Below are positions 1 through 45,818 of a stretch of DNA of 45,818 nt, piece by piece; the first letter of the stretch is position 1; each line of letters starts with the position of its first letter. This stretch comes from Tissierellia bacterium. GTDB lineage: Bacteria; Bacillota; Clostridia; Tissierellales; Tepidimicrobiaceae. The notes below the pieces were generated by a model. The model was given only the letters and a program-made list of their open reading frames with translations. It was not told the DNA's origin and did no database searches. The position numbers and the translations under genes were made by a program. The stretch is from positions 1 through 45,818 of the forward strand of contig JAAYEU010000150.1 in assembly GCA_012728595.1 (NCBI GenBank), in the 5' to 3' direction.

Positions 1-120
1 TCTAAAAGTGAATACCTGTAAGAAGCCTACATTTTAGCTAGGTTTATTTAAGTGTGCCCAAAATACATGTAATTCTATCCATCTCAATCATAACACAAAA
101 ATAAGGGTAAAAATAGTAAT

Positions 121-148
121 GGAGCGGGATTTAAGAAAATCCCGCCCC
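121..148. repeat. Hairpin downstream of glyA
   Basis: A perfect 9-bp inverted repeat (GCGGGATTT, 4-nt loop, AAATCCCGC at 124-145) lies beyond the glyA terminator. On the minus strand a T-rich run follows only after about ten bases, so it could be a back-up terminator. The rest of bases 1-168 shows no gene or RNA that I recognise. Confidence 0.45.
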
Positions 149-168
149 AACTATTGACAAAGAGCCTT

Positions 169-200
169 AAAAAACTAAGCCTACAGCATGCTGTAGGCTT
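169..200 (-). terminator. Rho-independent terminator of glyA
   Basis: On the minus strand a perfect 10-bp stem (AAGCCTACAG / CTGTAGGCTT) with a CATG loop starts 5 bases after the glyA stop codon and is followed by AGTTTTTTAA, the classic intrinsic-terminator layout. Confidence 0.9.
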
Positions 201-204
201 GATT

Positions 205-1437
205 TTATTCATATAAGGGGAAATCTTTACATAGGTCTAAGACCATATTCTTTATTTCTTCTCTACTATTGTTTTCATCTAAGGCTAAATCGATTATTTC
301 TGCAATCTTCTTCATTTCTTCTTCCTTCATACCCCTTGTTGTTACTGCAGGAGTCCCAATTCTAATACCACTAGTTATGAAAGGACTCTCTGGATCAAAA
401 GGTATGGTGTTTTTATTAGTTGTAACGTTTACTGCCTCTAATAATTCTTCAGCTTTCTTACCTGTTAAGCCTTTAGTCCTGACATCGATTAACATTAGAT
501 GATTATCGGTACCACCAGATACCAATCTAAAGCCTCTTTCCATTAGGCTTTCAGCTAAAACCTTTGCATTAGTTACAACTTGTTTTTGATATTCTTTAAA
601 GTCATCTTTCAATGCTTCGCCAAAGCTTACTGCCTTAGCAGCAATTACGTGCATCAATGGACCACCTTGTAATCCAGGGAATATGGCTTTATCAATAGCT
701 TTGGCATATTCTTCTTTACAAAGAATTGCGCCTCCTCTTGGCCCCCTCAAGGTCTTATGGGTAGTAGTAGTCACAAAATCAGCATAAGGTACCGGATTTG
801 GATGAAGTCCTGCTGCTACCAATCCTGCTATATGGGCCATATCTACCATTAAATATGCCCCAACTTCATCTGCAATCTCTCTAAACTTTGCAAAATCTAT
901 AGTTCTTGGATATGCACTAGCACCAGCCACAATCATCTTTGGCTTTTCCTTTAAAGCTATCTTTCTAACCTCATCATAATCTATTCTCTCAGTTTCTTTA
1001 TCTACTCCATAGTCTACAAAATTGAAATATGTTCCAGAGATATTTACTGGACTACCATGGGTTAAATGGCCACCTTGTGATAAATTCATACCTAAAACCT
1101 TATCTCCAGGCTTTAATACCGCAAAGTATACTCCTAAGTTAGCATTAGAACCTGAGTGGGGTTGAACGTTTGCATGGTCTGCACCAAACAACTTCTTTAA
1201 CCTTTCAATAGCCAGGTTTTCAACCATGTCAACGTATTCACAGCCGCCATAATATCTCCTGCTAGGATAACCTTCAGCATATTTATTAGTCATTTGGCTT
1301 CCCATGGCCTCCATTACTTGAGGAGAAACAAAGTTTTCCGAAGCAATCAATTCGATATGTTCTTGTTGCCTTTTAATTTCCAGTTCTATTGTTTCCATTA
1401 CTTCAGCGTCAAATTTCTTCAAATTAGTAAAGTTCAT
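205..1437 (-). CDS. glyA: Serine hydroxymethyltransferase
   Basis: This PLP enzyme interconverts serine and glycine while charging tetrahydrofolate with a one-carbon unit; it is cytosolic. The 410-residue product has the usual family length. Visible motifs are the N-terminal [11 protein letters not shown] segment, the tetrahydrofolate/PLP-site stretch around [11 protein letters not shown], and the PLP Schiff-base lysine K228 in [14 protein letters not shown]. The start is supported by GAAAGGAG about ten bases upstream of the ATG. It is a single-gene unit with its own promoter (1528-1556) and terminator (169-200), divergent from the amino-acid exporter genes to its right. Confidence 0.97.
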
Positions 1438-1527
1438 AATTAAAAATTCTCCTTTCTTAATAAATCTGTTTTAATATATCTCTAGTCGTAGTATAATAGG
1501 GTATGTAAAGAAAAACCCTCCCCATCT

Positions 1528-1556
1528 ATTATATAGTTATTTAAGATTATTTACAA
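1528..1556 (-). promoter_or_regulatory. Predicted sigma-A promoter of glyA
   Basis: On the minus strand TTGTAA (1551-1556) and TATAAT (1528-1533) are separated by exactly 17 bases. This would give glyA a leader of roughly 85 nt, which contains a weak AGGGT/ACCCT hairpin but no riboswitch that I recognise. Confidence 0.6.
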
Positions 1557-1580
1557 TACAATATTTTTGGAGTGAATACA

Positions 1581-2372
1581 ATGGTCCAAAATTTGCAAAA
1601 TAATGAAATCCAACCTAAAAAGCTCCTTCTTTTGGCAATATTAGCGGGCAGAACTATGTTGAAAAATGGAGCTGAAACCTATAGGGCAGAAGATACAATT
1701 GAACGAATATGTAAATCGAGAAAGGGAATCCAACATGCAGATGCCTTTGTAACCCCTACTGGTATTTTTGCTTCTCTAGAATACAATGGTGAAATGATAA
1801 CCTATTTTATTAGGGTTAAGTCTTCTAAAATCGATTTAAATATTATTAGCTTAGTCAATGAATTTTCCAGACAATTTGTAAATTCCAATATGTCAATTGA
1901 TGAAGGTCTTAAAAGGCTAAAGCACATAAATAAAATTAACAATTATAAAACAATTACTAGATCTCTTTTTGGCAGCCTAGCATGTGCTTTTTTTTCCCTC
2001 TTATTTGGTGGCACACTAATGGATTTTATATCTAGCTACATGGTAAGTCTAATAGTTTTAATATTGATCAACAAATTAACCGAATACAAAATAACCTTTT
2101 TCTTAAATAAATTTATTGGGGCTGCCCTTGCAAGTATTTTGTCCATCCTATCCGTCAGATTAGGCATTGGCAAAAACATGGATACCATAATTATTGCTTC
2201 CATTATGTCCTTAGTTCCAGGTGTAGCCATAACCAATGCTATGAGGGATACCATCTCCGGAGATTTTTTGTCTGGGCTATCAAGAACCCTGGAAGCGATT
2301 TTCTCTGCCCTGGCCATTGCCTTTGGAGTAGGGGTAGTTTTGAATATGTATTTTAAGGGAGTGATAAGATGA
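1581..2372 (+). CDS. ThrE-type threonine/serine exporter, large subunit (DUF1212)
   Basis: This is the N-terminal half of a split ThrE-family exporter, which moves threonine/serine-like amino acids out of the cell through the membrane. The family signature GAETYRAEDTIERI follows a short leader, and several hydrophobic helices fill the region after about residue 125. In Corynebacterium ThrE both halves are one protein; here the second half is the next gene. A GTG at 1572 is in frame, but GGAG (1569-1572) overlaps it and sits 8 bases before the ATG at 1581, so the ATG start (263 residues) is preferred. Substrate specificity is inferred from the family only. Confidence 0.85.
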   Translation: MVQNLQNNEIQPKKLLLLAILAGRTMLKNGAETYRAEDTIERICKSRKGIQHADAFVTPTGIFASLEYNGEMITYFIRVKSSKIDLNIISLVNEFSRQFVNSNMSIDEGLKRLKHINKINNYKTITRSLFGSLACAFFSLLFGGTLMDFISSYMVSLIVLILINKLTEYKITFFLNKFIGAALASILSILSVRLGIGKNMDTIIIASIMSLVPGVAITNAMRDTISGDFLSGLSRTLEAIFSALAIAFGVGVVLNMYFKGVIR

Positions 2373-2803
2373 TGCTTAAGCAGATGATATTCGCTTTTAT
2401 CTCATCCATGGGTTTTGCCATTCTCTATAGTATTCCTAAGGATTCAATTCTTAGATCTGGTTTTGTTGGGGCCATGGGCTGGATGGTATATTATAAATTT
2501 TCGCATATATTAAATGACAATATCATAAGTACCTTTTTTGCTGCTGTAACTGTTGGAGTGTTAGGGGAATTGTTTGCAAGATATTATAAAAAACCAGCCA
2601 CCATTTTTATGATACCCGGAATAATTCCGCTAGTACCTGGTGCTGGCATGTATTATACTATGCTTTCATTAGTAGAAAAAGATTTTAATATGGCAGCCAA
2701 TAAAGGAACAGAAGCTTTTTTTGTAGCAGCTGCCATATCCATAGGATTAATAATTTCTACCACCTTATCTAGATCCATAAAGAGGGTGAAAAATAAAGGT
2801 TAA
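2369..2803 (+). CDS. ThrE-type exporter, small subunit (ThrE_2 / DUF3815)
   Basis: The 144-residue, very hydrophobic protein has four or five membrane segments and the conserved IPGIIPLVPGAGMYYTM patch typical of the C-terminal half of ThrE exporters. Its ATG overlaps the stop of the preceding gene in an ATGA junction, implying translational coupling and a 1:1 complex. Its stop codon also overlaps the stop of the convergent repressor gene on the other strand, with no room for a separate terminator between them. Confidence 0.85.
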   Translation: MMLKQMIFAFISSMGFAILYSIPKDSILRSGFVGAMGWMVYYKFSHILNDNIISTFFAAVTVGVLGELFARYYKKPATIFMIPGIIPLVPGAGMYYTMLSLVEKDFNMAANKGTEAFFVAAAISIGLIISTTLSRSIKRVKNKG

Positions 2804-3078
2804 TTTTGTTTAGTGTACTTAATCATGGTAGTTACAAGATCATCTAAGACTTGATCTCCTGCAGCTCCATCTAGGTATTTCTTTAAACATTCCTTCATAT
2901 GGTTTTCCAAAATGATGCCGCCAACTGAATTTAGAGCAGAACGAACTGCTGCAATTTGAATTAATATGTCGCTACAATACTTATCCTCGTCTACCATTTT
3001 TTGAATTCCCTTAACTTGTCCTTCAATTCTTCTCAGTCGTTTGATTATAGCATCCTTATCCTGCGTCCCAAAAGTCAA
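2800..3078 (-). CDS. CsoR/RcnR-family metal-sensing repressor
   Basis: This is a small all-alpha DNA-binding repressor (DUF156), 92 residues. The helix beginning RLRRIEGQVKGIQKM is the family signature. The C-H-C metal-site residues are present (Cys in KYCSDIL, His and Cys in ENHMKEC), which fits a Cu(I) sensor of the CsoR type more than a formaldehyde or persulfide sensor. No copper ATPase or chaperone is adjacent, so the regulated gene is not evident. It lies 13 bases downstream of the RseC-like gene and may be co-transcribed with it. Confidence 0.85.
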   Translation of the reverse strand: MTFGTQDKDAIIKRLRRIEGQVKGIQKMVDEDKYCSDILIQIAAVRSALNSVGGIILENHMKECLKKYLDGAAGDQVLDDLVTTMIKYTKQN

Positions 3079-3091
3079 TCTTATTCCTCCT

Positions 3092-3520
3092 TTATAAATC
3101 TTCCAGAATTTTCACCATCTCTAAGGCATTTTCATTTCTTCTTTTTATGGATCCGTCTATAAACTTAACTATTAAGAATGAAATTGCCAGAAATACAGTT
3201 CCCATAAGAAAGCCTAAAGCTTCATAATTAACTATGCCCATAGACTGAAATAGATTTATCCCTATCAGGATTCCTAAAATCAACATAATAAAAGGAATCA
3301 TATATACGATCAAGGCATATTTTATTATGTTATTAGATCTAGCTTTGATTTCTACAAAGTCACCCGATTTAGCTCCAATATTGTTTTCCAATTTTACTAT
3401 TATATTCCTAGTACTACAACCACCACAGCTACCACAGCCTCCACCACACCCAGAAATTCGCCTTACTTCTACTTCAGCCATATTATCCTCTATCCTTCGT
3501 ACATATCCTAGTTGTTCCAT
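3092..3520 (-). CDS. RseC/MucC-like (SoxR-reducing system) membrane protein
   Basis: The N-terminal half holds a glycine-cysteine cluster (CGGGCGSCGGC, about residues 25-35) and a small beta-rich region. Two hydrophobic membrane helices follow around residues 70-125, the layout of the RseC/MucC family. In other bacteria this family is linked to Rnf electron-transfer complexes and SoxR reduction; no rnf genes are visible here. An upstream in-frame ATG (3535) was passed over because GGAGG lies 8 bases before the ATG at 3520. The gene overlaps the end of tcdA by 38 bases, suggesting coupled translation. Confidence 0.75.
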   Translation of the reverse strand: MEQLGYVRRIEDNMAEVEVRRISGCGGGCGSCGGCSTRNIIVKLENNIGAKSGDFVEIKARSNNIIKYALIVYMIPFIMLILGILIGINLFQSMGIVNYEALGFLMGTVFLAISFLIVKFIDGSIKRRNENALEMVKILEDL

Positions 3521-4232
3521 CCATGCCACCTCCATTCAGTAAGTCCTTAACCACTTCAGAGGCAAGAATTAGTCCTGCCACTGATGGTACGAAAGAAACA
3601 CTTCCAGGCACTGCCTTTCTTGTCCCTTCCTTCTCTAAATTAACCTTAATTGGTTTCTCTGATGACCAGACAACTTTTAGTTTCTTAATATCTCTTTTTC
3701 TCAATTCGTTTCTCATTACCTTAGCCAAAGGACAGGTGTGAGTGCTGTAAATATCCCCTACTTGCAGCATGGTAGGATTTAATTTGTTCCCTGCTCCCAT
3801 ACAAGATATAATGGGGATATTTAAGCGAGTGCAGCTTTCTATTAAACTAAGCTTTGCCGAAACCATATCTATGGCATCTATTACATAATCGTAATCCTTC
3901 GATAATAATTTTTCCTTAGTGTCATTATTATATATACCCTTAATTGCAATTATATCTAATTTCGGATTTATTTCCAATAATCTATTTTTCATTACTTCAA
4001 CTTTTGGTAAACCTACTGTTTTAGAAGTGGCATGTATCTGTCTATTTATATTACTTATATCTATTATATCATAGTCTATAATAACTACCTTTCCTAATCC
4101 TGATCTAACTAAAGCTTCAGCTGCAAAGGATCCTACTCCTCCTATTCCAAATATAGCTACCTTAGAACGTTTTAGGACTTCCATTCCTTCTTTCCCCAAT
4201 AATAGCTCCGTTCTAGAAAAACGACTATCCAT
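3483..4232 (-). CDS. tcdA: tRNA threonylcarbamoyladenosine dehydratase (TcdA/CsdL)
   Basis: This E1-like ATP-dependent enzyme converts t6A37 of ANN-decoding tRNAs to its cyclic form. The 249-residue protein begins with the family-typical RFSRTELLLGKEG and then has the adenylation-domain nucleotide loop FGIGGVGSFAAEAL (about residues 28-41), the acidic IDYDIID strand and the NINRQ arginine finger. GDIYSTHTCPLAKVMR is a conserved later segment. It is longer in its N-terminal signature and shorter overall than ThiF/MoeB relatives, which argues for TcdA. It is followed, with overlap, by the RseC-like gene. Confidence 0.85.
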   Translation of the reverse strand: MDSRFSRTELLLGKEGMEVLKRSKVAIFGIGGVGSFAAEALVRSGLGKVVIIDYDIIDISNINRQIHATSKTVGLPKVEVMKNRLLEINPKLDIIAIKGIYNNDTKEKLLSKDYDYVIDAIDMVSAKLSLIESCTRLNIPIISCMGAGNKLNPTMLQVGDIYSTHTCPLAKVMRNELRKRDIKKLKVVWSSEKPIKVNLEKEGTRKAVPGSVSFVPSVAGLILASEVVKDLLNGGGMDGTTRICTKDRG

Positions 4233-4253
4233 TTTATCTCCTTTCGAACAAAC

Positions 4254-6035
4254 TTAATTTTCCAAATCTAGTTTAATATGGACTTCTTTTAGCTGGTTTT
4301 CATCAACTTTAGATGGCGCTCCTGTCAACAAGCAAGTTGCTGATTGAGTTTTGGGAAAAGCAATTACGTCCCTTATATTGAAGCTACCAGTTAGAAGCAT
4401 TACAAGCCTATCAAATCCATATGCAATTCCTCCATGGGGTGGAGTTCCATATTTAAAGGCTTCTAGTAAGAAACCAAATTTATCCCATGCTTCCTCTTTA
4501 GAAAAACCTAAAGCCTTAAACATCCTTTCCTGTAATTCAGGATTATTTATACGAATGCTGCCTCCACCTATTTCGTCTCCATTTATAACTATGTCATAAG
4601 CTTTAGCTCTAACCTTTTCTGGTTCTGTGTCTAATAGCTCTATATCTTCATCTACAGGATGGGTAAATGGATGATGTTTGGCTACATATCTTCCTTCATC
4701 TTCATCATATTCGAATAAGGGGAATTCAGTTATCCACACTAGTTCTAATTTAGAATTATCGATTATATCAAGCCTTCTGGCTACTTCATTTCTTAAATTC
4801 CCAAGGCTATCATAAACTACCTTAAGTTTATCAGCAACAAATAGAAGTAAATCTCCTTTTTCAGCCTCCATCTTTTCTAATATACCGTTTATTTCCTCTT
4901 CAGATAAGAATTTTGCTATAGGGGAAGTAATTCCTTCCTCGCTTATTTTTATCCATGCTAAGCCCTTAGCTCCAAAGGTTTTAACATAATCCTCTAAATT
5001 ACTTATATCCTTCCTTGAAAACTTATCTCCATAGCCTTTTACGTTTATGCCCCTTACCTGTCCACCAGCTTCTACTGTACCACTAAATACCTTGAATTTA
5101 GAATTTTTCACTACTTCTGTAATGTCTACCAATTCAAACCCAAATCTTAAGTCTGGTTTATCTACCCCAAACCTTTCCATGGCTTCCTTATAGGTCATCC
5201 TCTTAATGGGTAATTCAATCTCTATACCCTTTAATTCTTTAAATAATCTATATAGCATCTTCTCGTTTATCTCCAAAACGTCCTCTACATCCACAAAGGA
5301 CATTTCAATATCAATTTGGGTAAATTCTGGCTGTCTATTAGCCCTTAAGTCCTCATCCCTGAAACATTTAACTATTTGGTAATATCTATCCATGCCTGCT
5401 ACCATTAATAGCTGCTTCATCAATTGTGGCGATTGGGGAAGAGCATAAAAATGTCCTGGATTTACCCTGCTTGGTACTAAATAGTCCCTGGCACCCTCAG
5501 GAGTAGTTTTGGTTAACATTGGGGTCTCAACTTCTATAAAGTTATTTTCATCTAAAAAATCCCTTACTACTTTGGCTGCCCTATGCCTCATCTTTAGATT
5601 ATTCTGCATAGAAGGCTTCCTTAAATCTAAATATCTGTATTTTAACCTCATATCCTCAGAAACATTGTCATCATCTTTAATATAGATGGGTGGGGTTTCT
5701 GCTTGATCTAGTATTTTTAATTCCCCAGCTAAGACCTCAACTTCTCCAGTAGGAATATCCTTGTTGATAGATTCCCTTTTTCTAACTAAACCCTTAACTG
5801 CTAATACATATTCTGACCTTACCTTTTCTGCCTTTTTGAAAATTTCTTCTGATACTGTACTATCAAAAACTATCTGACAAATCCCTGTAGTATCCCTCAA
5901 ATCTAAAAATATTAAAGAACCTAGATTTCTTTCCCTTTGTACCCATCCCATTAATACTACCTCTTCACCGATATGGGATGGCCTTAAATTTCCACACATA
6001 TGAGTCCTTCTTAAAGTTCCCATTTTTTCTCTCAT
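4254..6035 (-). CDS. aspS: Aspartyl-tRNA synthetase, class II
   Basis: This enzyme charges tRNA-Asp (or tRNA-Asp/Asn) with aspartate. The 593-residue bacterial-type protein shows an N-terminal OB-fold anticodon-binding domain (about 1-110), class II motif 2 around FRDEDLRANRQPEFTQID, the bacterial GAD insert (about 285-420), and motif 3 in GIAYGFDRLVMLL near the C-terminus. AAAGGAGG precedes the first ATG by 7 bases. Expression is controlled by the aspartate T-box directly upstream. The linked asnA and the T-box-controlled aspS show that Asp and Asn supply are sensed separately. Confidence 0.96.
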   Translation of the reverse strand: MREKMGTLRRTHMCGNLRPSHIGEEVVLMGWVQRERNLGSLIFLDLRDTTGICQIVFDSTVSEEIFKKAEKVRSEYVLAVKGLVRKRESINKDIPTGEVEVLAGELKILDQAETPPIYIKDDDNVSEDMRLKYRYLDLRKPSMQNNLKMRHRAAKVVRDFLDENNFIEVETPMLTKTTPEGARDYLVPSRVNPGHFYALPQSPQLMKQLLMVAGMDRYYQIVKCFRDEDLRANRQPEFTQIDIEMSFVDVEDVLEINEKMLYRLFKELKGIEIELPIKRMTYKEAMERFGVDKPDLRFGFELVDITEVVKNSKFKVFSGTVEAGGQVRGINVKGYGDKFSRKDISNLEDYVKTFGAKGLAWIKISEEGITSPIAKFLSEEEINGILEKMEAEKGDLLLFVADKLKVVYDSLGNLRNEVARRLDIIDNSKLELVWITEFPLFEYDEDEGRYVAKHHPFTHPVDEDIELLDTEPEKVRAKAYDIVINGDEIGGGSIRINNPELQERMFKALGFSKEEAWDKFGFLLEAFKYGTPPHGGIAYGFDRLVMLLTGSFNIRDVIAFPKTQSATCLLTGAPSKVDENQLKEVHIKLDLEN

Positions 6036-6054
6036 ATTGCTACCTCCTTTAAAT

Positions 6055-6294
6055 TATAAAACCTCTCATCACTGAATTTCAGGGACGAGAGGCCACTTTC
6101 TCGCGGTACCACCCTAATTAGGTTATATACCTCACTCAATTATCATAACGCCAGTGGCGAACAATAGACTTGAGCCTATTGTTAACTCCGAGGTGTCTTC
6201 GTTAAATATTAGCGTCAGTTTCCACCAGCCCTGACTCTCTATAGCTAAGGGATTTAACTACTCCTCCTCTTCATAGTCTTTATATGCTGATGTT
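6055..6294 (-). promoter_or_regulatory. T-box leader of aspS, specifier GAC (Asp)
   Basis: The canonical T-box AGGGTGGTACCGCGAGA lies at 6099-6115 (minus). It is followed by a terminator whose CCTCTC and GAGAGG arms (6087-6092 / 6062-6067) end in TTTTATAA. Stem I carries the AGTAG S-turn opposite GAA, then the specifier GAC (6195-6197) followed by a purine and CCUC, which pairs with GAGG on the 5' side. GAC specifies aspartate, matching the gene. Uncharged tRNA-Asp would stabilise the antiterminator and switch aspS on. Confidence 0.93.
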
Positions 6295-6301
6295 TTAAAT
6301 A

Positions 6302-6330
6302 ATTATAGAATATATTTTTATCAATGTCAA
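6302..6330 (-). promoter_or_regulatory. Consensus sigma-A promoter of the aspS T-box
   Basis: Minus-strand TTGACA (6325-6330) and TATAAT (6302-6307) are both perfect matches and are separated by exactly 17 bases. The -35 box contains the hemZ stop codon (6327-6329), so the aspS transcription unit starts inside the end of hemZ. Confidence 0.85.
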
Positions 6331-7799
6331 GATAGAGCATCAGCCTTTCTATTAACCATTTCATCTACCCTTTTTAAATATTCCTCTAAGGATTTTACAT
6401 TTGGTATTCTTTCTATCCTATCTTCCTTTGGGAAATATATTTTAGAAACTGCTCCCATACCTAATCCTATTACCGTTTCCTTTTCCTCCATCATCTTGAT
6501 GTTGTATATGCATTCCTTTCCTTCCATGGCATAGCCTACATTCTCAAAGTTCCCCATCATCTGTTTCTGCCTATATAGATAATAGGGGAAAAGTTCCATC
6601 TCATTGGCAAATATCTGGGTTTGTTCTATCATAGCCTCAATAGTATTCTGATCCGCTACCTTGTATTTATCCATGGCATTGATAAATTTTGAACCCCTTT
6701 TAACTGCCAAAGTGTGTACAGTTAGATTTTCTGGCTTCAATTCCCTTATACTATCTAGGGTGTTCTTTATTTCCTCTATTCCTTCCGAAGGAAGACCAAC
6801 TATTAAATCCATATTTATTACATCGAATCCTATCTGTCGAGCTTGATAATAGGTGTTTATTATATCCTTGCTGCTGTGCTTTCTACCTATTATTTTTAGT
6901 GTATTATCATTCATAGTCTGAGGATTGATACTGATTCTATCTATCTGATTTTCATTTAACATCTTTAACAATTCCCCGTCTATGGTATCGGGTCTTCCAG
7001 CTTCTACAGTAAATTCTTCAATACTTTCCTTGTCAAAATTCTTATATACAGCCTTTATAATCCTATCTAACTGCTTATTAGGAATAGCACTGGGAGTTCC
7101 ACCCCCTATATATACGGTAGAAACGTTCCTTTTTCCCATTAAATCCTTAATTCTTTCCATTTCATATATAAGCCTGTCTACATATTCCTCTACCCAATGA
7201 ATATAGCTATTTATATTCAAAGAAGGAAAGGAGCAATATAAACATCTGGTCGGACAGAAGGGAATGCTTATATATATGCTAAAATTATCTTCATCCAGTG
7301 GGTATAGGTACTCCCTTTGTTTCTTACCTATATCCATGATAAGTTTAGCCTTATCTAAATCCAATCTATATTCACTTGTCAAGGTATGAATAATTTCATC
7401 TTGGCTTTTATTCTCGTCCAATAGATTATGAACTATTTTAACAGGCCTTACTCCTGTCAGTATCCCCCAGGGGGCCTTAATGTTTGAAAGGTTGTTTAAA
7501 GCATCATAGATACTTTGTTTGATGCCAATTCTAATCTTCTTATTAGTACTGCTTTTATCCACATCTATCCTATCAATCTCTATAATAAATTCCTTAGAAA
7601 CTAGGCTATTATCTTTATAAATTTCAGTACTTGCCTTTAAGCCTTCATTTGTTTCAATCAGTCTACTCAATATTAATAAACCTTCATTGTATTGGTTTAA
7701 ATCCTCCAAAAAAAATATTTCTTCACCAAAATAAAATACTTTTATTAGTTCATATACTTCGTATTGAAAATTGTGACCTATCAATCTTACATAAATCAT
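6327..7799 (-). CDS. hemZ: HemZ-type radical SAM coproporphyrinogen dehydrogenase-like protein
   Basis: This belongs to the oxygen-independent HemN superfamily. The 490-residue protein has an N-terminal extension of about 160 residues typical of HemZ, the radical-SAM cluster C182-x3-C186-x2-C189 (CPTRCLYC), the GGGTPSAI SAM-binding turn and the TVEAGRPDTID strand. HemN family members oxidise coproporphyrinogen III or traffic heme; the true substrate of HemZ is less certain. It follows the small HTH gene by 2 bases. No terminator is visible after it; instead the aspS promoter overlaps its stop. Confidence 0.88.
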   Translation of the reverse strand: MIYVRLIGHNFQYEVYELIKVFYFGEEIFFLEDLNQYNEGLLILSRLIETNEGLKASTEIYKDNSLVSKEFIIEIDRIDVDKSSTNKKIRIGIKQSIYDALNNLSNIKAPWGILTGVRPVKIVHNLLDENKSQDEIIHTLTSEYRLDLDKAKLIMDIGKKQREYLYPLDEDNFSIYISIPFCPTRCLYCSFPSLNINSYIHWVEEYVDRLIYEMERIKDLMGKRNVSTVYIGGGTPSAIPNKQLDRIIKAVYKNFDKESIEEFTVEAGRPDTIDGELLKMLNENQIDRISINPQTMNDNTLKIIGRKHSSKDIINTYYQARQIGFDVINMDLIVGLPSEGIEEIKNTLDSIRELKPENLTVHTLAVKRGSKFINAMDKYKVADQNTIEAMIEQTQIFANEMELFPYYLYRQKQMMGNFENVGYAMEGKECIYNIKMMEEKETVIGLGMGAVSKIYFPKEDRIERIPNVKSLEEYLKRVDEMVNRKADALS

Positions 7800-7801
7800 A
7801 T

Positions 7802-7981
7802 TTACTCCCCTTGATAATCTTTATAAAAATCCCTCATAATCCTTCTAACATAAGTTTTAGAAATACCCAATTCTTTAGATATTTCCTCCTTATCCAATCC
7901 TAACTCAATCAAATCGTATAACTCGTGTAAGTCCACTTCATATCTGTTTTTGTTTCGGAAAAACTTTAGTCTATTATTCAT
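7802..7981 (-). CDS. Small helix-turn-helix protein, 59 residues
   Basis: A complete short gene reads from ATG at 7981 to TAA at 7802. GGAGGTGG lies 5-12 bases before the ATG. The product is rich in charged residues and contains a plausible HTH, with DKEEISKELGISKTYVRR at about residues 30-47 (GIS turn). It resembles a stand-alone sigma-region-4-like or RNA-polymerase-associated HTH rather than a full regulator; I cannot name a family. It abuts hemZ by 2 bases and so is co-transcribed with it and may regulate it or the upstream hydrolase genes. Confidence 0.75.
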   Translation of the reverse strand: MNNRLKFFRNKNRYEVDLHELYDLIELGLDKEEISKELGISKTYVRRIMRDFYKDYQGE

Positions 7982-8030
7982 TTAAGCCACCTCCTAGAGT
8001 TTAGCTTACCCTAAAAGATGGCTTAAAATT

Positions 8031-8654
8031 CTATAGTTTTACATATGGATTAGACGCTTTTTCATTCTTTATAGTGGAAGAAGGTCCATGACCTGGGTAT
8101 ACTATCGTCTCATCCGGATATTTCATTAAGCGATTGTTTATGGAGTCCATAATGGCTTCATAGGAACCTTTTGGAAAATCTGTCCTACCTATAGAACCAG
8201 CAAACAGGGTATCACCTGTAAATAAGCTATCACCAATCTTAATGCTTATTCCACCAGGCGTATGACCAGGAGTATGGATGATTTCAGCTTCTAAATCACC
8301 AAAATTTAATATATCTCCATCCTCAAGAAGTATGTCAGCATTAAGCTCAACAGTTCCCATCACCATAGAGGATGAAAAATTAATTGCGCCATCCTTTAAC
8401 ATATATTCATCATCCCTATGGATTGCTACGGGTGCATTAGTATATTCTTTAATCCCTTTGACACCAGCAATATGATCTCCATGACCATGGGTAAGGATTA
8501 TATATTTTACATCTAAGCCTAACTCCTTTATGCGAGCAATAATGTCATCGTCATCCCCACCTGGATCGATTACAATAGCTTCCTTAGTATTTTCTGAATA
8601 AACTAGATAACAGTTGGCAGCATAAACTCCTGCTGGTATCCTTATTACTTTCAA
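8031..8654 (-). CDS. Metallo-beta-lactamase-fold hydrolase, glyoxalase II-like
   Basis: The 207-residue single-domain protein carries the dinuclear metal motif THGHGDHIAG (HxHxDH) at about residues 55-64, the downstream HTPGHTPGG histidine, the TGDTLFAGSIGRTD aspartate and the C-terminal YPGHGP histidine. This is the short YcbL/GloB-type II family, usually active on hydroxyacylglutathione-like or related thioesters; glutathione is not expected here, so the substrate is uncertain. It starts 11 bases downstream of dtd and probably shares the rel-dtd transcript. Confidence 0.88.
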   Translation of the reverse strand: MKVIRIPAGVYAANCYLVYSENTKEAIVIDPGGDDDDIIARIKELGLDVKYIILTHGHGDHIAGVKGIKEYTNAPVAIHRDDEYMLKDGAINFSSSMVMGTVELNADILLEDGDILNFGDLEAEIIHTPGHTPGGISIKIGDSLFTGDTLFAGSIGRTDFPKGSYEAIMDSINNRLMKYPDETIVYPGHGPSSTIKNEKASNPYVKL

Positions 8655-8665
8655 TACTATCCCTC

Positions 8666-9115
8666 CTAAAAAGTCTTTTTACTATCTATCAGAATGGTTA
8701 CAGGACCATCGTTAAGCAGCTCTACCTCCATATGAGCCCCAAAAATTCCTTTCTCCGTCTTTATACCCTTTTCCTTACATTTTATAATAAATTCCTCATA
8801 CATTTTTTCCGCCATTTCTGGATGGGCGGAAGAAGTAAAACTTGGTCTTTTTCCCCTTCTAACATCCCCATAAAGGGTAAACTGGGAAACAACCAGTAAT
8901 TCACCACCAATATCCAATAAAGATAAATTCATCTTTCCCTTTTCGTCTTCAAATATTCTAAGTCCAAGAATTTTATCTACCATATATTCTAAATCCTTAT
9001 CTTCATCTTCCTCCCCTACACCTAGGAGTACCAACAAACCTTTGGAGATTTCACCTACTATCTCCTCTTCAACTGTTACACTAGCCCTTGCCACTCTTTG
9101 AACAACTGCTCTCAT
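8666..9115 (-). CDS. dtd: D-aminoacyl-tRNA deacylase
   Basis: This enzyme hydrolyses D-amino acids, and mischarged glycine, from tRNA in trans. The 149-residue protein has the two active-site cross-subunit motifs, [11 protein letters not shown] and the C-terminal [10 protein letters not shown] (GP-motif). A longer in-frame reading begins at 9154, but the family N-terminus MRAVVQRV starts at the ATG at 9115, which has AGGAAG upstream and clears the rel stop codon (9132). Its place after rel matches the order in many Firmicutes. Confidence 0.95.
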
Positions 9116-9131
9116 ATAAATCTTCCTTTCC

Positions 9132-11297
9132 TTAAACTGTAACTCTATAGACATCTATTACGCCTTTCAACTTTTTAATCTTTTTCATTAGCTCCCTTAA
9201 CTGATCTATATCCTTTATTTCTAGAGTCATGTTTATGATGGCCAACTTCTCCTTGTTTGTTCTTGCGTTTAAGGCCAGTAATGAAAGCTGAGCCTCTGTG
9301 ATTTTACTAGTAATTTCAGTTAAAAGCCCTGGTCTATCGGTTCCTTTTATCTGGATTTCAGCTGGATATTCAGCCTTTTCATCTGTATTCCAAAATACTT
9401 CAATAAACCTTTCCTTCCCTTCTAAAGATGACAAGTTAGGACAATCCTTCCTATGGATGGATACCCCCCTTCCCCTTGTAATATATCCAATTATATCATC
9501 ACCCGGAACTGGGTTGCAGCATTTTGAAAACTTTACCTTTATATTTTCTACCCCTTTTATACTAACACCTTGGGTAAATCTTTTTCTTCCTCTAGCTGAA
9601 ATTTGTTCACTTATTTTAGCTTCTTCATTAGCTTCGTCGATTCTAATGCCATAATGCTCATTATAATATTCCCTTAACCTTGACATTACCTGAGATATGG
9701 TAATGCTTCCATATCCTAATCCGGCATATAAGTCATCTGGAGTATTTAAGCTAAGCTTGTTGGCAACTTTTTTTATCCATTCCTCTTTTAATACTTCCCC
9801 AACCTTCAATCCTTGCCTTTTGACTTCCTTTTCCAATAATTCTTTACCCTTTAAAATATTAGCGCCTCTCTGTTCTCGTTTAAACCATTGGCGTATCTTA
9901 TTTTTTGCTTGATTGCTCTTTACAATCTTCAACCAATCTATACTTGGTCCACTGCTATTACTAGATGTCAGTATTTCAACTATATTACCATTTTTTAACT
10001 TATAATCTAAGGGTACAATCCTACCATCCACCTTAGCTCCAACACAATTATGGCCTACAGCTGTATGGACTCTATAGGCAAAGTCAATGGGGGTAGAGCC
10101 ATTAGGTAGATTTATAACATCTCCCTTAGGAGTAAAGACGAATACTTCATCTGCAAAGAGATCTATCTTTAAAGTCTCCATAAACTCCCTGGGGTCCTTT
10201 AATTCCTTTTGCCACTCTAATAATTGTCTTAACCAGGCTAGCTTTTCATCAAAATTATCCGTCTTAACACTTCCTTCTTTGTATTTCCAATGGGCAGCAA
10301 TACCATATTCTGCAGTCCTATGCATCTCCCAAGTCCTAATTTGTACCTCAAATATTTCCCCTTCCGGTCCTATAACTGTAGTATGAAGAGATTGGTACAT
10401 ATTAGGCTTAGGCATGGCAATATAGTCCTTAAACCTACCTGGTATTGGTTTCCACATAGTGTGTACTATACCTAAAACTCCATAGCAGTCCTTAATGGTA
10501 TCTACAATGATTCTTATGGCAGTTAAATCGAATATCTGCTCAAAACTTTTATTTTGATAGACCATCTTCTTATATATGCTATAAAAACTCTTAGGCCGTC
10601 CACTAATGTCCCTAGTTATGTTCATCTCTTCAAGTTTTTCATCTATTTGTTTTATTATCCTTTGGATATAGGCTTCCCTTTCTTTCCTACGCTTAGACAC
10701 CTTTTCTACTAAATCATAATAGCCTTCTGGGTCTAAGTATCTTAAGGCCAAATCCTCTAGCTCCCATTTAATCCTAGATATTCCTAGTCTATGGGCTAAA
10801 GGAGCATAGATTTCTAAAGTTTCTAAAGCCTTTTCCTTCTTCTTCTCTTCACTCATATATTCTAAAGTCCTCATATTATGAAGTCGGTCTGCTAATTTTA
10901 TTATGATAACTCTAATGTCCTTAGCCATAGCCAAGACCATCTTTCTTAAATTCTCTGCCTGATTTTCCTGTTTAGTCTTGTATTTTAACTTCTTAAGCTT
11001 AGTAACTCCATCAACTAGGTTGGCTATTTCTTCTCCAAATTTCCCTACTAAGGTTTCATAGGTTACATTGGTATCTTCTAAAACATCGTGTAGTAAACCT
11101 GCTGCAATTGTTGCCTCGTCCATATTTAAATCTGCTAATATCATGGCAACATTAAAAGGATGTACAAAATAGGCTTCACCAGAATTCCTTAATTGCCCTC
11201 TATGTGAAGCCTCAGCAAAATTATAGGCTTTAATAATAGCTTCTAAATTTACATTAGGATTATACTCTTCAATTTTAGAAATTAAATTCTCAATCAT
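9132..11297 (-). CDS. relA: Bifunctional (p)ppGpp synthetase/hydrolase Rel
   Basis: This stringent-response enzyme makes and degrades (p)ppGpp. Domains in order are the HD hydrolase ([16 protein letters not shown] and LLHDVLEDT, about residues 30-80), the synthetase (about 235-345) with [11 protein letters not shown] and YQSLHTT, TGS (VFVFTPKGD), the zinc-finger-like region with [18 protein letters not shown], and a C-terminal ACT domain. The RxKD motif (RFKD) is that of bifunctional Rel enzymes rather than the EXDD of RelA. GTG at 11306 is possible, but AGGTGA sits at the right distance from the ATG at 11297 (721 residues). Confidence 0.95.
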
Positions 11298-11385
11298 ACG
11301 TTTCACCTATTTCATTCTGGCCTCGTTTAAATTTATAATTTATTTAAATTTAGAATATTTCTTACTCTTATCATCCAAGTGCCAT

Positions 11386-11466
11386 TTAAAGATAGCCACT
11401 TAATGTAATCGATACAATAATTATATATATTATAGCAATTATACACCAAATTTTAAGTTTTTTCAT
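11386..11466 (-). CDS. Possible 26-residue membrane peptide
   Basis: A short frame in the rel-recJ gap encodes a lysine-led, almost wholly hydrophobic peptide (MKKLKIWCIIAIIYIII...) that would form one membrane helix. A further in-frame ATG three codons upstream exists. There is no convincing Shine-Dalgarno site and the AT-rich sequence makes chance hydrophobic frames common, so this is a weak call. The rest of the 190-bp gap shows no recognised signal. Confidence 0.25.
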   Translation of the reverse strand: MKKLKIWCIIAIIYIIIVSITLSGYL

Positions 11467-11498
11467 CAAATTCATATAAATAACTTTAATATCTACAA

Positions 11499-13268
11499 CT
11501 ATCTGTAATTATGTATTATTACCTGTAAATTCTTATTGCCCATATATTCATTGACACTAGGAGTATAAACTATATCAAGCTTTATTGCACTATCTATACC
11601 CTTATACATTCTATCTAATTCAGCCATCCCGTATTTTTTCGACAACCTATTTTCAAATTCTTCAATATCTCCAAAGTATAATCCATCTATAATCCTTCCC
11701 GATTTAGTAAGCAATAATAATTTCAGCACATTGCCATTCTTTCCAAGGATAAAAGCCCTCTTTACCGGAATGCCTTTTGCACCAAATAAGGGCTTTGGAT
11801 TTCCTTTTCCAAAGGGTTCTAAAAGTTTTAGTTCTTCTACTAAATTGAAACTAACATAATCTAAGGGTAGATGAATGTCTATATATATTTTGGGAATTAA
11901 ATCCTTTTCTGTTAAAGTAGTTTGTCCATTCAGCCTGTTTCTAAAATCTTCTAGATTAGATTTGTTCAGCGATAAACCTGCTGCCATTGGATGGCCACCA
12001 AAGGAGGTTAGTAGGTCTTTTGCTTTAGATATCTCATCAAACATATTATATTCTTCTATAGACCTACCGGACCCCTTGATCTTATTCTCATCTTTCGATT
12101 GGGTCAAAAGGATAGTTGGCCTATAATACCTATCTTTTATCCTACCTGCAATAATCCCTGCAATGCTTTCATGGATGCTTGGTTCATATATGACTATTAC
12201 CTTTTCTTTATCGTAGCCCTTTTGTTCTATCTGATCGACTGCCTTTTCAAAGCCCTTTTCGGTCATTCGCTTTCTTTCTTCATTTAGTTTATATAACTCT
12301 TCTGCATAAAAGCTGGCTAAGTTTTCATCTTCTGTTAGGAACAATTCAACAGCCATTTCTGCACTATCTAGCCTTCCAGATGCATTTACACAGGGACCTA
12401 ATATAAATCCTAGGGAATAGGTATTTATGTCTTTTCCTTCTAAGCCTGTTGCCCTAATTAAGGCCTTTAATCCAATATTTTGGGTGTTATTGATCCTCTT
12501 AAGGCCTTCAGTTACAATTATACGGTTTTCATCAATTAATTCCACCACATCGCATACAGTTCCCATGGCAACAAACTCTAATAACTCATAGGATTCATCC
12601 ATATCTATATTAAATTCCTCATAAAGGGCTTGAACAAATTTAAAGGCCACTCCAGCGCCTGAAAGGTTTTTAAAAGGATATTTACAATCCTGCCTTTTAG
12701 GATTTATAATTGCATCGCCCTCAGGTAATAAATAATTTTTTCTACCATCTTCATCTTCTACAAAGCCCACATCATGGTGGTCGGTTATTATAACTTTCAT
12801 CCCTAAATTCTTAGCTAGCTTCACCGGTTCTAAGGCAGATATCCCATTATCACAGGTAATTAATAGGTTCACCCCATCCTCTTTAGCTTCCCTTACAATC
12901 CTTTCATTTAACCCATATCCATCCCTTATTCTGTGAGGAATTACATAGTCTACCCTTCCTTTACACCTTCTAATTCCTTTAAGTAATGTCAATATAGCTG
13001 AATTCCCGTCTTGATCATAGTCTCCTACAATTCGTATTTTTTCTCCCTTTTGAATGCTATCCTTTACTAGCTTTACTCCTTCTTCCATATCCTTCATCAA
13101 TCTAGGATTATGGAGTTTATCTAGGGTTGGGTTGATAAAGCTATCTATTGACCGCAAATCCTTAATCCCTCTATTTGCCAATATTCTAACCAACAATTTG
13201 CTAATTTTACCCTTATTAGATATATGGTCTAGGTCTACTTTTACGTTTCTCAGATACCATCTCTCCAA
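11499..13268 (-). CDS. recJ: RecJ-like single-stranded-DNA exonuclease (DHH/DHHA1)
   Basis: This 5'-3' single-strand nuclease acts in recombination and mismatch repair. The 589-residue protein shows DHH motif I GDYDQDGNSA (about residue 81), motif II ITCDNGIS, motif III ITDHHDVGF, the GPCVNASGRLDSA segment, and DHHA1 GSGRSIEEYNMF with FGGHPMAAGLSL, then a short OB-like C-terminal part. It lacks the long C-terminal extension of many Firmicute RecJ proteins (commonly about 750 residues or more) and has DYDQDG where DYDVDG is usual, so it could be a short RecJ paralogue. AGGAG lies 8 bases before the ATG. Confidence 0.85.
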   Translation of the reverse strand: MERWYLRNVKVDLDHISNKGKISKLLVRILANRGIKDLRSIDSFINPTLDKLHNPRLMKDMEEGVKLVKDSIQKGEKIRIVGDYDQDGNSAILTLLKGIRRCKGRVDYVIPHRIRDGYGLNERIVREAKEDGVNLLITCDNGISALEPVKLAKNLGMKVIITDHHDVGFVEDEDGRKNYLLPEGDAIINPKRQDCKYPFKNLSGAGVAFKFVQALYEEFNIDMDESYELLEFVAMGTVCDVVELIDENRIIVTEGLKRINNTQNIGLKALIRATGLEGKDINTYSLGFILGPCVNASGRLDSAEMAVELFLTEDENLASFYAEELYKLNEERKRMTEKGFEKAVDQIEQKGYDKEKVIVIYEPSIHESIAGIIAGRIKDRYYRPTILLTQSKDENKIKGSGRSIEEYNMFDEISKAKDLLTSFGGHPMAAGLSLNKSNLEDFRNRLNGQTTLTEKDLIPKIYIDIHLPLDYVSFNLVEELKLLEPFGKGNPKPLFGAKGIPVKRAFILGKNGNVLKLLLLTKSGRIIDGLYFGDIEEFENRLSKKYGMAELDRMYKGIDSAIKLDIVYTPSVNEYMGNKNLQVIIHNYR

Positions 13269-13306
13269 ATGGATTCACTCCTATTAGTATTATTTACCAC
13301 CGTCAA

Positions 13307-13343
13307 ACTACATAAAACTGCCATAATGACAGTTTTATGTAGT
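13307..13343. terminator. 14-bp perfect inverted repeat between scfB and recJ
   Basis: Arms 13307-13320 and 13330-13343 are perfectly complementary around a 9-base spacer. The repeat begins 16 bases after the scfB stop. There is no real T-run on either side, so it may be a weak terminator, an RNA-stability or processing hairpin between scfB and recJ, or a protein-binding site. Confidence 0.5.
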
Positions 13344-13358
13344 AATAAGTCTATGGTT

Positions 13359-14717
13359 TTATTCTAGCAAATTTGCTAATATGGAGATTGCACATTCGAT
13401 ACGCTTTTTCTCCATTTCACATCCTATTTTATAAGGCTTCATGATATCCCTATTTGTATTATATGCGTTAGCATGGCAGCCTCCGCTACAGTAATATCTA
13501 GCCCAACAACTTCTACATTCATCTTTATTTAAAACATTAGCTTCTTTAAATTCTTCTCTCAATTCATCCTTTTCAATACCAGAAAATACATTTCCAATTT
13601 TGAAATTTTCATCGCCTACAAATTGATGGCATGGGTACAAGTCTCCTTCAGGAGTTACAGCCATATACTCAGCCCCAGCACCGCATCCAGTAACCCGTTT
13701 AGCTATACAGGGGCCCTGGTCTAAGTCTATCATAAAATGGAAAAATAGAAAATCCTTATCTTTCTTTTTAATCTCAATATAGTCCTTTGAAAAGCTTTCA
13801 TATTCTGCTAATATAGTTTCGATATGCTCTTCTCTTAAGGCATACTCCTCATCTGGTTCTGTAACCACTGGCTCTATAGAGATTTTTTTGAAGCCTTTTT
13901 CATAAAAATCTAGGGCGTCTTTAGAAAAATCTAGATTATAGCTTGTAAAGGTACCTCTTATATAATAATCCTTGTCCCCTCTTTTTTCAATTAAGGCCTT
14001 AAACTTTGGCAGTATTACATCATAACTTCCTTGACCTGAAACAGTTTTACGCATATTATCGTTTATTTCTTTTCTTCCATCTAAGCTCATAACTACATTA
14101 TCCATATGCTCATTTATAAAGTCTATTTTTTCATCATCTAATAGTAAACCATTGGTAGTTATGGTAAACCTAAAGTGCTTGTTGCTCTTATTTTCTAGTT
14201 CCCTACCATAATAGACCAATTCCTTGACAAGTTCAAAGTTCATAAGAGGCTCCCCACCAAAGAAATCCACCTCTAGATTCCTCCTGTTAGCTGAATTTTC
14301 AACTAGAAATTCCAGTGCCCTCTTTCCTACTTCAAGATTCATTAGGGATCTGTCTCCTTTAAAGTCCCCTTGGGACGCAAAGCAGTATTTACACCTTAGG
14401 TTACAGTCGTGGGCTACGTGCAAACATAAAGCTTTTACTACATTGTCCTCATTGTATTTAATCTTATTCATCGTACTGGTTTCTTCAGAATATAGAACCC
14501 CATTATCTATTAATATTTTGATTTCATCATAAGCTTCTTTAATAGTATTTCCATCGAATCTATCTTTTAATAAGTCTATAATCTCTTCCAATGACCTTGT
14601 AGAATAATAATCTAAAATATGGTATACTACATCATCTACAACATGGACTGCTCCACTGTTTATATCTAAAACGATATTTCTATTATTTAAGTTAAACTTG
14701 TGAATCCTTCCATCCAT
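13359..14717 (-). CDS. scfB: SCIFF peptide maturase, radical SAM/SPASM thioether-forming
   Basis: This enzyme installs the cysteine thioether cross-link in the SCIFF precursor peptide. The N-terminal part (about 1-80) is a RiPP-recognition-like domain. The radical-SAM cluster CNLRCKYC uses Cys 105, 109 and 112, FFGGEP is the SAM-contact motif, and the C-terminal SPASM region has CRSCWARYYCSGGCH and a final Cys pair for auxiliary [4Fe-4S] clusters. A TTG at 14735 is in frame, but AGGAG lies 8 bases before the ATG at 14717, giving 452 residues. The peptide gene is directly upstream, separated by a terminator-like hairpin. Confidence 0.93.
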   Translation of the reverse strand: MDGRIHKFNLNNRNIVLDINSGAVHVVDDVVYHILDYYSTRSLEEIIDLLKDRFDGNTIKEAYDEIKILIDNGVLYSEETSTMNKIKYNEDNVVKALCLHVAHDCNLRCKYCFASQGDFKGDRSLMNLEVGKRALEFLVENSANRRNLEVDFFGGEPLMNFELVKELVYYGRELENKSNKHFRFTITTNGLLLDDEKIDFINEHMDNVVMSLDGRKEINDNMRKTVSGQGSYDVILPKFKALIEKRGDKDYYIRGTFTSYNLDFSKDALDFYEKGFKKISIEPVVTEPDEEYALREEHIETILAEYESFSKDYIEIKKKDKDFLFFHFMIDLDQGPCIAKRVTGCGAGAEYMAVTPEGDLYPCHQFVGDENFKIGNVFSGIEKDELREEFKEANVLNKDECRSCWARYYCSGGCHANAYNTNRDIMKPYKIGCEMEKKRIECAISILANLLE

Positions 14718-14750
14718 TTTCAATTCTCCTTCCAAACGCTTTTATAAATT

Positions 14751-14773
14751 AAAAAGGAGTGGTAAAAACCACT
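14751..14773 (-). terminator. Attenuating terminator between scfA and scfB
   Basis: On the minus strand AGTGGT, a TTTT loop and ACCACT (14758-14773) are followed by CCTTTTTAA. This weak intrinsic terminator 12 bases after the SCIFF stop codon would let most transcripts end after the peptide gene, giving more precursor than maturase. Confidence 0.65.
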
Positions 14774-14784
14774 GCCTTCAAAGT

Positions 14785-14925
14785 CTATCTGTTCTCACAT
14801 TTTTGATTTCCAACCGTACAAGAAGTTTTACAGGCTGATTGACAAGAGGTTTGGCATTCACCGCATCCGCCTTTTAATATGGTGTCCTTCATATTGCTGC
14901 CCGATATAGTTTTTATGTATTTCAT
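14785..14925 (-). CDS. scfA: SCIFF RiPP precursor peptide (six cysteines in forty-five residues)
   Basis: The 46-residue peptide begins MKYIKTISGSNMKDT, the near-invariant leader of this family, and carries six cysteines at 21, 24, 28, 32, 36 and 43 with the pattern CGECQTSCQSACKTSC. It is the substrate of the maturase encoded next. The ATG is preceded by GGAGGG at a good distance. SCIFF is one of the most conserved RiPPs of Clostridia, but its physiological role remains unclear. This gene is easily missed because of its size. Confidence 0.95.
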   Translation of the reverse strand: MKYIKTISGSNMKDTILKGGCGECQTSCQSACKTSCTVGNQKCENR

Positions 14926-14991
14926 CTAAAACCCTCCTTACATGACCAATACTGAGTTGATTATACCATAAATATGGTTATATTTAAAGTT

Positions 14992-15369
14992 TTATTTTAT
15001 ATTTATACCTATAACGCCACCAATAATGCCAGTTACTAAGGCTATAAAGAATTTGCTTAATGAGTAAATATCAAACACGAAAGGTTTAATGAATAGATAG
15101 TTCAAAAGTACTAATACTACAAAATATAAAGCACCTACAATCCCCCCATATAGCCATCCGTTTTCCTCCATATTAATAGCCATATATATGCTGCCAATGG
15201 TAATACTTATGATCATCACTATTGTATTTAACAAAGGTATTCTGGATTCTTTTAGGGATGTGTAGGTTAACAGCAAGGATACAACAATAATCAGTACTAG
15301 AGTTATAATGAAGGATAGTGTTAAACTTTTTGCTATATTTATTCCTTTTATCAGGGATTTTTCTCTCAT
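14992..15369 (-). CDS. TIGR04086-type small membrane protein
   Basis: The 125-residue protein has four hydrophobic segments (about residues 15-38, 45-63, 72-95 and 102-122) with a short Lys/Arg-rich N-terminus. It matches the TIGR04086 family in length, layout and position, lying between yajC and the SCIFF gene as in many Clostridia. Function is unknown. In many genomes secD/secF follow yajC; none is found here. Confidence 0.75.
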   Translation of the reverse strand: MREKSLIKGINIAKSLTLSFIITLVLIIVVSLLLTYTSLKESRIPLLNTIVMIISITIGSIYMAINMEENGWLYGGIVGALYFVVLVLLNYLFIKPFVFDIYSLSKFFIALVTGIIGGVIGINIK

Positions 15370-15454
15370 CTTTCCACCTCCTCTTTACTTTAAACTTATT
15401 AATTTGAGGTGGAATTTATTACTATATCCTTAGTTTTCTGTAGATTTATAAACT

Positions 15455-15504
15455 TAACAATAATTAAAAAAACTTCCTTAAGGAAGTTTTTTTAATTATT
15501 GTTA
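15455..15504. terminator. 50-bp perfect palindrome, bidirectional terminator at the end of yajC
   Basis: The sequence is perfectly self-complementary over 50 bases (25-bp arms) centred between 15479 and 15480. The core ACTTCCTTAAGGAAGT is flanked by A7 and T7 runs, so either strand gives a stem followed by T's. It overlaps the last codons and stop of yajC (15492), so it terminates the tgt-yajC transcript on the minus strand. Confidence 0.85.
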
Positions 15505-15818
15505 TCACCGTCTTCTTTCGTATCTTTAGTTTCAGCTTTGTTAGCAACTGAACCTATTGCCCATCTAGTCAAATCGATTTTAGTCCTATTGGCTCCAACC
15601 TCTATGGTAATAATTTCATCCTTTATTTTTATTATCTTACCACAGATACCGCCAATAGTGATTATTTCATCTCCTACTTTTAAGCTTTCTCTCATTTCCC
15701 TAATTTCTTTTTCCCTTTTCTTTTGGGGTCTAATCGCAAATAGGTAGAAGAAAACTAAAATAGCAATAGGTAGAATAAAACCTCCTAAGTTTGCTCCTCC
15801 TGCATTTGCTGCTGCCAT
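15492..15818 (-). CDS. yajC: Preprotein translocase accessory subunit YajC
   Basis: This is a single-pass membrane partner of the Sec translocon. The 108-residue protein starts with a Gly/Ala-rich tail and one membrane helix (about residues 13-28), followed by the conserved RPQKKREKE basic stretch and the GDEIITIGGICGKI beta motif. Start support is GGGAGG 7 bases before the ATG. The acidic, Asn-ending tail is read through the terminator palindrome. secD and secF are absent from this window. Confidence 0.93.
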   Translation of the reverse strand: MAAANAGGANLGGFILPIAILVFFYLFAIRPQKKREKEIREMRESLKVGDEIITIGGICGKIIKIKDEIITIEVGANRTKIDLTRWAIGSVANKAETKDTKEDGDNNN

Positions 15819-15885
15819 AAAACATCCTCCCTTTCATCTTTTTCTTTATTATAATTCAACATGAATTATAATAACCCTTCTTAAT

Positions 15886-17004
<1,119 letters not shown>

Positions 17005-17018
17005 TTACTTCCTCCTTG

Positions 17019-18044
17019 CTATATAATAAACATTGCATCTCCAAAGCTAAAGAATCTAAATTTATTATCTACAGCGTATTTATATGCCTTAAATATTTTC
17101 TCCTTCCCAGCAAAGGCGCTTACTAACATAAGGAGTGTAGACTCTGGCAAATGGAAGTTGGTTATCAATCCATCTATCATTTTGAATTCATATCCTGGAT
17201 ATATAAATATATCGGTCCAGCCCTTTGCCGCCCTAATTTCGCCCTTTTGGTTGGCAATAGTTTCAAGGGTTCTAGTAGTTGTGGTGCCTACTGCAATAAC
17301 TCTCCCCTTATTTCTTTTAGTTCTGTTTATTATATCAGCTGCTTCTTCTGTGACTTCGTAATATTCAGAGTGCATATGGTGTTCTTCAATATTCTCCACC
17401 TTTACGGGTCTAAAAGTTCCTAGACCAACATGTAATGTTAAGTAAGCTATATTAATTCCATTATGCTCAATTTTATTCAACAATTCCTTAGTAAAGTGCA
17501 GACCTGCTGTAGGGGCAGCTGCTGAACCCTCATATTTGGAATAAACAGTCTGATACCTTTCCCTATCATCCAGTTTTGCCTTAATATAAGGCGGTAATGG
17601 CATCTCACCTAATTTATCCAATATTTCTTCAAAAATACCTTCATATTTAAATTCCACATTTCTGGTTCCATCTTCATTTATGCTTAATACATCGGCAATT
17701 AATAACCCATCTCCAAATACTATTCTATTATTTGGCCTAACCTTTTTACCGGGTCGGACAAGGGTTTCCCAAATGTTTTTTTCAACCCTCTTAAGTAATA
17801 AGAACTCTATTTTTTCATCCTTCCCCTTCCTACTGCCAAACAGCCTTGCTGGTATTACCCGGGTATCGTTTAATACCAAACAATCACCAGGCTTTAGATA
17901 ATCGACGATATCCTTAAATCTTCTTTCCTCTAAATCCCCGCTATCCTTGTAGAGAACAAGAAGTCTTGACTCTTCCCTGTTCTTCATAGGATATTGGGCA
18001 ATTAATTCCTCTGGTAAGTGGTAATAAAAATCTTTAGTCTTCAT
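17019..18044 (-). CDS. queA: S-adenosylmethionine:tRNA ribosyltransferase-isomerase
   Basis: This enzyme transfers the ribose of SAM to preQ1-tRNA to make epoxyqueuosine. The 341-residue protein has the usual family length, with the N-terminal [12 protein letters not shown] signature, RLLVL, the AAPTAGLHF motif near residue 165, [10 protein letters not shown] and the late [16 protein letters not shown] segment. It lies 11 bases after the SpoIID-domain gene and upstream of tgt. No queG or queH is in view. Confidence 0.97.
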
Positions 18045-18055
18045 TGGATCATCCT

Positions 18056-19417
18056 CTACCTATTATTAGTCGTTATATCTACTCCGCTGTAATAATACTT
18101 CAATATATCTTCAAAGGAATATCCTTCTTCCGCCATCCTTTGAGCTCCCCACTGGCTCATCCCTACACCATGGCCATAGCCCTTTCCTTCTATAATAAAA
18201 TTATCAACACCTTGGGGTAATTCCCTATCTACTATTCCATTTTTATTTATAAATCTACTAATTAGCCCTCTTGATGACCTTTGTTTTAAGTTGCCATCAA
18301 TTACACTTACATTATTTAAATCCACTAATTGGGGAGCTAAACCTTCACCATCGATTGCGTATACTAAAGAACTCGTACTCCCTTTAAAGTCTTTCTTAAC
18401 AGTGAATAGATTACTTTTTATTTCATTAAGCCCAAATACTTCTCTAATTTCTCCCTTATTCAATACCTTTTCTCCTAAGCTGCCAATTATTTTTAACTTT
18501 TTAACTCGTCCACTTGAAGTGGTGTCTATAATCTCCATATCCAAAATACTTCCTATGTATATACCATGATTGCTTAATTTAGTTTTTACTTCATCGGTAC
18601 TTAAGTTGTAAGTCCAGTTGCTATTTGGAGCATCTGTAGAAAATCTATCTTCTACGGAAATTAAATACGGATGGCTATATCCCCATGCATCGGAAGAATC
18701 CTCAGTAATTCCCCCACTGTTAGAATGATACAAGGCATCAATTATACTTCCGTTATAAGTAAGGATCATTCCCCTTGTCTCATCTACTGCCCAATTGCTC
18801 CTTTCATGTTCTCCATCCATACCTCCATAAACTTGGCAATGGATAGTATCACAAAGGTCGAATCCTTGGCTGGAATGCTTATTTAAATTCTTCAATGCAT
18901 AAGTTCTAGAAGCTATGGCTTGAGATTTTAAAGCCTCCATTTCAAAATAAGCTGGCATCTCTCTAGGAACTACCCCATATAGATAGTTTTCCAAATCAAC
19001 ATAATTTATAATCAACAATCTGCCATCTATTATTTTAAATTCTATAAAGTCCCTATAGTTTTTATCCTCAACCTGAACATTCCTATAATTACTAGAAGTT
19101 AAAATTAATTCATCTTCTTGCTTGTAGGAATATATAAGATTATCTTCCATATCAAATATAGCTATGGATTTTCCATCCACAATTTTTACCTTAATTTTTT
19201 CTTCTGTTATATATTCTAAATAATCCGTTAAATTTCTCTTATTAAATATTAAAAATCCTTCTTCCCCATATAAGTGAACAACCTCATTAGATTTTACAGG
19301 GCTTGTCAACCTTATAGAAATAAAGTTGTCCACAGAATCAGCATATACATATCCGTTAGAAAAAACTACCCCAATAACCAAAATCCCTAGCATAATGAAG
19401 GTAATCAATCTTTTCAT
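18056..19417 (-). CDS. SpoIID/LytB-domain secreted protein
   Basis: The 453-residue protein has an N-terminal hydrophobic signal (about residues 4-26). The SpoIID domain spans about residues 140-450: [29 protein letters not shown] and the C-terminal [20 protein letters not shown] motif. SpoIID enzymes are lytic transglycosylases acting on denuded glycan strands during engulfment. This copy sits in the ruvB-queA interval rather than next to spoIIIA/spoIIR genes, so it is a paralogue of unproven timing; envelope peptidoglycan remodelling is inferred. Confidence 0.88.
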
Positions 19418-19429
19418 AGCTATTTCCTC

Positions 19430-19639
19430 CTATCTTCTGAATAGATTCAACAACAGGGTCAGTATTATGCTTACAATTATACTAGATACAACGGGAAAGA
19501 AAAAAGTAAAATTGCCCTTTCGAATAAAGATGTCTCCAGGTAATCTGCCTAAGCCAATTTTTTCACCTATGGTAAATACTATACCAAGTAGTACTAATGC
19601 TAAACCTAAGGTCAAAAAAATTTTACCAAAGGACTCCAT
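19430..19639 (-). CDS. DUF2905 small membrane protein
   Basis: The 69-residue protein has two membrane helices separated by the conserved IGLGRLPGDIFIRKG loop, the hallmark of DUF2905. A longer reading from 19687 would overlap ruvB; the ATG at 19639 has AGGAGG 8-13 bases upstream and begins one base after the ruvB stop region. Function is unknown, but the gene is a constant neighbour of ruvAB and queA in Clostridia and Thermoanaerobacterales. Confidence 0.85.
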   Translation of the reverse strand: MESFGKIFLTLGLALVLLGIVFTIGEKIGLGRLPGDIFIRKGNFTFFFPVVSSIIVSIILTLLLNLFRR

Positions 19640-19640
19640 T

Positions 19641-20663
19641 TTAATCCTCCTGTTCTTCTTTATTATATGATATTTTGAAGTGTTCATATGCTTTCCTGGA
19701 AACTACCCTTCCCCTCGGTGTTCTATTTATGAAACCAATTTGTAGTAGATAGGGTTCATAAACATCTTCAATAGTAGTCCTTTCCTCCCCAGTTGCAGCA
19801 GAAAGGGTATCTAAACCTACTGGTCCACCATCGAAGCTTTCAATCATAGTCAAAAGTATCTTTCTATCCACCCTATCCAATCCAAGTTCATCTACTTCCA
19901 ACATCTTAAGCCCCTTCTTAGCCACCTCCCAAGTAATAACCCCATCTTCTACAACCTGGGCATAATCCCTTACTCTTTTTAAAAGTCTATTGGCAATCCT
20001 AGGTGTCCCCCTAGACCTTTTGGCTATCTCCATAGCCCCTTTATCATCTATGGGGATATTGAGTATTTTTGATGAACGTTTGACAATTTCTTGCAAGCTA
20101 TGAACATCATATAATTCTAGGTTTAACATTACTCCAAACCTATCCCTTAAAGGTGAGGTAAGTAAGCCTGCCCTAGTGGTAGCCCCAATTAAAGTAAATT
20201 TAGATAAATCCAATCTTATGGACCTGGCACTTGGCCCTTTACCTATGATAATATCTAAGGCAAAATCCTCCATAGCGGGATAAAGTATCTCTTCTACAGA
20301 CCTATTTAATCTATGTATTTCATCTATAAATAAGACATCATCTTCCCCTAAATTAGTCAGTATACTTGCCAAATCTCCAGGCCTTTCAATGGCAGGACCT
20401 GATGTAACCCTTACATTTACACCCATTTCATTGGCTATTATATTGGCTAATGTAGTCTTTCCTAATCCGGGTGGACCATAAAGAAGGACATGGTCTAAGG
20501 GTTCCTTCCTCTCCTTTGCAGCTTGGATGAATATTCTAAGTTTTTCCTTAACTTTCTCTTGACCTATATACTCATTAAGCCATTTAGGTCTTAAATTGGA
20601 TTCGATTTCCCTATCCTCTCTTTGAATTGAGCTGGAAACGATTCTTTCGTTCATATTATCCAT
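19641..20663 (-). CDS. ruvB: Holliday junction branch migration ATPase RuvB
   Basis: This is the hexameric AAA+ motor that drives branch migration with RuvA. The 340-residue protein shows [18 protein letters not shown], Walker [11 protein letters not shown] (about residue 65), Walker [10 protein letters not shown], sensor 1 GATTRAGLL and the C-terminal winged-helix segment ending in RTPRGRVVS. The start has AAGGAG upstream. It forms an operon with ruvA (16-base gap) and DUF2905. Confidence 0.97.
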
Positions 20664-20679
20664 AAGCTATTATCTCTCC

Positions 20680-21264
20680 TTACTGTTTAGAAAGCCTTTT
20701 TAAAGCTTCCCTTATAATGCCTTCTGCAGCCATTCCATCGGTATTAATCTGGTTTATAATCTTTAATACCTCTCCTTTGGAATAGCCTAAGCTCATTATA
20801 CCATCTATAGCTATTTTTATTTCGTCATCTTCCATTACACTTTTCTCATCTGCTACAATTTCCTCTTTATTTATTCTATCCTTTAATTCCAAAATAATCC
20901 TAGATGCTGTTTTCTTACCGACTCCAGGAACGCTACAAAGTTGCTCTGAGTCGTTTTGTAATATTGCTAATTTAATTTGATTTGGAGTTAGAGTTGAAAG
21001 AATGCTTAAACCAACCTTAGGTCCAATCTTTGACACCAGCAGTAACAGATTAAACATCTCTAACTCCTCTTGGGTTGAAAAACCATATAAATATATACCA
21101 TCGTCTCGTAGGTTAAAATGAATATACATGGTAGTATGCTTGCCTATGGAAACATCCATAAGGGATTTGTTAGAAGTATAAATCCTATATCCTATTCCAT
21201 TATTATCTAATACTAGATAATCCTCTTTAATACTTACAACCTTGCCTATTATGTATTCGTACAT
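20680..21264 (-). CDS. ruvA: Holliday junction-binding protein RuvA
   Basis: This tetrameric protein binds four-way junctions and loads RuvB. It has an N-terminal OB fold starting MYEYIIGKVVSI, helix-hairpin-helix motifs (LLLVSKIGPKVGLSIL and LCSVPGVGKKTASRIILEL) and a C-terminal RuvB-binding helix bundle (SLGYSKGEV). An ATG three codons further upstream (21273) exists, but the family N-terminus and the AAAGGA spacing favour 21264, giving 194 residues. Confidence 0.96.
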   Translation of the reverse strand: MYEYIIGKVVSIKEDYLVLDNNGIGYRIYTSNKSLMDVSIGKHTTMYIHFNLRDDGIYLYGFSTQEELEMFNLLLLVSKIGPKVGLSILSTLTPNQIKLAILQNDSEQLCSVPGVGKKTASRIILELKDRINKEEIVADEKSVMEDDEIKIAIDGIMSLGYSKGEVLKIINQINTDGMAAEGIIREALKRLSKQ

Positions 21265-21278
21265 ATTCCCCATCCTTT

Positions 21279-21773
21279 TTATTTCATTTTAAACATTTCC
21301 TTGTGGTTTAAACAACTACTATGGCATATGGCCACCGCTAGTGCATCTGCTGCATCATCTGGTTTAGGTATCTCCTTTAAATTAAGCAGTATTTTTACCA
21401 TCTCTTGAACCTGGCTTTTTTCAGCCCTTCCATAGCCTACTACCGCTTGCTTTACCTGTAAAGGAGTATATTCATAAACCTCTAAACCCTTATGGATGGC
21501 AGCAAGAATCTCCACTCCCCTAGCTTGTCCTACCTGAATAGCAGTCTTTACGTTTTTATTAAAAAACAACTCTTCTACCGCTAAATCCACTGGATTATAT
21601 CTATCTATTATGTTTGATAACTCATCATAAATTATTTTAAGCCTTTCTGGGAAAATGGTTTTGGAATCCGTCCGAATGGTTCCATAATCAATTGTCTTAT
21701 ATCTATTTCCCTTATACTCAATCACTCCATAACCGACTGTAGCTAGTCCTGGATCTATACCTAATATTATCAT
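21279..21773 (-). CDS. ruvC: Holliday junction resolvase RuvC
   Basis: This dimeric RNase-H-fold nuclease cuts junctions. The 164-residue protein begins [19 protein letters not shown] (first catalytic Asp). The next acidic residues are in [12 protein letters not shown], and the C-terminal [14 protein letters not shown] carries the last catalytic aspartates. A 14-residue-longer reading is possible from 21815 but lacks family similarity. Together with ruvA (14-base gap) and ruvB it is a complete RuvABC set. Confidence 0.97.
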
Positions 21774-21827
21774 ATTTTTCCCCTTCCATCCTATATCATA
21801 TATACATATTACCACATTTTAAATAGA

Positions 21828-21857
21828 AAAACTAAGTTAGAATACTAACTTAGTTTT
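21828..21857 (-). terminator. Terminator of bofC, upstream of ruvC
   Basis: A perfect 13-bp stem (21828-21840 / 21845-21857) with a 4-nt loop overlaps the bofC stop codon and is followed on the minus strand by TTTTTCTATTT. It should separate bofC from the ruvCAB operon. Confidence 0.88.
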
Positions 21858-22434
21858 AACTAATAAAGTTTTCCAATACATCGGATAGCTCTTCTAAGCT
21901 ATCTACCCTTATCCCCTCTTTTAATTTTTTCTGATCTATTTCCTTTAAGAGGCTTATAGGATAATCGTCAAAAACTTTATCTAATACCTCCATTCCATTT
22001 TCATCTATTCTATATACTGCAACCTTGCCGTCTGCTTCCCCTATAATATAATGATTAGTACAAAGATAATCCCTATCCTCTCTCAATACGATGCGACTAG
22101 TAGTAAAGTGGATTATCCTTACATTAGGATAGTTTTCTTCCATGTATTCTCTGTATTCTTTTTCTGTCATATTGATTATATTCTCATCTATTTCGTTTAT
22201 AATGGTTATTTTATGGTTGCAGGGCTTATAATAAATTTTTTTCTCTATATAGACATTTGGTGAAATTCTCTCTTCTTCCTTTAATATCTCTAAATCCAAT
22301 AAATCTTCTTCATCATGAGAAATCAAATTATCCTCATTAGCTTTTCTACTCATTAACCTATATCCAAATATAAAACTAATGAAAAACAGGCTAGTGCAAA
22401 ATAAAAAAATTAATACAATATTTCGTTTTCTCAT
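21856..22434 (-). CDS. bofC: BofC-domain protein (forespore bypass regulator-like)
   Basis: The 192-residue protein has an N-terminal membrane anchor or signal (about residues 6-27) and an acidic linker. The C-terminal region HYIIGEADGKVAVYRIDENG, then LLKEIDQKKLKEGIRVDSLEELSDVLENFIS matches the BofC C-terminal fold. In Bacillus BofC inhibits the SpoIVB protease and so times pro-sigma-K processing; its place beside ruv genes is conserved. The Shine-Dalgarno site GGAGGG sits inside a hairpin (22438-22465). Confidence 0.8.
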   Translation of the reverse strand: MRKRNIVLIFLFCTSLFFISFIFGYRLMSRKANEDNLISHDEEDLLDLEILKEEERISPNVYIEKKIYYKPCNHKITIINEIDENIINMTEKEYREYMEENYPNVRIIHFTTSRIVLREDRDYLCTNHYIIGEADGKVAVYRIDENGMEVLDKVFDDYPISLLKEIDQKKLKEGIRVDSLEELSDVLENFIS

Positions 22435-22437
22435 AGG

Positions 22438-22465
22438 TATCCCTCCAGTATTATCTAGAGGGATA
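22438..22465 (-). promoter_or_regulatory. Hairpin covering the bofC ribosome-binding site
   Basis: Arms 22438-22445 and 22458-22465 form an 8-bp perfect stem with a 12-nt loop. The downstream arm contains GAGGGAT, part of the GGAGGG Shine-Dalgarno site of bofC. Folding would hide the site. On the plus strand the same stem is followed by TTTTT, so it could instead act as a terminator for anything read rightward. Confidence 0.5.
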
Positions 22466-22501
22466 TTTTTCCCAAATTACAAATTTTTATACATTAAAAT
22501 T

Positions 22502-23134
22502 TTATTTAGAAATCTCTCCTATTTTAAATCCGGCCTTTTCTATCTTTTCTATTAATCCAATTACATCCTTTGTATCTACTCTAATTATCACCCTATATAC
22601 ATCCAATACCTTTGCGTCTACTGCTGCAAAATTTATTATATTTACCCTTTCCTTTCTAATCACTTCTGTAAGCCTTGCCAATTGCCCTGGGATATCCAAC
22701 ATATCTACTACTATTCTCGTACCCTTATCCAAACCAAAAATTTCTGAAAAGGCATTAAAAATCGAATTATGGGTTAAAATTCCAGTAAAGTTATCATTAG
22801 AATCGAAGACTGGTAAGAAAGGGGTTCTCCATTCCTTTAGTAGATAGGATGCATTTTCTATGTAATCGTCTTCTTTTATAGACTTATAATTTGTATTATA
22901 TAAGTCCTTAACCTTGGTATTTTTCAGAAACTCTTCTTTATCAACAGAATCGTACTCGAAAAACCTTCTAAATATGGCTTCTTTCATCAAATAGCCTTTA
23001 AATTCATTACCATCTAAAACGGGTAATGACATAAAGTCCCCTTCTTGAATTTTGTCTAGAGCAGTTTTAATATCATCCTCCAGATCCAGTGTGACCAATT
23101 CTGTCCTTCGCAGCATGTGGTTTTTTACATACAT
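22502..23134 (-). CDS. CBS-domain pair plus ACT-domain protein
   Basis: The 210-residue cytosolic protein has two CBS motifs (about residues 1-60 and 75-130: GDFMSLPVLDGNEFKGYL and TPFLPVFDSNDNFTGILTH) and an ACT domain (about 137-210: VVDMLDIPGQLARLTEVI). CBS pairs bind adenosyl nucleotides and ACT domains bind amino acids, so it is probably a small-molecule sensor without an attached enzyme, like AcuB-type proteins. Its partner is unknown. The start follows GGGGGG by 7 bases. It lies 15 bases after the unknown gene, likely co-transcribed. Confidence 0.85.
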   Translation of the reverse strand: MYVKNHMLRRTELVTLDLEDDIKTALDKIQEGDFMSLPVLDGNEFKGYLMKEAIFRRFFEYDSVDKEEFLKNTKVKDLYNTNYKSIKEDDYIENASYLLKEWRTPFLPVFDSNDNFTGILTHNSIFNAFSEIFGLDKGTRIVVDMLDIPGQLARLTEVIRKERVNIINFAAVDAKVLDVYRVIIRVDTKDVIGLIEKIEKAGFKIGEISK

Positions 23135-23149
23135 TCATAATCCCCCCAT

Positions 23150-23881
23150 TTATAAATATCTATTAAGAACCCTATCATTAATGCCAAACCAGCTAGCTTC
23201 TTTATAAAGATTTATGGTGCTTTTAGTTATTACATTCACTATCATTGTATAAAGATCTCTAATTTCCTTAGTAGACAGATAAGATTCTTCTTTTATATTA
23301 GGTTTATTGAAATTATATTCTATCTTTAGCTGTTTATCAATATTCATGTTTAAATTATATATTTTACCTTTAATTACTTTTTCACAATATGTAGTAATAA
23401 AATCGGTTAAGTAGCCGCTTTCCCTATTCTTTTTATCTATTTCCCTCCAAATCTTTTCTTTTAGCTTCTTTATTTCGTCTATGCTTGTATCGTAATGAAA
23501 TAGATAGCTTTTTTCATATAGCTTGTCAATTGAGCAATGCTTAATAGTCTTGTCTTCTAATATATTTACCCATTTATTGTTATAATAACCATTTTTATAT
23601 CCTTCTAAATATAGGGTTAATTCTAATCTATCTATATCCTCATGGATTAACATGGTAATATTATTAGATATAAGTTGTCTATCTTTTCTTGGAAACAATA
23701 GCTTTTTTACCCTTCTCCTTATTTTCTTAGTACAAATGTATTTAGGAGAAATATTGGTCATTTTCGTTTCCAAATCGTATAGATTTAGGAGGATATGTAT
23801 TGAGTTTATGTCGTCATTATATAGAAAGTTATATCTGAGTCCATTATAGATTTGCCAGTGCTCAACTTTTGCCAATACCAA
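23150..23881 (-). CDS. Unknown protein, 243 residues, TTG start
   Basis: I do not recognise this protein. It is basic, Asn/Tyr/Lys-rich, has no signal peptide or membrane helix, and contains a cluster KKIRRRVKKLLFPRKDRQ about 65-80 residues in. The reading frame is open to 23932, where only a TTG without a ribosome site exists; a TTG at 23881 has GGGGAGGG about 6 bases upstream and is preferred. It precedes the CBS-ACT gene by 15 bases. The spacing and strong ribosome site indicate a real gene, probably lineage-restricted. Confidence 0.7.
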   Translation of the reverse strand: MVLAKVEHWQIYNGLRYNFLYNDDINSIHILLNLYDLETKMTNISPKYICTKKIRRRVKKLLFPRKDRQLISNNITMLIHEDIDRLELTLYLEGYKNGYYNNKWVNILEDKTIKHCSIDKLYEKSYLFHYDTSIDEIKKLKEKIWREIDKKNRESGYLTDFITTYCEKVIKGKIYNLNMNIDKQLKIEYNFNKPNIKEESYLSTKEIRDLYTMIVNVITKSTINLYKEASWFGINDRVLNRYL

Positions 23882-24046
23882 ATTTATCCCTCCCCTTAGC
23901 AATTGTTTCCAAAAATATGGAGGATTAAACAATTATTTTAGTTATCCTTTTGACACTTTACTATATTATACTACAATAAGCGTCATCATTGTGGAAAAAT
24001 TTCCCCAATTCTTCCTCTATATTATAAAAAAGAAAAGCAAAATAAT

Positions 24047-24071
24047 AAGCATTGAAACAAGTCCAATGCTT
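24047..24071 (-). terminator. Terminator of the MltG-like gene
   Basis: An 8-bp stem (AAGCATTG / CAATGCTT) with a 9-nt loop lies 17 bases after the stop codon. On the minus strand it is followed by ATTATTTTGC and a further T-rich run. Confidence 0.65.
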
Positions 24072-24087
24072 CGAATAATGGAAATAG

Positions 24088-24645
24088 TTATTTAGCAGTA
24101 TTTATATTATCCTCTTGCTTTAACAAGATAGAAATAATACTATCATAATCCAATCCTTTAGTCAATTTATAAACTCCTACCCTTAACCTTTTATCTACCC
24201 CTTTTTTTATGCCATAATTATGAAAACTTTCAGCATCGTCAATTATGCCTGCTTTTTCTAATCCTCTTGATACTTTTGTTAAAGAATCCCCTGTTTCAAT
24301 AATGAAAGTTACCTCTTCCAATTCTCCATAGAACTCTAGACTTTCTTCTTGATCTTTTTCACTTTCACTAGCAAAATTTTCACTTTCATCTTCAATATCG
24401 CCATTGTCAGTATCAGAAATTAATTCCTTATTATCCTGATTGCCTTCTTCCTTATCAGCGGCAATATCTATGCTATCTTTTATGAAGACCATACCTAATT
24501 CTTTAGCTCTTTCTATTATTTCTTGGTTTGAATAATCCCTATATTCCCATGGGGGATTCAAAGTATATATGGCATTTGTAAGTATAATCCCTATTCCCAA
24601 TCCTAATAATAAAAATGGCAACTTATGCTTACTAAACATTTCCAT
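24088..24645 (-). CDS. MltG/YceG-like N-domain membrane protein, short
   Basis: The 185-residue protein has one N-terminal membrane helix (about residues 8-27), a very acidic Glu/Asp/Ser linker (about 65-105), and a C-terminal LysM-like module (VTFIIETGDSLTKVSRGLE to RVGVYKLTKGLDYDSIISIL). That module matches the substrate-binding part of MltG endolytic transglycosylases. The catalytic YceG half, about 200 residues more, is missing, so it is not expected to cut peptidoglycan itself. An anchored binding or regulatory protein is the best guess. Confidence 0.7.
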   Translation of the reverse strand: MEMFSKHKLPFLLLGLGIGIILTNAIYTLNPPWEYRDYSNQEIIERAKELGMVFIKDSIDIAADKEEGNQDNKELISDTDNGDIEDESENFASESEKDQEESLEFYGELEEVTFIIETGDSLTKVSRGLEKAGIIDDAESFHNYGIKKGVDKRLRVGVYKLTKGLDYDSIISILLKQEDNINTAK

Positions 24646-24684
24646 ACACCTTACCCTTTTATTCTATTGTATAACAAAATTAAA

Positions 24685-25662
24685 CTAAAGTAAAAATATT
24701 TTTTTCCTCTCACATTCTTTAATTATACTATCAGTCCATATGGATACCTGCACTTGTCCAATATGTTCCTTTTCTAAGAAAAACATGCATATCCTCGATT
24801 GGCCTATTCCACCACCAATGGTAAGAGGCAATTTCCCTTCTATAAGCATTCTATGGTAAACTAGATCTTTTCTATCCTCAGCCTTTGCAAGTTTTAATTG
24901 TCTCTCCAAGGTCTTTCCATCTACCCTTATGCCCATGCTGGACAATTCCAAGGCCTCCTGTAAAATAGGGTTCCAAAACAATATATCTCCATTCAATTCC
25001 CAATCATCATAATCTGGAGACCTTCCATCATGGGGCATACCTGATTTTAATTTCCCACCTATTTTCATTAGAAAAACTGCCTTATATTCCTTACATATTA
25101 AATTCTCCCTTTCCTTAGGGCTATTGTCTGGATATCTATCCTCTAATTCTTGACTTGTGATAAACTTTATCTCTTTTGGTAATTTTTCTACCAAAAATGG
25201 ATACTTGCTATTTATCTTTTTCTCAGTGTCTTTAAAGACCTGATAGATATCCTTTACCACCCTTTTAAGATATTCTTCATTTCTTTCTTCTTTGGATATT
25301 ATCTTTTCCCAGTCCCATTGATCCACATAGATGGAGTGGGTATGATCCAAATTTTCATCAGGTCTAATTGCATTCATATCCGTATATATGCCTTCCCCCA
25401 CTCTAAAGCCATAACGCTTTAGTGCCATCCTTTTCCATTTTGCTAAGGATTGTACGATTTCAATCTCTTCATTATATTTCCTCATCTTAAAGGAAACGGC
25501 CTTTTCTACCCCACTTAAATTATCATTTAAGCCCGTTTCAGGCCTGACAAATAATGGGGCAGATACCCTTATTAAGTTGAGTTTTTTGGCCAATTGTCTT
25601 TCAAAATAATCCTTTATTATCTTAATAGCAATTTGAGTTTCTCTTATATCTAAGCTTTTCAT
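24685..25662 (-). CDS. asnA: Ammonia-dependent asparagine synthetase
   Basis: This enzyme uses ATP and NH4+ to convert aspartate to asparagine and has a class-II-synthetase fold. The 325-residue protein shows ETQIAIKIIKDYFE at the start, RVSAPLFV, DLSGVEKAVSF-like and HSIYVDQWDWEK segments, and the GGGIGQSRICMFFL motif 3 near the end. AGGAGG precedes the ATG. Control by the asparagine T-box upstream means it is induced when tRNA-Asn is uncharged. Confidence 0.96.
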   Translation of the reverse strand: MKSLDIRETQIAIKIIKDYFERQLAKKLNLIRVSAPLFVRPETGLNDNLSGVEKAVSFKMRKYNEEIEIVQSLAKWKRMALKRYGFRVGEGIYTDMNAIRPDENLDHTHSIYVDQWDWEKIISKEERNEEYLKRVVKDIYQVFKDTEKKINSKYPFLVEKLPKEIKFITSQELEDRYPDNSPKERENLICKEYKAVFLMKIGGKLKSGMPHDGRSPDYDDWELNGDILFWNPILQEALELSSMGIRVDGKTLERQLKLAKAEDRKDLVYHRMLIEGKLPLTIGGGIGQSRICMFFLEKEHIGQVQVSIWTDSIIKECERKKIFLL

Positions 25663-25689
25663 ATCTCTTCCCTCCTGTATTATTTAAAA

Positions 25690-25997
25690 ATAATAAAATA
25701 AAAAAACCTTCCATCCTAAAGGACGAAAGGTTATCTTCCGCGGTGCCACCCTTATTAGCAAAAGGCTCTCTTTAACCAGTACAGAATAATAATTCTATAC
25801 TGTATAGTTGATAACGGACTATACCCGTCTAAGCCTACTCTTTGCATAAACAAATTTCGGTTAGAAGCTTAGGGATGTTCTTCATCATTAATTCCGTGCC
25901 GGATTCCCACCAACTACCGACTCTCTGAAACTTCCTTAATGACTACTCTTCCCCTCATTGCTTTTGTTTGATTTTTCAGTTAACTATTATATTTTAA
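25690..25997 (-). promoter_or_regulatory. T-box leader of asnA, specifier AAC (Asn)
   Basis: The T-box AGGGTGGCACCGCGGA lies at 25737-25752 (minus). The terminator arms AACCTTTCGTCC and GGATGGAAGGTT span about 25705-25732 and end in a T-run. Stem I has the AGTAG S-turn. The specifier AAC (25877-25879) is followed by A and UCCCU, which pairs with AGGGG on the 5' side. Asn matches asnA. It also fills the 374-base gap between asnA and the DUF3006 gene. Confidence 0.92.
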
Positions 25998-26003
25998 TTA
26001 TTC

Positions 26004-26032
26004 ATTATATTGTATACATTATTATTTGTCAA
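26004..26032 (-). promoter_or_regulatory. Perfect sigma-A promoter of the asnA T-box
   Basis: Minus-strand TTGACA (26027-26032) and TATAAT (26004-26009) are separated by exactly 17 bases. It begins just after the stop codon of the DUF3006 gene (26037) with no terminator between them. Confidence 0.88.
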
Positions 26033-26036
26033 TAGG

Positions 26037-26261
26037 TTATTTTTGTTTATTTAATAAGGAATTAAATAACCGGTTGATATTCTTTTCCCTTTCTTTAGTT
26101 TCTTCTTCATGTATTATAAATTTGTCATCTATATATTCTACTACATCCCCTTCTTTTAGATTTTCTGGAAACAGTACCCTATCAAACTCTAGAACACCAC
26201 CATCGCTTACTATTTCAATTACAACCCGGTCTTCCTCAAACCTATCAACTATACCCTTCAC
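26037..26261 (-). CDS. DUF3006 protein
   Basis: The 74-residue protein starts MKGIVDRFEEDRVVIEI, the DUF3006 signature, has the FPENLKEGDVVEY turn, and ends in a Lys/Glu-rich helix. DUF3006 genes commonly follow a secreted ComEC-like metallo-beta-lactamase gene, as here (11-base gap), so a joint function is likely. The function itself is unknown. AGGAG precedes the ATG. Confidence 0.85.
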   Translation of the reverse strand: MKGIVDRFEEDRVVIEIVSDGGVLEFDRVLFPENLKEGDVVEYIDDKFIIHEEETKEREKNINRLFNSLLNKQK

Positions 26262-26272
26262 CTAATCTCCTC

Positions 26273-27307
26273 CTATTTAACACAATTTTTATGAGGCCTA
26301 TAACCGTTTTTTTCTGCCTCTAAAATAGTTTTAAAATAAATTTGATTTTCTTTATCTGGTAATGAATTGCATCCCCTACTATGAAAAACCTTGGTATTTT
26401 TGTTTCCAATGTATGTCGCTTCTTCTATACTCCCAGCTGTAATCTTGGATTCATAACGCCACTTTTGACCATCTGAGACAAAAACTATGTCCCCAACTTG
26501 GTCCGTTCTAAGGATTTCTGTGCCTACTTTACTTAACCTTTCTAAAGTCTCCTCATGGGGGTGGCCATAGTTATTATCCCTCCCTACACTTATTATAGAG
26601 TATTTTGGGTTAACCTTGTTTAAAAAGCCTTCTGTTGATGAGCTTCTTCCACCATGATGTCCTACCCTTAATAGGTCAGCTCTAAGGTCTAAGTTGCTAT
26701 TTACCATATCTATTTCAGAGCTTTCTTCAGCATCTCCAGCTATAATTAGTGAGTTTTTCAAATAATCTATTTTAGTCACAATTGAAAAATCATTAGTCTG
26801 GGAGTAATCATCCCTATTTGGAGCTAAGAAATAAACTTTAAACCCTTCTTCATCTATTATGTAATCCTCTGCTTTTACTATGTCTATCTTTAGGTTTTTC
26901 TTTTCTATCTCCAACAATAGCTCCTCAAATACAAGCGTATTGGCAGTTCTATTTGGCATATAAATCTTATGGATGATAAAATTCCTTATTACATGGGGCA
27001 ATCCTCCTATATGATCTTCATGTGGATGGGTAGCTATTATATAATCTATTTCTTCTATACCCAGTCCTTTAATATATTCTACCACTTTATCCTTAGCATT
27101 CCTAGCCCCTCCGTCGATTAAGGCTACTTCACCATTTGGTAATTGAACTAAGGTTGAATCCCCCTGCCCTACATCTATAAAATGAACTACCAGTTCACTA
27201 TGGTAATCTTTAGGAGGAATCGTATCAGTTGCAATATCGCAAGCTGCCATGGTTAAAAGTAAGATCAAAAAGATAGTTAGTAGAAGGTTTATTCTACCTC
27301 TTTTCAT
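26273..27307 (-). CDS. ComEC-like MBL-fold lipoprotein with Ada-type C-terminal metal site
   Basis: The N-terminus is a lipoprotein signal with lipobox LTMAAC (Cys about residue 23), so the enzyme is probably anchored outside the membrane. The MBL domain begins HFIDVGQGDSTLV and has THPHEDHIGG, GDAEESS and VGHHGGRSSS. This resembles the ComEC C-terminal nuclease-like domain. The last 45 residues (YIGNKNTKVFHSRGCNSL ... YRPHKNC) form an Ada-type zinc/DNA-contact module. A role in extracellular DNA or nucleotide processing is inferred from ComEC. Confidence 0.85.
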   Translation of the reverse strand: MKRGRINLLLTIFLILLLTMAACDIATDTIPPKDYHSELVVHFIDVGQGDSTLVQLPNGEVALIDGGARNAKDKVVEYIKGLGIEEIDYIIATHPHEDHIGGLPHVIRNFIIHKIYMPNRTANTLVFEELLLEIEKKNLKIDIVKAEDYIIDEEGFKVYFLAPNRDDYSQTNDFSIVTKIDYLKNSLIIAGDAEESSEIDMVNSNLDLRADLLRVGHHGGRSSSTEGFLNKVNPKYSIISVGRDNNYGHPHEETLERLSKVGTEILRTDQVGDIVFVSDGQKWRYESKITAGSIEEATYIGNKNTKVFHSRGCNSLPDKENQIYFKTILEAEKNGYRPHKNCVK

Positions 27308-27346
27308 AAGAACCCTCCTTTAATTGTCTGCAAAATCTACTTCATT

Positions 27347-27380
27347 AGAAAAAATCCTCCCTATCCTAGGATAAGAAGGA
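27347..27380 (-). terminator. Terminator of the phospholipase-C-like gene
   Basis: Right after the stop codon (27381-27383) the minus strand reads TCCTTCTTATCC, TA, GGATAGGGAGGA, a 12-bp stem with two G-U pairs, then TTTTTTC. Confidence 0.85.
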
Positions 27381-28025
27381 CTAAAATTCAAAGGCAAAAT
27401 CCTTATATATTTCTTCATTATACGCCCTAACTGTATCAATTATAAAATATGCAACCTTTAAATTTAGGGATAAAGCAAAATTTAAATCGTTAGCAAATCC
27501 CGTTTTAAGTGAGTACTCTTCAATTACTTCTTCTATATATTCTTTGATTAATGGCCTTAATTTTATTACTCGATTTTGAAAGATATCTATATCATCGACG
27601 GTTATAACATTCTTCTTAAAATCATGCCTAAAGGCATAATCGTTCAATCTGGACTCATACTTGATATGTTTAAACATGCTATTAATAAAAGTCCACCTTT
27701 CCGCATGGGGTAGACATACAAAATCGCTTATATAATGGGATATGATGCCAATTTTCTTACTTAACATTTTGACTGCTAAAGGGTCAGGCTTAGAATTGAA
27801 ATCTATAAACCTAGTTAAGAATATCAGTTTAATTATCTCATTGACTACATAGTTTAAACTTTCCTTTTTATAATGCCTGTGAAGCCTAAACTGTGGCAAT
27901 ATATCTGGTGCTACTGAACCCCATAGCAAGGAGTTGTTATCTAGCTTTATTCCGTAGATATCGAAAATATTTTCATAGATTTTATTAGCTATAATTTTAT
28001 GTGTATCACCAAAAATATCAAACAC
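27381..28025 (-). CDS. Zinc-dependent phospholipase C family protein
   Basis: The 214-residue helical protein matches the PF00882 group: an early histidine in FGDTHKIIANKI, WGSVAPDILPQF with its Asp, then RLHRHYKKES, and a HYISDFVCLPHAERW helix that would supply zinc ligands. There is no signal peptide, unlike secreted Clostridium alpha-toxin, and no C2-like domain, so it is an intracellular or non-toxin relative. Substrate is unknown. It stands alone with its own terminator. Confidence 0.8.
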   Translation of the reverse strand: MFDIFGDTHKIIANKIYENIFDIYGIKLDNNSLLWGSVAPDILPQFRLHRHYKKESLNYVVNEIIKLIFLTRFIDFNSKPDPLAVKMLSKKIGIISHYISDFVCLPHAERWTFINSMFKHIKYESRLNDYAFRHDFKKNVITVDDIDIFQNRVIKLRPLIKEYIEEVIEEYSLKTGFANDLNFALSLNLKVAYFIIDTVRAYNEEIYKDFAFEF

Positions 28026-28131
28026 GTCCTTTATATAGATTTTGAAACCTTATTCGATATTACAACATATAAATTGAAAAGTCAATATCAAAAACTTGGC
28101 ATCCCTATCCCATTAAAATAAAAAATCCCCA

Positions 28132-28665
28132 TTAGCCTTTAAATTTATTATCCAATATTTCCTTGTATATGTCGAAATTATCCTGGCTAAATAATACAAA
28201 ATGGACTTCTTCTATGAAGTTTTCCTTGTCTATAAAATCCATTACTGCCTTAGTTGCTACATCTGCTGCCTCATTTTTTGGGTAGCCATAAGCTCCAGTA
28301 GATATGGCAGGAAAAGCTACGGTTTTTAGCTCATATTCCTTAGCCAATTTTAATGAATTGTAATATGCATTATATAGTAGACTTTCTTCATTAGACCTTC
28401 CATCTTTATAAATTGGGCCGACAGCATGTATTACATATTTGCTAGGCATGTTACCTGCAGTTGTAATTCTAGCTTCTCCAGTAGGACATCCTCCTATTTT
28501 TTTACACTGTTCTAATATAGTAGGCCCTCCTGCCCTATGGATAGCTCCGTCTACTCCACCTCCACCTAATAGGGTGTTATTAGCTGCATTAACAATAACA
28601 TCCACTTCCATTTTGGTTATATCACCTTGAACTATGTATATCTTTGTTTTATTATATAAATACAT
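28132..28665 (-). CDS. Macro-domain ADP-ribose hydrolase (MacroD/YmdB-like)
   Basis: The 177-residue single domain begins with GDITKMEVDVIVNAANNTLLGGGGVDGAIH, the ADP-ribose-binding signature (NAAN, GGGGVDGAI). AGGPTILEQCKKIGGCPTGEARIT and STGAYGYP complete the pocket. Such proteins remove O-acetyl-ADP-ribose or mono-ADP-ribose. It lies divergent from sfsA. Only 106 bases separate it from the phospholipase-like gene, and I saw no clear terminator there. Confidence 0.93.
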   Translation of the reverse strand: MYLYNKTKIYIVQGDITKMEVDVIVNAANNTLLGGGGVDGAIHRAGGPTILEQCKKIGGCPTGEARITTAGNMPSKYVIHAVGPIYKDGRSNEESLLYNAYYNSLKLAKEYELKTVAFPAISTGAYGYPKNEAADVATKAVMDFIDKENFIEEVHFVLFSQDNFDIYKEILDNKFKG

Positions 28666-28809
28666 GAAGCATCCCTCCTAGTTTTATTATACCTAATCTC
28701 TACAAAAACAAAAATTTTTTATCAACTATATTTAGCCTGTAGACATGAGGACAATTTGGATATGTTTAATATAAATGGACAAAATCAATTTATCAGGAGG
28801 TAATATAAT

Positions 28810-29496
28810 TTGAAGTATAAAAACGTAGTAGAAGCCATTTTTATAAATAGGCCAAATCGATTTATTGCCAATGTTGTAATAGATGGCAAGTTAGAAAAGG
28901 TGCATGTAAAAAATACGGGTAGGTGTAAAGAAATTTTAACAGAAGGCACAAGGGTATATCTAGAAAAAGCTAACAAGCCAAATAGAAGGACTAGATATTC
29001 ATTAATCTCAGCTTATAAGGGTGACCTACTTATTAATATCGACTCTCAAGTTCCTAATGAAGTAGTATATTCTAGTATAAGGGAAAATAAGATAGAGGAA
29101 CTTATAGATGTTGATATTCTAAAAAAGGAGGTAAATTATAGGGGTTCTAGGTTTGATCTTTATTATGAAAAAGGCGATGAAAAAGGCTTTATCGAAGTAA
29201 AAGGGGTTACTCTAGAGATAGATGGGCTTTCCCTATTTCCCGATGCACCTACAGAAAGGGGTACTAGACATATAAGGGAAATCATACAATCGGTGGAGGA
29301 AGGGTATAATTCATATATATTCTTCTTAGTTCAAATACCGGAAATAAAATTTTTCAAACCACATGAGGAGATGGATAAGGCCTTCTCTCATGCCCTTCTT
29401 GAGGCAAAAGAAAAGGGAGTTAATATATTGGCATATAACTCCTTAGTAACCAAAGATGAAATACTATTAGGCCAGCGGATAAAAGTGCTAATCTAA
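28810..29496 (+). CDS. sfsA: SfsA DNA-binding/sugar fermentation stimulation protein
   Basis: The 228-residue protein has the family's N-terminal OB-like part (FINRPNRFIANVVIDGK, HVKNTGRCKEIL) and the nuclease-like core EVKGVTLE, FPDAPTERGTRH and the C-terminal VTKDEILLGQRIKV. The start is TTG at 28810 with AGGAGG 8 bases upstream. In Escherichia coli it was described as a maltose-gene activator; a nuclease fold makes a DNA-processing role more likely. It is one of only three plus-strand genes. Confidence 0.93.
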   Translation: MKYKNVVEAIFINRPNRFIANVVIDGKLEKVHVKNTGRCKEILTEGTRVYLEKANKPNRRTRYSLISAYKGDLLINIDSQVPNEVVYSSIRENKIEELIDVDILKKEVNYRGSRFDLYYEKGDEKGFIEVKGVTLEIDGLSLFPDAPTERGTRHIREIIQSVEEGYNSYIFFLVQIPEIKFFKPHEEMDKAFSHALLEAKEKGVNILAYNSLVTKDEILLGQRIKVLI

Positions 29497-29570
29497 TTTG
29501 TAGATGTAGTTTTTAAGTAATTTATTTATATCAATTATAATAAAGTCTATTATGACCTATTTAAAAAAGA

Positions 29571-29600
29571 AAAAGGGTCGATGAAACTTTCGACCCTTTT
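29571..29600. terminator. Bidirectional terminator between sfsA and the holin-like gene
   Basis: A perfect 11-bp stem (AAAAGGGTCGA 29571-29581, TCGACCCTTTT 29590-29600) lies between convergent genes. The minus strand has a long T-rich run after it and the plus strand has TTTT inside the arm, so it can end both transcripts. Confidence 0.87.
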
Positions 29601-29617
29601 CGATTGACCATTTTTCT

Positions 29618-29902
29618 CTACTTTTTAGCCATAGGATCTGATAGCACCTCATAACCGCCCATGGCCGATATGGTCACCATCATAGCATTAATTAACTTCA
29701 GTAACACTCCTTCAATTCCTGAACCAGTATCCCCAAATATGGTTATTAAAATTAGGGCAACAATAAATGTATAAAGTCTAACATATACGTCTCCAAATTG
29801 CTTTTTTATGAAGGACTTTGTAAATTGGACTATTAACGAGGTGCCAGCAACTAATCCTACAAAAGAAGTCAATGTATCGGCACTCATCAATTCATTATAC
29901 AC
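29618..29902 (-). CDS. Holin-like small membrane protein
   Basis: The 94-residue protein has an N-terminal segment beginning ADTLTSFVGLVAGTSLIVQFTK, a basic loop (KSFIKKQFGDVYVR), and two further hydrophobic helices. This is the layout of small phage-type holins found in Clostridia as orphan genes. No endolysin, tail or integrase gene lies nearby, so it is not part of a prophage in this window. Membrane permeabilisation during sporulation or DNA release is possible but unproven. Confidence 0.6.
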   Translation of the reverse strand: MYNELMSADTLTSFVGLVAGTSLIVQFTKSFIKKQFGDVYVRLYTFIVALILITIFGDTGSGIEGVLLKLINAMMVTISAMGGYEVLSDPMAKK

Positions 29903-29985
29903 CCTATCTCCTCCTAAATTAAATTCTAATATATTGTATTCTAGGAAGAATTATAATTATTCTTAAGTTTCATCTAAAACACCTA

Positions 29986-31086
29986 TTAATAAACTTTTAA
30001 GGCTTCTTTCAAGAAATCTATTATATCCTTAGCTTTAGGTGGGCAGCCCGATAGGCTCTTTTCAAAAGCTTTGGTACAGCTACCTATTCCTATACCTTTT
30101 CCTTCCTTACCTTTAAAGCCTTGACCAATATGTATCTTTGCATGACAATTATGAAGATACCCTAAATCATTCAATCTATCCAGGGCATGGATTAAGCTTC
30201 CATAACAGGCAGAACAAGCCATATCTTCCTCTACATTTTTTGTAAGCTCTTTTACTAACCTAGTCTTTGGTATAGTCATTGGGCTCGAATCCTTATTTAG
30301 TTCCCTTATATTATCATCTGATGAAATTCTTTTCCCTACCCCTATTTCTTCTGCCATCTCTATGTAAGGAATATCCCCTATATCATAGCCTAATAATTGA
30401 GCAACATAGCTATCTACAAGCACAGGGTCCTTACCTACTATTACCCTGTTCATCTGTACAGGATTTCCTCCTTCTTCAAAATTCAAATCCCCAATTATAC
30501 CATCTACTATTATCAAATCCTGTTTTATTACCCTGTTGAGGTAGGCAATCGGCTTATGTAATCCCATAGTGTGGAAACGCCTTTTTTCTTGATTTGGAAT
30601 GCAGCCCTTCAGATTCTTCAGGGCACAGGTTATATTGGTTTGACAATGGCCCTTTAATACTGGCATATTGATTAGATAATCAACCTCCATTATCCTATCA
30701 CACACTGAAAGGGTTATGCCATCTACCTCATAATCCTTATAACTATCCTTTTGTAAGTCTACCAAGGGTATATTATATCTTTTAGATAAATCTTCATATC
30801 CGCATACCTTAAAGGCAGATTGGGTTCTATCCCCTATCCAAGAGCCTTCCATTATGGCTATATTGTTATAGCCTTTAGACTTTAAATACTCTATTAAACC
30901 TTCTACTAATTCAGGACAAGTAGTGGCACCAGATGTAGAAGGTTTAGCAAGAACTAAATTGGGTTTTATACCTATTAAAGAATCCTTACTGGGTAAGTCT
31001 TTTTCTAAATCTATCTCACTTAAAATCCTCTTTACTATGGACTTAGGATTATCCCCATACATTACATATAATAGATTAGCATTCAT
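29986..31086 (-). CDS. DUF362 iron-sulfur-type protein
   Basis: The 366-residue protein has the DUF362 core: an early GIKPNLVLAKPSTSGATT segment, INMPVLKGHCQTNITCALKNLKGC, and IIVDGIIGDLNFEEGG. A C-terminal cysteine-rich part (ACSACYGSL, CHAKIHIG, GSCTKAF, SGCPP) could bind an Fe-S cluster. The family is of unknown function. A GTG at 31095 is in frame; the ATG at 31086 is a better distance from GGGGTG. Confidence 0.8.
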   Translation of the reverse strand: MNANLLYVMYGDNPKSIVKRILSEIDLEKDLPSKDSLIGIKPNLVLAKPSTSGATTCPELVEGLIEYLKSKGYNNIAIMEGSWIGDRTQSAFKVCGYEDLSKRYNIPLVDLQKDSYKDYEVDGITLSVCDRIMEVDYLINMPVLKGHCQTNITCALKNLKGCIPNQEKRRFHTMGLHKPIAYLNRVIKQDLIIVDGIIGDLNFEEGGNPVQMNRVIVGKDPVLVDSYVAQLLGYDIGDIPYIEMAEEIGVGKRISSDDNIRELNKDSSPMTIPKTRLVKELTKNVEEDMACSACYGSLIHALDRLNDLGYLHNCHAKIHIGQGFKGKEGKGIGIGSCTKAFEKSLSGCPPKAKDIIDFLKEALKVY

Positions 31087-31156
31087 CATCTTCACCCCAC
31101 TTAATAGATAATATCTTCTATCTATTATATCATTAGTTTCTAATTAGCAAAAATAT

Positions 31157-31176
31157 AAGGGCAGTAGTCTGCCCTT
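31157..31176 (-). terminator. Terminator of pepF
   Basis: AAGGGCAG / CTGCCCTT (8-bp perfect stem, 4-nt loop) overlaps the pepF stop codon and is followed by ATATTTTTGC on the minus strand. Confidence 0.85.
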
Positions 31177-32980
31177 AATCCAGTTCTTCCGTCAATTTAA
31201 TTATTTCATCTATAATCTGACCAATGTACTCTATGGTATTTAATAGGGGTTTTTCTGTCGTAATGTCTACCCCAACTTTCTTAGCGAATTCTATAGGGGT
31301 GTATCTTCCACCAGATTTTAATACTTCAAGCCAATCGTCTATAGCCTTTTGTCCTTCTGATAAAATCCTCCTATTTACTTCTGTTGCAATTGTTAAACCT
31401 GCACTGTAAGTATAAGGATATAAGCCCATATAATAGTGGGGTTGCCTCATCCAAGTCAACTCTGCCCCTTCATTGATTATGACATCATCGCCCCAGAATT
31501 TTTCCAATACCTCTCTCTTAAGCTTATTTAATAGTTCTGCATGGACAGAGCCTCCTTCATCGATTATCCTATAAACTTCCCTTTGGAAGGCAGCCTCTAA
31601 TAGATGGGTTACAAAATTGTGATAATAGGTTCTGGATATGATGGTGGATAATACCCATCTTCTCATCCTCTTATCTTTAGTATTCTCCATCAGATAGTTT
31701 GCCATTAGCATTTCATTCATGGTAGAAGGTGCCTCTATCACATACTTAGAAGGCCTTGTATTGAATATATTATTATTCTCATGTGCTAGATAAAAATGGC
31801 CTGCATGCCCCAACTCATGGGCCAACACGAAAACCTCCCTCATCATTTCTGTCCATGAAATAAGGATAAATGGATGACTGCCATAAGGGCTAGCACAGAA
31901 GGCTCCAGTAGATTTGCCCTTGTTTTGGACAAAATCTATCCATCTTTCATCAAAGGCCCTCTTTACAATATTAAGATAATCATCACCTAGCACTGATAAG
32001 GCCTCTTCTACATAGGTCCTAGCTTTCTCTATACTTATCCTTGGTTCATATTCTGGATCTACTGCTAATTTCAAGTCCACAAAGGTCATCTCATCTAGAT
32101 TATGGATTTTTTGAATAAGCTTTGCATATTTTCTCATATGCGGTGCTAAATATTCCATTATCAAATCGATTTGCCTGTCATAAAGCTCTCTGTCCACCTT
32201 TTGTGAAAACAAAAGACTATCAAATACGGAGTCAAAGCCCCTTAAATTGGCAATTATCTTCTCTTTTTGTACCTGAGTTTGGTAGACAGTTGCTATGGTA
32301 TGCTGATACTCCCTCAATTTGTTGCTAAAAGCTTCAGCTGCAGCTCTCCTAACCTTTGTATCCGTTTCATATTCCCATTTTCCTTCAAAGAGCACAAAGC
32401 TTAAAGGATAATCTTCTCCATCAACAGTAAAGCTTCCAAAATCCATATCTGCCAATTTAGCCCTATTATAAATCTGGTAGGGTGCATCTAATACATTGGA
32501 AAGGGCTGATAAGGTTTTTTCCACTTCTGGATGCAGAGCATAAGGTTTTTTCTCCAGTATTTCTTTTAAGAACAGGCTATTGTCTTCCGATTCATTCATA
32601 GCCTTCTGTATTATTTCCTTGTCCAATTGCAGGATTTCCGATTCAATAAAGCTCAAGCGGCTGGTAATTTCGGATATCATGTTAGATATTCTCATCTGTC
32701 TAGTTTGAGCTTCAGTATTGGTCTGATCTACAGCTAAAGATAGATATGAATAAGAGCCTAATAGGCCCCCTAATTCATATATAAGCCTTAGTTTGTCTAA
32801 GCAATTGTTGATACTTATAGAATCATTAAGCTTTCCTTTAAATTCCTTCTCAACTTCATCAGCAAGTTTAATTAGCTCTTCTAACTTGGTTTCAAATTCC
32901 TCTTCCCTTTTGAATATAGAAGATAGATCCCAAGTATATCTTTCATCTACATCCTTCCTGGCTAAAAGTCCTTTACCCAA
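31175..32980 (-). CDS. pepF: Oligoendopeptidase F
   Basis: This cytosolic zinc metallopeptidase of the M3 family cleaves peptides of about 5-20 residues. The 601-residue protein has the helical N-terminal lobe, then HELGH at residue 388-392 with a downstream glutamate in EAPSTMNEML. Its position immediately after the oligopeptide importer in transcription order fits a combined uptake-and-digestion role, although the 80-base gap leaves co-transcription unproven. AAGGAGG precedes the ATG. Confidence 0.95.
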   Translation of the reverse strand: MGKGLLARKDVDERYTWDLSSIFKREEEFETKLEELIKLADEVEKEFKGKLNDSISINNCLDKLRLIYELGGLLGSYSYLSLAVDQTNTEAQTRQMRISNMISEITSRLSFIESEILQLDKEIIQKAMNESEDNSLFLKEILEKKPYALHPEVEKTLSALSNVLDAPYQIYNRAKLADMDFGSFTVDGEDYPLSFVLFEGKWEYETDTKVRRAAAEAFSNKLREYQHTIATVYQTQVQKEKIIANLRGFDSVFDSLLFSQKVDRELYDRQIDLIMEYLAPHMRKYAKLIQKIHNLDEMTFVDLKLAVDPEYEPRISIEKARTYVEEALSVLGDDYLNIVKRAFDERWIDFVQNKGKSTGAFCASPYGSHPFILISWTEMMREVFVLAHELGHAGHFYLAHENNNIFNTRPSKYVIEAPSTMNEMLMANYLMENTKDKRMRRWVLSTIISRTYYHNFVTHLLEAAFQREVYRIIDEGGSVHAELLNKLKREVLEKFWGDDVIINEGAELTWMRQPHYYMGLYPYTYSAGLTIATEVNRRILSEGQKAIDDWLEVLKSGGRYTPIEFAKKVGVDITTEKPLLNTIEYIGQIIDEIIKLTEELD

Positions 32981-33063
32981 GTAAAACCCCTCCTTATAAT
33001 ATTTCGAGCAACTAAATAAATTATATTACATTAGGAGGGGTAATTCAATAAAAATTCAGAAAA

Positions 33064-34032
33064 CTAATATAGATGGCAGGCCACACTGTGATCTGGGCTT
33101 ATTTCTTTAAGTTTTGGTTCTATTTCATAACACTTTTTCATGGCATATTTACATCTGGTTACGAATCTACATCCTTTTGGTGGATTAAGGGGACTTGGTA
33201 CATCTCCCTCTAAGGCTTTAATAGTTTTAGCTGCCATCTTTGGATCTGGCTCTAAAACTGAGGACAAAAGGGCCTGGGTGTAAGGATGGGCCGGATGATT
33301 ATAGATTTCATCACTTGGCCCTTTTTCAACTAACTTACCTAAATACATAACCCCTATACGATGGGATATATACCTTACCATAGAAAGATCATGAGCAATA
33401 AATAGATAAGTTAGACCCAATTCTTCTTGCAAATCCTCTAGCATGTTTACTACCTGTGCTTGGATGGATACGTCTAAGGCAGAAATAGGCTCATCACAGA
33501 GAATAAATTCTGGTTTAATGGATAAGGCTCTTGCAATTCCAATCCTCTGTCTTTGCCCACCACTAAACTCATGAGGATATCTTCCCAAATGGTCTTTGTT
33601 TAAGCCAACCTTTTCCAATAGTTCAATAACCCTTTCCCTTCTTTGGCCCTTATCTCCTATATTATAGACATCTAAAGGTTCGGAAATTATTTCTTCTACT
33701 GTCAAAGTAGGATTTAAGGAAGAATAGGGGTCCTGAAATATTACCTGCATTTTCCTTCTATAGGATTTAAGTTGTCTTCCATTTAATTTAGATATATCTT
33801 TCCCTCTATATAATATTTCTCCATCGGTAATGTCGAAAAGCCTTATAATACTCTTACCAACAGTTGATTTTCCACAGCCAGATTCCCCCACCAGACCAAA
33901 AGTCTCTCCTTCATTTATATAAAAGCTTACACCATCTACTGCCTTTAAATATTGTGTTTTACCTATGATGGATGATTTTTTTGCAGGATAGTATTTCTTT
34001 AAATCTTTTACCTCTATCAATTTACTCTTCAT
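33064..34032 (-). CDS. oppF: Oligopeptide ABC importer ATPase OppF
   Basis: This is one of two ATPases of the importer. Walker A GESGCGKST (about residues 50-58), signature FSGGQRQRIGIARAL and Walker B EFILCDEP are present. The C-terminal domain has cysteines in GCRFVTRCKYAMKKC and VACHL, typical of oligopeptide-type ATPases. The ATG at 34032 has AAAGGTG upstream and overlaps oppD by 11 bases; an upstream in-frame ATG at 34050 is less likely. Confidence 0.93.
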   Translation of the reverse strand: MKSKLIEVKDLKKYYPAKKSSIIGKTQYLKAVDGVSFYINEGETFGLVGESGCGKSTVGKSIIRLFDITDGEILYRGKDISKLNGRQLKSYRRKMQVIFQDPYSSLNPTLTVEEIISEPLDVYNIGDKGQRRERVIELLEKVGLNKDHLGRYPHEFSGGQRQRIGIARALSIKPEFILCDEPISALDVSIQAQVVNMLEDLQEELGLTYLFIAHDLSMVRYISHRIGVMYLGKLVEKGPSDEIYNHPAHPYTQALLSSVLEPDPKMAAKTIKALEGDVPSPLNPPKGCRFVTRCKYAMKKCYEIEPKLKEISPDHSVACHLY

Positions 34033-35026
34033 GATTTTCACCTTTTCCATTTATAGATTTATCCAATAGCCAACACATGCCCCTATGGTTTTCACCATCA
34101 TAATAATACTTTGGCTGTTTTTCCCTACATATATCCATAGTGTAGGGACAGCGATCCGCAAAAGGACAACCTTTAATCTCATTGGCTAAATTAGGTGGAT
34201 TCCCCTTGATAGGTATAAGTCTTTCTTTCATTTTTCCTCCCGTTTTGGGTAAGGATTGAAGAAGTCCTTTAGTATAGGGGTGTAGCGGAGTGTAAAAGAT
34301 ATCCTCAACACTTCCTTCCTCCATTATCATGCCACCATACATAACAACTACCCTAGAGCAAATGTTTGCTACTACTCCTAAGTCATGGGTTATAAGTATG
34401 ATCGAAGTATTGAGCTTTTCCTTTAATTCTTTTAAAAGTTCAAGTATTTGAGCCTGTATGGTAACATCCAAAGCAGTAGTTGGTTCATCAGCTATTAATA
34501 AGTCTGGTTTACAACTCAAAGCCATGGCTATAATGGCTCTTTGTCTCATACCTCCGCTAAATTCATGAGGATAGTTATTGTACCTTTCTTCTGCTGAAGG
34601 AATACCTACCATCTTTAACATTTCTATGGTCTTTTTCTTTGCCTCTTTTCTACTTAATTTTTGATGCCTCATTATGACATCTGTAATCTGATTTCCTACT
34701 GTAAATACTGGATTTAAAGAGGTCATTGGGTCTTGGAATATCATGGCTATATCATTTCCTCGTATCTTTAACATTTCCTTTTCACTTTTATTTAATAGAT
34801 TTTCACCCTTGTAAATTATCTGTCCTTTGGTTACTTTTCCTGTACCCTTTAACAATCCCATTATGGATAAGTTGGTTACAGTTTTTCCACTACCCGATTC
34901 ACCAACTATCCCTAATATTTCTCCTTTTTTAACATCAAAGTTAATCCCACGAACGGCTCTAACTTTACCATTGCGGTTAAAAAAAGTTACCTCCAAATCT
35001 TTTACTTCAAGTAAGGAGTCCTTCAT
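34022..35026 (-). CDS. oppD: Oligopeptide ABC importer ATPase OppD
   Basis: The 334-residue partner ATPase has Walker A GESGSGKT, signature FSGGMRQRAIIAMAL, Walker B DLLIADEPTTALDVT and the C-terminal GCPFADRCPYTMDICRE cysteine motif with a last Cys in GMCWL, the possible Fe-S or redox site of this domain. It sits between oppC (23-base gap) and oppF and forms the OppDF heterodimer. Confidence 0.94.
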   Translation of the reverse strand: MKDSLLEVKDLEVTFFNRNGKVRAVRGINFDVKKGEILGIVGESGSGKTVTNLSIMGLLKGTGKVTKGQIIYKGENLLNKSEKEMLKIRGNDIAMIFQDPMTSLNPVFTVGNQITDVIMRHQKLSRKEAKKKTIEMLKMVGIPSAEERYNNYPHEFSGGMRQRAIIAMALSCKPDLLIADEPTTALDVTIQAQILELLKELKEKLNTSIILITHDLGVVANICSRVVVMYGGMIMEEGSVEDIFYTPLHPYTKGLLQSLPKTGGKMKERLIPIKGNPPNLANEIKGCPFADRCPYTMDICREKQPKYYYDGENHRGMCWLLDKSINGKGENHEE

Positions 35027-35049
35027 TATATTACATCCTTTCCTATTTT

Positions 35050-35895
35050 CTAGTCATCATTGGCTTTAGGTTCGAAAGCAAGTCTAAAAATATCCCCTAA
35101 AACGTTGAAACTTAAAACCGTCATTAAGATTAGAATTCCTGGAAAAAAGGCCAAATAAGGCGCTTCTTCCATATAGCCTTGTGCATATTTAAGCATACTG
35201 CCCCAAGAAGAATTTGGTTGTCGTACTCCTAATCCTAAGAAGCTTAGGGATGATTCCATAAGAATTGCGCTGGCTATATTTAGGGTAGCAGCAACTATAA
35301 CAGTAGGAAATATATTGGGTATTATGTGTTTTTTTATAATGACGCTGGATTTTTCCCCAATTACCTGAGAATATTGGACATATTCCCGCTCCTTAATTGA
35401 AATAGTTTCACCCCTAACTATCCTTGCTATGCTCATCCAGCTAAATAAACCTATAATGATTATTATGTTTTGAACCCCGGGTTTTAAATAAGCATTTAAT
35501 ATCAGTATTAGAAAAAAGGTAGGTATACTCATTAAAATATCTACAAATCTCATGATAAAACTATCTACTTTACCTCCAAAATATCCACTAATGGTTCCTA
35601 CTATGGTTCCTATGGTTGTTGAGATTATCATAGACAAAAATCCTACGGTAAGGGATACTCTTCCACCATATAGGGCGCGGGTAAAATAATCCCTTCCCAT
35701 CTCATCGGTGCCAAAGGGGTGTTGTTTTGAAGGTGCTGCTAGCCGGTTCATAACATCTATTTTATTGGGATCATAGGGGGATAGAAAGGCTAAAACCGAT
35801 GCAAAAGTCAATATAACTATTACGAAAATAGAAATTTTCCCCAAGCTATTCTCTTTTAACTGTTCTGTTACATTAGACAATAATTTGCTATTCAT
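35050..35895 (-). CDS. oppC: Oligopeptide ABC importer permease OppC
   Basis: The 281-residue inner-membrane permease has an N-terminal helix followed by a short conserved cytoplasmic/external segment (HPFGTDEMGRDYFTRALYGGR), five later membrane helices, and the EAA coupling loop with VIIKKHIIPNIFPT. The gene is 2 bases from oppB, implying co-translation. Confidence 0.93.
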   Translation of the reverse strand: MNSKLLSNVTEQLKENSLGKISIFVIVILTFASVLAFLSPYDPNKIDVMNRLAAPSKQHPFGTDEMGRDYFTRALYGGRVSLTVGFLSMIISTTIGTIVGTISGYFGGKVDSFIMRFVDILMSIPTFFLILILNAYLKPGVQNIIIIIGLFSWMSIARIVRGETISIKEREYVQYSQVIGEKSSVIIKKHIIPNIFPTVIVAATLNIASAILMESSLSFLGLGVRQPNSSWGSMLKYAQGYMEEAPYLAFFPGILILMTVLSFNVLGDIFRLAFEPKANDD

Positions 35896-35897
35896 TA

Positions 35898-36848
35898 TTA
35901 ATTCAACTCCTTAATCCTTGGATCTACAACGCTGTAAAGTACATCAGATAATAGATTTCCCAATATGAGTATTAGAGAGGAAAACATGGTAATTGCCATG
36001 ATTAAAGGATAGTCATAGCTAAATATAGCAGTCACACCCAGTTGTCCCATACCAGGCCAACCAAATATGCTCTCAGTAATAAAAGCTCCCGACACTAGAC
36101 TAGGTAAAGACATGCCTAATATGGTTATTACTGGTAAAATGGCATTTTTCAATACATATTTATATAATATTTCATTCCTACTAGCCCCTGCAGCCAATTG
36201 AACTATGACATAATCTTCCTTCAATTGACTGATGGTACTAGACCTGATATATCTGGCAATCACTGCTATATTTTGAATGCTCAACACTAGCGTAGGCATG
36301 ATTGCATGCTTGATAAGATCCCAAGTGCTATGAACCCCAATGGTTCTCATACCAATACTTGGCAATAATTTCAACTTTAGAGATAATAGGAATATCAACA
36401 TCATTGCAAACCAAAAACTCGGTATAGAGATTCCAAGGTAAGAAATTAATGTAACAATTCTATCAAAGAGCTTATTTTGATTGGCTGCTGATAGAAGCCC
36501 CACAATAATCCCTACAATCATGGAAAAAATTAAAGAGGTGGACATAAGCCCTATAGTTGCAGGTAGCCTCTCTTTTATTTGGATTAGAACAGGTCTATGA
36601 TTGACTAAAGAATAACCTAAATCACCCTTTAATACATTTTTTAGCCATCTTATATATTGAATGTGGATCGGGTCATTAAGCCCTAAATTTTCTCTAATCC
36701 TCTCAATGTCTGTTGGTCCCATCTCAGGTGTTATATAAGCCTGAACCGGGTCTCCAGGTGCTAGTTTTATTAACAAAAAGGAAACTATGGATATGGCAAT
36801 AAGCATAGGGATAGTCTGTAGCATCCTTTTTACTATCAATCTTCTCAC
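35898..36848 (-). CDS. oppB: Oligopeptide ABC importer permease OppB
   Basis: The 316-residue permease has the family start MRRLIVKRMLQTIPMLI, the external segment GDPVQAYITPEMGP ... LGLNDPIHIQYIRW, six membrane helices, and a coupling loop AAGASRNEILYKYVLKNA. An 18-bp hairpin separates it from oppA, and TAGGAGG precedes its start. Confidence 0.93.
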   Translation of the reverse strand: MRRLIVKRMLQTIPMLIAISIVSFLLIKLAPGDPVQAYITPEMGPTDIERIRENLGLNDPIHIQYIRWLKNVLKGDLGYSLVNHRPVLIQIKERLPATIGLMSTSLIFSMIVGIIVGLLSAANQNKLFDRIVTLISYLGISIPSFWFAMMLIFLLSLKLKLLPSIGMRTIGVHSTWDLIKHAIMPTLVLSIQNIAVIARYIRSSTISQLKEDYVIVQLAAGASRNEILYKYVLKNAILPVITILGMSLPSLVSGAFITESIFGWPGMGQLGVTAIFSYDYPLIMAITMFSSLILILGNLLSDVLYSVVDPRIKELN

Positions 36849-36866
36849 TGTAATTCCTCCTAAAAT

Positions 36867-36907
36867 AATTATAAAAGTAAACTGAAAGCCAGTTTACTTT
36901 TATAATT
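36867..36907 (-). terminator. 18-bp perfect hairpin between oppA and oppB
   Basis: Arms 36867-36884 and 36890-36907 are perfectly complementary with a 5-base loop, starting 10 bases after the oppA stop. The weak T-run afterwards (ATTTT) and the strong stem suggest partial termination or 3' protection of the oppA message, raising binding-protein output over permeases. Confidence 0.75.
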
Positions 36908-36917
36908 GTTTATTCTA

Positions 36918-38528
36918 TTATTCAGTTAGATAAAGTTTAGACAAATCTTCGAACATGGTAATTGGTACCAAGCGCGCTTCTTCAATTCCACCAAATCTAT
37001 CATCTATAGCTACTATAGATTTAGGATAAGCTATTGGATATACCACCATATCATCCATTATAATCCTTTGGATTTCTTCATATATTTCAGCCCTTTTAGC
37101 TGGGTCAGTTTCAATAACTCCCTTGTCCCACATTGGATCCAATTCTTCATTTACATATCCCATGAAGTTGTTTGGATTTCCTGCCAAGAAGAGTGGACTA
37201 TATCCACTAGGATCAAGACCCATAACATAGCCATTAAAGGCTAAATCGAAATCAGTTGTGCTTGCATCGATGAATTTCTCTAGGAAAGCTCCTCTTTCCA
37301 TTGGAATAAGCTCTAAATCTATTCCAATTTCGCTTAGTTGTTGCTGCATTATTAAACCATATGCTTCTTGTTCTTTACTGGAATTGGTATAGGCTAACCT
37401 TAAGCTTAAATTATCATAGCCAGCCTTTTCCATAAGCTCCTTGGCCTTATCTAAATTGTATTCATACTTTTCAACATCTTCAGTATAATATTGGGTAGTT
37501 GGCACGAATACAGAATAAGCCTTTTTAGCATATTCTTCTGATCGATATACACCTGCTATTATCTCGTCTTTATTGATTGCATATGCAATAGCCTTTCTAA
37601 CATCCTTGTTTTGTAGAGCTTCGTTATTCAATCTAAATACCATATTGTTTAACATACCTTCATCGAAGGTTGCCACGTGGAAGTTTTCATTCCCACTAAA
37701 TTTATCTATATCATCTGTTGTAATATATCTAGCACTCAATTCCCCATTTAATAGAGCAGTGTTAGCAGAGTTTGGATCGGAAATAACTCTAAATACCACT
37801 CCATCTAGATTTGGCCTTCCGCCAAAGTAATCTTCAAATCTTTCCAATTCCAATTTTTCTCCACTTTTAAATTCTTTAAATTTGAAGGGACCTGAACCAA
37901 TTGGCTCTAAGTTCTTATCACTTTTTGCTAAATCTTCTTCACCTTCAAATATGTGTTTAGGAATTGGTCTTATGGCACCTAGCTTACTCATAAATGGAAC
38001 GGATATTTGAGGCAGCTTAAATTCAACGGTTAAATCATCAATTTTGTTTACTTCTACTGGCTTACCATCTACTAAGAAGTTACCTATTAAATGGGAGTTT
38101 TGACTTTCATCAAGGATAGAAGTAACTGTAAACACTATATCATCAGCAGTTATTGGCTCTCCATCATGCCATTTTAGTCCTTCTTTTAATTTTAAGGTAT
38201 AGCTTAAAAAATCTTCAGATGGTGTTATACTTTCCGCTAAATAAAATCTAGTTTCTTCTGCATCTGTTACATAAAGGGGTGCAAACAAGGCATTATTTAT
38301 AGTCATTGTAACCCTGTCGCCTGCATAAAGGGGATTCATTACGTTCGGGTCGCTGTTGATGGCAAATATAAATATTCCACCATCTACTTTAGTTTTTTCT
38401 ACGGATTCACCCTCTGTAGCTTCATTTGTTGTATCAGCAGGTGCTTGATTTTCACTTGTATTGCTGCAGGCTGCTGATATTACCATTACTAAAGCAATAA
38501 CTAATACTAACCATTTTTTGTTCATCAT
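36918..38528 (-). CDS. oppA: Oligopeptide-binding lipoprotein OppA-type
   Basis: This is the extracellular solute-binding protein. The 536-residue precursor has a signal with lipobox ISAAC (Cys about residue 21), a Thr/Glu-rich linker, and the class C fold segments YTLKLKEGLKWHDGEPITADD and FKFKEFKSGEKLELERFEDY. TTAGGAGG precedes the tandem start codons. It is the first gene of the opp operon. Whether the cargo is peptides, nickel or opines cannot be told from sequence; pepF nearby favours peptides. Confidence 0.93.
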   Translation of the reverse strand: MMNKKWLVLVIALVMVISAACSNTSENQAPADTTNEATEGESVEKTKVDGGIFIFAINSDPNVMNPLYAGDRVTMTINNALFAPLYVTDAEETRFYLAESITPSEDFLSYTLKLKEGLKWHDGEPITADDIVFTVTSILDESQNSHLIGNFLVDGKPVEVNKIDDLTVEFKLPQISVPFMSKLGAIRPIPKHIFEGEEDLAKSDKNLEPIGSGPFKFKEFKSGEKLELERFEDYFGGRPNLDGVVFRVISDPNSANTALLNGELSARYITTDDIDKFSGNENFHVATFDEGMLNNMVFRLNNEALQNKDVRKAIAYAINKDEIIAGVYRSEEYAKKAYSVFVPTTQYYTEDVEKYEYNLDKAKELMEKAGYDNLSLRLAYTNSSKEQEAYGLIMQQQLSEIGIDLELIPMERGAFLEKFIDASTTDFDLAFNGYVMGLDPSGYSPLFLAGNPNNFMGYVNEELDPMWDKGVIETDPAKRAEIYEEIQRIIMDDMVVYPIAYPKSIVAIDDRFGGIEEARLVPITMFEDLSKLYLTE

Positions 38529-38558
38529 AAAGTTTCCTCCTAACCTACTTAAATTTAG

Positions 38559-38588
38559 CCCAAGGACTATTTACCCAAGGACTATTTA
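38559..38588. repeat. 15-bp tandem duplication in the opp leader
   Basis: CCCAAGGACTATTTA occurs twice head to tail (38559-38573, 38574-38588), about 30 bases before the oppA start codon. It may be a recent slippage event or a doubled binding site. The rest of the leader (38589-38682) shows only weak promoter-like sequences on the minus strand. Confidence 0.7.
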
Positions 38589-38682
38589 TCCATAGTAAAA
38601 GGATAAATCAAATTAATGTTTCAAATACATACATCAGACCTAATAGAAATATTTTATAACTGCCTTTGCCTAATATAAGTTA

Positions 38683-38720
38683 GGAGATTATCCTTAACAA
38701 TCTAATTACGGATAATCTCC
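38683..38720 (-). terminator. Hairpin downstream of the amidohydrolase pseudogene
   Basis: GGAGATTATCC (38683-38693) and GGATAATCTCC (38710-38720) form a perfect 11-bp stem with a 16-nt loop, six bases after the pseudogene stop codon. There is no T-run, so termination strength is uncertain. Confidence 0.55.
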
Positions 38721-38726
38721 CTTACA

Positions 38727-39940
38727 TTATTTTAGGGGGCTTATATATTTTCTTTTTTTAGTCCTCCTATTAAATTCAGCCTTCGCTTCTTCTACCAAGC
38801 TAGGATTGTTCAACAGATCATAGGCTATTGCAGTAAAAATCTTTGCTGCATAAAGCATACCCTTCATACCCAAGGAAGAGCCAGATGAGGAGGTGGCTTG
38901 CCATGAATGGGCTGGTACCCCCAATGGCCAGGTAGCTGTTAAGAAGAAATTCATCGGCATTATCCAAGAAACATCTCCACTATCAGATGAACCAGACATA
39001 ACTACTGTATCAACCTTATCTTTTTATAGCACTCCCTGGTGGATATAGGGTTTTTCATCACCTTCCACTGAGATAAACTTCTTAATTTCACCCTCCACTA
39101 ATTTAGGCTCTAGTGTTTCCTGTATATTTCTTGCAAATTCTAATTCTTCTTCTGTATGTTGTGGTAAATCAACCTCCATCATGTTTTTATAGGTCAATTC
39201 AAATAGGACATCATTTGGTAATAATTCATAGGTGCCTCAAAGAATCTCATATTCCACTTCCGTCTCAGTCATCATGGCTGCACCTTTGCTACTTTAATAA
39301 GGCTTTCCGTTATTTCCTCTACATCTTTCCTATGGGGTGCCCTAACAAAGTACCAGGACTCAGCTTCCTTGGGAACAATATTGGGTGCTCCTCCAGCATT
39401 GGTAATGGTGTAATGGATTCTGGCTTCTTGAATAACATGTTCCCTTAAGTAATTAGCACCTACATTCATTAATTCCACTGCATCTAAGGCTGACCTACCA
39501 GATTCTGGCGATTGGCAGCATGGGCAGAGATACCATGGAATTTGAATTTTATGGAATTATTGGCTAAGAAAGCTTCCCTCATGGCTGTATTTATATTCAT
39601 GGGATGCCAACTAAGGGCTATATCACAGCCATCAAAAGCGCCTTTTTTAATCATTTTGACCTTGCCAACCAAGGTCTCCTCTTCGGGACAACCATAAAAT
39701 CTTATGGTTCCTTCTTTCTTGCTTTCTTCTAAATATTTTTTAATTGCAAGAGCTGAACCTAAGGCAGCAGAACCTAATAAATTATGTCCACAGCCTTTTT
39801 CCTCAACTGGATTAATTTAATATCCAGACTTTGAGATAGACCTGGTAGTGCGTCGTATTCACCCAATACTGCAATAACCGGCGAACCCTTTCCATAGGGG
39901 AATTTTATATTACTAGCCTTTTATAAAAATTTTTGATTAA
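38727..39940 (-). pseudogene. AbgB-type M20 amidohydrolase, decayed
   Basis: The pieces read as one p-aminobenzoyl-glutamate-hydrolase-like (AbgB) M20 protein in three frames. In order they give VIAVLGEYDALPGLSQ, GCGHNLLGSAALGSA, GCPEEETLVGKVKMI and HGISAHAAN, then after a frame change GRSALDAVELMN and GGAPNIVPKEAESW, then SGSSDSGDVSWIMP and ATSSSGSSLGMKGM. There are frame breaks near 39800, 39515 and 39285, an in-frame TGA at 39237-39239 and a TAA at 39024-39026. The first roughly 80-100 residues are missing. The gene is not functional. Its family removes acyl groups from small amides and peptides. Confidence 0.9.
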
Positions 39941-40030
39941 TAAATTTTAAATATATATAATGTTTACATATAGGAATAAAAATAATCCCTGATAAGGAGA
40001 TTTATTTAAATAAAATTTAAAGGAGGTATT

Positions 40031-40126
40031 GTGATAGGATTTACTCCATTAGAAATACTTAAGGAGTCAGAAAAGAAAAATGGTATATCTATAAAAAAAT
40101 TAGGAATGGTTTTAAGCCATTCCTAA
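40031..40126 (+). CDS. Possible 31-residue plus-strand peptide or gene remnant
   Basis: A GTG at 40031 with AAAGGAGG only 4 bases upstream opens a 31-codon frame (MIGFTPLEILKESEKKNGIS...) that ends inside the terminator of the arginine-type ABC operon. The ribosome site is strong but the spacing is short. It may be the 5' remnant of a gene cut off when this region was rearranged, next to the 5'-truncated amidohydrolase. Confidence 0.3.
   Translation: MIGFTPLEILKESEKKNGISIKKLGMVLSHS
40100..40126 (-). terminator. Terminator of the amino-acid ABC operon
   Basis: TTAGGAATGG (40100-40109) and CCATTCCTAA (40117-40126) form a perfect 10-bp stem, followed on the minus strand by TTTTTTTATAG, directly after the ATPase gene stop. 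Confidence 0.92.
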
Positions 40127-40128
40127 TT

Positions 40129-40857
40129 CTAATATTCTAACACCCTGGATAAAAATTCCTTGGTCCTAGGATTTTGTGGATTTTCAAAAAACTCAGTAGC
40201 AACATTTTCTTCCACTATTTCTCCATCAGCCATAAATATTACCCTATCTGCCACCTGTTTTGCAAATGCAATCTCATGGGTTACAACTACCATAGTCATA
40301 CCCGTTTTGGCCAAGTCCTTCATTACATTCAATACCTCTCCTACCATTTCAGGGTCTAGAGCAGATGTGGCTTCATCAAAAAGCATTATTTCTGGATCCA
40401 TAGCCAGAGCCCTAGCAATGGCTATTCTTTGCTTCTGTCCCCCTGACAAGGAAGTTGGATAGGCATCCTTTTTATCTAGTAAATCCATGGTCTCAAGGAG
40501 CTTAATGGCCTTCTTTTCAGCCTCTTCTTTAGACTGCTTCTTAGTTAAGTATGGCGCTAAGGTGATATTTTCCAAAACGGTTTTATGGGGAAATAGATGA
40601 AAATGCTGAAATACCATGCCAATAGCTTTTCTAACCTCATCTATTTTCTTTCCCAAATTACCAATATTCCTACCCATTATATATATTTCTCCAGAAGTTG
40701 GCTCTTCTAGATAGTTTATACACCTTATAAGAGTACTTTTTCCCGAACCAGAAGGTCCAATTAAGGCCACTACTTCCCCTTCCTCTATTTCTAGATTTAT
40801 GTTTTTTAATATATGTTTATGGTCAAAGAATTTGTGTAAATTTACTATTTTAATCAT
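40129..40857 (-). CDS. Polar amino-acid ABC importer ATPase (ArtP/GlnQ type)
   Basis: The 242-residue ATPase has Walker [10 protein letters not shown] (about residue 33), the PAAT-type [19 protein letters not shown]-loop, signature [16 protein letters not shown], Walker [15 protein letters not shown] and the switch VVTHE. It drives import through the permease encoded just upstream, whose gene overlaps by 8 bases. The operon lies behind arginine T-boxes, so arginine is the likely cargo. Confidence 0.93.
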
Positions 40858-41506
40858 TGTGAGCTAGTCTCCTTTCAAGTAAGCCTATTAACTGGGATAG
40901 CGTAAATGTAAAAATGAAATATGTTACTGCTACTATTATCAGCGGATTGAAAGGTTGGTAGCTTGTGCTCTGTACTATTTTTGATGTATACATTAACTCT
41001 GCAACTCCAATGGTTGAAGCTACAGATGTTTCCTTAATCAGTGTAACGAATTCATTTCCCAGAGCTGGTAATATATTTTTAACAGCTTGGGGTAGTATTA
41101 TATATCTCATAGTTTGTCCATTGGTTAAGCCTAAACTTCTGCTTGCTTCCCATTGCCCTTTATCCACGGACTGAATTCCAGAACGGATTATTTCTGCTAC
41201 ATAAGCGGCGCTGTTCAAAGATACTGCTATTAGGGCTGCTAAAAAAGCATCCATATTTACCCCCATGATTACATAGCTTCCGAAATATACTAAGGCTATT
41301 TGTACCATTATAGGTGTACCGCGAACCAGCTCTATATAGAAGGTTGAAATAAGTCTTAATATCTTTAGCTTGGATAGTTTAAAAAGGCTAAGTAAAGAAC
41401 CTAAGCTTGTACCTATAATGAGGGATAGTAAGGATAATAATAGAGTTATTTTAATTCCTGTTATATAATAATCTTTATATTCTACAAATAATCTTACAAG
41501 GTTCAA
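40850..41506 (-). CDS. Polar amino-acid ABC importer permease
   Basis: The 218-residue His/Glu/Gln/Arg/opine-type permease has about five membrane helices, the typical [19 protein letters not shown] segment, and the coupling loop [23 protein letters not shown]. As a single permease gene it probably forms a homodimer. It lies 19 bases after the binding-protein gene and overlaps the ATPase gene, so the three form a minimal complete importer. Confidence 0.93.
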
Positions 41507-41525
41507 CTTTTGTCCTCCTACTCTC

Positions 41526-42359
41526 TTAGTCTAATTCATTTAATTCATTGGCTTCTATTACCCATTTTTCTATCAAACCTTCAGATTTAGCTTTTGCTAG
41601 TATTTCATTTATCTTCTCAGTTAATTCATCATTCCCCTTCTTTATGGCTATAGCCACCCCTTCTGAACCACTATCTATTATAAGTTCATCTACCACTAAT
41701 AAATCGTTATTAGTCTGAGCGAAGGCTTTGGCAACACCTGTTTCCATTATGGCACAATCTATTTTATCGGTCTTTAAATTCATAATTATATCTGAATTCG
41801 AACTTAAAGCTACTACCTCTGCTCCTTCTATTTTAGTTTCAGCAATCTTTTCTTGAGTTGTTCCAATCTGGACACCAATTGTTTTCCCATTTAAATCCTC
41901 TAAAGAAAAAATATTGCCTTCATCTTTTCTATTTATCAATACCGAGTGGGTTGATTCATAGTAAATATCTGAAAAGTTTACTTCTTTTGCCCTTTCTGGG
42001 TCAGGATTGACAGCAGCAATAACTATGTCCAACATCCCAGTAGAAAGGCCGCCTAATAGTTTGTCAAATTCCATATCCTTTATCTCCAGTTCCACGCCCA
42101 ATTCTTTGGCTATATACTTACCAATTTCTATATCAAAGCCAACAATTTCATCTTTCCCATCTATCATCTTATGAAATTCAAAAGGTGGATAATCTGCACT
42201 GGTACCCATCACCAGTTTACCCTTATTCTTTATCCCTTCCAATGAATAGCTTTCAACATTTGTTTGTTCATTACCAACATTGGCCTCATTTTTCCCACAA
42301 GCTACCATTAAACTTGATAATAACACAATTACTAGAATTAGACTGATTTTGTTTTTCAT
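41526..42359 (-). CDS. Polar amino-acid-binding lipoprotein (SBP_bac_3)
   Basis: The 277-residue precursor has a signal ending in lipobox LMVACG (Cys about residue 21), then the family-3 fold: GKLVMGTSADYPPFEFH, VGFDIEIGKYIAKELG, GLSTGMLDIVIAAV and LNGKTIGVQIGTTQE. A longer in-frame start at 42443 would lie inside the T-box terminator; AGGAGGGG precedes the ATG at 42359. The specificity is inferred from the arginine specifiers in the leader; lysine, histidine or ornithine remain possible. Confidence 0.93.
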   Translation of the reverse strand: MKNKISLILVIVLLSSLMVACGKNEANVGNEQTNVESYSLEGIKNKGKLVMGTSADYPPFEFHKMIDGKDEIVGFDIEIGKYIAKELGVELEIKDMEFDKLLGGLSTGMLDIVIAAVNPDPERAKEVNFSDIYYESTHSVLINRKDEGNIFSLEDLNGKTIGVQIGTTQEKIAETKIEGAEVVALSSNSDIIMNLKTDKIDCAIMETGVAKAFAQTNNDLLVVDELIIDSGSEGVAIAIKKGNDELTEKINEILAKAKSEGLIEKWVIEANELNELD

Positions 42360-42379
42360 TTTAATTCCCCTCCTAATTT

Positions 42380-42660
42380 TTGATAAAATAAAAAATTCCC
42401 GCCCCCAATTATAATTTAGAGACGAGAATACCCGCGTTACCACTCTACTTGGTTTTATTATTAAAACCCACTCAATTCAAATAACGCTTTGAATGCGAAA
42501 TAGGATACTCACCCAATATATTAGGCTTTGTCCTATTTGTCTCAACAGCTCTTTTCACCATACTTTCAATTCACTGGCTCTCACCTAACCCAGTTTCTCT
42601 GTAAAATCTACTGATATGGCTACTCTCTGTGTCATAGACTTTAAATATTCACTTTTTATA
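42380..42660 (-). promoter_or_regulatory. T-box leader (gene-proximal), specifier AGA (Arg)
   Basis: T-box AGAGTGGTAACGCGGGT lies at 42430-42446. The terminator stem (ATTCTCGTCTC with GGGGGCGGGAAT, G-U pairs) ends in TTTTTT. Stem I has AGTAG and, after GAAA, the specifier AGA (42550-42552) followed by G and CUGU, which pairs with ACAG on the 5' side. AGA reads tRNA-Arg(UCU). It is the second of two in tandem, directly ahead of the binding-protein gene. Confidence 0.88.
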
Positions 42661-42672
42661 CTACCTATCAAT

Positions 42673-42690
42673 TTAATGAACGTTCATTAA
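42673..42690. promoter_or_regulatory. 18-bp perfect palindrome between the tandem T-boxes
   Basis: TTAATGAACGTTCATTAA is exactly self-complementary. Its TGAACGTTCA core is like operators of TetR-family repressors. It lies just beyond the terminator of the distal T-box and before Stem I of the proximal one, where neither T-box needs it. No TetR gene is in the window. Confidence 0.55.
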
Positions 42691-42698
42691 TACTTGTA

Positions 42699-42974
42699 AA
42701 TTAAAAAACTCGCCTCTAATATAGAGACGAGTATATATACCCGTGGTACCACTCTAATGGTGTTTTACTAGAAAGAAAAGTAAAACCCACTCAATTCAAA
42801 TAACGCTTTGAATGCGGGATAAGATACTCACCTATAAGGCTTTGTCCTATCCGTTTCAGCAACTCTTTTCGTTAAGCTTTCCATCTACTGGCTCTCACCT
42901 AACCCAGCTCTCTGTCAGATGTACTCATCATAACTACTCCTTTGCATCTTCAACTTTTTCGTCATTTTACATTA
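42699..42974 (-). promoter_or_regulatory. T-box leader (promoter-proximal), specifier AGA (Arg)
   Basis: T-box AGAGTGGTACCACGGGT lies at 42739-42755. The terminator (ACTCGTCTCT / AGAGGCGAGT) is followed by TTTTTTAA. Stem I carries AGTAG and the specifier AGA (42864-42866), followed by G and UUGC pairing with GCAA on the 5' side. The segment CACTCAATTCAAATAACGCT is shared with the proximal T-box, so the two arose by duplication, yet their Stem I bases differ with compensating changes. Confidence 0.88.
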
Positions 42975-42980
42975 TAATAT

Positions 42981-43009
42981 ATGATACATAGAATTTAAAT
43001 ATTTGTCAA
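42981..43009 (-). promoter_or_regulatory. Promoter of the tandem T-box / ABC operon
   Basis: Minus-strand TTGACA (43004-43009) and TATCAT (42981-42986) are 17 bases apart. It starts 19 bases downstream of the stop codon of the B12 protein gene with no terminator visible between. Confidence 0.75.
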
Positions 43010-43027
43010 GGATTTTAATCATTACAC

Positions 43028-44935
43028 TTATAATTTGATTTCTTTTGCTCTTTCCTTTAAAATATATTCTACCTCTTCTAAGTTTCCTACAGCATAATCT
43101 ACTACTTTATCCGATTGTATAAGCATACCATCTTCACCTACTATTTTTACACTACCCTTTACTGGTTTAGTCTTCCAGGCTTTTGCATATTTAAATTCAT
43201 CTACTTCTCCCCATAAATAGGGTACTGGTAGGAATCCTGCTGCAAATATCTTGTAGAATCCTTCAGCTGAATATGGGTTATCTACATACTTTTCAATACC
43301 AGAAATAATGGTCCTAGCAGACTCTAATAACTCTTGCATACGTTCTTCAACATCTGTATTTTTACTCATATCCTCTATTTTCCCATCTCTTCTTAGTTCT
43401 CTATATTTTTGTAGTGAATATTGAGTAATCTTTATACTTTCGTTAATAATTTCTGGTGTTGCCAAGTGGGAGGCTTCTGAATAACTAACAACGTGAATGA
43501 TTGGTGGACTAGATTCATCATGGGGATCTATATCATCCATTAAGGCAGTTACTGCTGCCAATTGTATCTTAGCCTCTTCTAGATCTGGTTTAAAGTAATC
43601 TAGTCCTGCTCTTGGTTGTAGTATGACTCTAAAGTTTGAGTCTTCTAAGCTCTTAACCAAGGTGAGCATAGCTCTGGATTTAGCTAAATCTTGAATTCCC
43701 CAAGTATACCTTGGAGTATTTAACATATTTTGCAGTATTAGAGTTTTAACTCCTATTTTTTTAGCCAATTTAGCTGCTAAATAAGCAGATACTATATAGG
43801 TTACGTCATCTGCCCCTCTGAAGGCAAAATGATGGGGTAGATTTGGCTCAAAGGGCTTATTGGTTTTTGCAATATATTCCAAAGTCTCAATATGTTGCTT
43901 AAGGTTAGTGTATAAGTCATATGGACCTCTTCCATCCAACTTATTAAACCACCATAAGGATAAAGCATGCCAGCAAATATTTATGGTCTCTTCATATATT
44001 TTAGCCAGCTGAGGTATGTTTTTGGTTCCAGCATAGGTTCTCAACAATAAAGGTCGAGATGCATCCCATATCATCCTATATTCCTCAGGAGAATTTATTG
44101 GAACGCCTCCACCATTTGGTTTATCTCCCCAATCTTCACCAAAATTAGATTGGGTAAGTTGAGAGGTGCCAATGGATAAAATATCCAAATATCCAGTTTT
44201 GGCTAAGTAGTCTGCCCAGGATAAAAATTCCTTAACGGATTCCATTCTATCTACTGAAGATGAATATGGCCCTACGTGAGCTCTCATTAATGGATAAAAA
44301 GGCCTATTCATGTTAGAATCAAGCCTTTTCACTACTGTATCTTTTGCCGTTCCATATTCGTCATATGTAGCACGGTTTACAGGTTCAAAAGAGTCGTAGG
44401 CTTGTGAATTTATAATATCTTTTCCAAATTCCATCCTAAGATCATCATATAAGCTTCCCTCTATGATGTCCCTAGGAATCCTTTCTTCAGGAATCCCCAT
44501 CTTGGTTAATGTTTCTTTAACCGATTCTCCACCTATGAAGGTCTTTATAAAGCCTTTATGCTCTCTCTCAATTATCTCACAGGTCTTAGGCAGGCCAGCA
44601 AAATATATGGCCTTGATGGGACCTCCTTGATAAGATAGCATATCCCTGCTTTTTAATGCATTCATAAAATATCCAACCATATTAACTGCTTCATCTTGAT
44701 CTAACCTATAACTTAATCCAATCTGGCTTACATCATTTTTATTAATCCATTCCACAATTTTTTCTTGATTAACTTCATATCTTATATTGTTCAAAGCTTC
44801 TGCTATAGATTCATTTGCAAAAATCACCTGATAACCGCAATCTCGTAAAAGCTCTGCAGCCGAATTAATTCCAAGGGTATGAGCATCTAAAGATGGTTTT
44901 ATAAATGCAAAAATATCTCCGTCTACTGCAAACAT
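43028..44935 (-). CDS. Cobalamin-binding domain protein with a large unassigned C-terminal domain
   Basis: The first ~150 residues look like a B12 Rossmann domain. They hold DAHTLG (D17-x-H19-x-x-G22), matching the DxHxxG lower-ligand motif, then GLSYRLD in the SxL position and FIGG in the GG position. The ~480 remaining residues include RAHVGPYSSSVDR, SIGTSQLTQSNFGEDWGD, HHFAFRGADDVTYIVSAYLAAK and ILQNMLNTPRYTWGIQDLAKSR, which resemble the TIM-barrel half of methylaspartate/glutamate-type mutases; this resemblance is from pattern only. Being fused in the order B12 then barrel, it differs from OraE and KamE. AAAGGAGG precedes the ATG, and the gene has its own promoter. Substrate unknown. Confidence 0.7.
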   Translation of the reverse strand: MFAVDGDIFAFIKPSLDAHTLGINSAAELLRDCGYQVIFANESIAEALNNIRYEVNQEKIVEWINKNDVSQIGLSYRLDQDEAVNMVGYFMNALKSRDMLSYQGGPIKAIYFAGLPKTCEIIEREHKGFIKTFIGGESVKETLTKMGIPEERIPRDIIEGSLYDDLRMEFGKDIINSQAYDSFEPVNRATYDEYGTAKDTVVKRLDSNMNRPFYPLMRAHVGPYSSSVDRMESVKEFLSWADYLAKTGYLDILSIGTSQLTQSNFGEDWGDKPNGGGVPINSPEEYRMIWDASRPLLLRTYAGTKNIPQLAKIYEETINICWHALSLWWFNKLDGRGPYDLYTNLKQHIETLEYIAKTNKPFEPNLPHHFAFRGADDVTYIVSAYLAAKLAKKIGVKTLILQNMLNTPRYTWGIQDLAKSRAMLTLVKSLEDSNFRVILQPRAGLDYFKPDLEEAKIQLAAVTALMDDIDPHDESSPPIIHVVSYSEASHLATPEIINESIKITQYSLQKYRELRRDGKIEDMSKNTDVEERMQELLESARTIISGIEKYVDNPYSAEGFYKIFAAGFLPVPYLWGEVDEFKYAKAWKTKPVKGSVKIVGEDGMLIQSDKVVDYAVGNLEEVEYILKERAKEIKL

Positions 44936-44990
44936 AGCACGTCCTCCTTTACAGAATTTTCAAGTTTCCTAATAAAGTACGGTAAATATA

Positions 44991-45020
44991 ATTATAATTG
45001 TAAAATACCCAAAATTTCAA
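44991..45020 (-). promoter_or_regulatory. Predicted promoter of the B12 protein gene
   Basis: Minus-strand TTGAAA (45015-45020) and TATAAT (44991-44996) are 18 bases apart, about 55 bases before the start codon. No cobalamin riboswitch is seen in the 154-base gap. Confidence 0.6.
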
Positions 45021-45089
45021 TAGTTTAGCCAAAGAAAAATTTGAAAAAATCGATAAGTTTTAGTTAGTAAAAAGAAAGTCTACTGTTTG

Positions 45090-45818
45090 TTACTCATACT
45101 TGCATAATTCCAAAACAGTATTCAACATTAATGCTATTCCCTTTTCAATATCTTCATAGTCAGTCCATTCATCTGGATGATGGCTCAAACCAGCTTTACT
45201 GGGCACGAATATCAAGCTTGAAGGGGCCATCTTTGCCATAATCATTGCATCATGGCCAGCACCACTATTCATTCTCATGTAAGTATAACCTAGTTTTTGA
45301 CATACTTTTTCCATTAGGGCAATATTCTTATCAGACATATTAACTGGCTGAATGTAAAGATTATGTGTTATTTGGATGTCTATATGGTATTTACTCTTAA
45401 TATATTCAGATTCCTCAATTAGTCGATTATAAAAAGCTTTTATGTTGTCTTCCTTAGTAGACCTTATATCCAAGGAAAGATTAACATACCCTGGTATTAC
45501 ATTTGAGGCATTTGGGGTTAGGCTCAATTGACCAACCGTTCCTACTGTACCATCTCCAATCTCCTTAGCAATTCTATTTACAGCTAATATGAATTCCGAT
45601 GCTCCAACTAAAGCATCTTTCCTCTTGTCCATAGGCGTAGTGCCTGCATGTCCTGACATACCCTTAATAATTACCTCAGGTTTAACTAATATTGTACTGG
45701 ATCCATAAACTTCTTTAACCGTTTTAAAATATATATTTTTTTCTATATAATAAAGCACTCGTGAATTAAATCTCATTAAACTGCCCTTTTCACAAGTGCA
45801 ATATAATTTTTTGAACCA
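45090..45818 (-). CDS. M20 hydantoinase/carbamoylase-family hydrolase, partial at the window edge
   Basis: The C-terminal two-thirds matches the N-carbamoyl-amino-acid/allantoate amidohydrolase group: GMSGHAGTTPMDKRKDAL (dimer domain), TPNASNVIPG, SLDIRS, the metal-site SGAGHDAMIMA and IFVPSKAGLSHHPDEWT. The frame stays open to the last base, so the start is outside. However, residues before the dimer domain read VLYYIEKNIYF where the family has the HIEQG metal motif. The N-terminal part may therefore be divergent or decayed. An ATG at 45776 lacks a ribosome site. It is next to the B12 protein gene (154-base gap). Confidence 0.75.
   Translation of the reverse strand, partial: WFKKLYCTCEKGSLMRFNSRVLYYIEKNIYFKTVKEVYGSSTILVKPEVIIKGMSGHAGTTPMDKRKDALVGASEFILAVNRIAKEIGDGTVGTVGQLSLTPNASNVIPGYVNLSLDIRSTKEDNIKAFYNRLIEESEYIKSKYHIDIQITHNLYIQPVNMSDKNIALMEKVCQKLGYTYMRMNSGAGHDAMIMAKMAPSSLIFVPSKAGLSHHPDEWTDYEDIEKGIALMLNTVLELCKYE

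Follow-up and report, generated by a model that had tools for sequence, protein, structure and literature searches.

Tandem T-boxes with arginine specifiers ahead of an arginine-type ABC importer operon from a Tissierellia bacterium

Introduction

Two T-boxes in succession ahead of a single ABC importer operon raise the question of which tRNA each of them senses and whether both take part in controlling the genes downstream, the more so as the mode of action of tandem T-boxes has been stated to be unknown (PMC7583486). We considered this question for a locus in a 45,818-nucleotide stretch of DNA from a Tissierellia bacterium (hereafter, the window), which was compared with related loci, including those of Clostridium sp. 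Cult1, C. ultunense and Tissierella pigra.

Organization of the tandem leader

Analysis with cmscan and the RF00230 model (cut-off of 93 bits) revealed four T-boxes above the cut-off in the window, all on the minus strand. Two of them fall within 42380-42974 and align over all 219 model positions, confirming the proposal, made in a preliminary description of this DNA, that the region contains two complete T-boxes. The other two carry a GAC specifier before aspS (6283-6078) and an AAC specifier before asnA (25967-25716), which are ordinary partners for these codons, indicating that the reading of specifiers works in this window. With only 17 T-boxes in the 2.19 Mb of the genome (191 contigs), the presence of two at a spacing of 75 nt is not attributable to chance. 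The leader and the operon comprise the following elements, in the order of transcription:

42981..43009, minus strand: promoter TTGACA-17-TATCAT upstream of the distal T-box (11/12 consensus matches)
42959-42720, minus strand: distal (first transcribed) T-box (RF00230, 114.4 bits, E = 1e-24, model positions 1-219)
42644-42415, minus strand: proximal (second transcribed) T-box (RF00230, 124.6 bits, E = 2.5e-27, model positions 1-219)
41526..42359, minus strand: substrate-binding protein (SBP), 277 aa, lipoprotein-like (PF00497, E = 2.2e-32)
40850..41506, minus strand: permease (PF00528, E = 3.1e-28)
40129..40857, minus strand: ATPase, GlnQ type (PF00005, E = 2.6e-41; GlnQ, TcyN and ArtP models below their cut-offs)

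The genes directly downstream of both T-boxes thus encode a polar-amino-acid ABC importer (PF00497, PF00528 and PF00005), as had been suggested. All 12 tandem loci have a TTGACA-type promoter ahead of the distal T-box. Their two T-boxes lie 40 to 120 nt apart, with a separation of 40 to 66 nt in 7 loci that leaves hardly any room for a second promoter; in G009, G006, G019, G057 and G115, the 40-49 nt in between are largely terminator and terminator tail. The gene upstream of the leader (43028-44935) encodes a 635-aa protein whose only match, to a B12-binding domain, is weak and falls short of the Pfam cut-off; a comparison with solved structures returned no relative.

Comparison of the two window copies bears out that they share a common 3′ part but have diverged in Stem I. 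In the Rfam alignment, the basal Stem I helix beside the specifier is formed by UUGC/GCAA in the distal copy and by CUGU/ACAG in the proximal one. Of the 152 pair cells that 38 sequences contribute to this helix, 151 are preserved, and both sides have changed at pairs 1 and 4, which are G-C and mostly A-U in the distal copies and A-U and G-C in the proximal copies; the compensating change noted from the two window copies is thus upheld in the larger set. At the 3′ end, each copy has an antiterminator and a terminator that both fold and use a common strand, CUCGUCUCU, so that the two structures are mutually exclusive; a U run follows. The terminators are located as follows:

42708..42732, minus strand: distal terminator, followed by TTTTTT (11-bp stem; −15.1 kcal/mol in the folded segment)
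42395..42429, minus strand: proximal terminator, followed by a T run (14-bp stem including G-T pairs; −15.9 kcal/mol in the folded segment)

The antiterminator segment and the terminator with its U run are present in all 24 elements of the 12 tandem loci, with mean folding energies of about −7 kcal/mol for the antiterminator and stronger ones for the terminator (−15 kcal/mol in distal and −16 kcal/mol in proximal copies). The short segment of the proximal copies in L052 and L069, when folded freely, does not adopt the standard antiterminator form.

Specifier codons and cognate tRNA

The Rfam alignment gives the specifier loop as GAA-A-AGA-G in both window copies and places no codon other than AGA in either loop, as had been proposed. 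The specifiers and the UGGU segments of the antiterminator bulges, complementary to the ACCA end of tRNA-Arg(UCU), are located as follows:

42864..42866, minus strand: specifier AGA (Arg), distal T-box (Rfam alignment; frame test on 38 T-boxes)
42748..42751, minus strand: UGGU of the distal bulge (UGGUACC)
42550..42552, minus strand: specifier AGA (Arg), proximal T-box (Rfam alignment; frame test on 38 T-boxes)
42439..42442, minus strand: UGGU of the proximal bulge (UGGUAAC; bulge 42436-42442)

The specificity for arginine was substantiated in two ways. The first was a frame test on 38 T-boxes, namely the two window copies and 36 more, which comprise those located upstream of similar binding proteins in relatives and the one on argS in the genome of the window. 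The specifier frame reads Arg in all 38 (32 AGA and 6 AGG), whereas the frame one base upstream reads AAG or GAG (25 Lys and 13 Glu) and the frame one base downstream reads a mix of Glu and Gly. A single frame encoding only arginine between two neighbours encoding mixed amino acids is the pattern expected from selection on the Arg codon. The argS T-box (L005) resembles the window pair in its Arg specifier (AGG) and its UGGUAAC bulge, but is a single copy, with a different Stem I, on a tRNA ligase gene.

The second line of evidence is the covariation between the bulge and the discriminator base of the tRNA. In this genome, tRNA-Arg(UCU) has A as its discriminator base, and its ACCA end is complementary to the UGGU of both copies. 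Across genomes, the variable base of UGGN tracks the discriminator of tRNA-Arg(UCU) in 13 of 14 cases: U accompanies A in 7 genomes (G000, G001, G012, G015, G017, G019 and G057), C accompanies G in 6 (G009, G076, G118, G241, G243 and G245), and the one exception, G170, has UGGC with an A discriminator. Fisher's exact test on the 6-and-6 table available before G015 was added, uncorrected for relatedness, gives p = 0.002. Given that G009 does not share its family with the other C/G genomes, the change does not reflect a single inheritance, unless the locus was transferred. This covariation, which the preliminary description did not consider, is the strongest support for the Arg assignment. The bulges also differ by position, with UGGNAAC in the proximal copies of nearly all loci and UGGNACC in the distal copies.

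Distribution and age of the T-box pair

Two T-boxes are present in all 10 loci of the closest binding-protein group for which the upstream sequence is complete (the window, L047-L050, L052-L054, L056 and L057). Among the others, L055 retains the end of a second T-box where its contig stops, and the sequences of L051 and L058 run out within the proximal T-box; the ending of these three draft contigs within the tandem T-boxes is what would be expected if the repeat breaks assembly. In the phylogenetic tree of the T-boxes, one clade unites the distal copies (95/96 support) and a separate group contains the proximal copies (88/93), indicating that a single duplication predates these species and that both copies have been retained since. 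The tree pairs the two copies within L069 and within L072 as mutual nearest relatives, which points to a separate duplication or gene conversion.

A different arrangement is found in Tissierella pigra (L082/L060; L082 2678-6324), where a distal-type T-box is followed by binding protein 1, a proximal-type T-box, binding protein 2, the permease and the ATPase. With the second T-box inside the operon, the two binding proteins of T. pigra would be under different control. As to whether the tandem could have arisen from such an array by loss of the inner gene, the SBP of the window clusters with the T. pigra protein that follows the distal-type T-box rather than with its counterpart after the proximal-type T-box, although the backbone of this tree is weak. 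The L061 locus (G097) encodes several binding proteins in a row, two of them after T-boxes of another Stem I type (AGG), and is adjoined by a CRISPR array.

Proposed mode of action and alternatives

We consider it very likely (probability of about 0.88) that the leader contains tandem transcription-attenuating T-boxes, both reading tRNA-Arg(UCU), which act in series on an arginine-type importer operon. This reading builds on the anatomy, the specifier, the tRNA complementarity and the age of the pair, as established by sequence comparison; tRNA binding, tRNA-dependent readthrough, termination, action in series and the dose response are predicted by analogy with the T-box family. Transcription would begin a short distance before the distal T-box. 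With arginine in ample supply, the charged tRNA-Arg would be unable to pair with the bulge, each terminator would form, and RNA polymerase could be halted at either of two points. Under arginine shortage, the uncharged tRNA-Arg(UCU) would pair with the AGA specifier and, through ACCA, with the UGGU of each element, both antiterminators would form, and the importer genes would be transcribed.

What such a pair would be selected for is a separate matter, compatible with action in series, and here we lean slightly towards tight shut-off rather than a steeper response. In a simple calculation with two independent, identical switches, which ignores kinetics and any contact between the elements, the 10-90% span shrinks from 81-fold to only 40-fold (effective Hill coefficient of 1.19), whereas a leak of 10% falls to 1%. 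The predicted gain in steepness is therefore modest and, with the span merely halved while the leakage is squared, low basal expression would be the larger expected benefit.

The spacer between the two T-boxes of the window contains one further element:

42673..42690, no strand assigned: perfect 18-bp palindrome TTAATGAACGTTCATTAA between the T-boxes (12-bp core conserved in the spacer)

The 12-bp core occurs once each in G000, G012 and G017, always in the T-box spacer, and with one change in G001; it is absent elsewhere in 20 genomes of the family. A genome-wide operator was ruled out, because the 14-mer is unique in its own genome, even with up to 1 mismatch. The palindrome might act as an operator or form a short RNA hairpin, and the 75-nt spacer that holds it may provide room for an extra input. 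A bolder idea, which we regard as doubtful, is that in this genus and its near relatives the palindrome is a third control element, operator or RNA hairpin, linking the Arg tRNA switches with a protein or another signal, and that the distal (UGGNACC) and proximal (mostly UGGNAAC) copies are kept apart by different tuning. Only in G017 and G012 (loci L048 and L053) is the palindrome preceded in the spacer by a second dyad, TGACAGACTGTCA, which differs by one base in L053.

The same spacer lends some credit to the view that only the proximal T-box governs the importer, with a spacer promoter driving the operon and the distal copy being a relic or serving mainly to stop transcripts from the upstream gene: at 75 nt, it has room for the operator-like palindrome and contains weak promoter-like matches. 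However, these matches are not conserved and are no better than those in shuffled spacers, and the search for an internal promoter, in which the longer spacers were compared with shuffles, was negative in both respects. Moreover, the spacers of several relatives measure 40-55 nt and are mostly terminator, and a strong promoter lies ahead of the distal copy, which in every tandem locus has preserved its specifier, its two hairpins and the complementarity of its bulge. We thus find it improbable that only the proximal T-box is in control. Hardly credible is the sensing of another tRNA, most plausibly tRNA-Lys, through the AAG one base upstream of the specifier: although this triplet is present in both window copies, and both tRNA-Lys species of the genome have an A discriminator and could pair with UGGU, the first base of the triplet varies between A and G among homologues (25 Lys, 13 Glu), the argS T-box of the same genome, with the same layout, has AGG, and the tRNA-Lys discriminator is A in every genome where tRNA-Lys was read, including those in which the bulge is UGGC, with which it would not pair and which matches the G of tRNA-Arg(UCU), so that frame conservation and discriminator covariation exclude a Lys reading.

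Cargo of the importer

The two arginine T-boxes were previously taken to assign arginine as the cargo. Arginine is indeed the likely cargo, but a T-box reveals only what is sensed, and related basic amino acids are possible substrates. The SBP has 4ymx, which we take to be the arginine binder ArtI of Thermoanaerobacter tengcongensis, as its nearest solved sequence, with ArtJ and arginine- and Lys/Arg/Orn-binding proteins lower down. None of the curated models for Art-type importers was reached, the best for the SBP being TIGR01096 (lysine/arginine/ornithine), at 150 versus 256 bits. With the family models below their cut-offs, we name the importer only as polar amino acid, arginine-type by regulation. 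In this sense, arginine control, and probably arginine cargo, can be assigned to a widespread importer of Tissierella-like anaerobes.

Comparison with known systems

No Arg T-box on a transporter was listed in the 2008 survey table of 14 genomes (PMC2494555). In a 2025 study (PMC12452182), contiguous T-boxes were reported to be over-represented on the artQ, glnQ and artP genes of Bacillota, with pairs accounting for 94-100% of contiguous cases and only rarely three elements. The view that arginine T-boxes on transporters are uncommon in tandem therefore does not hold: tandem T-boxes were reported as over-represented on artQ-glnQ-artP operons, and all close relatives of the window locus with enough upstream sequence have two. 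The artQ-glnQ-artP tandems share with the window pair the phylum, the class of importer operon and the arrangement as T-box pairs; the parts of the study considered here give no specifiers and no distal/proximal history, both of which can be read from the window case. The tandem T-boxes of thrS, trp and ilv/leu described there are likewise complete T-boxes repeated in series, but concern other amino acids and biosynthesis or tRNA ligase genes.

Tandem riboswitches with the same ligand and separate platforms have been described as pseudo-cooperative (PMC9481103, 2022). The window pair likewise combines two riboswitches that are complete, belong to the same class and are predicted to sense the same ligand, probably in one leader, each with its own expression platform and its own predicted terminator; the ligand here would be a tRNA, however. 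Given that same-ligand tandem riboswitches and artQ-glnQ-artP tandem T-boxes are already published, the window pair falls within a described type of control. To this type, it adds a natural set for testing how tandem T-boxes act, comprising 10 loci with separately evolving copies and Tissierella pigra, in which a binding-protein gene lies between the two types; the freshest detail of the locus is the conserved palindrome in the spacer.

Follow-up and report, generated by a model that had tools for sequence, protein, structure and literature searches.

Few amino-acid mutases depend on B12, and most of those known serve fermentation or antibiotic synthesis. Among them, glutamate mutase MutS/MutE (EC 5.4.99.1) is partnered by methylaspartate ammonia lyase and reactivated by MutL, and OraSE (D-ornithine 4,5-aminomutase) and KamDE (lysine 5,6-aminomutase) are PLP enzymes. 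An N-terminal B12 domain is known in IcmF (isobutyryl-CoA mutase fused), an enzyme of acyl-CoA substrates with a G-protein chaperone in mid-protein; to our knowledge, it occurs in none of the amino-acid mutases. A pathway that joins a radical amino-acid mutase to a ligase and a dehydrogenase has an analogue in pyrrolysine synthesis (PylB-PylC-PylD). The ablA/ablB system, which makes the osmolyte N-epsilon-acetyl-beta-lysine, places a radical aminomutase behind a c-di-AMP riboswitch (PMC9337991), a class of riboswitches that act as off-switches of K+ and osmotic genes (PMC5575661).

The window analysed here, a stretch of 45,818 nucleotides from a Tissierellia bacterium, encodes a fused B12-domain and mutase-barrel protein, P0001. 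It shares with glutamate mutase the barrel fold and the glutamate that binds the adenosyl ribose, and its relatives add MutL and similarity to PF06368; it differs in its N-terminally fused B12 domain, in the replacement of Arg66, Arg100 and Arg149 by His, Gln and Tyr, and, at the level of the superfamily, in having an opine-type dehydrogenase as the partner. Relative to OraSE and KamDE, the barrel (Z 22-23) and the B12 domain (Z about 10-11) are alike, whereas the B12 domain of P0001 is N-terminal and has no conserved PLP lysine, and the genome of the window (G000) encodes OraE and KamD/E separately. The resemblance to IcmF lies in the N-terminal B12 domain (fold Z 11), the barrel matching only weakly. 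The mutases of the Pyl and abl systems are radical-SAM enzymes outside the family of P0001. The first-pass annotation, made from the sequence without searches, had set the layout of P0001 apart from OraE, KamDE and MutS/MutE, which stands; IcmF shows that an N-terminal B12 domain is not unique among B12 mutases.

Fold and active site of P0001

The reading frame of P0001 is intact, with zero internal stops and a good ribosome-binding site (aaaggaggacgtgctATG), and it is strongly constrained by purifying selection, with a dN/dS of ~0.05-0.06 against three near orthologues. The closest orthologues reach identities of 85-86%, and P0001 is the sole superfamily member found in the 2.19-Mb, 93%-complete genome. 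A direct PDB sequence search with P0001 returned zero matches, and no match was found in plasmid and phage collections. Pfam gave a B12-binding match at residues 13-80 (E 6e-5, under Pfam's own cut-off) and no credible match, PF06368 (glutamate mutase E, MutE) included, for the remainder; the NCBIfam OraE/KamDE models did not match over cut-off.

The N-terminal domain carries the motifs D17-A-H19-T-L-G22, GLSYRLD at residues 73-79 and FIGG at 133-136. His19 and Gly22 of the DxHxxG motif are invariant (82/82 members), and the Asp is replaced by Cys in most members of a type of about 548 residues. AlphaFold modelled the whole protein with a pTM of 0.80, from an alignment of 15 sequences, and the B12 domain separately with a pTM of 0.81. 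The top rows of a VIA search with the domain model were nearly all B12 domains (Z 9-12), with HCM, IcmF, 5,6-LAM and methylmalonyl-CoA mutase (MCM) matching at Z up to 12.0; by Foldseek alone the matches were weak (best B12 domain, E 6e-3). For the barrel (residues 193-614), the best Foldseek match was the E chain of glutamate mutase (1cb7_B, E 2.3e-10). In VIA-align, glutamate mutase, 5,6-LAM and 4,5-OAM all matched the barrel at Z 22-23, MCM at Z 17 and unrelated barrels at Z ~15, so that the amino-acid mutases clearly exceed the general barrel background. Both the N-terminal B12 domain with its motifs and the mutase-like barrel domain of ~480 residues, read initially from the letters, are thus borne out, the barrel resembling B12 mutases and the His and Gly of the cobalt-ligand motif being conserved throughout. 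As predicted from sequence and models, P0001 combines the two marks of a base-off/His-on AdoCbl mutase, a domain with the cobalt-ligand His and a barrel of the B12-mutase type, and its mutase class is well supported.

Table 1. Positions of P0001, its domains and aligned residues, and of associated features in the window, its genome (contig C104) and related loci.
Feature	Position	Strand	Basis or remark
P0001, fused B12-domain / mutase-barrel protein	43028..44935	-	ORF, 635 aa, ATG start
B12-binding domain, N-terminal, residues 1-150	44486..44935	-	Pfam, AlphaFold (AF2) and VIA
DAHTLG, residues 17-22, DxHxxG cobalt-ligand motif	44870..44887	-	conservation
Glutamate-mutase-class (beta/alpha)8 barrel and C-terminal part, residues 193-615	43091..44359	-	Foldseek, VIA
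His220 codon, aligned with glutamate mutase Arg66	44276..44278	-	hhalign; 83/83
Gln262 codon, aligned with glutamate mutase Arg100	44150..44152	-	hhalign; 83/83
Tyr301 codon, aligned with glutamate mutase Arg149	44033..44035	-	hhalign; 83/83
Glu487 codon, aligned with ribose-binding Glu330 of glutamate mutase	43475..43477	-	hhalign; 83/83
Two tandem T-box leaders ahead of amino-acid importer	window 42415-42644; 42720-42959	-	
M20 allantoate-amidohydrolase-like gene	window 45090-45818	-	cut by contig end
c-di-AMP riboswitch, only copy above cut-off in G000	C104:37752-37883		109 bits
CENDH-like gene directly after riboswitch	C104:38020-39024		
Mutase-MutL fusions, 1214-1233 residues	L191:1739-5383; L192:5305-9006		

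The residue equivalences between P0001 and glutamate mutase come from a profile alignment (hhalign) at ~20% identity and are to be read with corresponding caution. Within it, every one of the 83 members has His, Gln and Tyr in place of the arginine claw of glutamate mutase, which includes Arg100, the ligand of the gamma-carboxylate, and glutamate was rejected as a substrate. The cobalt-ligand His, the YRL motif and the following barrel residues are invariant across the same set: R218, H220, Q262, Y301, W329, D334, R336, E363, N365, R373, D377, K419, R442, H481 and E487. The last of these aligns with a ribose-binding glutamate of the mutases (Glu330/Glu338; PMC3958899). In OraE and KamDE, PLP is bound by Lys629 and Lys144, respectively, in the B12 (Rossmann) domain (PMC3958899). 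Across the aligned members, the B12 domain has no Lys-rich column, the only invariant lysine being K419 in the barrel, and a PLP enzyme of the OraE/KamDE type was likewise rejected. By these residues, P0001 appears to be neither a glutamate mutase nor an OraE/KamDE enzyme; with the claw replaced and the lysine absent, it should be a PLP-free AdoCbl mutase acting on a substrate other than glutamate.

Superfamily and conserved gene partners

The superfamily to which P0001 is assigned by sequence is unnamed and comprises at least four subfamilies; a profile search found a member in 87 of the 398 Bacillota genomes sampled (about a fifth). Homologues of P0001 at 56-85% identity occur in Tissierellia and other Clostridia, and three further types of about 548, 518 and 616 residues share the architecture; in the tree, the 635 type is split off with full support, on a long branch. 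One relative (L185) passes the Pfam MutE cut-off (52 bits, E 4e-14), as do several members of the 548 type. The long N-terminal part of the L185 protein was considered as a dehydrogenase fusion and rejected, as neither Pfam nor the dehydrogenase profile matched there. Distant MutE-like proteins in 560-604-codon frames (G021:C124, G037:C53, G038:C155 and G058:C1:2555408) may represent more subfamilies.

The conserved neighbour of the mutase is a gene of the Octopine_DH family, which lies directly upstream in seven of the first 14 homologous loci. Of 29 other loci, 27 have it beside the mutase, as do 71 of a set of 83 (a few genomes counted twice). The two genes usually overlap or are some tens of bases apart, and the partner is present in all four types; no such gene stands next to P0001 itself. 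The copy in the genome of the window matches CENDH (1bg6) over its whole length (E 2.6e-87), with the catalytic residues His202 and Asp297 aligned, and this His and Asp are invariant in 76/76 dehydrogenases. The partner is a relative of CENDH (N-(1-carboxyethyl)-L-norvaline dehydrogenase), differing from the CENDH/octopine dehydrogenase family in its coupling to a B12 mutase and a c-di-AMP riboswitch. The module as such is well supported. In the papers searched, we found no description of the dehydrogenase-mutase pairing; an earlier mention of the riboswitch association is possible in the ydaO surveys (Block 2010, Nelson 2013).

MutL is encoded in the mutase operon in three loci (L159, L162 and L166), and two others have it as a C-terminal fusion to the mutase (L191, E 5e-81; L192, E 8e-82), which provides good indirect support for AdoCbl radical chemistry. 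The remark that no reactivating chaperone or small subunit is adjacent is accurate for the window, but MutL adjoins or is fused to the mutase in some relatives and is also encoded in G000. A Ddl-like ATP-grasp gene occurs near the mutase in 16 of the 83 loci, too few for such a ligase to be an obligate part of the module, a role we rejected; a search of G000 returned only an ordinary Ddl-like match (34%). Genes for AsnB-like amidotransferases, assigned by reading the sequence, were seen near the mutase in L155, L163, L175, L150 and L167.

Association with c-di-AMP riboswitches

In L148, L154, L166, L173 and L179, Rfam placed a ydaO/c-di-AMP riboswitch (RF00379) immediately before the operon. 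A scan of 129 mutase-bearing genomes, with distances counted for 130 mutase loci, found the riboswitch at most 6 kb upstream and on the same strand in 58 of the 130, against about 0.2 expected by our own estimate (~1.4 riboswitches per ~2.6-Mb genome), and the upstream scan found no riboswitch at the other 72. Regulation of the module by c-di-AMP is well supported and, since these riboswitches control K+ and osmotic genes, an osmolyte would be the natural reading of the module's product.

Upstream of P0001, no RF00379 aptamer scored over the gathering threshold, and none of the tested 635-type loci with their own dehydrogenase lies behind a c-di-AMP riboswitch. In one 635-type locus, such a riboswitch (L009:2749-2876, plus strand) precedes a different gene, several kb away from the dehydrogenase and the mutase. 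A pattern scan of the module's upstream regions for leaders naming the amino acid gave only weak matches, and Rfam on 14 loci found T-boxes solely ahead of the neighbouring importer and none upstream of the module.

In mutase-bearing genomes, c-di-AMP riboswitches also precede genes for TrkH and Opp-type importers and, in G664, a solitary Ddl-like gene; at L208:5290-6521 (minus strand), the riboswitch stands before a lone Ddl-like ligase gene unlinked to the mutase. Opp-type importers follow these riboswitches in L205 and L209 and stand beside the module in L192; the window has an Opp-type peptide importer at 33064-38528 (minus strand).

A lone dehydrogenase in the genome of the window

The riboswitch-linked dehydrogenase on contig C104 is the sole strong match of its family in G000. 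In sister genomes it is followed by a 548-type mutase, which is missing behind the dehydrogenase in G000, G001, G008, G013, G016, G017 and G019. All seven of these lone-dehydrogenase genomes carry a 635-type mutase without a dehydrogenase of its own, compared with a 635-type mutase in two of 16 genomes with an intact pair (Fisher p 1.5e-4, uncorrected for kinship). A complete 616-type module is also present in G008, which is among the seven. G012, a member of the same genus as G017 and G019, carries both 548-type and 635-type mutases. Behind the riboswitch-controlled dehydrogenase of G017, traces of a decayed 548-type mutase survive (L103:11089-11711), with three stretches 65-83% identical (best E 1e-12). 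The dehydrogenases of G000 and G012 share 87% identity. Taken together, the P0001 subfamily looks like a newcomer that has been displacing the resident 548-type mutase. Two observations speak against displacement: no 635-type mutase was seen behind the riboswitch, and the native dehydrogenase of this type shares only about 40% identity with the riboswitch-controlled enzyme.

Proposed pathway and alternative explanations

In the pathway that we propose, P0001 would be a radical mutase that depends on AdoCbl, probably does without PLP and has a fold of the glutamate-mutase class, and it would isomerise a non-glutamate amino acid or an opine (an N-carboxyalkyl amino acid): substrate binding would trigger homolysis of AdoCbl, followed by a 1,2-shift. 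The opine-type dehydrogenase would carry out an NAD(P)H-dependent reductive condensation or imine reduction, the Ddl-like ATP-grasp ligase of some species may form an amide, and MutL would reactivate the mutase. In most lineages, dehydrogenase and mutase share one operon, often behind the c-di-AMP off-riboswitch, and such control makes a compatible solute the most likely product, its synthesis starting as osmotic stress lowers c-di-AMP. The pathway would be split in G000, the C104 dehydrogenase keeping the riboswitch while the unlinked P0001 takes over from the lost 548-type mutase. Valine/norvaline, lysine and an opine were considered as named substrates, and none was supported enough. We regard as evenly balanced the best overall explanation, in which P0001 has taken the place of an earlier, original mutase in a B12-dependent osmolyte pathway controlled by c-di-AMP. 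The fuller reading, of an undescribed and widespread B12-dependent pathway of anaerobic Bacillota in which a c-di-AMP riboswitch controls the formation of a new compatible solute of opine or peptide type, with the P0001 subfamily as a replacement mutase, is put forward tentatively, as somewhat short of an even prospect. If correct, an unnamed mutase superfamily, an opine-type dehydrogenase, MutL and a c-di-AMP riboswitch would tie vitamin B12 to osmotic control, and the module narrows the search for the product to a few co-regulated enzymes and cultured hosts.

The 635-residue subfamily with its own dehydrogenase could instead have a different, constitutive function, P0001 and the riboswitch-controlled dehydrogenase being independent in G000. 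The long branch of the subfamily, the ~40% identity between the two kinds of dehydrogenase and the position of every tested 635-type locus outside riboswitch control are consistent with this, yet P0001 and the C104 dehydrogenase are each the sole strong member of their family in G000 and each lack the usual partner, every lone-dehydrogenase genome carries the 635 type, and the old mutase has decayed in G017; we consider independence rather improbable. The module could also be catabolic: the mutase would rearrange a fermented amino acid, the dehydrogenase would convert the isomer to a 2-oxo acid, and acyl-CoA and ATP would arise through a 2-oxoacid:ferredoxin oxidoreductase together with either a kinase or an ADP-forming ligase. 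The 548-type pair of Tissierellales and the 616-type pair of G020 indeed lie directly behind VorBAC-like genes, mostly accompanied by Buk- and Ptb-like genes (names from reading the sequences, not from HMMs), the P0001 orthologue in L002 adjoins oxidoreductase-alpha-like and ADP-forming-ligase-like genes, and L166 has a 4HBT thioesterase. However, most loci of other families lack the oxidoreductase neighbours, the c-di-AMP riboswitch is found repeatedly in different families and suits stress over feeding, and the dehydrogenase belongs to a family of imine/opine reductases, so that we judge a catabolic role unlikely.

A third possibility, raised in the first-pass annotation from the gene neighbours, is that the adjacent importer and M20 hydrolases supply the mutase with its substrate, which would be an arginine, ornithine or carbamoyl-amino-acid derivative. 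Both tandem T-boxes ahead of the importer do read arginine (specifier AGA, from the Rfam alignment), and tandem copies recur in L004 and L096; position and specifier favour the idea. However, the arginine importer adjoins the mutase only in the window and in two relatives, L004 and L096, and the one further locus with it nearby is L003, at a distance of about 5 kb; M20 genes occur near the mutase in the window and L002 only; the arrangement is confined to the closest relatives, and what is conserved beyond them is the Octopine_DH-family gene. As the M20 gene of the window is cut by the contig end, the full neighbourhood there is unreadable. Moreover, the importer forms a separate unit under its own T-box leader, and G000 has an OraE of its own with MutL (C114) and KamD/E-like genes (C96). 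An arginine-derived substrate is thus highly improbable, and the proposed osmolyte pathway remains our preferred reading. Elsewhere in the window, further T-boxes at 6078-6283 and 25716-25967 (minus strand) precede aspartyl-tRNA-synthetase-like and asparagine-synthetase-A-like genes.
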